Assembly (NCBI GenBank): GCA_017548275.1
Contig: JAFZAH010000040.1
Span: forward strand, 328,320 to 381,489
DNA length: 53,170 bases
Reading direction: 5' to 3'
Source: Prevotella sp.
Lineage (GTDB): Bacteria; Bacteroidota; Bacteroidia; Bacteroidales; Bacteroidaceae
Shown here: positions 1-53,170 of the stretch, in pieces
Layout: every line of letters begins with the position of its first letter
How positions within the stretch are numbered: the first letter of the stretch is position 1
The notes under the pieces: model-generated
The model's database searches: none
Told to the model about the DNA's origin: nothing
The model's input: only the letters and a program-made list of their open reading frames with translations
Translations under genes and position numbers: made by a program

Positions 1-2
1 AG

Positions 3-479
3 AGTCTGATTGACTTGGCAAAACTGAGCGCCAAGGCTGTGCGTTTCTTTAATGAGAAACCCCACATCGCACTTGTAAGCCACTCTAATTTTGGATCCGA
101 CACTTCCGAAGGATCGCGCAAGGTGCGTAATGCCGTGGCAGAGTTGCAGCGTCAATTCCCGGACATGGCTGTCGATGGTGAGATGCAAATAGGATTCGCC
201 CTTGACCGTGAGATGCGCGACTCTCTCTATCCTTTCACACGTCTGAAAGGCAAAGACGTGAACACACTGATTTTCCCCAACCTGACCAGTGCCCGCTCTT
301 CATACAAGATGTTGCAGGCAATGAACACTGACGTGGAAATTATCGGTCCGATACAGATGGGACTGAACAAGCCCATCCACTTCACCGATTTCAGCAGCAG
401 TGTTCGCGATGTGGTGAACATCGTTGCAGTGGCCGTCATCGATGCCTACGTGGAAAAAATCAAACACAATATTTGGTAA
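3..479 (+). CDS. maeB: NADP-dependent malic enzyme, C-terminal part (cut by window start)
   Basis: The reading frame is already open at base 3 and has no convincing start here, so the gene begins upstream of the window. The visible 158 residues resemble the phosphotransacetylase-like C-terminal domain found in MaeB-type malic enzymes: a segment 'HIALVSHSNFGSD', then 'GEMQIGFALD', 'LIFPNLTSARSSYK' and a closing 'SVRDVVNIVAVAVIDA'. MaeB oxidatively decarboxylates malate to pyruvate with NADP+, in the cytoplasm; the C-terminal domain binds acyl-CoA-type effectors in studied members. A stand-alone phosphate acetyltransferase (Pta) has the same fold and is the alternative. I prefer MaeB because of the 'SVRDVVNI' ending. 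It converges on the AraC-type gene, with a large inverted repeat between them. Confidence 0.7.
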   Translation, partial: SLIDLAKLSAKAVRFFNEKPHIALVSHSNFGSDTSEGSRKVRNAVAELQRQFPDMAVDGEMQIGFALDREMRDSLYPFTRLKGKDVNTLIFPNLTSARSSYKMLQAMNTDVEIIGPIQMGLNKPIHFTDFSSSVRDVVNIVAVAVIDAYVEKIKHNIW

Positions 480-503
480 AGAGAACACCACACTCAAAAT
501 ATT

Positions 504-580
504 AAAACAACAAATTACACGATTTTCACGGAATATTGCCTATCTGGGCATTTCGTCTAAATCGTGTAATTTGTTGTTTT
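504..580. terminator. Long inverted repeat between convergent genes, probable bidirectional terminator
   Basis: Positions 504-525 and 559-580 are perfect reverse complements over 22 bases, starting AAAACAACAAATTACACG. The 33-base loop holds a small inner TGCC/GGCA pair. The right arm ends in a T-rich run and the left arm begins with A-rich sequence, so either strand could terminate. It lies between the malic enzyme gene and the convergent regulator gene. Confidence 0.75.
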
Positions 581-587
581 GTTATAT

Positions 588-1769
588 TCAACCCGTTATT
601 TCTACATCCGAGTCTGTTACTGGTGATTCACGAAGTATGCGTCTATATTCTTGTACCGTAGTGCCTGTCAACTCGGCGAATTTACGGTAGAAATAACTGC
701 GGTTGTTGAATCCGCTCTGTAGAGCAATATCCTGCACGGTCATAGAAGGTTGCTCGCGCATCAATTGTTGTGCCATTTCAACACGCAACTGATTACGCCA
801 TAACGGGAAACTTGTCTTCAACACCTCGCGGAAATAAAAATGCAACTCTTGTATGGTACATCCCATTTGCTTTGCCACATCCTCCACCGACATGTCATAC
901 GCCGTATAGTATTTATTGGAAGTCCATTGAGTAATGGCCTGTTCTATATATTCTTTACGAGTGTGTTCATCAATAGGATTAGTTGGTATCGACATCAAAT
1001 GTACATTGGCCATTGGATTTTTGTTATCATTAGCAAAACTCTCCTCATCTGGTCTTTCCATATTGATGGCCGATTGTACAATGCGTAACAATCTATGATA
1101 ATTGATGAACCTAATGGCAAAACATATATAATATATGGTATAGATGACGATGAAAAGTACGTCAAACCAGCGATTACCTGTTAGTGAAAGAAATGTCAAC
1201 AGCCCTATCGCCAATGCCGACCAGAATAACCGCCAAATCCATCTATGGCTATAACTGATTTGTCCCTCCTCATAATATGTGGAGATTTCCATCCGAAACT
1301 GTTTGAAACACTTAAGGAACAGCCTCCCATAATACACCAACAACACCAAATAGGCCACCATGCCAACAAACACTGCAATTTTTGCGATCTGTTTGGAAAA
1401 ACTGCAAGCGATTATTATCCCTCCAATTACGATGATAAATAGCATCTGGCGCACAACATACAGCCATGTCACCTTCTGTGTGGCAATAATGGAAAGAATG
1501 GTCATGGTGACCAACATGGCTTGCAGCGCGGCTATGCATAATGAAGCTGCGTTCAACCACATGACGTTATCAGTATCGGTTGGAACAAACTGATTGACAA
1601 TAGTTAGCACACCCAATGTGACACATGCCACACTAAGCCATTTCTTTGCAGTCATGTATTTGTCATATTCATGACCGCTTCCAGATTTAAAGAATATTAG
1701 AATGACTCCTAACTCAATCATCATTAGGGCTGATGCCCAGTTGACGATATCAAAAATGGTCTCTGACAT
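588..1769 (-). CDS. Membrane-anchored AraC-type transcription regulator
   Basis: A 393-residue protein. About seven hydrophobic segments occupy roughly residues 5-270 (for example 'ALMMIELGVILIFF', 'MLFIIVIGGIIIACSF' and 'VLFIVIYTIYYICFAI'). A C-terminal AraC/XylS double helix-turn-helix follows: 'MSVEDVAKQMGCTIQELHFYF' and 'MTVQDIALQSGFNNRSYFYRKFAELTGTT', the latter being the typical second-helix signature. It presumably senses something at or in the membrane and binds DNA through the C-terminus; ligand and targets are unknown. I chose ATG 1769 (MSETIFDIV) because the open frame upstream encodes a basic, low-quality extension over the intergenic region. It is divergent from the secreted discoidin-like gene, a plausible target. 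Confidence 0.85.
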   Translation of the reverse strand: MSETIFDIVNWASALMMIELGVILIFFKSGSGHEYDKYMTAKKWLSVACVTLGVLTIVNQFVPTDTDNVMWLNAASLCIAALQAMLVTMTILSIIATQKVTWLYVVRQMLFIIVIGGIIIACSFSKQIAKIAVFVGMVAYLVLLVYYGRLFLKCFKQFRMEISTYYEEGQISYSHRWIWRLFWSALAIGLLTFLSLTGNRWFDVLFIVIYTIYYICFAIRFINYHRLLRIVQSAINMERPDEESFANDNKNPMANVHLMSIPTNPIDEHTRKEYIEQAITQWTSNKYYTAYDMSVEDVAKQMGCTIQELHFYFREVLKTSFPLWRNQLRVEMAQQLMREQPSMTVQDIALQSGFNNRSYFYRKFAELTGTTVQEYRRILRESPVTDSDVEITG

Positions 1770-1862
1770 AAACTCCCGCTTAAGCGACGACAAAATTAGA
1801 ATTATTTTTTTGAGTGGCAAAGAAAAAGCGAAGAAAAGAAAACCACGAAATAATAGATACAA

Positions 1863-1902
1863 TTGTGTGTACTTTTCGAGTATAAACGGAAAGTGCACAC
1901 AA
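1863..1902. repeat. Imperfect inverted repeat between divergent genes (operator candidate)
   Basis: Arms 1863-1875 (TTGTGTGTACTTT) and 1890-1902 (AAAGTGCACACAA) are reverse complements over 13 bases with a single T/C difference, separated by 14 bases. It sits between the AraC-type gene and the divergent secreted-protein gene, about 30 bases upstream of the latter's predicted -7 element. That position fits an operator or a 5' leader hairpin. Confidence 0.45.
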
Positions 1903-1931
1903 CGTTTCATAAAACAACAGTATATTTATGG

Positions 1932-1939
1932 TATATTTG
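1932..1939 (+). promoter_or_regulatory. Bacteroidota-type -7 element for the secreted discoidin-like gene
   Basis: TATATTTG followed by C matches the TAnnTTTG -7 box. No clear TTTG -33 element is present at 19-21 bases upstream, so another activator may be needed. The start codon at 2003 lies about 57 bases beyond the predicted transcription start. Confidence 0.5.
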
Positions 1940-2002
1940 CATACCTTCCTTGATTGGCATTGCATAGGCAAACATTCTTTAACTATTAATATTATAAAAA
2001 AC

Positions 2003-3610
2003 ATGAAAAAGAAAACATTTCTGACACGGGCAGTTATGACACTGACCGTCTTATTGTTATCAACTACAATGTGGGCTGGTGATGTGCCTTACACAACTTA
2101 CACAGCCATTAGCGGCACAGAAGGTGTCAACGCTGATGAAGGTTACGCAGCACTTATTGATAATGACAAAAACACCAAGTGGTGTGTGAAGGCTTCTGGT
2201 GACTCGTGGACAGGGACAGCATACATTGAATTTAAGAGCGACAAGCCGTTTATTCCCACGAGTTACGTGTTAAGTACTGGAAATGATAGTAATACATTAA
2301 ATGGACGCAATCCATATAAATGGACCATCAAGGCAAAGAAAAACTCTTCAGATAATTGGACGACTATCGCCAACGTGAAGAATGACAATGTAATGCAAGA
2401 CGTTAATTTCACAGACTATGAGTTCGCTCTTATGAACACCTCAGTCTATCAGTATTTCCGTTTCGAAATAACTGCTGTTCATAGCGGCAATGTGTTCCAA
2501 CTGGCAGAGTTTCATTTCATAGGTCATGCCAATAATGGTAAAGAAGCCACTTTTACTCCACCAACAGCCAAAGATAATCTGATTTACATAAGCAAAGACC
2601 TGGAACTGATTCAACCTGGAAGTGCCGTTGGCGGCTCGATGCAATACTCGGTAAATAACAGTGATTGGAGTTATAATGTGCCTGTCAAAAGGGATGTAGG
2701 CGAATACCCAATCTATTATAGAGTCATCGGCGATGATAATCATAACAACACCGTGTCATACTTTTTAAGTACAGTATCCATCCAAAAGGCTGACTTCGTT
2801 GACATCTCAACCATCGACTATGAGTATTGGGCAACAGACGGCGATGTGTTGACTGGCACGGCTCACCCTGACGCACACCTGCTCTGCGGAAATGGTGTAA
2901 CCGTTACGCTGAAAGATGTGGATATCACCCATCTTAGCGACAGCCATGACTGGGCAGCTTTTTGTTCAGCAGGAAGTGGCACCATCATACTTGAAGGAAC
3001 TAACAAATTGAAAGGATGTCCTCCCAAATACCCCGGTTTGCTTGTCACAAGAAACGATGTGATGACCATCAAGGGAAACGGTACGCTGGAAGTCGAAGCA
3101 GGCGGAAGGGCAGCAGGAATTGGCGGAGGTCCCAGTAACAGATGTGGGCGTATAGTCATCGACGGCGGAACAATTATCGCCCGAGGCGGTGAGGACAGTC
3201 CTGGTATTGGCGCTGGTCCCGGTCGCGATTGCAAGGGGATTATCATCAACGGCGGCCATGTGACAGCAATTGGCGGTAAAGGCGGCGCCGGCATCGGTAG
3301 CGGAACAAACAGTTCGTCATGTAGTTATGTTACCATCAATGGTGGCACCGTCATTGCCACAAGAGGTGAAAATGCAGAATGTATCGGTGCGGGAAACGGA
3401 GGCACATGTGGTGATATCACCATTGCCCCTAATATGAGCGACGTTACAGAAGGTGATACACGTATCATCACTTCCACCAGCGGCATATCTGTGGTTAAAA
3501 TCGATGACACTGACACCACCTGGTATGATATTAAAGGCCAGAAATTACAAAGCGAGCCGAAGCAGAAAGGTGTTTACATCCACCATAGAAAGAAGGTAAT
3601 CGTGAAGTAA
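2003..3610 (+). CDS. Secreted protein with discoidin-like domain and glycine-rich repeats
   Basis: The 535-residue product begins with a signal peptide (MKKKTFLTRAVMTLTVLLLS, cleavage near 'MWAGD'). Residues about 27-175 look like an F5/8 type C (discoidin) carbohydrate-binding fold ('ALIDNDKNTKWCV', 'QYFRFEITAVHSGNVFQLAEFHFIG'). Residues about 330-480 carry imperfect repeats of the form GxGxxxGIGxGxxxxCGxIxIxGG, giving a predicted beta-helix or stacked beta structure. The tail 'WYDIKGQKL..KGVYIHHRKKVIVK' is the short C-terminal motif common on exported Prevotella and Bacteroides proteins. I infer a surface or periplasmic binding protein; no catalytic residues are recognisable. I chose the ATG at 2003 because the upstream in-frame ATG at 1928 overlaps the promoter and would bury the signal peptide. 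Confidence 0.75.
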   Translation: MKKKTFLTRAVMTLTVLLLSTTMWAGDVPYTTYTAISGTEGVNADEGYAALIDNDKNTKWCVKASGDSWTGTAYIEFKSDKPFIPTSYVLSTGNDSNTLNGRNPYKWTIKAKKNSSDNWTTIANVKNDNVMQDVNFTDYEFALMNTSVYQYFRFEITAVHSGNVFQLAEFHFIGHANNGKEATFTPPTAKDNLIYISKDLELIQPGSAVGGSMQYSVNNSDWSYNVPVKRDVGEYPIYYRVIGDDNHNNTVSYFLSTVSIQKADFVDISTIDYEYWATDGDVLTGTAHPDAHLLCGNGVTVTLKDVDITHLSDSHDWAAFCSAGSGTIILEGTNKLKGCPPKYPGLLVTRNDVMTIKGNGTLEVEAGGRAAGIGGGPSNRCGRIVIDGGTIIARGGEDSPGIGAGPGRDCKGIIINGGHVTAIGGKGGAGIGSGTNSSSCSYVTINGGTVIATRGENAECIGAGNGGTCGDITIAPNMSDVTEGDTRIITSTSGISVVKIDDTDTTWYDIKGQKLQSEPKQKGVYIHHRKKVIVK

Positions 3611-3638
3611 TTGTGATACAAGATTTGAAGTTATGATA

Positions 3639-3666
3639 AAGGGTGACAGAATTCTCTGTCACCCTT
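3639..3666. terminator. Bidirectional terminator between the secreted-protein gene and nqrF
   Basis: A perfect 12-base stem AAGGGTGACAGA / TCTGTCACCCTT encloses the tetraloop ATTC. It sits 28 bases after the plus-strand stop and 28 bases beyond the nqrF stop, so it can serve both converging transcripts. T-rich sequence follows on the plus side. Confidence 0.85.
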
Positions 3667-3694
3667 ATATTTGTTCTTCAGACAAACAAATCTA

Positions 3695-4963
3695 TTATCC
3701 GAAGTTGTCGAACATGATGCTTTCAGGCTCAACACCCAGGGAGTCGAGCATGCCCTGAACGGCCTTTGACATGGGGCCGGGACCGCACATGTAGTACTCG
3801 ATGTCTTCGGGAGCCTCATGGTCTTTGAGATAGGTGTCATACATCACCTGATGCACAAAGCCTGCGGTGTATTTCACACCAGCCTCGTCGGCTGCGGGAT
3901 CGGGACGGTCCAAAGCGAGATGGAAGTGGAAGTTGGGGAACTCCTTCTCCAACTCGAGGAAATCCTCTACGAAGAAAGCCTCGACCAACGCACGAGCGCC
4001 ATAGAAGAAATGCATCTCACGGTCGCGGGTCTTGAGCGTCTTGGTCATATGCATGATTTGCGCACGCAAGGGAGCCATACCGGCACCACCGCCCACCCAG
4101 ATCATCTCTTTCTTGGAGTCGAAGATGGGATGGAAATCACCATAAGGTCCACTCATGATAACTTTGTCGCCCGGTTTACGCGAGAAGATGTATGACGAGG
4201 CAATACCTGTCGGCACATCCTGGAAGCCCACTTCAGGTTTGGGCTTGAACGGAGTCGTTGCGATACGAACCGTCAGTGTGATGCGGTCGCCCTCAGCAGG
4301 ATAGTTGGCCATAGAATAGGCACGGATAGTATCCTCGGGGTTATGCGCTTTCAACGAGAAGATATTGAACTTCTCCCATGACGGCAGATAATCGGGACCG
4401 ATATCGTCTTTGTCGAAATCCTTGTCATAGTCGATGCAGTCGTATGCGGGAATCTTGATTTGCGCATACGAACCGGGGATAAAGTCCATGTGCTCGCCCG
4501 GAGGCAGCGCCACGATAAACTCCTTGATGAAACTCGACACGTTTTTGTTGGAAATGACGGTACACTCCCACTCCTTCACGCCGAGCACACTCTCAGGCAC
4601 TTTGATCTTCAGGTTGCCCTTCACCTTGCACTGGCAACCGAGGCGCCAATGGTCCTTAATTTCCTTGCGGGTGAAATGAGGACGCTCAGAGTCGAGGATT
4701 TCTCCCCCACCCTCCAAGACCTGCACTTTGCACTGTCCGCATGAGGCTTTACCGCCACAAGCAGAAGGCAAGAAGATGCCGTTCTCATTGAGTGTGGTCA
4801 TGAGACTGCTGCCCTGTGCCACGGAGATGGTCTTGTCGCCGTTGATTTCAATATTGACATTGCCGCTGGGCGACAGATACTTCTTCGCCACCAAGAGGAT
4901 GATGACCAAAAGAAGAATCGTCACGAGGAATACCCCTATACTGGATAATATAAACTGTATCAT
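3695..4963 (-). CDS. nqrF: Na+-translocating NADH:quinone reductase subunit F
   Basis: NqrF is the electron entry point of the Na+-pumping NADH dehydrogenase: NADH to FAD to a [2Fe-2S] centre. The 422-residue protein shows one N-terminal membrane helix (about 4-26), then a ferredoxin domain with Cys69, Cys75, Cys78 and Cys110 ('SACGGKASCGQC ... LGCQC'). A ferredoxin-reductase module follows, with the FAD motif 'RAYSMANYP', the NADH-binding 'GGGAGMAPLRAQ' and a terminal 'YYMCGPGPM'. Length matches the family (about 410-425). It is the last gene of nqrABCDEF, 8 bases after nqrE, and is followed by the strong terminator at 3639-3666. Confidence 0.97.
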   Translation of the reverse strand: MIQFILSSIGVFLVTILLLVIILLVAKKYLSPSGNVNIEINGDKTISVAQGSSLMTTLNENGIFLPSACGGKASCGQCKVQVLEGGGEILDSERPHFTRKEIKDHWRLGCQCKVKGNLKIKVPESVLGVKEWECTVISNKNVSSFIKEFIVALPPGEHMDFIPGSYAQIKIPAYDCIDYDKDFDKDDIGPDYLPSWEKFNIFSLKAHNPEDTIRAYSMANYPAEGDRITLTVRIATTPFKPKPEVGFQDVPTGIASSYIFSRKPGDKVIMSGPYGDFHPIFDSKKEMIWVGGGAGMAPLRAQIMHMTKTLKTRDREMHFFYGARALVEAFFVEDFLELEKEFPNFHFHLALDRPDPAADEAGVKYTAGFVHQVMYDTYLKDHEAPEDIEYYMCGPGPMSKAVQGMLDSLGVEPESIMFDNFG

Positions 4964-4971
4964 AAGCCGTA

Positions 4972-5598
4972 TTATATTTTAAGTCCTGAGAAACACATCA
5001 TGGCCATAGCCATCAAACCCACAGTGATGAAGGTGATGCCCAACCCCTTCAAGGGAGCCGGCACATCGCTGTACTGCATCTTTTCACGAATGGCACCCAT
5101 CGCCACGATGGCAAGCGTCCAACCGATACCACTGCCCAACGCATAGACGATAGCATCTAAAATGTTGCCGATATACTGCGTATTGGAGGGATCAAGGTTG
5201 ATGCGTTGCTGCATGAAGAGCGAAGCACCCATGATGGCACAGTTGACCGCGATAAGGGGCAAGAAAATACCGAGAGCGGCATAGAGCGAAGGAGAGTATT
5301 TCTCGACCGTCATCTCCACCAGTTGCACCATACCCGCAATAACGGCAATGAAGAGGATGAAACTGAGGTATGACAGGTCAACCCCCTCTACGAGGCAATC
5401 GGGTCCAAGCACCTTTGTCTGCAAGAGGTAATCGACCGGTACAGTCACGACGAGCACAAAAGTCACGGCCAGTCCAAGGCCCAAAGACGTCTTCACGTTT
5501 TTCGACACGGCAAGGAACGAACACATGCCGAGGAAGAAGGCGAAAACCATGTTGTCGATAAAAATCGACCTGAAAAACAAACTGATTAAATGCTCCAT
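4972..5598 (-). CDS. nqrE: Na+-translocating NADH:quinone reductase subunit E
   Basis: A 208-residue integral membrane subunit with six predicted helices. Cys26 ('[11 protein letters not shown]') and Cys120 ('[14 protein letters not shown]') sit where NqrE contributes ligands to the intramembrane iron shared with NqrD. Residues such as '[16 protein letters not shown]' are typical of the NqrDE/RnfAE family; the surrounding complete nqr set excludes RnfA. The start is three bases after the nqrD stop, suggesting coupled translation. Confidence 0.97.
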
Positions 5599-5601
5599 GA
5601 C

Positions 5602-6228
5602 TTATTTCTCCTTATAAAAATATGCTCTATGAATCCAAATCACACAACCGACAAGGATGAGCGCCATGGCAGGCATTGTCATCATGCCGTTGTTCATATA
5701 TCCGCAATCGTACGCGCCTTGAGGGATAATGGTCAGTCCAAGCAATGTGCCTCGACCGAGGAGTTCACGCACCGCTCCTACCACCACAAGCACGAGGGCA
5801 TAACCGAGTCCGCTACCCACACCGTCGAGGAAACTGGGCCACGGTTTGTTCATCATAGCAAAAGCCTCGAGACGTCCCATAAGGATACAGTTGGTGATGA
5901 TGAGTCCGACATAGACCGACAACTGCACGCTCACATCGTAAGCAAAGGCTTTAAGCACCTGGCTGACAATGGTAACCAACGTAGCCACGACCACCAGTTG
6001 AACGATGATACGTATGCGGTTGGGAATGGTGTTGCGAAGCAAAGATATAATAACATTGGCGAAGGCCGTAATGACCGTCACGGCCAAACCCATGACGATG
6101 GCAGGCTTCAACTGTGAAGTGACAGCAAGCGCGGAACAGATGCCCAACACCTGTATCAACACAGGGTTGTCCATGTTCAGCGGGTTGCCGAATATCTGCC
6201 TATTCTCTTTAGAAAACAATTTACTCAT
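5602..6228 (-). CDS. nqrD: Na+-translocating NADH:quinone reductase subunit D
   Basis: A 208-residue membrane subunit homologous to NqrE in inverted topology. Cys31 ('QVLGICSALAV') and Cys114 ('LIITNCILMGRLEAFA') are the expected iron ligands. 'NPVLIQVLGICSALAVT' is a diagnostic N-terminal block. Its ATG overlaps the end of nqrC by four bases, so the two are translationally coupled. Confidence 0.97.
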   Translation of the reverse strand: MSKLFSKENRQIFGNPLNMDNPVLIQVLGICSALAVTSQLKPAIVMGLAVTVITAFANVIISLLRNTIPNRIRIIVQLVVVATLVTIVSQVLKAFAYDVSVQLSVYVGLIITNCILMGRLEAFAMMNKPWPSFLDGVGSGLGYALVLVVVGAVRELLGRGTLLGLTIIPQGAYDCGYMNNGMMTMPAMALILVGCVIWIHRAYFYKEK

Positions 6229-6944
6229 TTTTCAGCCCCTCCTTCAGATTTTAAGAATTCTACATATTTGCCGAGGCAATCCTTGAGCATCAGCGACACA
6301 CCGTCAGACGTAAGCGTTGCACCCGTGACGGCATCAACCTGAGTGTCGGGGTCGTCAACGGTTTTCATCACGCTGAGCGCGATGTCATCACCATCCTCTT
6401 TGAAGAGTTTCTTTCCGATGAATTTCTTCTGCCAATCCTCATTGTCTTTGATTTCAGCACCCAGACCGGCAGTCTCGCTTTCATGGTTGAAATATGCGCC
6501 AAAGACAGTCTGTTTGTCGGCATCGAGTGCCACATAGCCGCTGATAGCGCCCCAAAGCCCCATGCCATAAACAGGGATGACATATTTCACCTGGCCATCG
6601 ACCTCGCAGTTGAATACAGCCAGTTTACCGGCTTTGTAGTCACCACTGTTGAGTTTGAAGCCGTGATTCTCATTTCCATCCTCAGACGCTTCGCCGAGCA
6701 CGTCGTCGCTTTTGACCACTTCTTTGTATTTCTGCTCAGCCAGTGCGTCGTTCAAATCACGGATATTCAGCGCATAAAGAATCTGTTTTTTCTTGTCAAG
6801 TGCCACATTTTCTTTTTGTTTATCTTCCAATCCCTTGGAGACAAAAGCCAAAAGAAACGCAACAATCACGACAAGGATGACCGAATAGATAATTGTATAA
6901 ACATTGGAATTGGTGTTCAATCCCTTTTTATTCTCATTTCCCAT
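6225..6944 (-). CDS. nqrC: Na+-translocating NADH:quinone reductase subunit C (FMN-carrying)
   Basis: NqrC carries a covalently bound FMN facing the periplasm. The 239-residue product has one N-terminal helix (about 15-36) and an FMN-binding domain ending in 'VDAVTGATLTSDGV'. The last Thr of the TGAT motif (Thr210) is the expected flavinylation site. The ApbE flavin transferase needed for this is not in the window. It is the third gene of the operon, 9 bases after nqrB. Confidence 0.96.
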   Translation of the reverse strand: MGNENKKGLNTNSNVYTIIYSVILVVIVAFLLAFVSKGLEDKQKENVALDKKKQILYALNIRDLNDALAEQKYKEVVKSDDVLGEASEDGNENHGFKLNSGDYKAGKLAVFNCEVDGQVKYVIPVYGMGLWGAISGYVALDADKQTVFGAYFNHESETAGLGAEIKDNEDWQKKFIGKKLFKEDGDDIALSVMKTVDDPDTQVDAVTGATLTSDGVSLMLKDCLGKYVEFLKSEGGAEK

Positions 6945-6953
6945 ATCGCATGA

Positions 6954-8126
6954 TTATTTAGAGGTGAGGCGTTTAGCACGCTTGGAGATATTGCGTTGAA
7001 CCACGCAATAGTCAATCAGCGGCGCAAACATATTCATAAAGAGGATAGCCAACATCATGCCCTCGGGATAACCCGGATTCATCACACGGATGATGATGGC
7101 CAACGCACCAATGATGAAACCATAGAAATACTTACCGGTCTCGGTACGTGCACTGGTTACAGGGTCAGTAGCCATGAAGACGGCACCGAAGGCGAATCCG
7201 CCCAAGATGAGATGCTCATAGAAAGGAATAGTGGTCTGACCGGTAGCCTGGAAAATCAATCCCATGACAACACCACCGACAAACACGCTCAACATGGTCT
7301 TCCACGAAGCGATGCCCGTGACAAGCAGGATGACCGCGCCGATGGCGATGGCGATGATGCTTGTCTCACCGATAGAACCCGGTATGAAACCGGTAATCAT
7401 GTCGCAGATAGAAGCGTCAGGGGTGACACCGGCACCGATTTGCCCGAGCGGTGTAGCCTGTGTGAATGTATCCACTGCATTCAAGTCATTACCCAGACCC
7501 AAAATCTTGTCAGTGGAAACCCAAACGGTATCGCCGCTCATCTTCTGGGGATAGGAGAAGAAGAGGAAGGCACGCGCCACGAGCGCCACATTGAAGATGT
7601 TCATGCCCGTGCCGCCGAAAATCTCCTTGGCAAAGATGACAGCAAAGGCACATGCCAATGCCAGAATCCACAACGGGCAGTTGACCGGCACAATCAACGG
7701 GATGATGATTCCCGACACGAGATATCCCTCCTGTATCTCCTCACCCTTCCATTGTGCCCAGGCAAACTCGATACCCAAACCTACGATGTAACTGACGAGG
7801 ATTTTAGGAAGCACGGCGAAGAATCCGTAGAAGAAGATGCTGAAGAACCCGGCATCAGCCAATGCGTTTCCTCCTGCATGTAAATAGTTTTGATAACCCA
7901 CATTATACATACCAAAGAGCATAGCAGGCATCAATGCGATGACGACGATGCTCATGATGCGCTTCGAGTCGATAGCATCATGGATATTGGCACCACTTTT
8001 GGCAGTAGTGTTCGGCACGTATAAGAAAGTCTCAAATCCCTCAAAAACACTCTTGAAGGCATGCAATTTACCCTCTTTCTCGAACGAGGGTTTTATCTTG
8101 TTCAGATAATTTCTTAATGCGCTCAT
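6954..8126 (-). CDS. nqrB: Na+-translocating NADH:quinone reductase subunit B
   Basis: The main Na+-translocating membrane subunit: 390 residues with roughly ten hydrophobic segments from residue 55 onward. 'VDTFTQATPLGQI' contains the S/T-x-A-T motif, and Thr225 is the expected second covalent FMN site. 'GYLVSGIIIPLIVPVNCPLW' and 'GGTGMNIFNVALVARAFLFFSYP' are strongly conserved NqrB/RnfD blocks. The N-terminal 55 residues are cytoplasmic. It starts 4 bases after the nqrA stop. Confidence 0.97.
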   Translation of the reverse strand: MSALRNYLNKIKPSFEKEGKLHAFKSVFEGFETFLYVPNTTAKSGANIHDAIDSKRIMSIVVIALMPAMLFGMYNVGYQNYLHAGGNALADAGFFSIFFYGFFAVLPKILVSYIVGLGIEFAWAQWKGEEIQEGYLVSGIIIPLIVPVNCPLWILALACAFAVIFAKEIFGGTGMNIFNVALVARAFLFFSYPQKMSGDTVWVSTDKILGLGNDLNAVDTFTQATPLGQIGAGVTPDASICDMITGFIPGSIGETSIIAIAIGAVILLVTGIASWKTMLSVFVGGVVMGLIFQATGQTTIPFYEHLILGGFAFGAVFMATDPVTSARTETGKYFYGFIIGALAIIIRVMNPGYPEGMMLAILFMNMFAPLIDYCVVQRNISKRAKRLTSK

Positions 8127-8130
8127 ATCG

Positions 8131-9483
8131 TTATGCGTTTTCTTTACGTAACATATTCAAACCCTCCCTGACGATGCGCTGAAGTTCCAGTTTTGACGAA
8201 TCAACGAACTCCGCCACGGCAAAATCCTCGGGAGCCACCTCATAGACGCCCAGTTGCTCCATCTTGTCGATGTCGCCAGCGATGATGGCCTTAATCAGAT
8301 ACTCGGGATAGATGTCCATCGGGAACACGCGGTCGTATTCGCCACTCATAATCATGTGGCGCTCACCACCTTTCACACGCGCATCGAGAGCATACTCCTT
8401 TTTCTTTCCGAACAGCCAACTGAAATAACTTCTGTTGGCAGAGAAATCCTTGAAACGGGGCATAATCCATCCGATGAATTCGTCCTTGTCATCGCCCTCA
8501 GGAATCACGGTGATTTCAGAAGTATGACCGCCTACAAATCCGTCAAGCGCCACAGGAGAGCCCGTAAGCGGGTTACCATCGATGATACGGACATGCTCGG
8601 TCACGCTCAACTGGTTTTCCAGAATGGGTTTGAGCGGCTGTCCAACACATACCTCTACATAAGCGGGTTCTTTGACACAACTACCTGCGACAGCAACTTT
8701 CTTGCGCAAGTCAACATGTCCTGTGAGGAACAATCTGCCAAAGAAGATAACTGCCGACGGGTCAACCGTCCAGACCGTCTCACCTTTGTTGACAGGGTCA
8801 AGATGGTTGACTTGCACACCGACATTTCCTGTCGGGCACGGACCATCAAAGACTGTTACCTCAACGTTCTTGGCCTGTGTCAGGGCGTTAGCCGTCTGTT
8901 TGGCACCGATGCCCAAATAAGTCTTCTCGATTTTAGAGAGTGCTGTCAATCCGGCTTGGAAAGCGTCTTCATTGCCTTCAAGTTCGAACTCGAAATCAGC
9001 AGCCAAGGGCATGTCGCGCAGGCCGCTGACGAAAATGGCCTTTGGAGCGGCAACGGGATTGGCAGAAACAGCATAAGGCAATTGATTGATGTAACCAAAA
9101 AGACCGGCCTCCAAGAGATGTGCGCACACCTCTTCGCCAGTCAATTTATCAACATCTTTCTTGCCAAAATCTTTCCACTGGGTCGTGACATCGGCTTGGA
9201 CGCTTACGCTCAGCAGTTTTCTCCGATCACCCCGCACCACGGCACTGACCGTTCCGCTGACAGGTGACGCGAACTTCACTTCAGGAAATTTCTTATCCAC
9301 AAAAAGAGGGTCGCCCGCCAATACCTTATCGCCTTCCTTGACTACCACTTTGGGTGTCATACCGACGAAAGCATCGGGCAGAAGAGCGAAAAGACCATCA
9401 GACTTCACGGGCACGAGTTTTTTCTCAGCCTTACCCTTCAAATTGATGTCTAAGCCTTTCCTTAACTTAATAACATTTGACAT
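8131..9483 (-). CDS. nqrA: Na+-translocating NADH:quinone reductase subunit A
   Basis: A 450-residue soluble subunit and first gene of the operon. It opens with 'MSNVIKLRKGLDINLKGKA', the usual NqrA start. A barrel-sandwich segment 'VVVKEGDKVLAGDPLFVDKKFPEVKFASPVSGTV' resembles the RnfC/NqrA N-terminal domain, and 'GHVDLRKKVAVAGS' and 'RIIDGNPLTG' follow. NqrA docks on NqrB at the cytoplasmic face and takes part in quinone binding. The start is supported by the promoter about 75 bases upstream. Confidence 0.97.
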   Translation of the reverse strand: MSNVIKLRKGLDINLKGKAEKKLVPVKSDGLFALLPDAFVGMTPKVVVKEGDKVLAGDPLFVDKKFPEVKFASPVSGTVSAVVRGDRRKLLSVSVQADVTTQWKDFGKKDVDKLTGEEVCAHLLEAGLFGYINQLPYAVSANPVAAPKAIFVSGLRDMPLAADFEFELEGNEDAFQAGLTALSKIEKTYLGIGAKQTANALTQAKNVEVTVFDGPCPTGNVGVQVNHLDPVNKGETVWTVDPSAVIFFGRLFLTGHVDLRKKVAVAGSCVKEPAYVEVCVGQPLKPILENQLSVTEHVRIIDGNPLTGSPVALDGFVGGHTSEITVIPEGDDKDEFIGWIMPRFKDFSANRSYFSWLFGKKKEYALDARVKGGERHMIMSGEYDRVFPMDIYPEYLIKAIIAGDIDKMEQLGVYEVAPEDFAVAEFVDSSKLELQRIVREGLNMLRKENA

Positions 9484-9556
9484 AAGTATTATGATTTGAT
9501 TACCATTAATAACTACTGGAAATAACGGTGTTAACGCTTTAACACTAAAATTTCTG

Positions 9557-9564
9557 CAAAAATA
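9557..9564 (-). promoter_or_regulatory. -7 element of the nqr operon promoter
   Basis: Read on the minus strand this is TATTTTTG followed by C, matching the Bacteroidota -7 box. A T-rich stretch rather than a clean TTTG lies at the -33 position. The predicted leader of about 65 bases includes a perfect 7-base inverted repeat GTGTTAA-CGCT-TTAACAC (9528-9545). Confidence 0.6.
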
Positions 9565-9647
9565 CGAAAAAAGACCTAAAATGAAAAGAAAAAGAATGTT
9601 TTTTATTGAGTATCACTGTTCTTTTTATGAAACATTCCTAAAAATAC

Positions 9648-9798
9648 GCGGCACCTCGGTAATAAAAATGAAAAAATGGATTTTTCATTTTGTATTTCAC
9701 TCGGTTTGGATTATTTTTTCAGAAAAAAAGCGGCACCTCGGTAATAAAAATGAAAAAATGGATTTTTCATTTTGTATTTCACTCAGTTTGCATTATTT
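9648..9798 (+). repeat. Duplicated promoter block upstream of the tamB-like gene (period 82)
   Basis: Copies at about 9648-9716 and 9730-9798 start with GCGGCACCTCGGTAATAAAA and are identical over about 69 bases except for two substitutions in the body. Each copy includes a TTTG -33 element. A further difference just after the compared stretch falls in the last base of the -7 box: TATTTTTT in the first copy, TATTTTTG in the second. Confidence 0.85.
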
Positions 9799-9801
9799 TT
9801 G
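9771..9801 (+). promoter_or_regulatory. Promoter of the tamB-like operon (second repeat copy)
   Basis: TTTG (9771-9774), a 19-base spacer and TATTTTTG (9794-9801) form a perfect Bacteroidota promoter. Transcription should start near 9808. That rules out the upstream ATGs at 9581, 9668 and 9758 as starts for transcripts from this promoter. Confidence 0.8.
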
Positions 9802-9826
9802 CCAAAAATTTGGAGTTATCAAACGA

Positions 9827-12800
9827 TTGAGCCATATCATTCGGATTGTCCTATGGACCCTGATTGGATTCATAGCAGGTCTTTATATTCTGTTGCGCAT
9901 ACCTGCGATACAGAACTATCTTGGTGATATAGCCGCCAATATGCTTTCCGAGAAGATTGGTTCGAAAGTGGAAGTGGGACGTCTGGACATCGGATTGAAC
10001 CGCATCACAATGGACGATGTGCAGATATATGACCAAAAGAGCCACAAGATGCTCGGTGCCACACGTTTATCGGCAAAGGTGGAGATACTCCCGTTGTTGA
10101 AAGGGGATATCTCCATCGCTTCGGCCCAGATCTTCGGTTTGAAACTGAACCTGTATCGCCAAACACCGTCAACACCGCTCAATTGCCAATACGCTTTGGA
10201 CTCATTAAGCAGCAAGAAAGATGATGAGCCCAAACGGTTGAACCTTTCCATCCGCTCGCTCATTGTGAGGAACGGCATGGTAAGATATGACTGTCTGAGT
10301 GCCCCTAAAAAAGACACCTTCGACCCCGCACACCTGTACATGACAGACATGAGTGGCCACTTCATCCTCAATCACCTGACAGATGACGACATAGATTTAA
10401 GCGTGAAGAAACTGTCGTTCAAAGAACAATCGGGACTTAACCTGTGTTCCATGTCGTTCGACCTGACGGCAAACCGAGAACAAGCCAATGTCAATGAACT
10501 GCAAATGGCATTGCCCAACACGACCCTTGCGTTCAACGATGTGACCGTCAAATTCAAAGATGAAAACGGGCAGCCAGACCAAAATGCCATCAGTTATTCG
10601 GGAAGTATTGCTCCGTCGGAAATACAACCTTCAGATTTTTCCTTCCTGCAATCATCTTTGGCAGACTACACCTCGCCTGTGAATCTTTCAGCCCGTTTCG
10701 ACGGCACCAAGGAAGGAATTAACGTGAAAGGACTGAACGTCTCCTCACCGGATTATCATATCCAAATACAGTCAGACCTCGTATGGAGAAATGGCGACAC
10801 GCCATCATGGGACGCCCATATCTCACAGGCCTCATTCCATGCCGGCAGCACCATAGAGATGTTGCGTGATATGGGCATGAAGGCATCATTCCCCGTGGAA
10901 ATAGAGAAATTAGGCACCACCTCGTTTCAAGGAGAACTCCATTCCGCTCCAGGACGTTTCAACGGAGACGGCCATTTGGCGACCGATGCAGGAGCAGCCG
11001 ATGTATTATTCGAGCATGACGGCACCCGCTTTTCCTCGCATGTCAAGACAGAATCATTCGACATGACGGGGCTAATAGCCGACATCCCCCTTGGTGTAGT
11101 GTCAGCAGACATGCAACTGAACGGCTCATGGCCTGTCAGTCAAGACATGGCACTGACTGCCAATGGCAAAATCAACCGTCTGGACTATGACGGGCACCAA
11201 TTCCAAAATGTGGACATCGACGGCACCTACCAACATCAACGATTTGAGGGTATGCTGTCGATGGAATCACCCGACGGCGACATCTCATTTGACGGCACAG
11301 TCAATATGAGCGGACAACCACTGACCGCCAAGATGGAAGCACAAGTACGCCATTTCTCTCCGGCAGCCTTCGGACTGAATGCCCAAATGCCCGGCCACTT
11401 GTATGATTTCGATGTCACGGCCGATATTAAAGGTAATCATCTGAGAGACCTTTCCGGCACAGCAGACATCAGGAATTTCAAGATGAAGACAGCCGATTCG
11501 GAATTCTCCTTCCAAAATTTCTCAATATACTCCAATCACGAAGGCGGAACGGATGTATTACGATTGAGAAGTGATTTCGCCAATATTGACGCAGAAGGCC
11601 GGTTTGACCCATTCACCTTGTCACAAAGCATGGCTCACATCATCGGCGACCAACTACCAGCATCGCCATTCAAGAAATCCGCCACTGTGACGACAACCCA
11701 GAATGAATTGACCTTGACAGCCGATGTGTTCGACTCAGAATGGCTCAAGCAGTTATTTAATATTCCATTGGATATCAATGAGCCACTGCATCTTACAGGA
11801 AGCATCATTGACAGAGAAAAAAAGATAGATCTCTATTGTGACGCCCCAGATATCGCTTATAACGGCAAAAGGTACACCAACGGCAATATCGACATACGGA
11901 CAAAATCGGACACTCTGTTTGCCGATATGCGTGTGAAGCGGTTGAAAGACAATGGCAAAACACTGGATTTAGGAATCCATGCCACTGCATCGAACAATGA
12001 TGTGCGCTCACAATTGGCGTTCAACGACCATGGCGGGGCGAGAGGTTTAGAAGGAGAGTTGGACGCGAACACACAATTTTTCCAGAATGAAGCCGGGCAT
12101 TGGACCGCCCACGTGAAAGTACACGAATCAGACATTCATATCGGCAAGACCTCATGGACTATTCAGCCCTCAGATATCGTCTATTCAAAGGAACAGTTGA
12201 TTATCGACCATTTCTCCATGCAAAACGACGAACAACACATCAGCGTCGGCGGCATTATCCGTCCGCAACATCAGGACACCATCAAGATAGATTTGAAAGA
12301 TGTGGATTTGAAATACATGTCAAGCGTCCTTAATGTGAAGAACGTGGAGTTCGGCGGCAGCGCCACCGGTATCGGCTATCTCACGTCAGTTTATGAGAAC
12401 CCGACCGCCAAGATGAATCTGCATGTGGACCGTTTCACCTTTGCCGACGGAACATTTGGCAATTTAGACACTGATATCTCATGGAAAAAGTCAGACAACA
12501 AACTGTGCTTTGATGCCTTCGCTGACAACGGCACTGATTCCAACACGAAGATAGACGGAGACATCAATCTGGCATCATCCTCGCTCAATCTTGACATCAA
12601 GCCCAACGGCACAAAAATAGATTTTCTGGAAAAATACTGCGGCAGTTTTCTTCGTGACGTTGAAGCACAAGTATATGGAAATGTACGACTTGTCGGCACG
12701 TTCAAAGAACCCAACCTTGAAGGGCGCGTTGTGGCACGCGGAGATGTAGGTGTCAAGCCGCTGTACACCACATACACCATGATGAACGACACCATCACGC

Positions 12801-14242
12801 TGACGCCAGACCATATCTATTTCAACAATGACACACTAAACGACAGGCATGGCCATTTAGCCCTGCTCAACGGTGCTGTAAACCATCAGCATTTGGGTCG
12901 ATGGACCTTTGACCTGCATGTCCATGCCGACAATCTCTTAGCATACGACCATCAAGATTTTGACGGAAGCACTTTCTGCGGCACCGTTTATGGCACCGGC
13001 GACTGTCAGATAAACGGCCGAAGCGGCGAGGTGGTGATAGACATCAATGCCACACCCGAGAAAAATACGGTATTCTACTATAACGTGTCGAGCCCTGATG
13101 CGCTTAAAAAACAAGAGTTTATCCACTGGAACGACGTCACGGAAGAGAGAAGGGCATTCACCACGCGCGATGTTATCCCAGATGACTATAATGACGAGAA
13201 TGAAGAGCCAACTTATGACTTGCATTCCGACCTTCACATGAACATGCTCATCAACGCCACGCCCGACGCCACCTTACGGTTGTTGATGAACGCAGAGAGC
13301 GGTGACTACATCGCGCTCAACGGCAGCGGTGTGTTGAAAGCCAATTATTTTAACAAAGGCAGTTTCAACATTTACGGCAATTATGAAGTAGAGGGCGGTA
13401 CCTATAAGATGACCATCCAAAATCTCATCAAAAAAGAATTCCAATTCCAGCCCGGCGGCACCATCTCCTTTGGCGGCGACCCCTACGACGCCCCACTTGA
13501 CCTGCAGGCGATGTACACTGTGAACGGCGTGTCACTTTCCGATTTGAGCATCGGCAACCGTTTCACATCAAATAACATCCGTGTGAACTGCTTGATGAAC
13601 ATCAAAGGCACCGCCAACGCGCCTTCGGTAGATTTCGACATGGAGATGCCCACCATCAGCAGCGACGCACAACAAATGGTGAGAAGCCTGATTAACAGTG
13701 AGGAGGAACTCAACCAGCAAGTGATATACCTATTGACCATAGGCCGTTTCTACTCCCAGGATAACACCACCATGAACGAGGGCGCACAAAGTCAGACCAG
13801 TCTGGCAATGCAGAGTCTGCTGAGCGGAACCATCAGCCAGCAAATTAACTCCGTGCTTAACAGTTTCATCAACAATAATAACTGGAATTTCGGCGCGAAT
13901 ATCTCCACGGGCGATGAAGGCTGGAACAACGCCGAATATGAAGGTTTGCTGAGCGGAAGACTGTTGAACAACCGGTTGTTAATCAACGGACAGTTCGGCT
14001 ACCGTGACAATGCCAATGCGACAACCAGTTTCATCGGTGATTTTGATGTGCGCTATCTGCTCTTCCCCAACGGCAATTTTGCTGTCAGGGTTTATAACCA
14101 GACAAATGACCGCTATTTCACGAAAAACAGCCTCAACACACAAGGGTTGGGACTCATCATGAAAAAAGATTTCAACGGTTGGCGAGACCTGATAGGCCGG
14201 AAACCTAAAAAAGCCCCACCCCAACCCTCTAAAACCAAATGA
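9827..14242 (+). CDS. TamB-like translocation/assembly protein (DUF490 C-terminus)
   Basis: A very large protein (about 1471 residues) with one N-terminal membrane anchor ('IIRIVLWTLIGFIAGLYILLRIPAIQNYL'), a long beta-rich region, and a C-terminal TamB/DUF490 domain ('GGTYKMTIQNLIKKEFQFQPGGTISFGGDPYDAPLDLQAMY' through 'LIMKKDFNGW'). TamB-type proteins span the periplasm as an AsmA-like lipid-transfer bridge and assist outer-membrane assembly. The Bacteroidota forms are longer than enterobacterial TamB (about 1260). The start is uncertain: no ATG follows the predicted promoter, so I use TTG 9827, about 20 bases after the expected transcription start; ATG 9758 is the alternative. The next gene overlaps by four bases. 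Confidence 0.85.
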   Translation: MSHIIRIVLWTLIGFIAGLYILLRIPAIQNYLGDIAANMLSEKIGSKVEVGRLDIGLNRITMDDVQIYDQKSHKMLGATRLSAKVEILPLLKGDISIASAQIFGLKLNLYRQTPSTPLNCQYALDSLSSKKDDEPKRLNLSIRSLIVRNGMVRYDCLSAPKKDTFDPAHLYMTDMSGHFILNHLTDDDIDLSVKKLSFKEQSGLNLCSMSFDLTANREQANVNELQMALPNTTLAFNDVTVKFKDENGQPDQNAISYSGSIAPSEIQPSDFSFLQSSLADYTSPVNLSARFDGTKEGINVKGLNVSSPDYHIQIQSDLVWRNGDTPSWDAHISQASFHAGSTIEMLRDMGMKASFPVEIEKLGTTSFQGELHSAPGRFNGDGHLATDAGAADVLFEHDGTRFSSHVKTESFDMTGLIADIPLGVVSADMQLNGSWPVSQDMALTANGKINRLDYDGHQFQNVDIDGTYQHQRFEGMLSMESPDGDISFDGTVNMSGQPLTAKMEAQVRHFSPAAFGLNAQMPGHLYDFDVTADIKGNHLRDLSGTADIRNFKMKTADSEFSFQNFSIYSNHEGGTDVLRLRSDFANIDAEGRFDPFTLSQSMAHIIGDQLPASPFKKSATVTTTQNELTLTADVFDSEWLKQLFNIPLDINEPLHLTGSIIDREKKIDLYCDAPDIAYNGKRYTNGNIDIRTKSDTLFADMRVKRLKDNGKTLDLGIHATASNNDVRSQLAFNDHGGARGLEGELDANTQFFQNEAGHWTAHVKVHESDIHIGKTSWTIQPSDIVYSKEQLIIDHFSMQNDEQHISVGGIIRPQHQDTIKIDLKDVDLKYMSSVLNVKNVEFGGSATGIGYLTSVYENPTAKMNLHVDRFTFADGTFGNLDTDISWKKSDNKLCFDAFADNGTDSNTKIDGDINLASSSLNLDIKPNGTKIDFLEKYCGSFLRDVEAQVYGNVRLVGTFKEPNLEGRVVARGDVGVKPLYTTYTMMNDTITLTPDHIYFNNDTLNDRHGHLALLNGAVNHQHLGRWTFDLHVHADNLLAYDHQDFDGSTFCGTVYGTGDCQINGRSGEVVIDINATPEKNTVFYYNVSSPDALKKQEFIHWNDVTEERRAFTTRDVIPDDYNDENEEPTYDLHSDLHMNMLINATPDATLRLLMNAESGDYIALNGSGVLKANYFNKGSFNIYGNYEVEGGTYKMTIQNLIKKEFQFQPGGTISFGGDPYDAPLDLQAMYTVNGVSLSDLSIGNRFTSNNIRVNCLMNIKGTANAPSVDFDMEMPTISSDAQQMVRSLINSEEELNQQVIYLLTIGRFYSQDNTTMNEGAQSQTSLAMQSLLSGTISQQINSVLNSFINNNNWNFGANISTGDEGWNNAEYEGLLSGRLLNNRLLINGQFGYRDNANATTSFIGDFDVRYLLFPNGNFAVRVYNQTNDRYFTKNSLNTQGLGLIMKKDFNGWRDLIGRKPKKAPPQPSKTK

Positions 14243-15969
14243 CTAACATGTTGAAAAAATTATTCTTACTCCTCCTGTTTATAACAAGTATCCCACTAAT
14301 GGCACAAGAAGACATCAAAATAAAAATCATTGAGACCAGCGACGTTCATGGCTGCTTTTTCCCCTTCGATTTTATCAACAGGGCACCCATGAAAGGCACG
14401 CTCTCCAGAGTCTTCTCCTACGTGCAGGAACAATGTCTGAAATACGGGGAAAACGTTATCTTGTTAGACAATGGTGATATACTCCAAGGTCAACCGTCAT
14501 GCTATTATTGCAATTTCGTCAAACCGGAATTGGAAAACGTGGCAGCCTCGGTCATCAATTACATGGGTTATGACGCACAGACCATCGGTAACCATGACAT
14601 AGAAACAGGCCATGCCGTATATGACAAATGGGCCAGCGAGGTGCATTGTCCCGTTTTAGGCGCGAATATCATTGACACGGCCACGGGTAAACCGTATCTG
14701 ACACCCTACACCATCATCGAGCGTTCGGGCGTCCGCATAGCAGTAATCGGATTGTTGACGGCCGCCATACCCAACTGGTTGCATGAAGAATTGTGGAGCG
14801 GGTTGCATTTCGAAGAAATGGTCGCCTCTGCTCGGAAATGGGTTAAGATTGTCAAAGAGACGGAACATCCAGACCTGATAATCGGGCTGTTTCATTCCGG
14901 CAAGGAAGGAGGTATCATCACGCCAGAGTACGAGGAAGATGCCACATTACGCGTGGCGAAAGAAGTTGACGGGTTCGACATCATTTTCTACGGGCATGAC
15001 CACACCTCGCGCAAAGACTGGTGCGAAGGTCCCGGCGGCAAGCAGGTGCTCTGTTTAGACCCATCATGCAACGCCATATTAGTCGCAGAAGCAGAAGTGG
15101 TGTTCGACACTGCCACCAAGCAATTAAAAACCGTCAAAGGCGGCCTACGGCCTGTCTCCAATTATCCCCCAGACAAAGCCTTTATACAGCACTTCCAGCC
15201 GGTTATAGACAGCATCAAAACATTCGTCAACCGACGTATAGGAAGCATCAAACATACTATTTATTCCAAAGACTGTTATTTCGGTAATGCCCCCTTCACC
15301 GACCTGATTCATGATTTGCAGTTGGAGATGACCGGAGCCGACGTGTCTTTTAATGCGCCACTGACATTTGACATCAGCATCAAAGAGGGCGATATTCATG
15401 TCAGCGACCTGTTTAATCTCTATAAGTATGAGAATCAGATATACACTTTGAGCATGACAGGCAGGGAAATCCGCGACCACCTCGAGATGAGTTATGATTT
15501 GTGGGTCAACACGATGACATCGCCCGACGACCATATCATGCTGATGCAAGACGGTTCATCCGATGACCAGCAACGCTATGCCTTCAAAAATCTGGCATTC
15601 AACTTTGACAGTGCCGCCGGCATAGACTACGAGGTGGACGTAACCAAACCTGACGGAGAGAAAGTGCACATCCTGCGTATGTCGAACGGCGAGCCGTTTG
15701 ACATGGACAAATGGTATCGCGTGACCATGAACAGTTATCGTGGCAACGGTGGTGGCGAACTGCTCACAAAAGGGGCTGGAATACCACTTGAGGAACTGAA
15801 AAACCGCATCATTTTCCGAAGCGAGAAAGACCAGCGTCACTATTTGAAAGAATGGATTGAGAAACAACAGATTATCGACCCTCAAGCGCATGACAACTGG
15901 CGATTTATACCAGAATCATGGACGAAGGCCGCCTTAGAGAGAGACAAGAAACTGATTTTCGGAGAATAA
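14239..15969 (+). CDS. Secreted 5'-nucleotidase / 2',3'-cyclic phosphodiesterase family protein
   Basis: The 576-residue protein has a signal peptide (MLKKLFLLLLFITSIPLMAQ) and the two-domain UshA-type architecture. The N-terminal metallophosphoesterase shows 'ETSDVHGCFFPFDF', 'LLDNGDILQGQPS', 'TIGNHDIE', 'GLFHSGKEGG' and 'FYGHDHTSR', the residues that bind the di-metal centre. The C-terminal nucleotidase domain contains 'SMTGREIRDHLEMSYDLW' and 'WYRVTMNSYRGNGGGELL'. It probably hydrolyses nucleotides or UDP-sugars in the periplasm; substrate cannot be read from sequence. Its ATG overlaps the tamB-like stop (ATGA). ATG 14248 is an equally possible start and gives a more typical signal peptide. 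Confidence 0.9.
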   Translation: MTNMLKKLFLLLLFITSIPLMAQEDIKIKIIETSDVHGCFFPFDFINRAPMKGTLSRVFSYVQEQCLKYGENVILLDNGDILQGQPSCYYCNFVKPELENVAASVINYMGYDAQTIGNHDIETGHAVYDKWASEVHCPVLGANIIDTATGKPYLTPYTIIERSGVRIAVIGLLTAAIPNWLHEELWSGLHFEEMVASARKWVKIVKETEHPDLIIGLFHSGKEGGIITPEYEEDATLRVAKEVDGFDIIFYGHDHTSRKDWCEGPGGKQVLCLDPSCNAILVAEAEVVFDTATKQLKTVKGGLRPVSNYPPDKAFIQHFQPVIDSIKTFVNRRIGSIKHTIYSKDCYFGNAPFTDLIHDLQLEMTGADVSFNAPLTFDISIKEGDIHVSDLFNLYKYENQIYTLSMTGREIRDHLEMSYDLWVNTMTSPDDHIMLMQDGSSDDQQRYAFKNLAFNFDSAAGIDYEVDVTKPDGEKVHILRMSNGEPFDMDKWYRVTMNSYRGNGGGELLTKGAGIPLEELKNRIIFRSEKDQRHYLKEWIEKQQIIDPQAHDNWRFIPESWTKAALERDKKLIFGE

Positions 15970-15980
15970 ACGACAGACAA

Positions 15981-16763
15981 ATGAAAAAATACTGGTTTAT
16001 TTTTTGCCATACTGAACTGCTGTTGGAAAAACATCCTGACGGCACGTATGCGATTCCCCACCAGGAAGAGCCGCCAGTCAAGACACATCCCTGGACCAAG
16101 ATACACAATATCACCCCTGCATTCCCTGACGGGGAAGTAAAGACCTTTGAGGCAGAGCCGCCACTTGATTTTCCCGGATATGTGACCATGCCGCTCCGCA
16201 CGTCCTATCAACACCTTTCCATGGAAGAATACCTGAAAGCGGGAAAGTGTCAGGAAATTCTATATTGGGACGTGAATACAAAGTATTGTGGCGTCTGCGG
16301 CGGACTGATGCGTATGCACACAGATATCTCCAAGCGTTGTGAACAATGCGGCAAAGAAGTGTGGCCTCAATTAGCCACGGCCATCATTTGTCTGATACAA
16401 CGCGGAGACGAGGTGTTGTTGTTACGAGCCAACAATTTCAGAAGAAAATTCTTCGGATTAGTGGCCGGTTTTGTCGAGACAGGCGAGACATTAGAAGAAG
16501 CCGTAGCGCGTGAAGCGTTGGAAGAGACGGGCATACGCGTGAAAAACATCCGTTATTATGCCAGCCAACCATGGCCCTACCCTTGCGGTTTGATGGTTGG
16601 GTTTTATGCTGATTATGACGGCGGGGAAATCAAACTGCAAGAGTCAGAAATATCCGACGGAGGTTGGTTTCATTACCAGTCTTTGCCCCAGATTCCAGAG
16701 AAGATGTCAATTGCAAGGAAACTGATTGACCATTGGTTGGAAAGAAAGAATAATCATGCATAG
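15981..16763 (+). CDS. nudC: NAD+ diphosphatase / NAD-cap hydrolase NudC
   Basis: 260 residues, a typical NudC length. A zinc ribbon with Cys103, Cys106, Cys120 and Cys123 precedes a Nudix box 'GFVETGETLEEAVAREALEETGI' (about 163-185; REALEE carries the metal-binding glutamates). The family-specific motif 'SQPWPYP' is at about 195-201. NudC splits NAD(H) into NMN(H) and AMP and can remove NAD caps from RNA. I chose ATG 15981 (MKKYWFIFCH), 11 bases after the upstream stop; the frame extends to 15918 but that overlaps the nucleotidase gene. Third gene of the tamB-like operon. Confidence 0.95.
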   Translation: MKKYWFIFCHTELLLEKHPDGTYAIPHQEEPPVKTHPWTKIHNITPAFPDGEVKTFEAEPPLDFPGYVTMPLRTSYQHLSMEEYLKAGKCQEILYWDVNTKYCGVCGGLMRMHTDISKRCEQCGKEVWPQLATAIICLIQRGDEVLLLRANNFRRKFFGLVAGFVETGETLEEAVAREALEETGIRVKNIRYYASQPWPYPCGLMVGFYADYDGGEIKLQESEISDGGWFHYQSLPQIPEKMSIARKLIDHWLERKNNHA

Positions 16764-16912
16764 CCTACCATAGAAGGAAAGAGAAACCCGTTATAGGGCC
16801 TCTCCTGACTTCTATATTCTGTCTACCTTATAAAGAGAATACAAGTCCTCAGTGTGTTCCCAAATAAACAAAGAACAATTTGTTATCGGTGCAGAAAGCC
16901 TTTGTTACTCAA

Positions 16913-17587
16913 TCACTTGCACTGCCTAAGTAAATCTGCTATTTCAGCGTGAGTGATACCAAGTGAGAGCACACGTTGTAAATCTTCACGAGCCTCACGT
17001 TTGCGTCCCAATGCGATGCGTATTTCGGCTCTCGATATAATATAATCAGCGTTTGAAGGGTCTAAACGGATGGCTTCGCCGAAGTCATATTCAGCCAAAT
17101 CAGGCATGTTGCGTTCCAACTCTATACCGGCACGTGCCGCATAGGCGATAGCGCTGTCTGGATAGAGTTCCACCAAACGGTTAATCTGGTCCATCGCCAT
17201 CGTCACACGTTTATCCTTTTGATTGAGCAAGGCCAATCCGAGCAAAGCCTCAAAATTGTCAGGAATTCTTTTCAGCACCGCCTCATAGTCGGCACGCGCG
17301 AACTGATGACGTCCAATCCTCTCGTATGCGTAAGCACGATAACGTAATGCCGTCAGATTGCCATCTTCCAGTTTTAGGACATCGGAATACTCGTCAATGG
17401 CATATTGCCATTGTTCCAACTGCATATTGAGCGATGCTTTCCGCAACCTCATATCAATATTGCTCTGATTATAATTGAGTTGGCGGATAAGCACCGACAG
17501 CGAATCACGTAGTTCTTGCGTTGACTGCGCGAAGACAGTCAACGCAAGAAAGAACATGAGTGATATGGAAAAGAATCGTATCTTCAT
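16913..17587 (-). CDS. Secreted/periplasmic TPR-repeat protein
   Basis: A 224-residue protein with a signal peptide (MKIRFFSISLMFFLALTVFA, cleavage before QS) and about five tetratricopeptide-like units ('WQYAIDEYSDVLKLEDGNLTALRYRAYAYERIG', 'FARADYEAVLKRIPDNFEALLGLALLN', 'ADYIISRAEIRIALGRKREA'). TPR proteins act as protein-binding scaffolds; no partner is evident. It begins only 5 bases after the leuB stop, so it is probably read from the leucine operon transcript although nothing in it suggests leucine synthesis. A strong hairpin lies inside its signal-peptide codons. Confidence 0.85.
   Translation of the reverse strand: MKIRFFSISLMFFLALTVFAQSTQELRDSLSVLIRQLNYNQSNIDMRLRKASLNMQLEQWQYAIDEYSDVLKLEDGNLTALRYRAYAYERIGRHQFARADYEAVLKRIPDNFEALLGLALLNQKDKRVTMAMDQINRLVELYPDSAIAYAARAGIELERNMPDLAEYDFGEAIRLDPSNADYIISRAEIRIALGRKREAREDLQRVLSLGITHAEIADLLRQCK
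17513..17550 (-). repeat. Perfect 15-base inverted repeat inside the signal-peptide codons of the TPR gene
   Basis: Positions 17513-17527 (TTCTTGCGTTGACTG) and 17536-17550 are exact reverse complements with an 8-base loop. The hairpin starts about 37 bases into the coding sequence. In the mRNA it would be very stable and could slow ribosomes, shield the downstream message or act as a processing point within the leu transcript. Confidence 0.7.
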
Positions 17588-17592
17588 CAGGG

Positions 17593-18654
17593 TTATTGAC
17601 GGTTAATCCATTCCACAATCCATTGCCCGACCTCTTTAGTTCCATACTGCGGATAGCCTTCGGCCTGAATCTCGGGTGTCCGCACATAAGCATCCAAACT
17701 CGCGTCGACCGCCTTTCTGACCATCAAGCCCTCTTCCTTGAGGTTGAAATACTCAAGCAGCATGGCAACGGAAAGGATTTGCGCCAAGGGATTGGCAATA
17801 TTCTTGCCGGTAGCCTGCGGCCAAGAGCCATGTACAGGTTCGAAGACGGGAGTGTTCTCGCCCGTCGAAGCCGATGGCAACAAACCCATAGAGCCGGAGA
17901 TACAACTTGCCTCGTCGGTCAGGATGTCACCAAAGGTGTTTTCCGTGACGATGACATCAAAGAATGTGGGTTCGACAATCATCCTCATCGAAGCGTTGTC
18001 AACAAACATATAATCGACGTTGACATCAGGATAAGCCGGTTCCATCTCTTTGGCAATCTGCCTCCACAGACGGCTTGAGGCCAGCACATTGGCCTTATCC
18101 ACGACGGTGAGATGATGTTTACGCATACGTGCATATTCAAACCCCACTTTCAAAATGCGCTCCACTTCCGGACGGGTGTAGTAATTGGTGTCAAATGCCT
18201 TGTCATTGTCCTGATACTTCTCGCCAAAATACATGCCCCCCGTCAGTTCGCGGATGCAGATAAAATCAGCGCCCCGCACCAATTCTTCGCGTAACGGGCT
18301 TTTGTGAATCAGGCAATCAAACGTCTGGATGGGACGAATGTTGGCGAATAAGCCTAATTTTTTGCGCATGGCAAGCAATCCTTGTTCGGGGCGCACTTTC
18401 GCATTGGGGTCATTGTCATATTTCGGGTCGCCTACAGCCGCAAAGAGCACAGCATCCGACTTAAGACAAGTCTGATATGTGTCTTCCGGGAAAGGGTCTC
18501 CACAAAGGCCAATTGCATATGCACCACAAGGAGCCTCCTGATAAGTCACCTCATGTTGATATTTCTTGGCAATGGCATCGAGTACAGCGACACCCTGACG
18601 CATAATCTCCGGACCGATACCGTCGCCAGAGAGAACGGCAATTTTCAATTCCAT
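17593..18654 (-). CDS. leuB: 3-isopropylmalate dehydrogenase
   Basis: 353 residues, the family's usual length. It oxidatively decarboxylates 3-isopropylmalate with NAD+ to 2-ketoisocaproate, the third step of leucine synthesis. Visible signatures are '[11 protein letters not shown]' at the N-terminus, '[12 protein letters not shown]', '[14 protein letters not shown]' and '[27 protein letters not shown]' (substrate/Mg2+ Asp residues), then '[21 protein letters not shown]'. It lies 2 bases after the leuA-like paralogue. Confidence 0.97.
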
Positions 18655-18656
18655 AG

Positions 18657-20213
18657 TTATTGATTGTAAGAGTTATTGGCAATTTGTTGTTCTTCGAACA
18701 CATTGAGCATTTTCATCGTGGCTTTAATGGCCGCCTCAGTCTGGTCGGCATCGAGCGCCCTTGTGCGGATGATTTTATCACCGTTCCTCCACGTTATAAC
18801 CGTCTGCACCAACGCATCAGTCCTTCCTCCAGGAGGTATAGAGACGGAGTAATTGTCGAGAATGGGGAATGTGCAGTCCAGATTCTTTCTGTAAATCTTC
18901 CTCAACGCTTTAACGAACGCGTCATACTGACCATCGCCGGTAGAATCGGCCTCATAGCGTTGACCGTTGATTTCCACTTTCACATTGGCCAGCGGTTTCA
19001 GTCCGTATGCCGAACTGACCAGGTAACTGATGAGTTTGACGCGTTCTGCCGGTACAGCGTGTTTCAACACGTCGCTGATGATGAACGGCAAATCATCCTG
19101 CGTGACAATCTCTTTCCTGTCGCCAAGTTCCGTAATCCGTTGCGCCACTTTCTTGCTCTGTTCGGGAGTGAGAACCACGCCCAGTTCTTTCAAGTTTCTT
19201 TCTATATTGGCCTTTCCGCTGTTTTTTCCAAGCGCATATTCGCGTTTTCGTCCGAAGCGTTCAGGCACGAGTTCATTGCAATAAAGATTCGCCTTGTTGT
19301 CACCGTCAGCATGAATGCCTGCCACTTGCGTGAATACATTCTCGCCGACGATGGGCGTATTGGGCGAAACGGGAATGCCGCTATATCCCTCCACAAGACG
19401 ACTGATGGCATTGAGTTGGTCCTCTCGTATATTCGTCTTGGCATGAAACAGGTCTTTCATGATGACCTGCACACTGGCGAGAGGAGCATTGCCACAACGC
19501 TCACCCAATCCGTTTACCGTGACATGCAATCCTTTCGCGCCGCTCAATACAGCCGCCAACGAATTGGACACCGCCAAATCGTAATCATTATGACCGTGGA
19601 AATCGAAGTGCACATCAGGATAGCGTTTCAGCATCTTCCGGAAATACTCTATCACCTGCAGCGGATTCATGATACCCAACGTGTCGGGCAGCATAAAACG
19701 TTTCACGGGCGACTGTGTCAAGGCATCCATCAACTGATAGACATAATCCGGAGAGTCCTTCATGCCATTGCTCCAGTCTTCAAGATAAACATTCACATCC
19801 ACGCCTTGCTCACATGCGTAACTGATGGTTTCGAGGACATCGGCAATATGCTCCTCAGGCGATTTCTGCAACTGCTGCGTACAATGTCTTAATGAGCCTT
19901 TCGTGAGCAGGTTGATGTTTTTGCATCCCTTCTCGATAATCCAGTCAACCGATTTCTTACCATCCACGAAACCTAGGACCTCTACCTTGCCCAGCGCATC
20001 GATTTTTCGAGCATAACGGCAAATCATCTTCACGGCATCTCCCTCTCCCTCAGAAACACATGCCGACGCCACCTCGATTCTGTCAATATTGACATCTTCG
20101 AGCAACATACGGGCAATCATGAGTTTCTCATGGGGCAGGAACGACACGCCGCTGGTCTGTTCTCCGTCGCGCAGCGTACAGTCCATGATTTCCACATAGG
20201 GTTTCTCTATCAT
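18657..20213 (-). CDS. 2-isopropylmalate synthase-family paralogue (possible citramalate synthase)
   Basis: 518 residues. The HMGL-like catalytic barrel opens with '[18 protein letters not shown]' and has the metal-binding '[17 protein letters not shown]' and '[13 protein letters not shown]'. A LeuA allosteric (dimer) domain follows from about residue 390 ('[32 protein letters not shown]'). It is clearly distinct from the LeuA encoded at the head of the same operon. Condensation of acetyl-CoA with pyruvate (citramalate, for isoleucine) is the best alternative substrate, as LeuC/LeuD/LeuB can process citramalate; homocitrate-type chemistry is another option. The ATG at 20213 overlaps the leuD stop as ATGA, so I prefer it to the ATG at 20231. 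Confidence 0.85.
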
Positions 20214-20800
20214 TTGTTGCGTCGCTCCCATTCTATAATCTTATCATGGTTTTGAACCAAATAATCAATATCGTCCAGTCCAGCCATGAGACAATGTTTC
20301 TTGTATGCGTTGATCTCAAAGTGTTCGGCCTCGCCAGTATCAAGATTGGTTACCTTCTGTTGCGGCAAATCCACTTTCACCTCACATGCCGGATTTTTCT
20401 CAATCGACGCGAAAAGATTGCCGAGGAAAGATTCGCTGACCATGACGGGCAGGACAAAATTGTTCAACTCGTTGTTTCTATGTATATCAGCGAAGAAAGA
20501 ACTGATGACCACCCTGAATCCGTAACCAGCAATGGCCCAAGCGGCATGTTCGCGCGAAGAGCCAGAACCGAAGTTTTTACCTGCCACGAGAATACATCCG
20601 CCATACTGACGATTATTTAAGATAAAATCCTGAACCGGTTTTCCCTCTTCATCATACCTCCAGTCATGGAACAGATGCGCACCAAAGCCTTCCTTGTCAG
20701 TGGCTTTCAGGAAACGAGCGGGGATAATCTGGTCTGTATCGACATTCTCCAACGGCAGGGGAACACACGTGCTGATAATAACGTCAAATTTCTGTTTCAT
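20210..20800 (-). CDS. leuD: 3-isopropylmalate dehydratase small subunit
   Basis: 196 residues, the normal LeuD size. With LeuC it isomerises 2- to 3-isopropylmalate. Motifs: 'LENVDTDQIIPARFLK', 'GGCILVAGKNFGSGSSREHAAWAIAGYGFRVVISSFFADI' and 'FEINAYKKHCLMAGLDDIDYLV'. The ATG at 20800 (MKQKFDVI) is the better start; ATG 20806 (MIMKQK) is two codons upstream. The frame continues upstream to 20965 only because it shadows leuC. It starts 7 bases after the leuC stop. Confidence 0.96.
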   Translation of the reverse strand: MKQKFDVIISTCVPLPLENVDTDQIIPARFLKATDKEGFGAHLFHDWRYDEEGKPVQDFILNNRQYGGCILVAGKNFGSGSSREHAAWAIAGYGFRVVISSFFADIHRNNELNNFVLPVMVSESFLGNLFASIEKNPACEVKVDLPQQKVTNLDTGEAEHFEINAYKKHCLMAGLDDIDYLVQNHDKIIEWERRNK

Positions 20801-20807
20801 AATCATC

Positions 20808-22202
20808 TCATAACAATGTTCTTGGATCAGTGATACAACCCGTAACCGCAGCGGCGGCAGCAACCAGCGGACTTGCCAAGATGGTTCTTGCACCCGGTCC
20901 CTGACGGCCCTCGAAATTACGGTTGCTTGTCGAAACGCAATACTTACCGGCAGGAATCTTGTCATCGTTCATCGCGAGACATGCAGAGCAGCCTGGCTGG
21001 CGAATTTCAAAGCCGGCTTCTTGCAGGATGCGGTCAAGCCCTTCGGCCTCGATTTCCTCTTTCACGCGCCAACTGCCCGGAACGAGCCACGCCGTGATAT
21101 TATCGGCTTTTTTCCGTCCCTTCACGATGGATGCGAAGGCCCTGAAATCTTCAATACGTCCGTTGGTACATGCTCCTAAGAAAACATAATCGACGGGATG
21201 TCCGACGAGTGTTTCCCCCGCATTGAAACCCATATAATTGAGTGATTTGAGGAAAGCGGCCTGTCCTGATGGTTGGATTGTCTCCACGAGCGGTATCGAG
21301 TCGTTGATGCCCATACCCATGCCAGGATTTGTGCCATAAGTAATACGGGGTTCTATTTCATCGGCATCGAACACCAATTCCTTGTCAAAAACGGCATCAT
21401 CATCGCTACGCAAGAGCGACCATTGTTTTACCGCCTTATCCCATTCCTCACCTTTCGGTGCGAACTCGCGATTTTTCAAATAAGCGAAAGTGGTTTCGTC
21501 GGGAGCGATAAAGCCACCTCTCGCACCCATCTCAATAGAGAGGTTACAAAGAGTGAGTCTGCCCTCCATTGACATGGCGTTGATCACATCGCCCGCATAT
21601 TCAACGAAATAACCCGTCGCCCCGGAAGTGGACAGCCTGGTCATGAGAAAAAGTGCCACATCTTTTGGTGTCACGCCTTTACCCAATTGCCCGTTGATGG
21701 TGATGCGCATCGATTTCGGTTTCTGTTGTAAGATACATTGTGAAGCCATCACCATCTCCACTTCAGACGTACCGATACCGAAAGCCACGGCTCCTACTGC
21801 GCCATGCGTCGATGTGTGAGAATCGCCGCAAACGATGGTCATGCCGGGCAGGGAAAGGCCTTTTTCCGGTCCTACCACATGAATGATGCCATTGTCTTTC
21901 GACATCATGCCATAATGCGTCAGTCCGAAGTCACGGCAATTGTCTGCCAAGGTTTGCACCTGTTTGCGCGACACAGGGTCGACGATTTCCTTATCCTGGT
22001 CGTGAGTGGGTGTGTTGTGGTCAGGCATACAGAAAATCTGCTTCGGACGGAAACATTTCAGTCCCCGCTGTCGCAACCCGTCAAAGGCTTGCGGCGATGT
22101 CACCTCATGGCAATACAGGCGGTCGATATATAATTGCACAGGACCGTCTTCGATGGCCTGAACCACATGCCTGTCCCAAATTTTATCAAAGAGTGTATTC
22201 AT
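20808..22202 (-). CDS. leuC: 3-isopropylmalate dehydratase large subunit
   Basis: 464 residues, matching bacterial LeuC. The [4Fe-4S] cluster cysteines are in '[14 protein letters not shown]' and '[14 protein letters not shown]'. Other signatures are '[13 protein letters not shown]', '[27 protein letters not shown]' and '[12 protein letters not shown]'. It follows leuA by 11 bases in the leucine operon. Confidence 0.97.
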
Positions 22203-22213
22203 GCGATTCTATG

Positions 22214-23713
22214 TTATACCTTAAATTTATTGATACAGTCGATATAAGCCTCAACGGATGCCGTCACGATGTCAGTGTTGGCACCGAATCCGTAATAGAG
22301 GTTATTATTATACTCCACCTGCATGTGGACCTTACCCACATCGTCCGAACCTTTGGAAATGGCCTGAATGGTAAACTCCTTGAGTGTCATGGTCTTCATG
22401 ATGATTTTCTTGAGCGCCTTGATAGCAGCGTCAACAGGTCCGTTTCCAGAAGACGCCGCCTCGAATTTCTGTCCGCTGATATCCAATCCGATGGACGCCA
22501 CGCTTCGTACGCCCTTGCCAGTGGTCACTTGGAGGAAATCAAGTTTCACAGCGTGCGACTCAGCCGTGTCGGCACCAGCCAGCATAAGTATGTCATCGTT
22601 GGTCACCTCTTTCTTCTGGTCAGCCAACCTCAAGAATTTCTGATAGATTTTATCCACTTTCTCCTCGCTTTTCACATTCACGCCGAGCGCACTGAGACGA
22701 TATTTGATAGCAGCCCTGCCCGACCGTGCTGTCAAAACGATAGAATTGTCCTCCAACCCGACATCTTTCGGGTTGATAATCTCATAAGTGGAGGCATTTT
22801 TCAACACGCCATCCTGATGAATGCCGCTGGAGTGAGCAAACGCGTTTCTACCGACGATGGCCTTATTGGGCTGAACGGGCATGTTCATCAACCCCGACAC
22901 CATGCGGCTGACAGGATATATCTTGGTGGTATTGATATTGGTATCGATGTCCAGACTCTTATGACATTTGAGTATCATCGCTATCTCTTCCAAAGACGTA
23001 TTTCCGGCCCGTTCTCCAATGCCATTGACAGTCACTTCCACCTGTCGCGCACCGTTGACGATGCCGCTAAGGGTATTCGCGGTGGCCATGCCCAAGTCGT
23101 TGTGACAATGTGTGGAGATGATGGCCCGGTCGATTCCGTCAACATGCTCCATCAGGTATTTGATTTTCTCGCCATATTCCATCGGCAGGCAATAGCCTGT
23201 GGTATCGGGGATGTTGACCACGGTGGCACCAGCCTTGATGACCGCCTCGACCACGCGGGCAAGGTATTCGTTGTCGGTTCTGCCGGCATCTTCAGCATAG
23301 AACTCCACATCCTCAACGAATTTTTTCGCATATTTCACGGCTGCGACAGCATGTTCGATGATTTCCTCACGCGTAGAATTGAACTTGTACTTAATGTGCG
23401 CGTCGCTGGTGCCGATACCCGTATGAATGCGTTTATACTTGGCATATTTCAATGCCTCGACCGCCACGTCAATATCTTTCTCCACGGCTCTTGTCAGTGC
23501 GCAAATCGTGGGCCATGTCACGGCTTTCGATATTTCCACGACCGAATTGAAGTCGCCGGGACTTGAAACGGGGAATCCTGCTTCAATCACATCCACGCCC
23601 ATTAGTTCCAGACTTTTTGCCACCTCGATTTTTTCTACTGTGTTGAGTTGACAACCTGGCACCTGCTCACCGTCGCGCAACGTGGTGTCGAAAATAAACA
23701 ATCTTTCACTCAT
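22214..23713 (-). CDS. leuA: 2-isopropylmalate synthase
   Basis: 499 residues; the first committed enzyme of leucine synthesis (acetyl-CoA plus 2-ketoisovalerate). Signatures are '[17 protein letters not shown]', '[40 protein letters not shown]' (metal-binding HxH) and the regulatory C-terminal domain '[49 protein letters not shown]', which normally confers feedback inhibition by leucine. First structural gene of the operon, directly preceded by the attenuator terminator. Confidence 0.97.
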
Positions 23714-23730
23714 AATACTACAAATAAAAT

Positions 23731-23762
23731 AGACCTTTCACACATGGAAGTGAGAAAGGTCT
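23731..23762 (-). terminator. Attenuator terminator of the leucine operon
   Basis: On the minus strand a 9-base stem AGACCTTTC/GAAAGGTCT plus a UCA/UGU extension is followed by the T-rich run ATTTTATTTG. It stands 17 bases upstream of the leuA ATG and downstream of the leader peptide. Termination here would keep RNA polymerase from reading leuA. Confidence 0.85.
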
Positions 23763-23802
23763 GTACATAAAACGAAAACTTTACACATTACCTGTCACTT
23801 CC
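23746..23802 (-). promoter_or_regulatory. Antiterminator of the leucine operon leader
   Basis: In the transcript, GGAAGUGACAGGU (complement of 23790-23802), overlapping the leader-peptide stop codon, can pair with ACCUUUCUCACUUCC (complement of 23746-23760). That is 8 continuous pairs, a small internal loop, then 4 more. The second segment contains the 5' arm and loop of the terminator, so the two structures exclude each other. A ribosome at the leader stop codon would cover the first segment and favour termination; a ribosome stalled at leader Leu codons would leave it free. Confidence 0.8.
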
Positions 23803-23860
23803 GGCTGTCATCTTGCAGTCGAATATCAAGAGCCAAAAGAGTCAGAATAATGGTGTTCAT
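23795..23860 (-). CDS. Leucine/isoleucine-rich leader peptide of the leu operon
   Basis: A 21-codon open frame starting at ATG 23860 and ending in TGA 23797-23795. It encodes five leucines (codons 6, 8, 9, 11, 15) and three isoleucines (4, 5, 13): MNTIILTLLALDIRL followed by six hydrophilic residues. It begins about 19 bases after the predicted transcription start and ends inside the antiterminator arm. The layout is that of a classical ribosome-mediated attenuator: stalling at Leu codons for lack of charged tRNA-Leu permits read-through into leuA. The isoleucine content suggests possible response to Ile as well, which fits the second synthase gene in the operon. Confidence 0.82.
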   Translation of the reverse strand: MNTIILTLLALDIRLQDDSRK

Positions 23861-23885
23861 TAATACCTTGTTTTGAAATCGGTTG

Positions 23886-23917
23886 CAAATTTAAAGCAAA
23901 AACATCAAACTAACAAA
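23886..23917 (-). promoter_or_regulatory. Promoter of the leucine operon
   Basis: Read on the minus strand: TTTG (23914-23917), a 20-base spacer, TAAATTTG (23886-23893). Transcription should start near 23879, giving a leader of about 165 bases to leuA that contains the leader peptide and attenuator. Confidence 0.78.
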
Positions 23918-23979
23918 TAAATTGACAGATTTTCTTTAATTTTTGCAACGATTCGACACTTTTGGGCTGATTTTGACGA

Positions 23980-24657
23980 TTATTCGTCTGCTTTTAACAC
24001 TTTTAATACCTGTTGAGCAATGGCTTTCATGCCTTTTTGCGACGGATGGCCGTTTTGTTTGTCTATATCGGTAAGCGTGATGCACTTCACGCCATAATGT
24101 CCGCAAATGGTCTTACACGACTCGGTGATGTCGGAGCGCAGTTCGGAGTTGAGAATGAAATAGATTCTGACGTTGATATAACGGCGTGTCATATGCTCCA
24201 ACATATATGCCATGGCTGGACGGAATGTGAAGAAATCGGATTTCTTCAGGTTGTCATATTGGTATTCACCTACGGGTTCGCCAGCCCAACTGTCATTGGT
24301 AGCACCGAAAATGAGGATAATGTCGGGATTGCCCAGGTCGTCCATACGGGTGATAAACGAACGCGCGCTGTAGTCATTGCCGTCATAGCCTCGATATCCG
24401 ATGGTGGAACCGCTATAAGAATTGTTCACGCAGAACTTGTAACCGCCCTCTTTGATGACCTGCCACCACCATGTGTCAGTCACATCGTTGACATCAGTTT
24501 TATTGCCATTCTCCTCGTAATACCACATCTCATTGGTTGCAGGGGTGACATATCCCTCAAATGTAGAATACGAATCACCCAAAATCGACACCGACTGTGC
24601 CATGGCGGCAACAGTCAGCATCGTAGCGACCAAGCAGCCCAAAAATCGTTTTTTCAT
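23980..24657 (-). CDS. Secreted SGNH/GDSL-type hydrolase
   Basis: 225 residues with a signal peptide (MKKRFLGCLVATMLTVAAMA, cleavage before QS). SGNH blocks are visible: block I 'ILGDSYSTFEG' (nucleophile Ser), block III 'FGATNDSW' (G-x-N-D oxyanion residues) and a C-terminal 'NGHPSQKG' supplying the catalytic His. The family comprises esterases and carbohydrate deacetylases; the substrate is not evident. I chose ATG 24657 over 24696 because only the former places the signal peptide at the N-terminus and lies downstream of the predicted promoter. It is a single-gene unit. Confidence 0.88.
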   Translation of the reverse strand: MKKRFLGCLVATMLTVAAMAQSVSILGDSYSTFEGYVTPATNEMWYYEENGNKTDVNDVTDTWWWQVIKEGGYKFCVNNSYSGSTIGYRGYDGNDYSARSFITRMDDLGNPDIILIFGATNDSWAGEPVGEYQYDNLKKSDFFTFRPAMAYMLEHMTRRYINVRIYFILNSELRSDITESCKTICGHYGVKCITLTDIDKQNGHPSQKGMKAIAQQVLKVLKADE

Positions 24658-24682
24658 ACTTTTGAAATCTATTATGACATCG

Positions 24683-24713
24683 CAAAAGTACGGCATTTAA
24701 GCGAGATAACAAA
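24683..24713 (-). promoter_or_regulatory. Promoter of the SGNH hydrolase gene
   Basis: On the minus strand TTTG (24710-24713), a 19-base spacer, TACTTTTG (24683-24690) followed by CG. It fits the Bacteroidota consensus exactly and lies 26 bases before the chosen ATG. Confidence 0.78.
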
Positions 24714-24736
24714 GAGTCTTTAGTTTTTTAAGCACG

Positions 24737-24803
24737 AATGCCCATAAATGTCCGCAAATTTAACATAAATAATTATTTGCTTTTAAAGACATTTATGGGC
24801 ATT
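24737..24803. repeat. Long inverted repeat between dnaB and the SGNH hydrolase gene
   Basis: Arms 24737-24752 (AATGCCCATAAATGTC) and 24788-24803 are perfect 16-base reverse complements. A second pair GCAAAT/ATTTGC is nested inside the 35-base loop. It lies downstream of dnaB and just upstream of the next promoter. It may be a dnaB terminator, though no T-run follows on the minus strand, or a protein-binding or cruciform site. Confidence 0.6.
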
Positions 24804-24833
24804 GCCGCTTTGTTATAGGGATGAGATATGAAA

Positions 24834-26348
24834 TTAGAACGGAGGTCTGTCGTCAGGTGCGGGTAATGTCGGCTCGGGCATGGGCATGTCGCCGCCGTTG
24901 AGGCGTGAACCGCGGAACTCGCCACCGTCATTGGGGGAGATGTAAGTATCTTCGGGATTAGAGAACCGGGTATATTCGCCCTTAAAGTTGAGCAGCACGT
25001 CGCCGACGGCACCCTTACGGTGCTTGGCGATAATGATCTGTGCCATACCACGCAGGTCGTTGCCCTTCTCATCCTGATAGATGTGGTAATACTCCGGGCG
25101 GTGGACGAAGAGCACCATATCAGCATCCTGCTCGATGGCACCCGACTCACGCAAGTCGCTCAATTGCGGACGTTTGCCCTCCAGTCCCTCACGATTCTCA
25201 ACAGTACGGTTCAACTGCGACAGAGCAATGATGGGGATGTTCAACTCCTTAGCCAAACCCTTCAGTGAGCGACTGATGGTCGAAACCTCTTCCTGTCTGC
25301 TGCCGAAGCGGGCACCGTTGGCATTCATCAACTGCAGATAGTCAATCATAATCAACTGAACATTCTTCTCACGCACCAGACGGCGGGCCTTTGTACGAAG
25401 TTCAAAGATTGATAGTCCTGCGGTATCGTCGATATAAAGCGGTTTACCTTGCAATTTGCGAACGTTTTTATCCAACCGGCTCCATTCGGCCTCGTTCAAC
25501 TGTCCGTTCATGATTTTGCTTCCCGGAATCTCACAGACATTGGAAATCAGACGGTTGACCAACTGCTCGTCATTCATTTCCAAAGAGAAGAAAGCGACAG
25601 GCACCGCATAATCGACAATGATGTTTTTAGCGATGGAAAGAGCGAAAGAGGTCTTACCCATAGCCGGACGTCCTGCGATGATGACCAAGTCACTGGGCTG
25701 CCATCCCGAGGTAATCTCGTCTAACTTGGTGTATCCACTGGGCACACCGGTCAGGCCTCCTGAATTAGAAGCCGCCTTTTGGATGTTTTTCACCGAGCGT
25801 TCCAATACGGGGTCAATCTGCTGATAATCCTGACGCATGTTTTTCTGCGACAATTCGAAGAGCGAACCCTCTGCGTGCTGCATCAGTTCGTCAATATCAA
25901 CCGACTCGTCGAAGGCTTTCGCCTCAATATCACTGGCGAAAGAAATCAACTGGCGTGCCAAAGATTTCTGCGCCAAAATACGTGCATGGAGTTCGATGTG
26001 GGCAGAAGATACTACATGTTGGGACAATTCTGCGATATATACGGCACCGCCGATCTCCTCAAGCGTTCCCTCACGTTTCAGTTCCTCGACCACGGTAAGA
26101 ATGTCGACAGGTTTCTCCTCCATGTTGAGGTTTTGTATGGCGAGGTAGATTTTCTCATGTCGTTTTTCATAGAAAGACTCCGGACGCAAAATCTCACTGA
26201 CCACGGTGAACGCATCTTTATCTATCATCAGTGCGCCGAGCACTATTTTCTCAATCTCGAGGGCTTGGGGTTGAAGATGTCCATAATTGTTGTCTATCGG
26301 ATTAGGGTTTGTCTTACGTTGACGTGTGTTATTGTTTTTTTCAGCCAT
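24834..26348 (-). CDS. dnaB: Replicative DNA helicase
   Basis: 504 residues. The N-terminal helicase-loader/primase-interaction domain ('PQALEIEKIVLGALMIDKDAF') covers about residues 25-130. A linker and RecA-like motor follow: Walker A 'GRPAMGKT' (226-233), Walker B 'LIMIDYLQLM' and the 'SQLNRTVENR' arginine-finger region. The low-complexity C-terminal tail 'MPMPEPTLPAPDDRPPF' is common in Bacteroidota DnaB. It unwinds DNA at the fork as a hexamer. No intein is present. It is divergent from ispE. Confidence 0.97.
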   Translation of the reverse strand: MAEKNNNTRQRKTNPNPIDNNYGHLQPQALEIEKIVLGALMIDKDAFTVVSEILRPESFYEKRHEKIYLAIQNLNMEEKPVDILTVVEELKREGTLEEIGGAVYIAELSQHVVSSAHIELHARILAQKSLARQLISFASDIEAKAFDESVDIDELMQHAEGSLFELSQKNMRQDYQQIDPVLERSVKNIQKAASNSGGLTGVPSGYTKLDEITSGWQPSDLVIIAGRPAMGKTSFALSIAKNIIVDYAVPVAFFSLEMNDEQLVNRLISNVCEIPGSKIMNGQLNEAEWSRLDKNVRKLQGKPLYIDDTAGLSIFELRTKARRLVREKNVQLIMIDYLQLMNANGARFGSRQEEVSTISRSLKGLAKELNIPIIALSQLNRTVENREGLEGKRPQLSDLRESGAIEQDADMVLFVHRPEYYHIYQDEKGNDLRGMAQIIIAKHRKGAVGDVLLNFKGEYTRFSNPEDTYISPNDGGEFRGSRLNGGDMPMPEPTLPAPDDRPPF

Positions 26349-26439
26349 GTTGATAATATATAATTAAGGAGTGCGAATGGATTGTTATAGGAATAGGGAG
26401 TGGTATGGAGTGTGCAAGAGTGCCGTTATTTTGGGGATG

Positions 26440-26447
26440 CAAAAATA
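26440..26447 (-). promoter_or_regulatory. -7 element, probable dnaB promoter
   Basis: TATTTTTG followed by C... on the minus strand (GCAAAAATA on plus). No clear -33 TTTG is visible. It would give a leader of about 85 bases to dnaB. Confidence 0.45.
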
Positions 26448-26516
26448 CAAAAAAAAGCGAATACATCCATACGAAAAGAAGAATAGTTTTTATTTTTTTA
26501 CTTCTTAACTTTTTTA

Positions 26517-26549
26517 CTTGTTTACTTTTCAAATTATTCATTATCTTTG
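26517..26549 (+). promoter_or_regulatory. Promoter of ispE
   Basis: CTTG (26517-26520), a 21-base spacer and TATCTTTG (26542-26549), 26 bases before the ispE ATG. It supports the ATG at 26576 over the open frame reaching back to 26405. Confidence 0.65.
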
Positions 26550-26575
26550 CGGCCAATCATCATAAAATTGCAGAC

Positions 26576-27415
26576 ATGCTTGTATTCCCTTGCGCAAAAA
26601 TCAACTTAGGACTCAATGTGGTGGCCCGGAGAAGCGACGGCTATCACGATTTGGAGACCATTTTCTACCCGATTCCCCTCTATGATACGTTGGAGGTGAC
26701 AGAAAAGGACGACACTGAAGATGACGCCGCACCATTTGACCTGCAAATCACAGGCATGGAACTGGAAGGCGACCCAGATGACAATCTGGTGGTTAGGGCT
26801 TATCGGTTGTTAGCACAAGACCATCCATTGCCCAAGGTGCATATCCGTCTGCACAAAAGCATCCCTTCACAGGCGGGATTGGGAGGAGGTTCGAGCGACG
26901 CCGCATACATGCTTCGAGTGCTCAACGAGATGTTCGATTTGCGCATCGACGCCCCTACCCTGACAAAATATGCCGCCCGGATAGGAGCAGACTGTGCCTT
27001 TTTCATCCAATCAACACCAGCCTATGCCACAGGCATCGGTGATGTGTTGACACCGCTGGAAGAGGATCAGATACCGTTGAGCGGACGATATATGGTTTTG
27101 GTGAAGCCATCTGTCGCAGTCTCGACCCGTGAAGCCTACTCACGCATCCAGCCCAAAGCACCTGCGATGAACTGTGTGGAAGCAGCACGTTTGCCTTTGG
27201 AGACATGGCGCGAACACCTGACCAATGATTTTGAAGACAGTGTCTTTCCGCTTTATCCGGAGATACAACAAATCAAAGAACAACTATATCAGGCTGGAGC
27301 CGTATATGCGCTTATGTCGGGCAGCGGAAGCGCTGTATTCGGTATTTTCAATGAAGAACCTGAAATCGGGAATGACACATTTCGAGGATGTCAAGTGTTC
27401 TCGATGGAGTTGTAA
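26576..27415 (+). CDS. ispE: 4-diphosphocytidyl-2-C-methyl-D-erythritol kinase
   Basis: 279 residues, typical for IspE. It phosphorylates CDP-methylerythritol in the MEP isoprenoid pathway. GHMP-kinase signatures are 'FPCAKINLGLNVVARRSDGYHDLETIF' at the N-terminus, the ATP-binding 'IPSQAGLGGGSSDAAY' and a C-terminal 'YALMSGSGSAVFGIF'. The start ATG 26576 (MLVFPCAKINL) matches the family N-terminus and sits just after the promoter. A Nudix hydrolase gene follows after a repeat tract. Confidence 0.96.
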   Translation: MLVFPCAKINLGLNVVARRSDGYHDLETIFYPIPLYDTLEVTEKDDTEDDAAPFDLQITGMELEGDPDDNLVVRAYRLLAQDHPLPKVHIRLHKSIPSQAGLGGGSSDAAYMLRVLNEMFDLRIDAPTLTKYAARIGADCAFFIQSTPAYATGIGDVLTPLEEDQIPLSGRYMVLVKPSVAVSTREAYSRIQPKAPAMNCVEAARLPLETWREHLTNDFEDSVFPLYPEIQQIKEQLYQAGAVYALMSGSGSAVFGIFNEEPEIGNDTFRGCQVFSMEL

Positions 27416-27421
27416 TCTATA

Positions 27422-27514
27422 GGAGATAGAGGGAGATAAAGGGAGATAGAGGAGATAAAAGAAATTACCAAAAGTTAGAAAGGGGAGATAGAGGGAGATA
27501 AAGGGAAATAAAAG
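27422..27514 (+). repeat. Purine-only repeat tract between ispE and the Nudix gene
   Basis: The plus strand has GGGAGATARA-type decamers in tandem. A 23-base unit beginning GGAGATAGAGGGAGATAAAG occurs identically at 27422-27444 and 27484-27506 (period 62). Strand composition is almost entirely purines plus T. It is probably a slippage-prone microsatellite. No promoter consensus was found inside it. Confidence 0.7.
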
Positions 27515-27563
27515 ACATTACTATGAGGTTAGGAGGATGTAACGAAACTATATTATAATCAAG

Positions 27564-28067
27564 ATGGACAATCAGCTAGAACTGTTTCCTGTGGTTGATG
27601 AACAGGGCAATGTGATAGGAAAAATACGCCGCGCACAAGCCCACGACGGGACGAAAATACTTCATCCCGTAGTTCATCTGCATGTGTTTAACAGCCGTGG
27701 AGAACTGTATTTGCAAAAACGGCCCGACTGGAAAGACATCCAGCCCGGCAAATGGGACACCGCCACAGGTGGACATGTGGGTTACGGGGAAACGGTGGAG
27801 GACGCTTTACGCCGCGAAGTGCTCGAGGAACTGGGCATGACCGATTACGTGCCTGAAGCGTTGGGACACTATGTCTTTGAAGGAAAGAAAGAGCGCGAAC
27901 TGGTCTATGTCTTTCAAACCGTGTATGACGGAGTCGTCACGCCCAGTGTGACAGAGTTGGACGGCGGAAGGTTCTTCACATGCGAAGAAATCATCAAAAA
28001 CATCGGTAAAGGACTGTTCACGCCCAATTTTGAGAACGAATACCAGCAATTTTTCGGTGTCAAATAA
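27564..28067 (+). CDS. Nudix hydrolase of the IPP-isomerase-like (YfcD-type) group
   Basis: 167 residues. The Nudix box 'GHVGYGETVEDALRREVLEELGM' (G-x5-E-x7-REVxEE) lies mid-protein. It is flanked by 'LELFPVVDEQGNVIGKIRRAQAHDGTKILHPVVHLHVFNSRGELYLQKR', the N-terminal pattern shared by isopentenyl-diphosphate isomerase and YfcD-like hydrolases. The isomerase-specific active-site Cys segment (TNTCCSHP) is absent, so this is more likely a pyrophosphohydrolase than a true Idi. It follows ispE on the same strand after 148 bases. A link to isoprenoid metabolism is only suggested by position. Confidence 0.85.
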   Translation: MDNQLELFPVVDEQGNVIGKIRRAQAHDGTKILHPVVHLHVFNSRGELYLQKRPDWKDIQPGKWDTATGGHVGYGETVEDALRREVLEELGMTDYVPEALGHYVFEGKKERELVYVFQTVYDGVVTPSVTELDGGRFFTCEEIIKNIGKGLFTPNFENEYQQFFGVK

Positions 28068-28069
28068 TT

Positions 28070-28086
28070 TTGGCACGCATTTTGCA
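28070..28086 (+). promoter_or_regulatory. Sigma-54 (RpoN) promoter of clpC
   Basis: TTGGCACGCATTTTGCA matches the -24/-12 consensus YTGGCACG-N4-TTGCW exactly, with GG at 28072-28073, GC at 28084-28085 and the obligatory 10-base spacing. The expected start of transcription is near 28097, 30 bases before the clpC ATG. No TAnnTTTG element is visible in the gap. Confidence 0.82.
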
Positions 28087-28126
28087 AGAATAGATTATCA
28101 TTACATAAAAGAAAGGTAAAAAGATT

Positions 28127-30688
28127 ATGCCCAGCCAATTTACGCCCAAAGTGTCAGAAATATTGTCATTCAGCAGAGAGGAGGCCTCCCGGCTCGCCAG
28201 CAGTTATGTGGGTCCCGAGCATCTGTTGATGGGGATATTGCGTGACCGCTCGAGCATGGTAATCGACCTGCTGGGAAAGCATCAGATAGATATACAATCT
28301 GTCAAAACTGAACTGGAAGCCAAAGTACGCGAAGATGAGATTCGTCAGCCTGTGAACATGCGTGAACTGGTGCTGAACGAAAAAGCGAGCAACATATTAC
28401 GTCTGGCCGTACTAGAGGCACGTATTCAACACTCCACGGAAGTGGATGTGCAACATCTGTTTTTAGCAATTTTACACGACCATGTCAACAATGGCGCAAA
28501 AGAAGTATTAGAAAAGAATCAAATGTATTACGAAGACGCATTAGAATATCTCAAGCAATCAACCGCGAAGGATGGTCTGGGTATGGCTGACGAAGAGGAC
28601 GAGGAACCCATGGATGATGCCACGGACCACACCAACAACGGAAAATCGTCGAAGACCCAGACACGCACGACCCAAGGACAGGGCAAGACCCCTGTGCTGG
28701 ATAATTTCTCCACCGACTTGACACAAGCCGCCATCGAGGGAAAACTCGACCCTGTGGTAGGACGCGAGAAGGAGTTGCAGCGTGTCACGGAAATCCTTTG
28801 CCGCAGAAAGAAAAACAACCCCATCCTTATAGGAGAGCCGGGCGTGGGTAAAAGTGCCATTGTCGAAGGACTGGCACAGCAGATTGTCATGCACCACACT
28901 TCACCCGTGCTGTTCAACAAACGCGTGGTCAGCCTCGACATGACATCCGTCGTGGCCGGCACGAAATACCGCGGACAGTTTGAGGAACGCATCAAAGCCC
29001 TTATCAAGGAGATAGAGCAGAATCCCGATATCATCGTGTTCATCGACGAGATACATACCATCATCGGCGCGGGTTCTACCCCAGGTTCGATGGATGCCGC
29101 CAACATTCTGAAACCCGCCTTGGCACGCGGGACCATCCAGTGTGTGGGAGCCACCACGCTCGACGAGTATCGCAAAAGCATCGAGAAAGACGGCGCGTTG
29201 GAGCGCAGATTCCAGAAAGTGATGATTGAACCGACGACAGCCGAGGAGACCATGACCATTCTGGAAAACATCAAAGAGCGCTATGAGGAGCATCATCATG
29301 TCAGTTATACAGATGAGGCATTAACAGCCTGTGTCAGACTGACAGGACGTTATGTGACCGACCGTGCCTTCCCTGATAAAGCCATCGACGCCATGGACGA
29401 AGTAGGTGCGCGCGTACATCTTCAACACGCCCAAGTGCCGCCCGAGATAGCCGCGAAGGAGCAGGAGATAGAAGAGGTGAAACTCAAGAAGCAAACCGCC
29501 GTTCAGAACCAAAACTTCGAATTGGCCGCCAGTTTCCGAGATAAGCAAAGTCATCTGGAAGCCGAACTTCGCCAACTCAATGAAGAATGGACCAGCGGGG
29601 CACACGACAACCGTGAGACCGTGACCGAAGAGGAGGTGGCAGATGTCGTCTCCATCATGACAGGCATCCCCGTGCAGCGTATGGCAGAATCGGAGAGCGT
29701 CCGTCTGAGAAACATGGCCGACGTGCTGAAGAAAGAAGTCATCGCCCAGGATGCCGCCATCGACAAGATGGTGAAAGCCATCCGTCGTAACCGCATGGGT
29801 TTGAAAGAACCTAACCACCCTATAGGCGTATTCATGTTCTTGGGACCCACCGGTGTCGGTAAGACCTATCTTGCGAAAAAACTGGCTGAGCACATGTTCG
29901 GCAGTGCCGATGACCTGATTCGCATCGACATGAGCGAATTTACCGAAAGTTTCAACGTGTCGCGTTTGGTGGGTGCTCCTCCGGGATATGTAGGCTATGA
30001 AGAGGGTGGTCAGTTGACCGAGAAAGTGCGCCGTCACCCTTACTCCATTGTGCTTCTCGACGAGATTGAAAAAGCGCACGGAAACGTGTTTAACCTGTTG
30101 TTACAAGTATTGGACGAGGGTCGCCTGACCGACGGCAACGGACGTTTGGTGGATTTCCGCAACACGGTCATCATCATGACCTCTAACGCCGGTACACGTC
30201 AACTGAAAGAGTTTGGCCGCGGTGTCGGTTTCAATGCCAGCGGCACCCTGGGGCTCAACATCGACGAGAAAGACAAGGAGCATGCCCGCTCCATCATCCA
30301 GAAGAGTCTTAGCCGTCAATTTGCTCCGGAATTCTTGAACCGTCTGGATGAGATTATCACATTCGACCAACTGGATATCGAGGCCATCAAGAAGATTATC
30401 GACATCGAGTTGAAGGGACTGTTCAAACGCATCTCTGACATCGGTTATAAGTTGACCATTTCAGAGGAGGCAAAAGAGTTTGTGGCATCCAAAGGCTATG
30501 ATGTTCAATTCGGTGCCCGTCCTTTGAAACGCGCCATCCAAAACTATATCGAGGATGCCATCTGCGAGAAGATTCTCAGCGAAGAGGTTCATGAGGGTGA
30601 TACCATCCACGTAGATTTCAATAAAGAGAATGAGAGTTTGACGTTTAGCGTCGCCTCTGTTCCTTCTTCTAAGGAAGAGAAGGATTAA
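28127..30688 (+). CDS. clpC: ATP-dependent Clp protease ATP-binding subunit / disaggregase ClpC
   Basis: 853 residues. An N-terminal Clp-N repeat pair ('FSREEASRLASSYVGPEHLLMGIL' and 'HSTEVDVQHLFLAILHD') is followed by AAA+ domain 1 (Walker A 'GEPGVGKS' near residue 236). A UVR-like middle segment ('EIEEVKLKKQTAVQNQNFELAASFRDKQSHLEAEL') supports ClpC rather than ClpB, which has a long coiled coil here. AAA+ domain 2 (Walker A 'GPTGVGKT' near 573) and the C-terminal 'D2-small' domain complete it. It unfolds substrates for ClpP. A ClpP-binding loop of the (L/I/V)G(F/L) type, 'GRGVGFNA', is visible. Its apparent sigma-54 promoter is unusual for a chaperone gene. Confidence 0.93.
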   Translation: MPSQFTPKVSEILSFSREEASRLASSYVGPEHLLMGILRDRSSMVIDLLGKHQIDIQSVKTELEAKVREDEIRQPVNMRELVLNEKASNILRLAVLEARIQHSTEVDVQHLFLAILHDHVNNGAKEVLEKNQMYYEDALEYLKQSTAKDGLGMADEEDEEPMDDATDHTNNGKSSKTQTRTTQGQGKTPVLDNFSTDLTQAAIEGKLDPVVGREKELQRVTEILCRRKKNNPILIGEPGVGKSAIVEGLAQQIVMHHTSPVLFNKRVVSLDMTSVVAGTKYRGQFEERIKALIKEIEQNPDIIVFIDEIHTIIGAGSTPGSMDAANILKPALARGTIQCVGATTLDEYRKSIEKDGALERRFQKVMIEPTTAEETMTILENIKERYEEHHHVSYTDEALTACVRLTGRYVTDRAFPDKAIDAMDEVGARVHLQHAQVPPEIAAKEQEIEEVKLKKQTAVQNQNFELAASFRDKQSHLEAELRQLNEEWTSGAHDNRETVTEEEVADVVSIMTGIPVQRMAESESVRLRNMADVLKKEVIAQDAAIDKMVKAIRRNRMGLKEPNHPIGVFMFLGPTGVGKTYLAKKLAEHMFGSADDLIRIDMSEFTESFNVSRLVGAPPGYVGYEEGGQLTEKVRRHPYSIVLLDEIEKAHGNVFNLLLQVLDEGRLTDGNGRLVDFRNTVIIMTSNAGTRQLKEFGRGVGFNASGTLGLNIDEKDKEHARSIIQKSLSRQFAPEFLNRLDEIITFDQLDIEAIKKIIDIELKGLFKRISDIGYKLTISEEAKEFVASKGYDVQFGARPLKRAIQNYIEDAICEKILSEEVHEGDTIHVDFNKENESLTFSVASVPSSKEEKD

Positions 30689-30715
30689 CACAACAAACCT
30701 TTTTTCTTAAGACAT

Positions 30716-30752
30716 AAAAACAACGGATTATTTCAAGCAATCCGTTGTTTTT
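30716..30752 (+). terminator. Rho-independent terminator of clpC
   Basis: A 14-base perfect stem AAAAACAACGGATT / AATCCGTTGTTTTT with a 9-base loop, followed by a T-run (TTTTATTTTT). It begins 28 bases after the clpC stop. The A-rich 5' arm means it could also work for the convergent sigma-factor gene. Confidence 0.88.
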
Positions 30753-30805
30753 TATTTTTGGTGTCCGCTAAACTTTCCAAATACACAGATGTATTCGGCA
30801 AGGGG

Positions 30806-31450
30806 TCAGTCAATAGAAATTTGGTTCTTGCTGAGACGGTGAAGATTGCGTAGAGCCTGGTCACGAATCTGACGTACCCGCTCACGTTTCAGTCCCAATT
30901 CTAAACCAATTTCTAGCATACTGAGCGGTTCTGTACCTATTCCGTAATAGCGGTTGACGACCGACTGCTCACGCGGACTCAGCATGCAAACCGATGACTG
31001 TAATTCTTTTGCGAGCGAACGGCGTTCGATATCGGCGTCTGCCCTCTGTGCGTCAGGATTTTCGAGCACATGAAGCAGGCTGACCGTGTTTTGGCTGCCC
31101 TCGGGAATCGGCGCATCGATAGACATCGTATCCGTCTGTTGCCTGATAGCGCGCTCTATGCTCTCGCGGATATAGGGCGCAGCATGTTGCACAAACCGTT
31201 TGTTGCGATTAGAATGGTACTTTGCGGCGGCCTTCATCAGCCCGATATTTCCTTCGCTGATGAGGTCATCGATGTGCAATCCCTGCCCTTGATATTGTTT
31301 GGCAAGATAGACGACGAACCTTAGGTTGGCTGTGACCAATTCGTTGACCGCCTTGCTGTCGCCGTTTTCGATACGTAGAGCCAATGCCCTCTCCTGTTCT
31401 TCGGTCAGGGTTTCCACGGCTCCGATTTGCTCAAAATAAGTGTCGTTCAT
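30806..31450 (-). CDS. Compact RpoD-like sigma-70 factor lacking most of region 3
   Basis: 214 residues. Region 1.2 ('ETLTEEQERALALRIENGDSKAVNELVTANLRFVVYLAKQYQGQGL'), region 2 ('HIDDLISEGNIGLMKAAAKYHSNRNKRFVQHAAPYIRESIERAIRQQ') and region 4 ('LQSSVCMLSPREQSVVNRYYGIGTEPLSMLEIGLELGLKRERVRQIRDQALRNL') are intact. Between them only the region 3.2-like finger 'SIDAPIPEGSQNTVSLLHVL' remains. The segment normally forming regions 3.0-3.1 (about 50-60 residues in the usual 287-residue Bacteroidota RpoD) is missing. Region 2.4 reads 'HAAPYIRESIERA' instead of the housekeeping 'YAVWWIRQSILQA', so promoter preference may differ. Probably an alternative or auxiliary sigma factor. Start ATG 31450 lies 31 bases after the upstream gene. 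Confidence 0.85.
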   Translation of the reverse strand: MNDTYFEQIGAVETLTEEQERALALRIENGDSKAVNELVTANLRFVVYLAKQYQGQGLHIDDLISEGNIGLMKAAAKYHSNRNKRFVQHAAPYIRESIERAIRQQTDTMSIDAPIPEGSQNTVSLLHVLENPDAQRADADIERRSLAKELQSSVCMLSPREQSVVNRYYGIGTEPLSMLEIGLELGLKRERVRQIRDQALRNLHRLSKNQISID

Positions 31451-31481
31451 TCGCGTTATTGTTGAATTAACATCGTAGTGC

Positions 31482-31976
31482 TCATTCACCCATGAGCATA
31501 TCGTTAACCACATCGTCAATCTTCCATCCATCGTCGGTTTCAATAACCTTGACACGAAGTATTTCCGAGCGGTTTTTGTGCTTATTGGTTACACGGAACC
31601 ATCCATTTCCAGAAGGAACGATGGTACGACTGACAAAATTACCGGCATCCTCGCCGATATCAGTATTCAGCATCCAGAAGGCCCACATGGCAATACCATT
31701 GCCTTCATACTCATATAAATCAAGCAGTTTGTTGATACATTTCATGGTCATGATTTTATTGAGATCGGACCATTCCATTTCATTCTGCCATTTTTTATAA
31801 TAAGTGCTATAGAACTTTTTTATCACAGCGATACCTTTTTTATCGGTCTTGGTGAATTTCTTCGTGCCACCGGGCACCATACTGACCGTGGCATTGACTT
31901 TCATGGTAATTGTCGTGGCGATGGCTGTTGAACCAATCATCAGTGCGCCCATCAAAATCAAAATAGTTTTTTTCAT
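31482..31976 (-). CDS. Small secreted protein (DUF3828-like)
   Basis: 164 residues with a signal peptide (MKKTILILMGALMIGSTAIA). The mature part has 'FTKTDKKGIAVIKKFYSTYYKKW', 'MTMKCINKLLDLYEYEGNGIAMWAFWMLNTDIGEDAG' and 'RSEILRVKVIETDDGWKIDDVVND'. This pattern resembles DUF3828 and NTF2-like exported proteins of Bacteroidota, ending in a 'DGWKIDDV' strand. Function unknown. It lies immediately upstream of the compact sigma factor in the same direction, so the two are probably co-transcribed. Confidence 0.7.
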   Translation of the reverse strand: MKKTILILMGALMIGSTAIATTITMKVNATVSMVPGGTKKFTKTDKKGIAVIKKFYSTYYKKWQNEMEWSDLNKIMTMKCINKLLDLYEYEGNGIAMWAFWMLNTDIGEDAGNFVSRTIVPSGNGWFRVTNKHKNRSEILRVKVIETDDGWKIDDVVNDMLMGE

Positions 31977-32089
31977 GATGTTTTATTTATGAAATAAATG
32001 AAGTTGAAGAAGTCAAGGACAATAGTCGGAGAGAATGAGAAATATGGGAGTTGTGAGAATTATAAGACAATCGTTTTGTCTTTCGTTTG

Positions 32090-32097
32090 CAAATATA
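32090..32097 (-). promoter_or_regulatory. -7 element for the small secreted protein / sigma factor unit
   Basis: TATATTTG followed by C on the minus strand, about 110 bases upstream of the ATG at 31976. A small hairpin AAGACAA-TCGTT-TTGTCTT (32064-32082) lies at the predicted start of transcription. Confidence 0.5.
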
Positions 32098-32175
32098 ATC
32101 ATTTTTAGGTGAAGAAAAGAAATAAATCGGTTATTTTTTCATTCAGAAAATCTGATGAATATGAATTCTTTTTCT

Positions 32176-32183
32176 TACTTTTG
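32176..32183 (+). promoter_or_regulatory. -7 element for the DUF1593 gene
   Basis: TACTTTTG followed by C, 22 bases before the ATG at 32206. The -33 position lacks a clean TTTG. It argues against the ATG at 32155, which lies upstream of it. Confidence 0.5.
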
Positions 32184-32205
32184 CAGATGTAAAAAAAGAA
32201 GAGGA

Positions 32206-33606
32206 ATGAAGCGATTATTTACGTTTTTGATGATATTGGCCGGTATGTCATCGACATGTATGGCGTTCAACACAACAGAATTGAAGCCTCGCCTTGTCGT
32301 CTGCACAGACATAGCACCCGCCGATGTGGAACCTGATGACACGGAATCGATGGTCAGGTTGATGGCATACGCCGACATGTTTGAGATAGAGGCGATCATC
32401 ACGAGCGTGGGGTGGAACTGTGACCCCTACCCTCCTGAATGGAAACAATATCTGACACGAGTGATAGAGGCTTACCGTGCAAATCTGCCCAACTTGATGA
32501 AACGCTCCAAGCAGACTTCATTTCTCTCGAAGGAACAAGAAGACGGAGTTCAGGGAATGGGCTATTGGCCGAGCGCCGATTACATCGCAAGCCGAGCGGT
32601 CATGGGCAGTCAACGCGGCGGTATCCGTTCCATAGGTAATGACAATAACAGCCCCGGCAGTGACTTGCTCATCCGTCTGGCTGACGAGGACGACTCCCGC
32701 CCCATCTATGTGGCAGCATGGGGAGGAGCAAACACATTGGCACAAGCCATCTGGCGCGTGAAACAAACAAGGAGCGAAGAGGAAGTGAAGCGGTTTGTCA
32801 GAAAATTCCGCATCTATACCATCACCGACCAAGACATGCAATACAATATGCGCATGAACCGAGCCTATAGTTCACACCAATGGCTCAGACTTGAATTTGC
32901 CGACGACCTGCAATTTATTTGGGACGAGGGCACCTGGCAAGAGCAATGTGAACTGGGCAAACGCCATTGGTCAGAACACGAATCGCACATTCAAGGTCAC
33001 GGAGCCTTGGGCAAGGAATACCCGACCTATAAATGGGGTGTAGAAGGTGACACACCCAGTTTCTTGTATGTGATGCCCAACGGACTGAATGACCCAGAAG
33101 ACCCGACCCAAGCAGGTTGGGCAGGTTATCATCTTCGTGGCATGTGCCCCGACTCGCTTACCACAGCATGGATCAGTTGGCAAGAGCCAGTTCGCAGTAT
33201 AAGTGTTGGTTATAAAGACTACTTCTACCCTGATGAACTCAATGATTTTAAAGCACGTATGCAATGGGCGGCAGAGGGCAAAGGCAACCATAATCCCATT
33301 GTCGTCGTCAACGGGAAAGAACGTGGATGCGGTGCGAAACACATTAAATGTCGTGCGGGTACCACGGTGCGTCTGAACGCATCAAAGTCAAAAGACCCAG
33401 ACGGCGACAAACTATCCTTTCATTGGTGGCAGCAGAAAGAAATTGGAAAAGGGACGTTGATTATCTCGCAACCTCATGCCGCCAAGACGACCGTGACAAT
33501 TCCCAAGGATGTGGCAGGCACCATCTATCACGTCATCTGTGAGGTACACGATGACGGACCGTTTCATCTTGCCGGATATAGGAGAGTGATTATTGAAGTA
33601 CAGTGA
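32206..33606 (+). CDS. Secreted DUF1593 (nucleoside-hydrolase-like) protein
   Basis: 466 residues, with a signal peptide (MKRLFTFLMILAGMSSTCMA). The large N-terminal domain starts 'KPRLVVCTDIAPADVEPDDTESMVRLMAYADMFEIEAIITS', which has the acidic cluster of the inosine-uridine nucleoside hydrolase fold as seen in DUF1593 proteins. 'PIYVAAWGGANTLAQAIWRVK' follows. The C-terminal about 95 residues ('VRLNASKSKDPDGDKLSFHWWQQKE') form an Ig/PKD-like module typical of DUF1593 proteins. Probably acts on polysaccharide-derived or nucleoside-like substrates in the periplasm or at the surface. The true substrate is unknown. Confidence 0.85.
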   Translation: MKRLFTFLMILAGMSSTCMAFNTTELKPRLVVCTDIAPADVEPDDTESMVRLMAYADMFEIEAIITSVGWNCDPYPPEWKQYLTRVIEAYRANLPNLMKRSKQTSFLSKEQEDGVQGMGYWPSADYIASRAVMGSQRGGIRSIGNDNNSPGSDLLIRLADEDDSRPIYVAAWGGANTLAQAIWRVKQTRSEEEVKRFVRKFRIYTITDQDMQYNMRMNRAYSSHQWLRLEFADDLQFIWDEGTWQEQCELGKRHWSEHESHIQGHGALGKEYPTYKWGVEGDTPSFLYVMPNGLNDPEDPTQAGWAGYHLRGMCPDSLTTAWISWQEPVRSISVGYKDYFYPDELNDFKARMQWAAEGKGNHNPIVVVNGKERGCGAKHIKCRAGTTVRLNASKSKDPDGDKLSFHWWQQKEIGKGTLIISQPHAAKTTVTIPKDVAGTIYHVICEVHDDGPFHLAGYRRVIIEVQ

Positions 33607-33689
33607 TTAAGGGGTTCAGGAGACAGGAGTTCAGACATTAGTAAAATACGTCCCAATGATTCGTGTATTGATGATTATTAGTATAGCAG

Positions 33690-34451
33690 ATGGACAGGAG
33701 AGATTTTATCAAAAAAGCAGCAGGGGCGACTGTTGGAGGGTTGTTGCTGATGACCCCTTTCGGGCGATTGTATGCCTATGATCAAGAACAAAGAATAAAC
33801 AAAACATCAAATAATAGGAAAAAGAACATGAAAGTTTTATTGATCAACGGAAGTCCCCACAGACGGGGCAACACCTTCACCGCACTGAGTGAGGTGGCAA
33901 AGACCTTGGAACAGCAAGGCATAGAGGCAGAAATCGTGCAATTGGGCGTGAAACCAGTTCGCGGTTGCATCGCTTGCGGGCAGTGCAAGGCAGAAGGCTT
34001 AGGCAGATGTGTGTTTGACGATGACATCTGCAACCGCATCATAGAGAAACTGGCCGACACCGATGGTATCATCATCGGTTCACCCGTATATTACGGTCAA
34101 CCCAACGGCAGCGTACTTTCGCTCATGCAACGGATGTTTTACGCAGCAGGAGCATTGGTTCAAAACAAGCCCGCCGCCGCTGTATGCGTGTGCAGACGCG
34201 GAGGTGCGACAGCAGCATACCAGACTCTGAACATGCCATTTCAGATGATGAACATGCCTGTGGTGACATCACAGTATTGGAACATCGCCTACGGAGGTGG
34301 TGAGGGTCAGGCAGCGCAAGACACAGAGGGCATGCAGACGATGCGCACCCTTGCCAACAACATGGCATGGCTGTTGAAAAAGATACATGCAGACGGGAAT
34401 CCAGACTATCCGACTCGCGAATCATGGCAGATGATGAACTTCATCCGATAA
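33690..34451 (+). CDS. Flavodoxin-like NAD(P)H-dependent FMN reductase with Tat-type N-terminus
   Basis: 253 residues. The first 29 residues (MDRRDFIKKAAGATVGGLLL...) look like a twin-arginine export signal. From Met47 a classic iron-sulfur-flavoprotein/FMN-reductase domain begins: 'MKVLLINGSPHRRGNTFTALSEV', 'VRGCIACGQCKAEGLGRCVFDDD' and 'GIIIGSPVYYGQPNGSVLSLMQRMF'. It probably binds FMN and reduces quinone- or aromatic-type substrates. Exporting a folded flavoprotein by Tat is plausible but unproven. A second start at ATG 33828 would give a cytoplasmic form. It precedes the transporter gene by 29 bases, suggesting an operon. Confidence 0.82.
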   Translation: MDRRDFIKKAAGATVGGLLLMTPFGRLYAYDQEQRINKTSNNRKKNMKVLLINGSPHRRGNTFTALSEVAKTLEQQGIEAEIVQLGVKPVRGCIACGQCKAEGLGRCVFDDDICNRIIEKLADTDGIIIGSPVYYGQPNGSVLSLMQRMFYAAGALVQNKPAAAVCVCRRGGATAAYQTLNMPFQMMNMPVVTSQYWNIAYGGGEGQAAQDTEGMQTMRTLANNMAWLLKKIHADGNPDYPTRESWQMMNFIR

Positions 34452-34480
34452 AGCCTGCGGATTATTGTTAAAAACGTGAG

Positions 34481-35407
34481 ATGAAACGAATCTGTGATTT
34501 TATTGCCCGCTGGATGGGTTTATTGGTCTTGTTGACAGCGGGTTTATCGCTCGCCTTCCCTCAGGTGTTGCAACCCGTTGGCATGTGGATTATCAATCCG
34601 CTGTTGGGACTGATTATGTTCGGCATGGGATTGACATTGAAGCCGGAAGATTTCCATGTGGTGTTGATGCGGCCGAAAGACGTGCTTTTAGGGTGTCTGG
34701 CGCAATTCACCGTGATGCCGCTTTTGGCATGGGTTTTGGCGAAAGTGTTCGCCCTGCCCGACGAGTTGGCTTTGGGCGTGATACTCGTCGGTTGTTGTCC
34801 TGGCGGCACAGCATCGAACGTCATCACCTATCTGGCGAAGGGCGACTTGGCGCTGAGCGTCGGCATGACCGCGATGAGCACCATACTTGCTCCGCTTCTC
34901 ACGCCGCTATTGGTATGGTTGATGGCTGGCACAATGGTGGATGTGGATACCGCAGGTATGCTGCTGTCCATCCTTTATGTGGTCATAGCGCCCATTATCG
35001 CAGGTATTATCATCCAGCGACTGTTCCCTTCATTTACGAGAAAGGCGGTGGCATATCTGCCCGCATTCTCCACACTGATGATAGCCGCCGTGGTGGCAAT
35101 GGTCGTTTCCCACACCGCCAACCGTCTTCTTTCCGCGGGACTGATGGTCGTGATTGTCGTGATGTTGCATAACTTGCTGGGATTGACCATCGGATACGGC
35201 GTTGGCCGCCTGTTAGGTTTACCCAGAGAAAAGCGCGTCGCTTTAAGCATCGAGGTGGGTATGCAGAACAGCGGTCTGGCATCATCACTGGCCACCATCC
35301 ATTTCGCCTCCTATCCGTTGGCCACCATCCCCGGCGCCGTGTTCAGCGTGTGGCATAATATCAGCGGTGCCCTTGCTGCGAAGTGGTATCAGAGAGGAAA
35401 GGGGTGA
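34481..35407 (+). CDS. Bile acid:Na+ symporter (BASS) family transporter
   Basis: 308 residues with about nine or ten hydrophobic helices covering nearly the whole length. 'MFGMGLTLKPEDFHVVLMRPKDVLLGCLAQFTVMPLLAW', 'VGCCPGGTASNVITYLAKGDLALSVGMTAMSTILAPLLTPLL' (Na+-site motif) and 'SIEVGMQNSGLASSLATIHF' are hallmark BASS segments. Bacterial members move bile acids, pantothenate precursors or other organic anions with Na+. The substrate cannot be assigned. It uses the sodium gradient that the nearby NQR complex would create. Confidence 0.92.
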   Translation: MKRICDFIARWMGLLVLLTAGLSLAFPQVLQPVGMWIINPLLGLIMFGMGLTLKPEDFHVVLMRPKDVLLGCLAQFTVMPLLAWVLAKVFALPDELALGVILVGCCPGGTASNVITYLAKGDLALSVGMTAMSTILAPLLTPLLVWLMAGTMVDVDTAGMLLSILYVVIAPIIAGIIIQRLFPSFTRKAVAYLPAFSTLMIAAVVAMVVSHTANRLLSAGLMVVIVVMLHNLLGLTIGYGVGRLLGLPREKRVALSIEVGMQNSGLASSLATIHFASYPLATIPGAVFSVWHNISGALAAKWYQRGKG

Positions 35408-35415
35408 AGGTGGGC

Positions 35416-35435
35416 TGTTGTGGCATGCCACAACA
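35416..35435. repeat. Perfect 20-base palindrome between convergent genes
   Basis: Half-site TGTTGTGGCA is followed directly by its reverse complement with no spacer, 9 bases after the transporter stop. No T-run follows. It is either part of a loop-less terminator or a dimeric protein-binding site. Confidence 0.6.
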
Positions 35436-35481
35436 TACGGAACAGGAGAGAAATCGAATTACCAAATACGAATTACGAATT

Positions 35482-37920
35482 TCATTTTATTTCCTTGGCT
35501 TTTGACTCCAACTGATAACAATTGCGGAGTAAGCCGGAGGCATAAGCCTTGAAAGTGCCTGCAGGAAGATAGATGGCCGTATTATTGAGATACCTCAAAT
35601 TCAGATGTCCTTTGGGCGGCGTGGTGGCACGTATGATAATGGTTTGAGGCTTATCCACCCGCACAAAAGCATCCCTTCCTATTTCCTTGAGAGTAGAAGG
35701 CATGTCGATAAGACCAAGAGACAGGCAGAACTCAAAGGAACGCATGCCCAAACGCTCCACGCCCTCGGGAATGACTATCTCTTTGAGCGATTCGCAATTG
35801 GAGAAAGCATAATCATCAATATGCCTCAAAGATTTGGGCAATTGCACTTGCTGTAAGGATTTACAAGCATAGAACGTGGAAGAGTTGAGGGTGTCAATGC
35901 CTTCAGGAATGACAATTTGTTGCAACTGTCCACATTTATAAAAAACAGACTTACCCAAATATTTGAGTCCCTTCGGCAGGTTGACCGCCTCCAGTCCACT
36001 CTCAATAAACGCGGAATTCATGATGCTGTCGATTGACTCAGGCAGTGTGATTTGCCGCAATGACTGACATTTCGCGAAAAAATGCTCCGGCAAGGTGCGT
36101 ATCTGTCGCGGCAAGGTGACTTGAGAGAGTGATTTACATCCGCTGAACATGGAATATCCGAGAGAATTGGCGGACGATGGTAATGTGACTTCAGTCAGAG
36201 ATTCACAATCCTGAAACGCCAACTTGTCGATGGCAGTCAATCCCTCTGGCAATTGAACCGAAACCAGATTTTTACAATCACGGAACAACCCCTCGGGCAA
36301 TTGTCTGACACCATTAGGGATGGTAATTGCTTTGAGGGAATAGTTCTTGTCAAAGGTATAACGGCCCAACTTCCTCAGCGAGGCAGGCAACGGCGGGAGT
36401 ATCAACTCACCGCAATCGTAAAATGCCCAGTCGCCGATTTCCTCAAGCGCAGGCGATAAAGACATGCGTTGAAGACGGGAACATCCGGCAAAGGCTCCCT
36501 CTTCGATGAATTTCACACTTCCCGGCATGTACACCTCAGTGACGCCCTCGCTTAATGAGAAAGCATGGGAGCCAATCCGTGTCACGCCATCACGCACAGT
36601 ATATGCGCCCCTCTTGTCGGAGTTCACGATGACCAACGTTGTTTTCTTCGTGTCATATATGTCGCCATTGTCCTTGACAAGGTATTTGCTGTCTGGTGAG
36701 AGTTTTATGTCTTTTAACGAGTTGCAGAGATAAAAAGCACTGCCAGAGACAGATTTCAACGATGCGGGCAAGGTGACGTCGGTCAACTGCTTACACCGGC
36801 GGAAAGCATCCTCGCCTATGCTGTCCAAACCCTCGCTGAAATGGACTGCCCGCAACTGCTCGCACTCATTGAATCCACCTCTTCTGATTACTTTCAACGA
36901 AGGCGGCAAAGTGACTTCTTCGATGGAGCATGCCAGAAACGCAAATCGACCCACCTCGCGCAAGGTTGAGGGCAGGTGCTGATGCCCCTTTCTACCTAAT
37001 GGCACGTTAATAATCTCCGTCTTTTTCTTGTTCATCAACAGCCCTTCGAATGACGCATAAACAGGATTCGCATTCTCGACTTCGTAACACTCCAAATTCC
37101 GGCTATGAAAAGCGGCATCGCCGATTTTCTTCAGGGAAGCAGGCAATGTGGCTTTTTTAATTTTTGCAGAGAAGAAAGCAAAATCTCCTATCTCTTGCAA
37201 CTTGGCAGGGAAACGGCCGTTGCTCACGCCACTCTCATCAAAAGCGTAGTTGTGTATAACTTGTAATTGTGACGGCCATTGGATTACATTGACGGAATCA
37301 CAATTTCGGAACGCGCTCTGCCCAATAACGCGGATACTGTTAGGCAAATCCACATCCTTGAGTGTACTTGCATTCACGCACATATTCTCAGGTAACTCAT
37401 TGACACCCTCGCCCACGGTAAGGTTTTGTAATTGTTTGGCACTGGAACAAATGCCGTCGCCCATCTCCCTCACATTGCCGGGAATCGTCAAAGAGCGCAG
37501 TTCTGTACCAGAGAAAGCGTTCTCACCAATATATTCCAAACCATTCGGAAGTTTGATTTCGGTCAACGGGGTGTGGTAGAAAGCCTCTTTCTCGATGCGC
37601 TTTACTGAGGCGGGGACGACCACCTTAAATCCGTCTTGTGCTTGGTGAACACAGAACGCGCTCTCGCCAATACACGTCACCGTATATTTTTTCCCATTTC
37701 TGTCGAGTGCGGACGTGGGAATGACATATTCAGGATAGTAATAGGATATAGGTAGCGGTTTGTCGGGCAGGCGGGTTATTACACCAATCACCTTCGCTGT
37801 CGTTTCTGATGTGATTTCAAACTTGAGATTTTCGTATAAGAAAGTATTGGAAACCGTCTGTGCCATTGCAGAAACACTTAATCCAATGAACAGGATAGAT
37901 AAAAGGAGCCGATGTCTCAT
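35482..37920 (-). CDS. BspA-type leucine-rich repeat surface protein
   Basis: 812 residues: signal peptide (MRHRLLLSILFIGLSVSAMA), a short N-terminal domain, then about 25 LRR_5 (BspA/Treponema pallidum type) repeats of roughly 23 residues following 'LxxIGxxAFxxCxxLxxVxLPxxL' (for example 'IGESAFCVH', 'IGENAFSGTELRSLTIP', 'IGDWAFYDCGEL'). BspA proteins bind fibronectin/fibrinogen and mediate adhesion or coaggregation in oral and gut Bacteroidota. No transmembrane anchor or sorting tail is visible; the C-terminus ends in 'LRNCYQLESKAKEIK'. The start at 37920 was preferred because the upstream ATG at 37944 falls inside the predicted -7 box. Confidence 0.92.
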   Translation of the reverse strand: MRHRLLLSILFIGLSVSAMAQTVSNTFLYENLKFEITSETTAKVIGVITRLPDKPLPISYYYPEYVIPTSALDRNGKKYTVTCIGESAFCVHQAQDGFKVVVPASVKRIEKEAFYHTPLTEIKLPNGLEYIGENAFSGTELRSLTIPGNVREMGDGICSSAKQLQNLTVGEGVNELPENMCVNASTLKDVDLPNSIRVIGQSAFRNCDSVNVIQWPSQLQVIHNYAFDESGVSNGRFPAKLQEIGDFAFFSAKIKKATLPASLKKIGDAAFHSRNLECYEVENANPVYASFEGLLMNKKKTEIINVPLGRKGHQHLPSTLREVGRFAFLACSIEEVTLPPSLKVIRRGGFNECEQLRAVHFSEGLDSIGEDAFRRCKQLTDVTLPASLKSVSGSAFYLCNSLKDIKLSPDSKYLVKDNGDIYDTKKTTLVIVNSDKRGAYTVRDGVTRIGSHAFSLSEGVTEVYMPGSVKFIEEGAFAGCSRLQRMSLSPALEEIGDWAFYDCGELILPPLPASLRKLGRYTFDKNYSLKAITIPNGVRQLPEGLFRDCKNLVSVQLPEGLTAIDKLAFQDCESLTEVTLPSSANSLGYSMFSGCKSLSQVTLPRQIRTLPEHFFAKCQSLRQITLPESIDSIMNSAFIESGLEAVNLPKGLKYLGKSVFYKCGQLQQIVIPEGIDTLNSSTFYACKSLQQVQLPKSLRHIDDYAFSNCESLKEIVIPEGVERLGMRSFEFCLSLGLIDMPSTLKEIGRDAFVRVDKPQTIIIRATTPPKGHLNLRYLNNTAIYLPAGTFKAYASGLLRNCYQLESKAKEIK

Positions 37921-37941
37921 TGTGGTTGATTTTGTTTTTTG

Positions 37942-37949
37942 CAAAAATA
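37942..37949 (-). promoter_or_regulatory. -7 element for the LRR protein gene
   Basis: TATTTTTG followed by C on the minus strand, about 22 bases before the chosen ATG. No clear TTTG -33 box is present. Confidence 0.5.
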
Positions 37950-38077
37950 ATGATTTTTGCCCTTATTCGTTGAATAGCGGTATGGCAGACTCGGGATTTT
38001 ATGTTTTTTTAATTATTAGCAGACGGTTGCCATATGATTATTTTAGTCAATTTGACAAGGGTTACGTCTTTATTGTG

Positions 38078-38085
38078 TATCTTTG
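38078..38085 (+). promoter_or_regulatory. -7 element for the PIG-L gene
   Basis: TATCTTTG followed by C, 21 bases before the ATG. A TTTGAC at 38051-38056 is 23 bases upstream, slightly wider than usual. Confidence 0.55.
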
Positions 38086-38106
38086 CCACGATAAACCCTA
38101 CGGCTT

Positions 38107-39243
38107 ATGAACCTGAATCTAACAGCAAACATTCAAATTCCTGACCATACTTTGAGAAGGGTGGTAATAGACCTCTGCAACAAGACCGGCAAGCCCTTGC
38201 TGAAACTGTCCACGAAAGATTACATGGATAACGGGCTGGGGTATCTGGTGGAACAGTTTGACGGTCAGGCCGGCCTCGTCAACATTGAGGTGTTCAATGA
38301 ATTGCAGCATACCATCACGGGATGGCCCGGCGGCAAACCCGACGTAGATGACTCAACGCGACCAGAACGCGCCAAGCCCTATCCCAAACGGGTGATAGTG
38401 TTCTCGCCCCACCCAGATGACGATGTCATATCCATGGGCGGCACCATCCGCAGACTGATGCAACAAAAACACATTGTGCATGTGGCTTACGAGACATCAG
38501 GCAATATCGCCGTAGGCGACGAAGAGGTGAGGCGTTTCATGCATTTCATCAACGGATTCAACACCATCTTCGCCAACGGTTCTGACGAAGTCATCATACA
38601 ATCCTACCAGACGGTGAAATCATTTCTCAAGAAAAAGAAAGAGGGCGACATTGACAACGCACTGATACTTCGCCTGAAAGGGTTGATACGTCGCGGCGAG
38701 GCTCGTTTGGCTTGTGAATACAATGGTATAGACAGCAAACACATCCATTTTCTGGACCTGCCTTTCTATGAGAGCGGAAAGATAGAGAAACTGCCAATGA
38801 GCGAGCAAGATGTGGCACCCGTGATAGAACTGCTGTCGGAAATACAACCTCATCAGATATACGTGGCAGCCGACCTGGCCGACCCCCATGGCACCCACAG
38901 GAAATGTACCGATGCCGTATTGGCAGCCATTGATGAATTGAAGAAGGAGAAAGCAGAGTGGCTGAAAGATTGTAGGGTATGGATGTACCGCGGCGCTTGG
39001 GCAGAATGGGATGTGGCAGACATAGAGATGTGTGTGCCTATGAGCCCTGAGGAACTGCGTGAGAAACGCAACGCCATCCTCCGCCACCAAAGCCAAATGG
39101 AAAGTGCACCTTTCCTCGGGAATGACGAGCGACTGTTCTGGCAAAGAGCAGAAGACAGGAACCGCGACACCGCAAAGCGATATGACGCGTTGGGACTGGC
39201 CTGCTACGAAGCGATGGAGGCATTCGTGGAGTATAAGTTCTGA
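38107..39243 (+). CDS. PIG-L (LmbE) family deacetylase related to the C-terminal half of NagB-PIG-L fusions
   Basis: 378 residues. The PIG-L domain has the Zn2+-binding 'FSPHPDDDVISMGG' (His102, Asp104-106) and the later 'DPHGTHRK' (near 260). Residues 1-95, including 'FNELQHTITGWPGGKPDVDDSTRPERAK', look like the linker that joins NagB to PIG-L in the about 660-residue glucosamine-6-phosphate deaminase proteins of Bacteroidota. Here no NagB domain is attached, and the gene has its own promoter right in front of the ATG. Expected chemistry is hydrolysis of an N-acetyl group from an amino sugar. It is followed by a small membrane protein and an amino-sugar-kinase-like gene. Whether a separate nagB exists elsewhere cannot be seen. 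Confidence 0.85.
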   Translation: MNLNLTANIQIPDHTLRRVVIDLCNKTGKPLLKLSTKDYMDNGLGYLVEQFDGQAGLVNIEVFNELQHTITGWPGGKPDVDDSTRPERAKPYPKRVIVFSPHPDDDVISMGGTIRRLMQQKHIVHVAYETSGNIAVGDEEVRRFMHFINGFNTIFANGSDEVIIQSYQTVKSFLKKKKEGDIDNALILRLKGLIRRGEARLACEYNGIDSKHIHFLDLPFYESGKIEKLPMSEQDVAPVIELLSEIQPHQIYVAADLADPHGTHRKCTDAVLAAIDELKKEKAEWLKDCRVWMYRGAWAEWDVADIEMCVPMSPEELREKRNAILRHQSQMESAPFLGNDERLFWQRAEDRNRDTAKRYDALGLACYEAMEAFVEYKF

Positions 39244-39296
39244 TTAGAATTGTGTTATTTTTTGATTATGAATTGTGTATTATCATTTTTTTCATC

Positions 39297-39304
39297 TACC
39301 TTTG
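39297..39304 (+). promoter_or_regulatory. -7 element for the small membrane protein gene
   Basis: TACCTTTG followed by C, with TTG 21 bases upstream. The predicted transcription start (about 39311) practically coincides with the ATG at 39312, so the message may be leaderless. Confidence 0.6.
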
Positions 39305-39311
39305 CACCATT

Positions 39312-39503
39312 ATGAACAACAAACAACGCATCACACACATCATATTGCTGGTCATCATCTCGATTGGTCTGCTGATTATCACCCAATCGTTTTGGATGTC
39401 ACTCGGATTCCTCATTCTGATTGTCCTCGGTGACTTTGCCTGGGGACGATTCTGTGACAAATTAGAACGTAAAAAACGCGAGAAAGAGGAGATGGAGGAG
39501 TGA
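39312..39503 (+). CDS. Small membrane protein of unknown function
   Basis: 63 residues: two hydrophobic stretches ('HIILLVIISIGLLIITQSF' and 'LGFLILIVLGDFAWG'), then a strongly charged tail rich in Lys and Glu ('CDKLERKKREKEEMEE'). I recognise no family. The ATG at 39312 is preferred since the longer frame from 39252 runs through the -7 box. It sits between the PIG-L gene and the kinase-RapZ gene on the same strand. Confidence 0.65.
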   Translation: MNNKQRITHIILLVIISIGLLIITQSFWMSLGFLILIVLGDFAWGRFCDKLERKKREKEEMEE

Positions 39504-39578
39504 TTGACAATCCACAATTCTTCATTGCGAAGCAACCATTCGACATACCACATTCATAATTCGTAATTCAACACACCA

Positions 39579-41147
39579 TTGCATCTCTTAAAACAATTAT
39601 ATACCCAGTGGAGCGGGTCGGAACCGGTATCTATTGAACAATTGCCCGGTGCCGGCAGCAACAGACTATATTACAGATTGACAGCACGTGACGGTCAGAC
39701 GGTCATCGGAGTTATCGGCACATCGCGTGACGAGAATCATGCGTTCATCACTTTGGCCAATCATTTCATGCTCAGACAACTGCCCGTGCCGCGCATATTG
39801 GCTGTGAGCGACAACGAGCTGCGCTATCTGCAAACCGACCTTGGCACCGTCTCACTCTTTGATGCCATCAAAGGCGGACGCGAAGCGGGAGGGCGATATA
39901 ACCAGCATGAGAAAGAATTGTTGACACGTACCATCCGCCTTCTGCCGGATATACAAATCAGAGGCGCGAGGGGACTGGATTTCTCGCAGTGCTATCCTCA
40001 ACCCGAGTTTGACGAGGAGAGCGTGCATTTCGATCTGAATTATTTCAAATACTGCTTTTTGAAACCGGTTGACCTCGATTTTCACGAACTAAAACTCGAA
40101 GCCAACTTTCACCTTTTCGCAAAGGATTTGACGGCAGAGTCTACTGATAGTTTCCTCTACCGCGACTTTCAAGCCCGCAACGTGATGCTTGATGCTGACG
40201 AGAATCCCTATTTCATTGATTTCCAAGGAGGGAGGAAAGGACCATATTATTACGATTTGGCCTCATTCCTCTGGCAGGCGTCTGCACGTTACCCGAACAA
40301 ATTGCGTCGTGAACTGGTATCGGCGTATTATGATGCGCTGACTAACGTGACCGAAGTGCCGACAAGAAGACACTTCGTTGAGCGGTTGAGCCTTTTCGTT
40401 CTCTTCAGGACGTTGCAAGTGCTCGGCGCATATGGTTTCAGAGGCTATTTCGAAAGAAAGAAACATTTTATCGAATCGATACCACCAGCCATGCAGAATC
40501 TGCGGGAACTGGTAAAACTCGACACGTTCCCCTACCCCTATCTCATGGACGTGCTCAAAAGACTGACCGAGTTGCCTCAATTCGCACCGGAACAACAGCA
40601 AACGGCCGTACGTGCCGACGGGTACAGGGTGACAGACACCAACATCTATGAGGCACACCCGAAAGACGGTCCAGCCACCTTCTCGAAATACGACGGCAAA
40701 GGACCGCTCGTGGTCAGGGTGTTCAGTTTTTCATATAGAAAAGGTATTCCCGATGACAATGCTGGCAATGGAGGAGGATATGTTTTCGACTGCCGTTCGA
40801 CGCACAATCCCGGACGTTATGAGCCATACAAAAAACTGACAGGGCTGGACGAACCCGTCATCAGATTCCTCGAAGACGACGGTGAGATACTCACTTTCCT
40901 TGACAGCATCTATAAACTGGCCGACGCACATGTGGAGCGGTATCTGCAACGTGGATTCACCGATTTAATGTTCTCGTTCGGATGTACCGGCGGACAGCAC
41001 CGTTCAGTGTATAGTGCCCAACATCTGGGTGAGCATATCAACAAGAAATACGGCATAGAGGTGCGCATCTGCCATCGTGAGCAAGGCATCACACAAGTGC
41101 TGCCCCCTACCCCGTCAACGATATCCGAAACTGTTAAAATCGATTAA
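39579..41147 (+). CDS. AmgK-like sugar kinase fused to a RapZ C-terminal domain
   Basis: 522 residues with two modules. Residues about 1-340 are an aminoglycoside-phosphotransferase-fold kinase: 'PGAGSNRLYYRL', catalytic 'FLYRDFQARNVML', metal-binding 'FIDFQGGRKGPYYYDLASFLW', the pattern of AmgK (N-acetylmuramate/N-acetylglucosamine anomeric kinase). Residues about 345-515 match the C-terminal half of RapZ: 'VVRVFSFSYRKGIPDD', 'GGGYVFDCRSTHNPG', 'LMFSFGCTGGQHRSVYSAQHL'. In E. coli that half binds glucosamine-6-phosphate and controls GlmS synthesis through small RNAs. The Walker-type N-terminal half of RapZ is absent. The only in-frame start near the 5' end is TTG 39579, as no ATG is available. 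A role coupling amino-sugar recycling to regulation is inference. Confidence 0.85.
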   Translation: MHLLKQLYTQWSGSEPVSIEQLPGAGSNRLYYRLTARDGQTVIGVIGTSRDENHAFITLANHFMLRQLPVPRILAVSDNELRYLQTDLGTVSLFDAIKGGREAGGRYNQHEKELLTRTIRLLPDIQIRGARGLDFSQCYPQPEFDEESVHFDLNYFKYCFLKPVDLDFHELKLEANFHLFAKDLTAESTDSFLYRDFQARNVMLDADENPYFIDFQGGRKGPYYYDLASFLWQASARYPNKLRRELVSAYYDALTNVTEVPTRRHFVERLSLFVLFRTLQVLGAYGFRGYFERKKHFIESIPPAMQNLRELVKLDTFPYPYLMDVLKRLTELPQFAPEQQQTAVRADGYRVTDTNIYEAHPKDGPATFSKYDGKGPLVVRVFSFSYRKGIPDDNAGNGGGYVFDCRSTHNPGRYEPYKKLTGLDEPVIRFLEDDGEILTFLDSIYKLADAHVERYLQRGFTDLMFSFGCTGGQHRSVYSAQHLGEHINKKYGIEVRICHREQGITQVLPPTPSTISETVKID

Positions 41148-41172
41148 TATATCATTTTTCTTGAAGAAATAT

Positions 41173-41203
41173 TTTGCGGTAACGAAAAAAGTGATTACCT
41201 TTG
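41173..41203 (+). promoter_or_regulatory. Promoter of tRNA-Phe
   Basis: TTTG (41173-41176), a 19-base spacer and TACCTTTG (41196-41203) followed by C, 21 bases before the mature tRNA 5' end. An exact consensus match. Confidence 0.8.
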
Positions 41204-41224
41204 CACCCGCAATTAGAAAGAAAT

Positions 41225-41297
41225 GGTGCCTTAGCTCAGTTGGTAGAGCATCGGACTGAAAATCCGTGTGTCCCCGGTTCGATTCCTGGAGGTACCA
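41225..41297 (+). tRNA. tRNA-Phe (anticodon GAA)
   Basis: A 73-base cloverleaf. Acceptor GGTGCCT pairs with AGGTACC (one G-T pair); D-arm GCTCAGTTGGTAGAGC; anticodon stem CGGAC/ATCCG with loop CTGAAAA centred on GAA; T-arm with GGTTCGATTCC. The discriminator base is A and CCA is not encoded. Its own promoter and terminator flank it, so it is a single-gene unit. Confidence 0.97.
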
Positions 41298-41312
41298 CTC
41301 CTCCTTTCATTA

Positions 41313-41350
41313 GCCCGGTTTTCCCTCGTGGAGCCGGGTTTTTCTTTTTT
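41313..41350 (+). terminator. Terminator of tRNA-Phe
   Basis: CCCGG ... CCGGG with an inner TCC/GGA pairing and a CTCGT loop, followed by TTTTTCTTTTTT. It begins about 16 bases after the tRNA. No gene is visible in the remaining part of the gap up to 41528. Confidence 0.8.
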
Positions 41351-41528
41351 ACAGGTGTTTGCGCATAACTGCCTCATTTATTTGACTTTGGAAGGGTTAA
41401 AAGTTTTTTGTTTAACTCGTAAGCAGGAGGGAGTTTTTTCTTCAAAGGTACTAAATCAAGACCGATTGTATATGAATTAAATGGAGGCATTTAATAAAAC
41501 AGGTTTGACAAACAATCCAACATCCATT

Positions 41529-41831
41529 TTACAACCCCTTGATGACATCCTTGACTTTGGCCATATTGCTGCGGGATACGGGGATATATTCGTGACTGTG
41601 TTTGATGTAGAGTTGCATAGAACCTGATTTGGACACAATTCGTTCTACTTGTTGTAGATTGACGAGGAACGCGCGGTGACAGCGGACAATCATGGGAAAA
41701 CCGGCCAATTCATGTTCTATTTGTTTTGATGTGGCACGGAGCATGTCATTACGTACCCGACCGTCGCGTAACTGATACACTTTCACATAATTGCCTACGG
41801 CCTCAATATATAAAAGGTCAGTGACTAACAA
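41529..41831 (-). CDS. LytTR DNA-binding domain, 3' part of an apparently frameshifted regulator
   Basis: 100 residues forming a complete LytTR domain: 'LLYIEAVGNYVKVYQLRDGRV', 'EHELAGFPMIVRCHRAFLVNL' and 'MQLYIKHSHEYIPVSRSNMAKVKDVI'. LytTR domains bind direct-repeat DNA sites. The only start is a TTG at 41831 inside the previous gene's last codons. The domain aligns in sense with the preceding membrane protein if one base is inserted near the run CCC at about 41833-41835. I read it as the second half of one regulator split by a -1 frameshift, or a sequencing error. Independent translation by stop-start coupling (7-base overlap) is the alternative. Confidence 0.8.
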   Translation of the reverse strand: MLVTDLLYIEAVGNYVKVYQLRDGRVRNDMLRATSKQIEHELAGFPMIVRCHRAFLVNLQQVERIVSKSGSMQLYIKHSHEYIPVSRSNMAKVKDVIKGL

Positions 41832-42478
41832 GGGACCGTCTCATTGGTTGTGCCTGTGAGAGTAACAGTTTCATCACCGGATATTCTCCGAGCAGGGGCG
41901 GGATTTGTTTCTTCCTCAATTGTGGCAGCAGCAGCGTTTTGCGTTCGAGTATCATCACTCACCTTTTCTATCGATACGGGTGCGGAGAGTTGCATCTTCT
42001 TCAACTGCTCGTTCAAAAGCCTTGTCTCCTCCAGTTCAGCGGCTAAATATCTGCTACGGAACTTGAAACGCCAGTAGAGTCCTATAGCAAAGGAACAAAA
42101 AGCGATGATGAGTAATGTCTCGAGATAATTCGTCAATGACAGTCTGTTACTCTCTACCCTATCACTCATTACGAAATGACGGTAAAGACAAATAACCAAA
42201 GAGATGAGTGGAGTATTGATCAGTTGGAACCACAAATTCCTATGTATAATATAACTGACACCTTTATCGTAAGACCGTGGCATCCGAACGATGTATTTCA
42301 TGATGGCATCGCTAATGAGACATACAACGACACCCATCAAAAATATCGCCCCAAGATGGACATAAGCCTGCCATTGCCATGCATCCAAACCAAATGGTTT
42401 GAATATCGCCAGCGCCATCACCACAAAGGTGCAACTGATGACACGAATCATTAACGTTTCTTTTTGACCGTTGCTCAT
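41825..42478 (-). CDS. Membrane sensor part of a LytTR regulator (5' part of frameshifted gene)
   Basis: 217 residues with four hydrophobic helices in the first 140 ('MIRVISCTFVVMALAIFKPFGL', 'YVHLGAIFLMGVVVCLISDAI', 'LWFQLINTPLISLVICLYRHF', 'LETLLIIAFCSFAIGLYWRF'), then a helical linker 'AAELEETRLLNEQLKKMQL'. It runs out as '...TLTGTTNETVPC-stop' exactly where intact Bacteroidota homologues continue into the LytTR domain. No classical slippery heptamer is present at the junction, so programmed frameshifting is not supported. Its ATG overlaps the TfoX-like stop by four bases. Confidence 0.8.
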   Translation of the reverse strand: MSNGQKETLMIRVISCTFVVMALAIFKPFGLDAWQWQAYVHLGAIFLMGVVVCLISDAIMKYIVRMPRSYDKGVSYIIHRNLWFQLINTPLISLVICLYRHFVMSDRVESNRLSLTNYLETLLIIAFCSFAIGLYWRFKFRSRYLAAELEETRLLNEQLKKMQLSAPVSIEKVSDDTRTQNAAAATIEEETNPAPARRISGDETVTLTGTTNETVPC

Positions 42479-42795
42479 TTCTTCTTTTTCGGTTTTGGTT
42501 CAGGCAATGCCTTGCAAGTTTCTCGGACAAGCATGGTAAGATAGTCGCGGTCATCGACATCGGCAATCAAGAAATAGTCCTTCGCCCCTTCGTACGGAGG
42601 TTTTAATTCAACGATTCGTAACATATTACGAACGGCAACTATCGGTTTGAGAAAGAATTGGTCGTCGCAGATGAGTCCGAAGATTTTGCCATCACAGTAA
42701 ATGCCATAATCGCCAAACATCTTTTTAACTGTGATACCACCCGCATCCGCACACTGATCAGCAATATATTGTACAAAATCGTTGTTGCTTGCCAT
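42475..42795 (-). CDS. TfoX/Sxy N-terminal-domain protein
   Basis: 106 residues. 'MASNNDFVQYIADQCADAGGITVKKMFGDYGIYCDGKIFGLICDDQFFLKP' is the TfoX_N pattern ('MFGGYGIY'-like core). The tail is lysine- and proline-rich (PEPKPKKKK). Proteobacterial TfoX/Sxy regulates competence, but short single-domain forms are widespread and of unknown role. It is first of a two- or three-cistron unit with the membrane-LytTR regulator (ATGA overlap). Confidence 0.85.
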   Translation of the reverse strand: MASNNDFVQYIADQCADAGGITVKKMFGDYGIYCDGKIFGLICDDQFFLKPIVAVRNMLRIVELKPPYEGAKDYFLIADVDDRDYLTMLVRETCKALPEPKPKKKK

Positions 42796-43013
42796 ATTAT
42801 GAATGATAATGAATTAGGTATGACAAATAAGAAATTGCCGCTTCGCGATAATGAACGACGAATTGCTTATTTGTTATTCAGGTGCAAAAATATAGCATTT
42901 TTTTCAATATCGTGTGGTTTTTTGAGTTAAAGTTTGGGAGTAGAGAATAGATAAAGGATTGAACGGGAAATTACGAATTAAGAATTACAGATTGTGAAAT
43001 GTGAATTGTCATT

Positions 43014-43078
43014 CGTCACAAATGGTTGCAGAATATCCCAGATATTTGCAGGTATTCGCATAGAGGAGTACTTTTGCC
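43014..43078 (+). promoter_or_regulatory. Promoter plus upstream element of the LiaF-like gene (shared with 50232-50296)
   Basis: CGTCACAAA (43014-43022), then TGCAG and the dyad AATATC-CCA-GATATT (43032-43046) ending in a -33 TTTG (43045-43048 region), a 20-base spacer and TACTTTTG (43069-43076) followed by CC. The same blocks occur upstream of the outer-membrane protein gene with the same 55-base distance from CGTCACAAA to the -7 box. The dyad overlapping the -33 element is a likely regulator site. Confidence 0.7.
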
Positions 43079-43121
43079 AAAGAAATCGTATTATTATAAA
43101 AACGTTCTCATTTATTTACAG

Positions 43122-43142
43122 CATCCGTCGTGATGACGGGTG
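43122..43142 (+). other. Leader hairpin upstream of the LiaF-like gene
   Basis: CATCCGTC-GTGAT-GACGGGTG forms an 8-base stem with one G-U pair, followed by TTTCTTT. It lies in the leader, 34 bases before the ATG. It might be a weak terminator or translation-control hairpin. Confidence 0.4.
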
Positions 43143-43175
43143 TTTCTTTAGAACTTCATAAAAAATCGAATTATA

Positions 43176-43727
43176 ATGACAAAAAGGACTATCATCGGTA
43201 TTATTCTCATCGTTGCCGCATTGTTGCAATTGGCCAATCTTTGGAATATCATACAATGGGAGTGGCTTTGGCGACAACCATGGACATCGTATATTGCCCC
43301 CACCCTATTATTATATGTTGGTGTCACACTTCTCATCAGCAGTTTCAGGCACCATCGCGACCAGTGGCTTCAACGTCCTGTCCCGCAGGGTGACGAGGGT
43401 AAACGAATCAGGTGTTCCGTACGTTTTGGGGGCGATGAATACATTTATCATGGAGAAACTTTCCATGGAGCCCAACTTGATACCTTATGTGGCGGTCTCC
43501 GTCTGGACTTGCGCGACGCGGTCATTACCGAGGATGAGGCAATAGACATTCAAACGGTATTTGGTGGAATTGAGATATTCGTGCCGCGAAACGTCAATGT
43601 GAAGGTGAAAAGCCGCAGTCTCTTTGGAGGTGTCGGCAACGAAGCCATCAATCTTGCAGAAAAAGACACGCCATGCCTCCATATCGTCGTCAGAAACTAT
43701 TTCGGCGGGGTGAGTATCAAGAAATAG
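43176..43727 (+). CDS. LiaF-like (cell-wall-active antibiotic response, YvqF-type) membrane protein
   Basis: 183 residues. Two N-terminal hydrophobic segments ('TIIGIILIVAALLQLANLWNII' and 'YIAPTLLLYVGVTLLISSF') precede a LiaF-type C-terminal beta-helix-like domain. That domain has the repeated pattern '...GAQLDTLCGGLRLDLRDAVI...IQTVFGGIEIFVPRNVNVKVKSRSLFGGVGNEA ... NYFGGVSIKK'. In Firmicutes LiaF restrains the LiaSR envelope-stress system; in Bacteroidota such proteins are poorly characterised. The nearby membrane-LytTR regulator is a candidate partner. The promoter carries the shared upstream element. Confidence 0.85.
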   Translation: MTKRTIIGIILIVAALLQLANLWNIIQWEWLWRQPWTSYIAPTLLLYVGVTLLISSFRHHRDQWLQRPVPQGDEGKRIRCSVRFGGDEYIYHGETFHGAQLDTLCGGLRLDLRDAVITEDEAIDIQTVFGGIEIFVPRNVNVKVKSRSLFGGVGNEAINLAEKDTPCLHIVVRNYFGGVSIKK

Positions 43728-43829
43728 CGTGTTATACTCTAGTCGTCGAGGAAAACAGAATATAAAGAGGTGAATCATAATAAATCATAAATGTTGAGGG
43801 AATTCTTGGTCATAACAATGGTCAAGCAT

Positions 43830-43837
43830 TAATTTTG
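43830..43837 (+). promoter_or_regulatory. -7 element upstream of the zinc-ribbon / tandem-flavodoxin pair
   Basis: TAATTTTG, with TTG 21 bases upstream (43806-43808). It gives a leader of about 62 bases to the ATG at 43907. Confidence 0.5.
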
Positions 43838-43906
43838 TAGCCAAATATACAATCAGTACATGACACACGTTAACCATATTATTATCAACTATAAGTAACG
43901 ACAAGA

Positions 43907-44497
43907 ATGGAACAGAAATTTTGTCAGAGTTGCGGTATGCCGCTCACAGAGGAAATTCTCGGCACAAATGCCGATGGCAGTAAGAACGAAGAATATTGTA
44001 TCTATTGCTACAAGGACGGTGCTTTCACCGGTAACTTCACGATGGAAGAGATGGCTGAATTTTGCTCACAATTTGTAGATGAATTCAACAAGAACAGCGG
44101 TCAGAACCTCAGTAAGGAAGAATATAAAAAGATGCTTTTGCAATACTATCCCAATCTGAAACGGTGGCAATTACCAGCAGAAAATCTTCCTCATGCCACA
44201 TCGCCCATCAAACAGCAACTTATCGATGAGGTCAACGCGTTAGGTGTCAAGGATATGCCTCAAATAGACAACCTCTTCGTACTGCAAGGCTCATTCATTA
44301 ATATGGAATATCAACACAACGGCAACCATGTAAAATTCTTTGACGACAATGCCAATTATTGGGGCAACCAAGTGGAAAAGCAGGGAGTCGAAGGCCGTTG
44401 TTATGGTATCGCCTGCGATGAACGTTTCATCTTCGTAAGTGAATATGGCAAAGATGGAACAGATGCGGAAATCGTTGTATTGAAAAGAAGAGGATGA
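43907..44497 (+). CDS. Zinc-ribbon domain protein
   Basis: 196 residues. The N-terminus 'KFCQSCGMPLTEEILGTNADGSKNEEYCIYCYKDGAFTGNFTMEEMAEFC' is the putative zinc-ribbon domain (CxxC...CxxC) often found at the start of Bacteroidota and Firmicutes stand-alone proteins. Residues 100-196 ('IDNLFVLQGSFINMEYQHNGNHVKFFDDNANYWGNQVEKQGVEGRCYGIACDERFIFVSEYG') match no family I recognise. Its last four bases overlap the ATG of the tandem flavodoxin gene, suggesting coupled expression. Confidence 0.8.
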   Translation: MEQKFCQSCGMPLTEEILGTNADGSKNEEYCIYCYKDGAFTGNFTMEEMAEFCSQFVDEFNKNSGQNLSKEEYKKMLLQYYPNLKRWQLPAENLPHATSPIKQQLIDEVNALGVKDMPQIDNLFVLQGSFINMEYQHNGNHVKFFDDNANYWGNQVEKQGVEGRCYGIACDERFIFVSEYGKDGTDAEIVVLKRRG

Positions 44498-45681
44498 CAA
44501 TCGTATTAAACACATTGGCAGATGTCACATCTGAGCAGATTAGCGCTTTGATTCCTGACAAGGATTTGGAGGTCATCAATACCTCAGACTTGAAGATTGC
44601 GCACTGCATCGGTTGCAACCTGTGTTGGCTGAAGTCGCCAGGTGTATGTGCCGTCAAGGACGACTACGAAACGATTGTCAAGAAGTTGGTCCATGCCGAC
44701 AATCTGTGGATTGTCTCAGACACGCACTTCGGTTTTCTTGACTCTTGCGGAAAGCGAATGACAGACCGTCTCATGCCGTTGCTGAACATGTATATCGAGT
44801 TCCGCGGCGGTTGGTTGCGCCACCAATTGAGATACCATGCGCTTAACGTAGGCGTTGTTTATAGAAGCAATGGTGACCGGCAACTGTTGGAAGAATGGTG
44901 TGAGCGGGCATCACAAAATCTTGGCGGGCACTCATTGGGAGCGATTGCCATGGATCAAGACGGGAAACCGCATAAATCGGACATTGACCCAGAATCAATA
45001 TCCATGACCCAACCGATGAAACATGTGGTCATTATCAACGGTAGTCCGCGAACCCGTAAACACAGCAATACGGACAAGATTCTCCAGTCATTTGTCAAGG
45101 GATTTGATGAGACAGGATTGACCTACGAACTCTATTCTATATCGAACCGTAAGGAATGGGATACTGCCCGTGAGGCTTTTCTTACCAATGACCATATCCT
45201 CATCGCACTACCTCTCTATGTGGAGTGCGCTCCGAGCCTCCTACTCGAGTTTTTGGAATCTTTGCCCACGGAGCGCCAACGGCCTGCCATTCTGTCATTC
45301 ATCCTCCACGGAGGTTTCGAAGAGGGACATCAACTACGCTTAGGTGAACGGTTTCTTCAGTCGCTGCCCGAGCAACTAGGGTGCTCATACGGAGGATGTT
45401 TAGTACGTGGCGGCAGTTTTTTAATCAGAATGGAAGACGAGAAAATGGAAAAGGCTCTGAGAAAGTTGATGGCATCCTTTACCAGCATGGGGCGCTTGTA
45501 TGCCTATCACGGCAATTTTCTGACTACTGAAGCAAAGAAGTTCACCGGTCCTGAACGCTACCCATGGCTGCTTCGCCAGATAGTCGGCATACTCCTCAGG
45601 AAAGTGATCAACAAGAATTTTGAACGCTTCGCCAAGCAATGGGGTTGCACCCGACCGTTGGATGACAAGGTGTATGAATAG
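44494..45681 (+). CDS. Tandem flavodoxin-like / FMN-reductase protein
   Basis: 395 residues with two flavodoxin-like halves. Half one (about 1-165) carries 'DLKIAHCIGCNLCWLKSPGVCAVKDDYETIVKKLVHADNLWIVSDTHFGFLDSCGKRMTDRLMPL', the cysteine motif of iron-sulfur flavoproteins, but lacks the usual N-terminal phosphate loop 'GSPR..GNT'. Half two (about 175-395) begins with 'HVVIINGSPRTRKHSNTDKILQSF', an intact FMN phosphate-binding loop, but has no CxxC. The two halves therefore look complementary, as if an ancestral domain was duplicated and split its roles. Redox function is likely; the partner is unknown. Confidence 0.8.
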   Translation: MTIVLNTLADVTSEQISALIPDKDLEVINTSDLKIAHCIGCNLCWLKSPGVCAVKDDYETIVKKLVHADNLWIVSDTHFGFLDSCGKRMTDRLMPLLNMYIEFRGGWLRHQLRYHALNVGVVYRSNGDRQLLEEWCERASQNLGGHSLGAIAMDQDGKPHKSDIDPESISMTQPMKHVVIINGSPRTRKHSNTDKILQSFVKGFDETGLTYELYSISNRKEWDTAREAFLTNDHILIALPLYVECAPSLLLEFLESLPTERQRPAILSFILHGGFEEGHQLRLGERFLQSLPEQLGCSYGGCLVRGGSFLIRMEDEKMEKALRKLMASFTSMGRLYAYHGNFLTTEAKKFTGPERYPWLLRQIVGILLRKVINKNFERFAKQWGCTRPLDDKVYE

Positions 45682-45682
45682 A

Positions 45683-45715
45683 TTTGCCAACACATACTGA
45701 ACATTAGTACCTTTG
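45683..45715 (+). promoter_or_regulatory. Promoter of the GNAT-VOC gene
   Basis: TTTG (45683-45686), a 21-base spacer and TACCTTTG (45708-45715) followed by C, 22 bases before the ATG at 45738. It overlaps the end of the preceding gene's stop region. Confidence 0.7.
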
Positions 45716-45737
45716 CATAGACAAACAGATTAAACCC

Positions 45738-46796
45738 ATGAATATCAGATTAGAGCAACCAAAAGAGTATCACGAAGTGGAGAACCTGACGCGAGAGGCA
45801 TTCTGGAATGTGTATCGCCCTGGATGTACGGAACATTACGTGCTCCATCAATACAGGACAAGCCCTGACTTCATCCCGGAATTGGATTTTGTGTTGGAGG
45901 AAGGTGGTAAGGTTATCGGTCACATCATGTTCTCAAAGGCGGAACTTGTGTGTGACATACCAGACACCAGAGAGGGAAAGAGAATTGTTCCTTCTTGGAC
46001 ATTCGGTCCCATCAGCATTCACCCTGACTACAAACGCCAAGGGTATGGTCTAAAATTGCTTCAATATGCACTGGAGAAGGCCCGCGAATCGGGTGTCGGT
46101 TTTCTCTGTATGGAGGGAAATATTGACTTTTACCGTCACGCTGGTTTTGTATTGGCAAGTCAGTTGGGCATTCATTATCATGCGGAGCCAAAAGATGCAG
46201 AAGTGCCATACTTCCTCGCCCAAGAACTCATTCCGGGCTGGTTGAAGTCGAATGGCATCACCGAGGCCACCTATTGCCCACCCAAGGGATATTTTGTCGC
46301 CGACGAGAATCCAGACGCCTTCGAGACCTTCGATGCCACATTCCCCACAAAAGAGAAACTGCGCCTGTCGGGACAGTTAGGGTACGAAGAGACGCCATCT
46401 CCCCGTTTCAATTTCAATACCGTCGGACTCTTCACCCGTGATAACAAAGAAACCGTAGAATTCTACACAAAGACCTTCGGTTTTACCACTGAATGGGATG
46501 GCATCCAACCCAATGTGGAAATGACATTAGGTAACATGCGCATCATTCTCTTTCCCCGCGTCGCTTTCGAGCAGATGGTATCGAGGAGTTTCCATTACCC
46601 CGAAGGATTCAACGGAACGATGGAATTGGCCTTCGACGTACCATCTTTCGCTGATGTAGATAAGGAATACTTGAACGCGCTGGAGCATGGCGCCAAATCG
46701 GTACTTCCCCCTACTACGGAACCGTGGGGCCAGCGCACCTGCTATGTTTCCGACCCTGACGGCAACTTGATAGAGATTGGTTCATTTATCGAATAA
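45738..46796 (+). CDS. GNAT N-acetyltransferase fused to a VOC (glyoxalase/bleomycin-resistance) domain
   Basis: 352 residues. Residues 1 to about 165 are a YhbS-like GNAT domain: 'IRLEQPKEYHEVENLTREAFWNVY', acetyl-CoA loop 'FGPISIHPDYKRQGYGLKLLQYALEKARESG', 'FYRHAGFVLA'. Residues about 235-352 are a VOC domain ('TVGLFTRDNKETVEFYTKTFGFTTEWDG', 'MTLGNMRIILFPR', 'CYVSDPDGNLIEIGSF'). GNAT members of this group acetylate small amines, and VOC domains bind metals and small toxic molecules, so detoxification or resistance is possible. No specific substrate is supported. Confidence 0.85.
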   Translation: MNIRLEQPKEYHEVENLTREAFWNVYRPGCTEHYVLHQYRTSPDFIPELDFVLEEGGKVIGHIMFSKAELVCDIPDTREGKRIVPSWTFGPISIHPDYKRQGYGLKLLQYALEKARESGVGFLCMEGNIDFYRHAGFVLASQLGIHYHAEPKDAEVPYFLAQELIPGWLKSNGITEATYCPPKGYFVADENPDAFETFDATFPTKEKLRLSGQLGYEETPSPRFNFNTVGLFTRDNKETVEFYTKTFGFTTEWDGIQPNVEMTLGNMRIILFPRVAFEQMVSRSFHYPEGFNGTMELAFDVPSFADVDKEYLNALEHGAKSVLPPTTEPWGQRTCYVSDPDGNLIEIGSFIE

Positions 46797-46807
46797 ATTA
46801 GCCCTAT

Positions 46808-47611
46808 ATGTCTGAGCACTGGGAGATATACGCAGACTGGAATCCATGGCACGGGTGCACCAAGATAAGCACCGGGTGCAAGTATTGTTATGTTTACAGG
46901 CAAGATGAGATGTACGGCAGCGATATATCAAGCAGCGTGTGCAGAAAGACAGGCAACTTCAACCTGCCCATCAAGAAAAAACGCGACAAATCGTGGAAGA
47001 TAGAGAGCGGGAAAATCGTGTTTACCTGCTTCACTTCCGACTTCCTTCTGAAAGACGCGGACCAATGGCGATCAGATTGTTGGAAGATGATGAAAGAACG
47101 TAGCGACCTATGGTTCTTTTTCTTCACCAAGCGCATCGACCGATTTATGGAGTGCGTACCAGATGATTGGGGCGACGGCTATGACAATGTCATCGTGGGG
47201 TGTACTGTGGAGAATCAGGAAATGGCTGATTATCGTTTGCCCATCTTCCTTTCTCTTCCCATCAAACATAAGAGCATCATCGTTGCTCCGATACTCACAG
47301 CCATAGACCTCACTCCTTATTTGAATGAAACGATAGATGAAGTGTCGGTAGGCGGAGAGTCAGGGGTTAACGCAAGACCTTGCGACTATGACTGGATACT
47401 TGCCATTAGGGAACAATGCGTTTCAAAAGGAGTTTCCTTCCGTTTTCACCAAACGGGAGCCCATTTCATCAAGGACGGGAAAATGTACCGCATACCACGG
47501 TGCTACCAACTTAGTCAGGCGCACAAGGCAAACATTGACTATAAGATAGGCAAGTACCTTGTACCCAAGACCGTAAAGTTCGAATGGAAAAACAGCGACT
47601 ATCACAATTAA
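46808..47611 (+). CDS. DUF5131 (phage Gp37/Gp68-like) family protein
   Basis: 267 residues. It begins 'ADWNPWHGCTKISTGCKYCYVYRQDEMYG', the tryptophan/cysteine motif of DUF5131 proteins, whose CxxC-Y arrangement resembles a radical-SAM-like cluster site. 'VGCTVENQEMADYRLPIFLSLP', 'PILTAIDLTPYL' and 'VGGESGVNARPCDYDWILAIREQC' are further family blocks. The family occurs in phages, islands and chromosomes and its function is unknown. No other phage gene is nearby, so it appears domesticated. It starts 11 bases after the GNAT-VOC stop. Confidence 0.85.
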   Translation: MSEHWEIYADWNPWHGCTKISTGCKYCYVYRQDEMYGSDISSSVCRKTGNFNLPIKKKRDKSWKIESGKIVFTCFTSDFLLKDADQWRSDCWKMMKERSDLWFFFFTKRIDRFMECVPDDWGDGYDNVIVGCTVENQEMADYRLPIFLSLPIKHKSIIVAPILTAIDLTPYLNETIDEVSVGGESGVNARPCDYDWILAIREQCVSKGVSFRFHQTGAHFIKDGKMYRIPRCYQLSQAHKANIDYKIGKYLVPKTVKFEWKNSDYHN

Positions 47612-47619
47612 CAAGAACT

Positions 47620-48144
47620 ATGATGAGGAGTCTGCCGAATATTCTGTCAATGCTCAGGATGGTTGGGGCGGTTGGCATCGTCTTTTTAGACATCGACAGT
47701 GCGGCTTTTTGGATAGTCTATGGATTATGCGGTATCAGTGACATGGCTGACGGTTGGTTGGCACGAAAGTTCAATGCCGTGACCCAAACGGGAGCCTTGT
47801 TAGACAGCCTCGCAGACATATGCTTTGTGGCTTGTTGTGGTTTTCGCCTGCTGTCCGTTGTGGAATTGCCAGTATGGTTGTGGGCATGGGCAGGAGTGAT
47901 TATCTTGATAAAAACCGTCAATCAGACTTCTGTTCTCATGATGTACGGGGAATTCCGTTTCCCTCATACCACGGCCAACAAGACGGCTGGATTTCTGCTG
48001 TTCTTAGCAGTGCCTATGATGTTTTGGTCACTCATCCCTATTACCCTTATAGCCGTAGTCGCAACATTTGCCGCCATCCAAGAAGGGCGTGTCATAAGAA
48101 AGAAAAAGGCAACTCATGAAATTATATCAAGCGAACATAGATGA
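47620..48144 (+). CDS. CDP-alcohol phosphatidyltransferase family protein
   Basis: 174 residues with four or five membrane helices. The active-site signature DGx2ARx8Gx3Dx3D is complete at 'DGWLARKFNAVTQTGALLDSLAD', which binds CDP-diacylglycerol and a divalent metal. Enzymes of this family make phosphatidylglycerophosphate, phosphatidylinositol, phosphatidylserine or cardiolipin; the alcohol acceptor is not evident. The ATG at 47620 is 9 bases after the DUF5131 stop. The earlier ATG at 47584 would overlap that gene by 28 bases and add a polar N-terminus. Confidence 0.88.
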   Translation: MMRSLPNILSMLRMVGAVGIVFLDIDSAAFWIVYGLCGISDMADGWLARKFNAVTQTGALLDSLADICFVACCGFRLLSVVELPVWLWAWAGVIILIKTVNQTSVLMMYGEFRFPHTTANKTAGFLLFLAVPMMFWSLIPITLIAVVATFAAIQEGRVIRKKKATHEIISSEHR

Positions 48145-48167
48145 TTTCCTAAAAGACAAATAAAGAA

Positions 48168-48686
48168 ATGGAAACAGACAGAATCATTTTGCGCCCTTGG
48201 TTCGACAATGACGCGAAAGCACTTTTCAAATATGCATCTGACCCAGATGTTGGTCCACGTGCGGGTTGGCCTCCTCACAAGAGCGAAGAGGAGAGTCTGG
48301 AGATTATCCGCACGTTGTTTCATAATGATACCACTTGGGCTATTGAACTGAAAGAAACCGGCGAGGCCATCGGTGCGATAGGTTATGGTCCTTCGTGTGA
48401 GTGTCAACTTCCAGCCCGCGAGGATGAGCCTCTTATCGGCTATTGGATAGCCAAACCTTATTGGAATCAAGGCATTTGTACAGAGGCGTTGCGGCTGATG
48501 TTGAACCATATACGTCAAACGACAGGAATCAAATCACTCATCAGCGGTCATTTCATCGACAATCCCGCCTCGGGGCGTGTGATGGAAAAATGCGGATTCG
48601 TCGCAACTGGCGAGACCTGTATCGACCCGGAACAGTATCAGGGAGAAAACCGCCCCATCAGAGTGTTGAGGTTAGAATTATCATAG
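48168..48686 (+). CDS. GNAT-family acetyltransferase (RimJ/RimL-like)
   Basis: 172 residues. 'METDRIILRPWFDNDAKALFKYASDPDVG' is the standard RimJ-like start, and 'IGYWIAKPYWNQGICTEALRLMLNHI' is the acetyl-CoA-binding stretch (Q-G-x-x-x-E-A). 'DNPASGRVMEKCGFVATGE' completes the fold. The substrate (ribosomal N-terminus, amino acid or antibiotic) cannot be inferred. Confidence 0.9.
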   Translation: METDRIILRPWFDNDAKALFKYASDPDVGPRAGWPPHKSEEESLEIIRTLFHNDTTWAIELKETGEAIGAIGYGPSCECQLPAREDEPLIGYWIAKPYWNQGICTEALRLMLNHIRQTTGIKSLISGHFIDNPASGRVMEKCGFVATGETCIDPEQYQGENRPIRVLRLELS

Positions 48687-48767
48687 AAGTTTTTTTACAA
48701 TACGTTTAGGGGGATGAGAGGAGTCATGAAGGGGAGTCAATATAAGTAGTTATCAGGGGAAGTTATT

Positions 48768-49817
48768 ATGAGCCATTACCAAATGAATCCCGTATCCCGG
48801 CGACTTTTGAACCAACAACTCATATGTCCACAATTTGCCCGCCCGGCCGATGTGGTCAACTATATGGGTGCTATGCAGGCACAGGAATATCGCATGATGC
48901 GCTGGGCTGTAGCCATGCGTACGCAAAAACCTTCAGCGAAGGCATTCAAGGAGGCGTATGACAGCGGTCAGATAATCCGTTTACACCTGATGCGTGGCAC
49001 ATGGCAACTTGTGTCGGCCGAGAATTATTGGCCATTGGTTGAACTATGCGCTCCAAAAGCCTTGGCTGTGACCAAAGGTTGGATGAGCAGCAATAACATC
49101 AATATCAGCGATAAGGAAGTGACGCAAATCCGAGAAATCATTTCCCAAACCGCAGCCGACAAAGGGAGTATCACGAAAGAAGACATAATCCAGGCATTGG
49201 CGGAAAAGGATATAGTCATGGACGACCACCGACTGTCATACCATATCCGAATTTCAGAGATTACAGGAACGATTTGCAGCGGCGACCTGTTGCCCATGAA
49301 GGCTACCTATGCGCTTACAGCCGATAAAGTGAAATCTAAAAGAATCATGGACCGCGACGAGACTTTGCTATTGTTAACCAGCAAATACTTTCAGAGCCGC
49401 CAACCCGCCACGCTGGAAGATTTCGTGTGGTGGTCAGGTATGAACATCGGCGATTGTCGCAGGGGCATCGCACTTATGGGGCATACAATCCATACAGAGA
49501 AATGGCAGGGACGTGAGTTCTACATGACAGACACATGCCGCACACGAGGATTCAACAAAGGAAAATATCTCTATATACCGCCCTATGATGAATATCTTAT
49601 CAGTTATAAGAGCCGAGACATCGTGTTGTCGCCAGAATACAAACACAAGGCCCACAACAATAGTGGTATTTTCCAGCCTGTCATCGCCCATGACGGTATC
49701 ATTTGTGGGAATTGGTCGCCTTTTAAGCAAGAGCACACCGCCGAGTTCTTTTTGGGAGAGCATAAAGATGACATACAATCTGAATGGTCGAGATACAAAA
49801 AGTATCAAATGAAATAG
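48768..49817 (+). CDS. AlkZ-like winged-helix DNA glycosylase family protein (HTH_42)
   Basis: 349 residues, annotated in databases usually as 'winged helix DNA-binding domain-containing protein'. 'VVNYMGAMQAQEYRMMRWAVAMR' contains Gln37-Ala-Gln39, matching the QxQ catalytic motif of AlkZ-type glycosylases that excise bulky adducts or unhook crosslinks. Later blocks 'LHLMRGTWQLVSAENYWPLVELC', 'LEDFVWWSGMNIGDCRRGI' and 'YDEYLISYKSRDIV' fit the tandem winged-helix family. Activity on DNA is inferred from the family and motif alone. It is the last gene of the plus-strand cassette; a 740-base non-coding stretch follows. Confidence 0.82.
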   Translation: MSHYQMNPVSRRLLNQQLICPQFARPADVVNYMGAMQAQEYRMMRWAVAMRTQKPSAKAFKEAYDSGQIIRLHLMRGTWQLVSAENYWPLVELCAPKALAVTKGWMSSNNINISDKEVTQIREIISQTAADKGSITKEDIIQALAEKDIVMDDHRLSYHIRISEITGTICSGDLLPMKATYALTADKVKSKRIMDRDETLLLLTSKYFQSRQPATLEDFVWWSGMNIGDCRRGIALMGHTIHTEKWQGREFYMTDTCRTRGFNKGKYLYIPPYDEYLISYKSRDIVLSPEYKHKAHNNSGIFQPVIAHDGIICGNWSPFKQEHTAEFFLGEHKDDIQSEWSRYKKYQMK

Positions 49818-50027
49818 CACCATTCTTTTCCAATATTTCACACTTACCCTTTCTTATAGAAACCTTTATCTGTTATATAAATATCCTATAGTCAACACTG
49901 ATTGAAAAGGCACAATTTTATAATTGCAATGGGCTCCTAATGCCTCGATTTTTGGAAATAATGCAGATATATGACTATAGTTAATTGATAACAAATAAAG
50001 GGAAAAAGGCGATGATTGTTTCTGTTG

Positions 50028-50071
50028 AAAGCAATCCGTTGCAAACTCATGCGTTCACAACGGATTGCTTT
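50028..50071 (+). terminator. Strong terminator-like hairpin
   Basis: A 14-base perfect stem AAAGCAATCCGTTG / CAACGGATTGCTTT with a 16-base loop, followed by TTGTTTTTCC. Thirteen bases of the 5' arm (AAGCAATCCGTTG) also occur in the clpC terminator (30735-30747). Confidence 0.75.
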
Positions 50072-50231
50072 TGTTTTTCCACTCACCACGCAGAAATATT
50101 CAATCATAATATTTTCAGTAGTTTTTCCTTACCATGGCAATACCATTGACTTCCAAAGCATTGCGACTCTTCATATGAGATGTTGCTTATTTTATGGGGA
50201 CGAATGCCACCCATCCCCAAAGAATGCCACT

Positions 50232-50296
50232 CGTCACAAAACCATGCAGAATATCCCAGATATTTGTGAGGGAAATAAATACGACTTACTTTTGCC
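50232..50296 (+). promoter_or_regulatory. Promoter plus shared upstream element, outer-membrane protein gene
   Basis: CGTCACAAA (50232-50240), then TGCAG and the dyad AATATCCCAGATATT leading into TTTG, a 20-base spacer and TACTTTTG (50287-50294) followed by CC. Block order, sequence and spacing are the same as at 43014-43078. If used, it gives an unusually long leader of about 257 bases to the ATG at 50559. Confidence 0.7.
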
Positions 50297-50438
50297 GCAG
50301 AAAAACAGGTGAAGCCCGATTAGTTCATGCTGACACGAAAAAAATGAATTACAACATTTTTCTGTCATTCCAGGGTTGGTAAAAAGGACGAAAAAGGGTA
50401 TTAGAAAAAAAGAATACAGAAATATTTAAAAAAGTGTA

Positions 50439-50502
50439 GTATTTTCGTATATAAGATGTCTAACATAATGAAGTATTTCGTATATAATTATGTCTAACAT
50501 AT
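50439..50502 (+). repeat. Two direct repeats upstream of the outer-membrane protein gene
   Basis: TTCGTATATAA occurs at 50444-50454 and 50477-50487, each followed by the dyad ATGTCTAACAT (50456-50466 and 50490-50500). The period of 33-34 bases is close to three helical turns, as expected for tandem sites on the same DNA face. They lie 60-115 bases before the ATG, with no TAnnTTTG box between them and the gene. Confidence 0.65.
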
Positions 50503-50558
50503 AGGAAAGAACAACCTGCTGCGATAAAAGTATATATAAACACAATAGTATAAAAAGA

Positions 50559-52937
50559 ATGAAAAAGATTAGTTTTCGACTGACAGCCTTGGTGGCTGCG
50601 ATGATGATGACCGTGATGTCATTTGCCAAGACACACGATTTGGAAGGAAAGGTGATAGACGCTAAAGGCGAGCCGTTGCCCTTTGTAAATGTGGTGCTTC
50701 TCTCATTGCCCGATTCAACTTTTATTCAGGGAGCGATGACAGACGAGCAAGGCGTTTACAAGATTGTGACAGATATCAACAACGGATTGCTGAAGATATC
50801 AAGCATTGGCTATCAGACACAATACGTCAAGGCCGTCGACGGGCTGACCATCCGTTTAGAAGAAGACTCAAAAATGCTTGGTGAGGTTGTTGTGAAAGGC
50901 ACATTGCCAAAGACCCATGTTAAGGGCGATGCCATGCGTACGACGATTGCGGGTACCATATTGGAAAAGGCTGGCACGGTGAGTGACGCGCTGAAACGGG
51001 TGCCATCATTAGAGGCAGAATGCGACGGTGCCGTCAAGGTACTAGGCCGTGGTGATGCCGAGGTGTATATCAACGGGCGCAGGGTGCAGGACATGAAAGA
51101 GTTGTCGCGTCTGCGTTCCGACCAGATACAACATGTGGACGTGATACAAAATCCCGGTGCCCGCTATGCGGCATCAGTGAAAGCAGTGGTCCGCATCCAG
51201 TTGAAAAAAGCGCAGGGCGAGGGCATCAGTTTCCAAGACAATGCAGAAGCCGTATATCAATATGGACACACGCTGACCAACAATCTCGACGTGAATTACC
51301 GTACCGGCGGACTCGATATCACCGCTTCTCTCTGGGCAGGTCGTTATGGACACAATAAATCACTGCAGGAGGACGACATGTTTTACCTGTGCGGTAAGGA
51401 CGAATACTCGGGCTTTACCAAGCAAGACACGAAAAACATATGGAAAGGATGGTCACCTCAACTGCAAGTAAACTATATGTTCGACGAGAATCATAGTTTA
51501 GGTGCCTTCTACAAGTACGACCGCCACCCAAGCGGTGATATGACCAGCGACTTCAATACCGACAACTATGAAAACGGCACCTATATAGAACGCTCCGAGA
51601 GCCGTATCATCCAAAGCGAGCGTTTCACTAAGCACATATTCAACGCCTATTATAACGGCAAGTTGGGACAATTGGGCATCGATTTCAACCTTGACGGTCT
51701 CTTCGACGACACGAAGGCTCCCGGCAGTACCACTGAAACCATGACACCCGCTAATGCAGCAAGCGGTTCTGCTGTAGGAACGACCCGTACCATCGAGAGC
51801 AACACCAACAGCAGTAATAATTTTTGGGCGTCTAAACTCATTTTCAGTTATCCCGTCTGGAACGGAAATTTGTCACTCGGCGGCGAATATTCTTACAACC
51901 ACCGCACCGACGCCTATTCTTACACCGCTTCAGATTACGTACCCGTGAATGCCACCGATACAGAAATCAACGAGTCAAGTACCGCCGCTTTTATGGAGTA
52001 TGGCCGGGCATTCGGCAAAGTCTTCGTTCAGGCTGGCTTGCGCTACGAACATTTGAAAAATGACTATTTTAATTTCGGAGAACGCGAAGATGAGGTATGC
52101 CGCAACTACGGCGACTGGTTCCCCACCTTCGTTATCTCCGCCCCCATCGGCAAGATGCAACTCTCGCTGTCCTACCGTCGCGACATCGAACGTCCGAACT
52201 ACAGTTTGCTGACCAGTTCGACTATCTATCTGAACCGTTACTCCTATCAGAGCGGTAACCCCTATCTGAAACCGACCTATACACACAGTCTTGTGCTGAA
52301 TGCAGCATATCAGTGGGCAAACCTGTCGCTGAACTACGGCCGCATCAAGAATTCCGTCACCATGAGCACAGAGCCTTTCCCCGGTTCCGAAGACCCGCTC
52401 ATCAGCCTCATTCGGTATATCAACAGTGCAGAGGACTACAACCAACTGTCCATCAGCCTCTCAGCCCGTCCTACTATCGGCTGCTGGCATCCTATGTGGT
52501 ATGCATTTGCCGTTTTCCAAAACTACAAGTCGCTCACCGCAGACGGTTCCATGCTGACACTCAACCGTCCGTATCTCACTCTCGTGTGGCAGAATGACAT
52601 CGATTTGCCGAAAGGCTGGCGTCTGAATGCCTCTTCCGAATGGGCTTCGCACGGTGATTACAATAACTTCCGCATCAATGCAAACCGTTTCAACGCCAGC
52701 CTCGGCATCCAGCGCGACTTCCACCTCCACAAACTTGGAACGCTGACCGCAGATTTACGCTGCGGTGATATTTTCAATTCAAACAAGACCGAAGCCATTG
52801 TCTATGGCATCCGCGAACTGACTGTTCGCAACCCGACCCGTCGCACTTTCTCGCTCAATATCACGTGGAAGTTCAACGAGGCCCGCAGCAAATACCGCGG
52901 TTCTGGCGCAGGCGAGAAGCAGAAGGCAAGAATGTAA
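50559..52937 (+). CDS. Outer-membrane beta-barrel protein with carboxypeptidase-regulatory-like domain (TonB-receptor-like)
   Basis: 792 residues. A signal peptide (MKKISFRLTALVAAMMMTVMSFA) is followed by a carboxypeptidase-D regulatory-like beta-sandwich ('DLEGKVIDAKGEPLPFVNVVLLSLPDSTFIQGAMTDEQGVYKI', about 27-110). Next comes a plug-like segment ('GTILEKAGTVSDALKRVPSLEAECDGAVKVLGRGDAEVYINGRRV'), then a long barrel of the OMP_b-brl_3 type ('LSYRRDIERPNYSLLTSSTIYLNRYSYQSGNPYLKPTYTHSLVLNAAYQW'). There is no SusD partner downstream, so this is not a standard polysaccharide-utilisation pair. The role is uptake or outer-membrane function of unknown substrate. The upstream direct repeats and shared promoter element suggest tight regulation. 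Confidence 0.88.
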   Translation: MKKISFRLTALVAAMMMTVMSFAKTHDLEGKVIDAKGEPLPFVNVVLLSLPDSTFIQGAMTDEQGVYKIVTDINNGLLKISSIGYQTQYVKAVDGLTIRLEEDSKMLGEVVVKGTLPKTHVKGDAMRTTIAGTILEKAGTVSDALKRVPSLEAECDGAVKVLGRGDAEVYINGRRVQDMKELSRLRSDQIQHVDVIQNPGARYAASVKAVVRIQLKKAQGEGISFQDNAEAVYQYGHTLTNNLDVNYRTGGLDITASLWAGRYGHNKSLQEDDMFYLCGKDEYSGFTKQDTKNIWKGWSPQLQVNYMFDENHSLGAFYKYDRHPSGDMTSDFNTDNYENGTYIERSESRIIQSERFTKHIFNAYYNGKLGQLGIDFNLDGLFDDTKAPGSTTETMTPANAASGSAVGTTRTIESNTNSSNNFWASKLIFSYPVWNGNLSLGGEYSYNHRTDAYSYTASDYVPVNATDTEINESSTAAFMEYGRAFGKVFVQAGLRYEHLKNDYFNFGEREDEVCRNYGDWFPTFVISAPIGKMQLSLSYRRDIERPNYSLLTSSTIYLNRYSYQSGNPYLKPTYTHSLVLNAAYQWANLSLNYGRIKNSVTMSTEPFPGSEDPLISLIRYINSAEDYNQLSISLSARPTIGCWHPMWYAFAVFQNYKSLTADGSMLTLNRPYLTLVWQNDIDLPKGWRLNASSEWASHGDYNNFRINANRFNASLGIQRDFHLHKLGTLTADLRCGDIFNSNKTEAIVYGIRELTVRNPTRRTFSLNITWKFNEARSKYRGSGAGEKQKARM

Positions 52938-52993
52938 GGACGTGAGATAAGATAACTTCGAAACGAAAGGAAAAAAGAAGAAAGAGGGATAAC

Positions 52994-53028
52994 AAAAAAG
53001 AGTCTCCTATTAATGGAGACTCTTTTTT
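52994..53028 (+). terminator. Terminator of the outer-membrane protein gene
   Basis: AAAAAAGAGTCTCC / GGAGACTCTTTTTT, a perfect 14-base stem with the loop TATTAAT. It begins 57 bases after the stop. The T-rich 3' arm makes it a good intrinsic terminator in both directions. Confidence 0.88.
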
Positions 53029-53031
53029 AGG

Positions 53032-53095
53032 TCTATTGGTCAAAATGGGTGATGAAAACGTCCTTAAAAACCTCTATTGGTCAAAATGGGTGATG
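53032..53095 (+). repeat. 23-base direct repeat, two copies, period 41
   Basis: TCTATTGGTCAAAATGGGTG plus ATG occurs at 53032-53054 and 53073-53095, separated by 18 bases. Only two copies are visible, and the window ends soon after. Confidence 0.75.
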
Positions 53096-53111
53096 GTTAC
53101 GATTTAAAACT

Positions 53112-53170
53112 ATGAAAAACACCGCGGCGGTTTGCCTCGCGGCTGGGGGCGCGAAGCCCCCAAAGAGCGT
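53112..53170 (+). other. GC-rich structured end of the window; open frame running off the edge
   Basis: From 53121 the sequence turns strongly GC-rich, with a perfect GGGGGC-GCGAA-GCCCCC hairpin (53145-53161) and a CCGCG/CGCGG pair just upstream. An ATG at 53112 opens a frame of 19 codons (MKNTAAVCLAAGGAKPPKS) that continues beyond the edge. Composition and structure differ from the rest of the window, so this may be the start of a structured RNA, an element, or a gene. It cannot be decided here. Confidence 0.35.

Follow-up and report, generated by a model that had tools for sequence, protein, structure and literature searches.

The control of the leuA-leuC-leuD-cimA-leuB operon in this Prevotella genome is best explained by ribosome-mediated transcription attenuation, a reading to which a probability of about 0.93 is given. 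The leader that precedes leuA is predicted to act as a switch that would respond to charged tRNA-Leu and tRNA-Ile. Attenuation of this type is a classical mechanism, to which the present analysis adds its spread through an order, a full anatomy in which stems covary, and a link of the control codons of the leader with the gene content of the operon. The result is a well-supported attenuator that recurs in many family-level groups within a single order, in a phylum where the control of amino-acid synthesis has been little described. It seems moderately probable that the leu-operon attenuators of the Bacteroidales form a common family, so far undescribed, in which the control codons change in evolution along with operon gene content, such that leaders carry Leu and Ile codons ahead of leu genes plus cimA, mostly Leu codons where there is no service to isoleucine, and Ile codons alone before cimA.

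Anatomy of the leader and the proposed switch

The window, the whole stretch of 53,170 nucleotides that was analysed, carries the element on its minus strand, in the order 5' to 3' promoter, leader frame, terminator, T-tract and the leuA ATG at 23713 (Table 1). A preliminary description, made from the sequence alone, had named a promoter, a 21-residue frame with five Leu and three Ile codons, a T-run and leuA, and all of these are there. The leader peptide read from the sequence is MNTIILTLLALDIRLQDDSRK. The antiterminator of GGAAGTGAcAGGT and ACCTttcTCACTTCC has 8+4 = 12 possible pairs with a small internal loop and shares sequence with the terminator, as had been stated, and its first arm does overlap the stop codon of the peptide. 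A protector stem, formed between leader codons and the segment that follows the arm, was absent from that description.

Table 1. Leader elements and genes of the leu operon in the window
Feature	Position	Strand	Basis and details
Putative promoter, Bacteroidetes-type	23886..23917	-	Sequence; TTTG at 23917-23914, 20 nt, then TAAATTTG at 23893-23886
Leader reading frame, 21 codons and TGA	23795..23860	-	Sequence; ATG at 23860, TGA at 23797-23795
Protector hairpin	23783..23856	-	Minimum-energy fold; leader codons 23856-23843 with 23794-23783
Antiterminator 5' arm, GGAAGTGAcAGGT	23790..23802	-	Sequence; contains the leader stop codon
Shared arm, ACCTttcTCACTTCC	23746..23760	-	Sequence; antiterminator 3' side and terminator 5' side
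Predicted intrinsic terminator hairpin	23731..23762	-	Fold
T-rich tract, ATTTTATTTG	23721..23730	-	Sequence
leuA, 2-isopropylmalate synthase	22214..23713	-	NF002086, 729 bits (cut-off 532)
leuC, 3-isopropylmalate dehydratase large subunit	20808..22202	-	NF004016, 717 bits (cut-off 510)
leuD, 3-isopropylmalate dehydratase small subunit	20210..20800	-	NF002458, 234 bits (cut-off 167)
CimA-like synthase, putative citramalate synthase (isoleucine route)	18657..20231	-	NF042433, 636 bits (cut-off 950)
leuB, 3-isopropylmalate dehydrogenase	17593..18654	-	TIGR00169, 425 bits (cut-off 353)

In the proposed mechanism, RNA polymerase would start at the promoter and a ribosome would begin the 21-codon leader. 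Under a shortage of leucine or isoleucine, the ribosome would stall at a control codon, leaving the first arm free to pair with the shared arm; the terminator would then not form and the operon would be read. When leucine and isoleucine are both plentiful, the ribosome would instead reach the stop codon inside the first arm and cover it, allowing the terminator to form and transcription to end before leuA. In the absence of translation, the protector stem formed by the leader codons would compete with the antiterminator.

The 172-nt leader folds with a z-score of -2.33 relative to dinucleotide shuffles, 2 of 200 of which fold as well, and the fold contains the terminator together with a second hairpin, that of the leader codons with the segment after the arm. 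Taken alone, the antiterminator of the window is only suggestive (p 0.066 against 60 shuffles). Its reality is settled by comparison, since 57 of 85 leaders give p <= 0.05 when each is set against 60 shuffles; of these, 43 reach 1/61, the lowest value attainable.

The operon runs leuA, leuC, leuD, CimA-like synthase, leuB. The start of leuD was placed at an inner ATG of the listed open reading frame 20210-20965, NF002458 covering residues 58-250 of the long frame. The fourth gene had been noted as an extra synthase. It is named CimA-like here because NF042433, (R)-citramalate synthase CimA, is its best NCBIfam model; the identification is qualified by scores below the cut-offs of both CimA models (636 against 950 bits for NF042433, 174 against 450 for TIGR00977). 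Four PALP-family enzymes were found in the window genome, which is 87% complete: by model cysteine synthase, tryptophan synthase beta and a TrpB-like protein, and by our own reading threonine synthase. No threonine dehydratase is among these four, which is consistent with a role of the CimA-like enzyme in isoleucine synthesis, and the association of leader codons with operon content provides a regulatory argument for the same role.

Upstream of the promoter and on the same strand lies a gene (23980-24696) with a GDSYS motif that, by eye, resembles those of SGNH/GDSL hydrolases; no NCBIfam model matched it.

Distribution, stems and ribosome geometry

A search with LeuA among 149 relatives matched 91 genomes, and 90 upstream regions were read in the orientation of leuA. 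An automatic test required a terminator, an arm upstream that is complementary to it, and a frame starting with ATG and containing five or more Leu and Ile codons. It was passed by 63 of the 90 regions, in which the Leu/Ile-rich frame sits at the same place: 49 of the 63 regions from the genus, and 14 of the 27 from the rest of the order. By eye, the test had one false pass (L022) and two misses (L034 and L039), the latter because the terminator is farther from leuA. Further leaders were found in 24 of 29 order-level matches, five of these 29 repeating genomes already counted, in 24 of 40 loci of another set, and in 5 of 15 family-level loci (L271-L285), with leuA not recognised in three more (L286-L288). 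A leader was also seen in Segatella copri iA622 (L364). At E <= 0.01, a covariance model, R1, built from 48 genus leaders, has matches in 80 of 150 genomes of the genus, a figure that includes what it can find of its own 48 training leaders. Outside the order, matches were obtained in 92 genomes and none of the 29 leuA loci examined has a leader. In relatives, both the Leu/Ile codons and the stems are thus conserved, the outcome on which the preliminary description had staked its claim.

In 81 of 85 leaders, a TAnnTTTG box lies no more than 75 nt upstream of the start codon, compared with 4.5% in mononucleotide shuffles. At least 11 leuA regions of the genus are without such a leader (L017, L023, L028, L029, L036, L040, L045, L054, L058, L062 and L072). 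By eye, nine of these 11 have a TAnnTTTG box shortly before leuA, an arrangement that would fit loss of the attenuator and a shift of the promoter towards the gene. At L012 (G043:C61), a terminator-like remnant with CACTTCC stands before leuA, and the leader frame was not found. At L093, one of the loci outside the order, the sequence before leuA resembles, by eye, the end of a leuB gene, such that an attenuator may there stand at the head of a larger operon. In the window genome itself, ilvD (L092, G000:C26) has no recognisable attenuator and none was seen at trpB.

The stems were assessed on an alignment of 48 genus sequences (A1). Within the genus, terminator and protector covary more clearly than the antiterminator. 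For the terminator, covariation is 0.293, against at most 0.230 when the stem is slid, with two-sided changes in 8 of 13 pairs. For the protector region, tested as two helices picked on the same alignment, the values are 0.347 against at most 0.144, with two-sided changes in 31 cells (22 at most when slid). In the antiterminator, 92.1% of cells are paired, against at most 54.7% when slid, yet its covariation is thin (0.147 against a shuffled mean of 0.135, with 50 of 500 shuffles as high, and five pairs with two-sided changes against 3-6 in slid versions), because the stem is nearly invariant in the genus. Between groups and families, however, its arms change together, as in GGAAGTGA/TCACTTCC, GAGAGAAAGG/CCTTTCTCTC and CTGAGAATGGT/GCCATTCTCAG. 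Among 28 diverse representatives, the pairing of a leader with its own terminator has a median of 20.25 against 16 with foreign ones (Wilcoxon p 6e-6), the own terminator ranking first for only 4 of the 28.

The control codons are positioned such that a ribosome stalled on them would leave the antiterminator arm free. The last Leu or Ile codon starts a median of 14 nt before the arm (interquartile range 13-16, range 4-23; 85 leaders), which is close to the distance between the ribosomal A site and its leading edge. When nascent RNA was folded with a ribosome footprint, the antiterminator formed with a mean probability, over the 85 leaders, of 0.83 when the ribosome sat on Leu/Ile codons, 0.46 when there was no ribosome and 0.001 when it had reached the stop; the last value follows in part from the requirement that frames end near the arm. 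The value at Leu/Ile positions exceeds that at the stop in 85 of 85 leaders and the value without a ribosome in 73 of 85. The protector of the window looks weak, since the modelled antiterminator probability there is 0.96 even with no ribosome. The window leader is also of a minority type: by hand count, 13 of 48 genus leaders end at a TGA within the arm, and in most others the frame continues to a later stop. Termination at either site would be expected to leave the arm covered by the ribosome.

Core codons, those before the arm beyond the ribosome edge, are 22.8% Leu, 28.7% Ile and 0.7% Val. CTA makes up 106 of 342 Leu control codons, whereas the genes of the window's operon use it for 2 of 156 Leu residues; ATT makes up 287 of 347 Ile control codons, against 53 of 143. 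A stretch of 15 residues with at least eight Leu and Ile occurs in 55 of 85 leaders (eight in that of the window), as against 5 of 2648 stretches of long open reading frames in the window, a contrast inflated by the choice of leader frames for high Leu and Ile content.

Isoleucine codons and operon content

The preliminary description took the Ile codons to suggest dual sensing, in keeping with the extra synthase. Comparison of the positions of leuA and the CimA-like gene, with operons read out where needed, reveals an association between Ile share and operon content. In 100 leaders of operons with both leuA and cimA, Ile makes up on average 53% of Leu and Ile codons, and a single leader (1/100) has no more than one Ile. 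Where the leuA operon is without cimA, the share over nine leaders is 28%, and four of the nine have no more than one Ile. Ile content differs by operon type (Mann-Whitney p 6e-4, Fisher p 1e-4) in statistics that ignore kinship, the leaders without cimA stemming from about five lineages. A call of 'no cimA' is weak in the large searches, where few candidates were scored per genome; for the nine cases used, operons were read out or placed by coordinates. The comparison excludes G834, L066, L067 and L090 (the last three for contig ends or missing context), the false leader L022, and L031 and L053 (76 of 78 counted), and includes as 24 added leaders the passing loci of the set of 40, with the doubtful-looking L295, L298 and L310 kept. 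Two loci, L068 and that of G047, both suggested the idea and are counted in its support.

Individual leaders illustrate the trend. That of G114 is MNTTLLSLSLTSGLTLSK, in an operon leuA-leuC-leuD-leuB where no cimA was found, and that of G447 is MQSNYLLPFLLWTLLLNNLREKHGCL, where leuA stands alone. In G047, the leuA operon is without cimA and, by eye, without a leader; an attenuator stands before a separate CimA-like gene (L152; G047:C122, about 4648-4798 of the contig), which scores 623 bits to NF042433. Its leader, MMQSTSQHIIISIIIRQPIVAGSV, has seven Ile and no Leu, with Gln at a position that is a Leu codon in all 48 genus leaders. Among the further loci examined, no other cimA or leuCD operon head with its own leader was found, so the case of a cimA-only leader is that of one genome.

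Two leaders, those of G093 (five Ile) and G415 (four Ile), run counter to the simplest form of dual sensing, as there is no cimA in their operons. Both operons hold leuC and leuD, with cimA elsewhere in the genome, and their enzymes may still serve isoleucine; this point, and the split by presence of leuCD that it implies, were made after the fact. In the same family-level group, where leuA is alone, the leaders have one Ile (G498) and three Ile (G562). In G144, leuC and leuD are present and cimA is elsewhere, yet the leader has one Ile only.

These exceptions bear on the view that leucine alone is sensed, the Ile codons being kept for RNA structure, as ATT repeats of the protector, or by descent. 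It would account for G093 and G415 and for the preponderance of ATT near the protector helices. Nevertheless, the stems still work in leaders with no or one Ile (G114, G447, G144 and G498), the sole leader before cimA alone has Ile and no Leu, and the Ile share varies with operon content, if without correction for kinship. Leucine-only sensing is for these reasons unlikely. Dual sensing of leucine and isoleucine, for which the codon association provides comparative support, is likely, although less certain than attenuation itself. The link between codons and operon content makes it directly testable and, if true, the leader sequence alone would report the product of an enzyme of the isopropylmalate/citramalate synthase family.

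In G834, no leuD, leuB or cimA is labelled in 8.8 kb; an integrase-like gene, recognised by eye, directly follows leuC (L251, G834:C54), and the leader remains, with six Ile and two Leu.

Relation to known systems

The nearest parallel is the enterobacterial leuL leader (Leu_leader, RF00512), a Leu-rich leader with rare CUA codons and a protector/antiterminator/terminator logic ahead of the leu operon. All of these features are also found here. Unlike in leuL, Ile is as frequent as Leu, a CimA-like gene is in the operon, translation of the leader ends within the antiterminator arm or shortly beyond it, and there is no Rfam match. The leaders of enterobacterial ilvGMEDA and ilvBN show that one leader can sense more than one branched-chain amino acid, as is proposed here; in contrast to them, the present leaders are practically without Val in their control region and precede leu/cimA genes rather than ilv genes.

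Candidate attenuators in Bacteroidetes/Chlorobi were reportedly named by Vitreschak et al. in 2004. In Flavobacterium psychrophilum, of the same phylum, 'strong clues' have been reported for leader-peptide attenuation before amino-acid biosynthesis operons, with no leu leader in the part of the report available (PMC9723704), and in Bacteroides thetaiotaomicron short open reading frames reminiscent of leader peptides have been noted (PMC7366714). The accessible portions of these two papers thus agree with the earlier remark that examples in the phylum are few, and neither gives a leu example. By title, no description of the leu leader of this order was found in the literature searched, which took in few subscription journals and no supplements. 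The Bacteroid-trp motif (RF01692) is another candidate cis-regulatory RNA of the Bacteroidetes, linked to tryptophan by its name (PMC2864571), but it is not matched by the leu leader.

A terminator with an alternative stem before a biosynthesis operon is equally common to regulatory RNAs that are uncoupled from translation, such as a T-box or riboswitch, and to antiterminators bound by protein, in which case the frame would be incidental. This is very improbable: at gathering scores, Rfam, including RF00512, T-box and riboswitch models, gave no match in the window or in seven loci, the distance between control codon and arm is fixed, and codon identity tracks operon content. Matches up to E 10 numbered four, none to a leader or T-box family. 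A sub-threshold match to IR_84 (26.6 bits, threshold 51), which lies on the other strand, was taken as chance.

That the frame encodes a functional small hydrophobic (membrane) peptide ahead of an ordinary terminator is highly improbable. Leu/Ile-rich peptides of about 20-30 residues do resemble membrane peptides, but Val at 0.7% of core residues, against 52% for Leu plus Ile, is not what hydrophobicity alone would lead one to expect. Moreover, relatives differ in the frame across the arm while the RNA is constant, and the second arm, able to pair with the terminator, is retained.

As Rfam has no match to them, attenuators of this kind could be annotated with the help of alignment A1 and covariance model R1. 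Genome G336 has, in addition to its leader upstream of leuA on C193, a second and truncated match to the model where contig C215 ends (L153).
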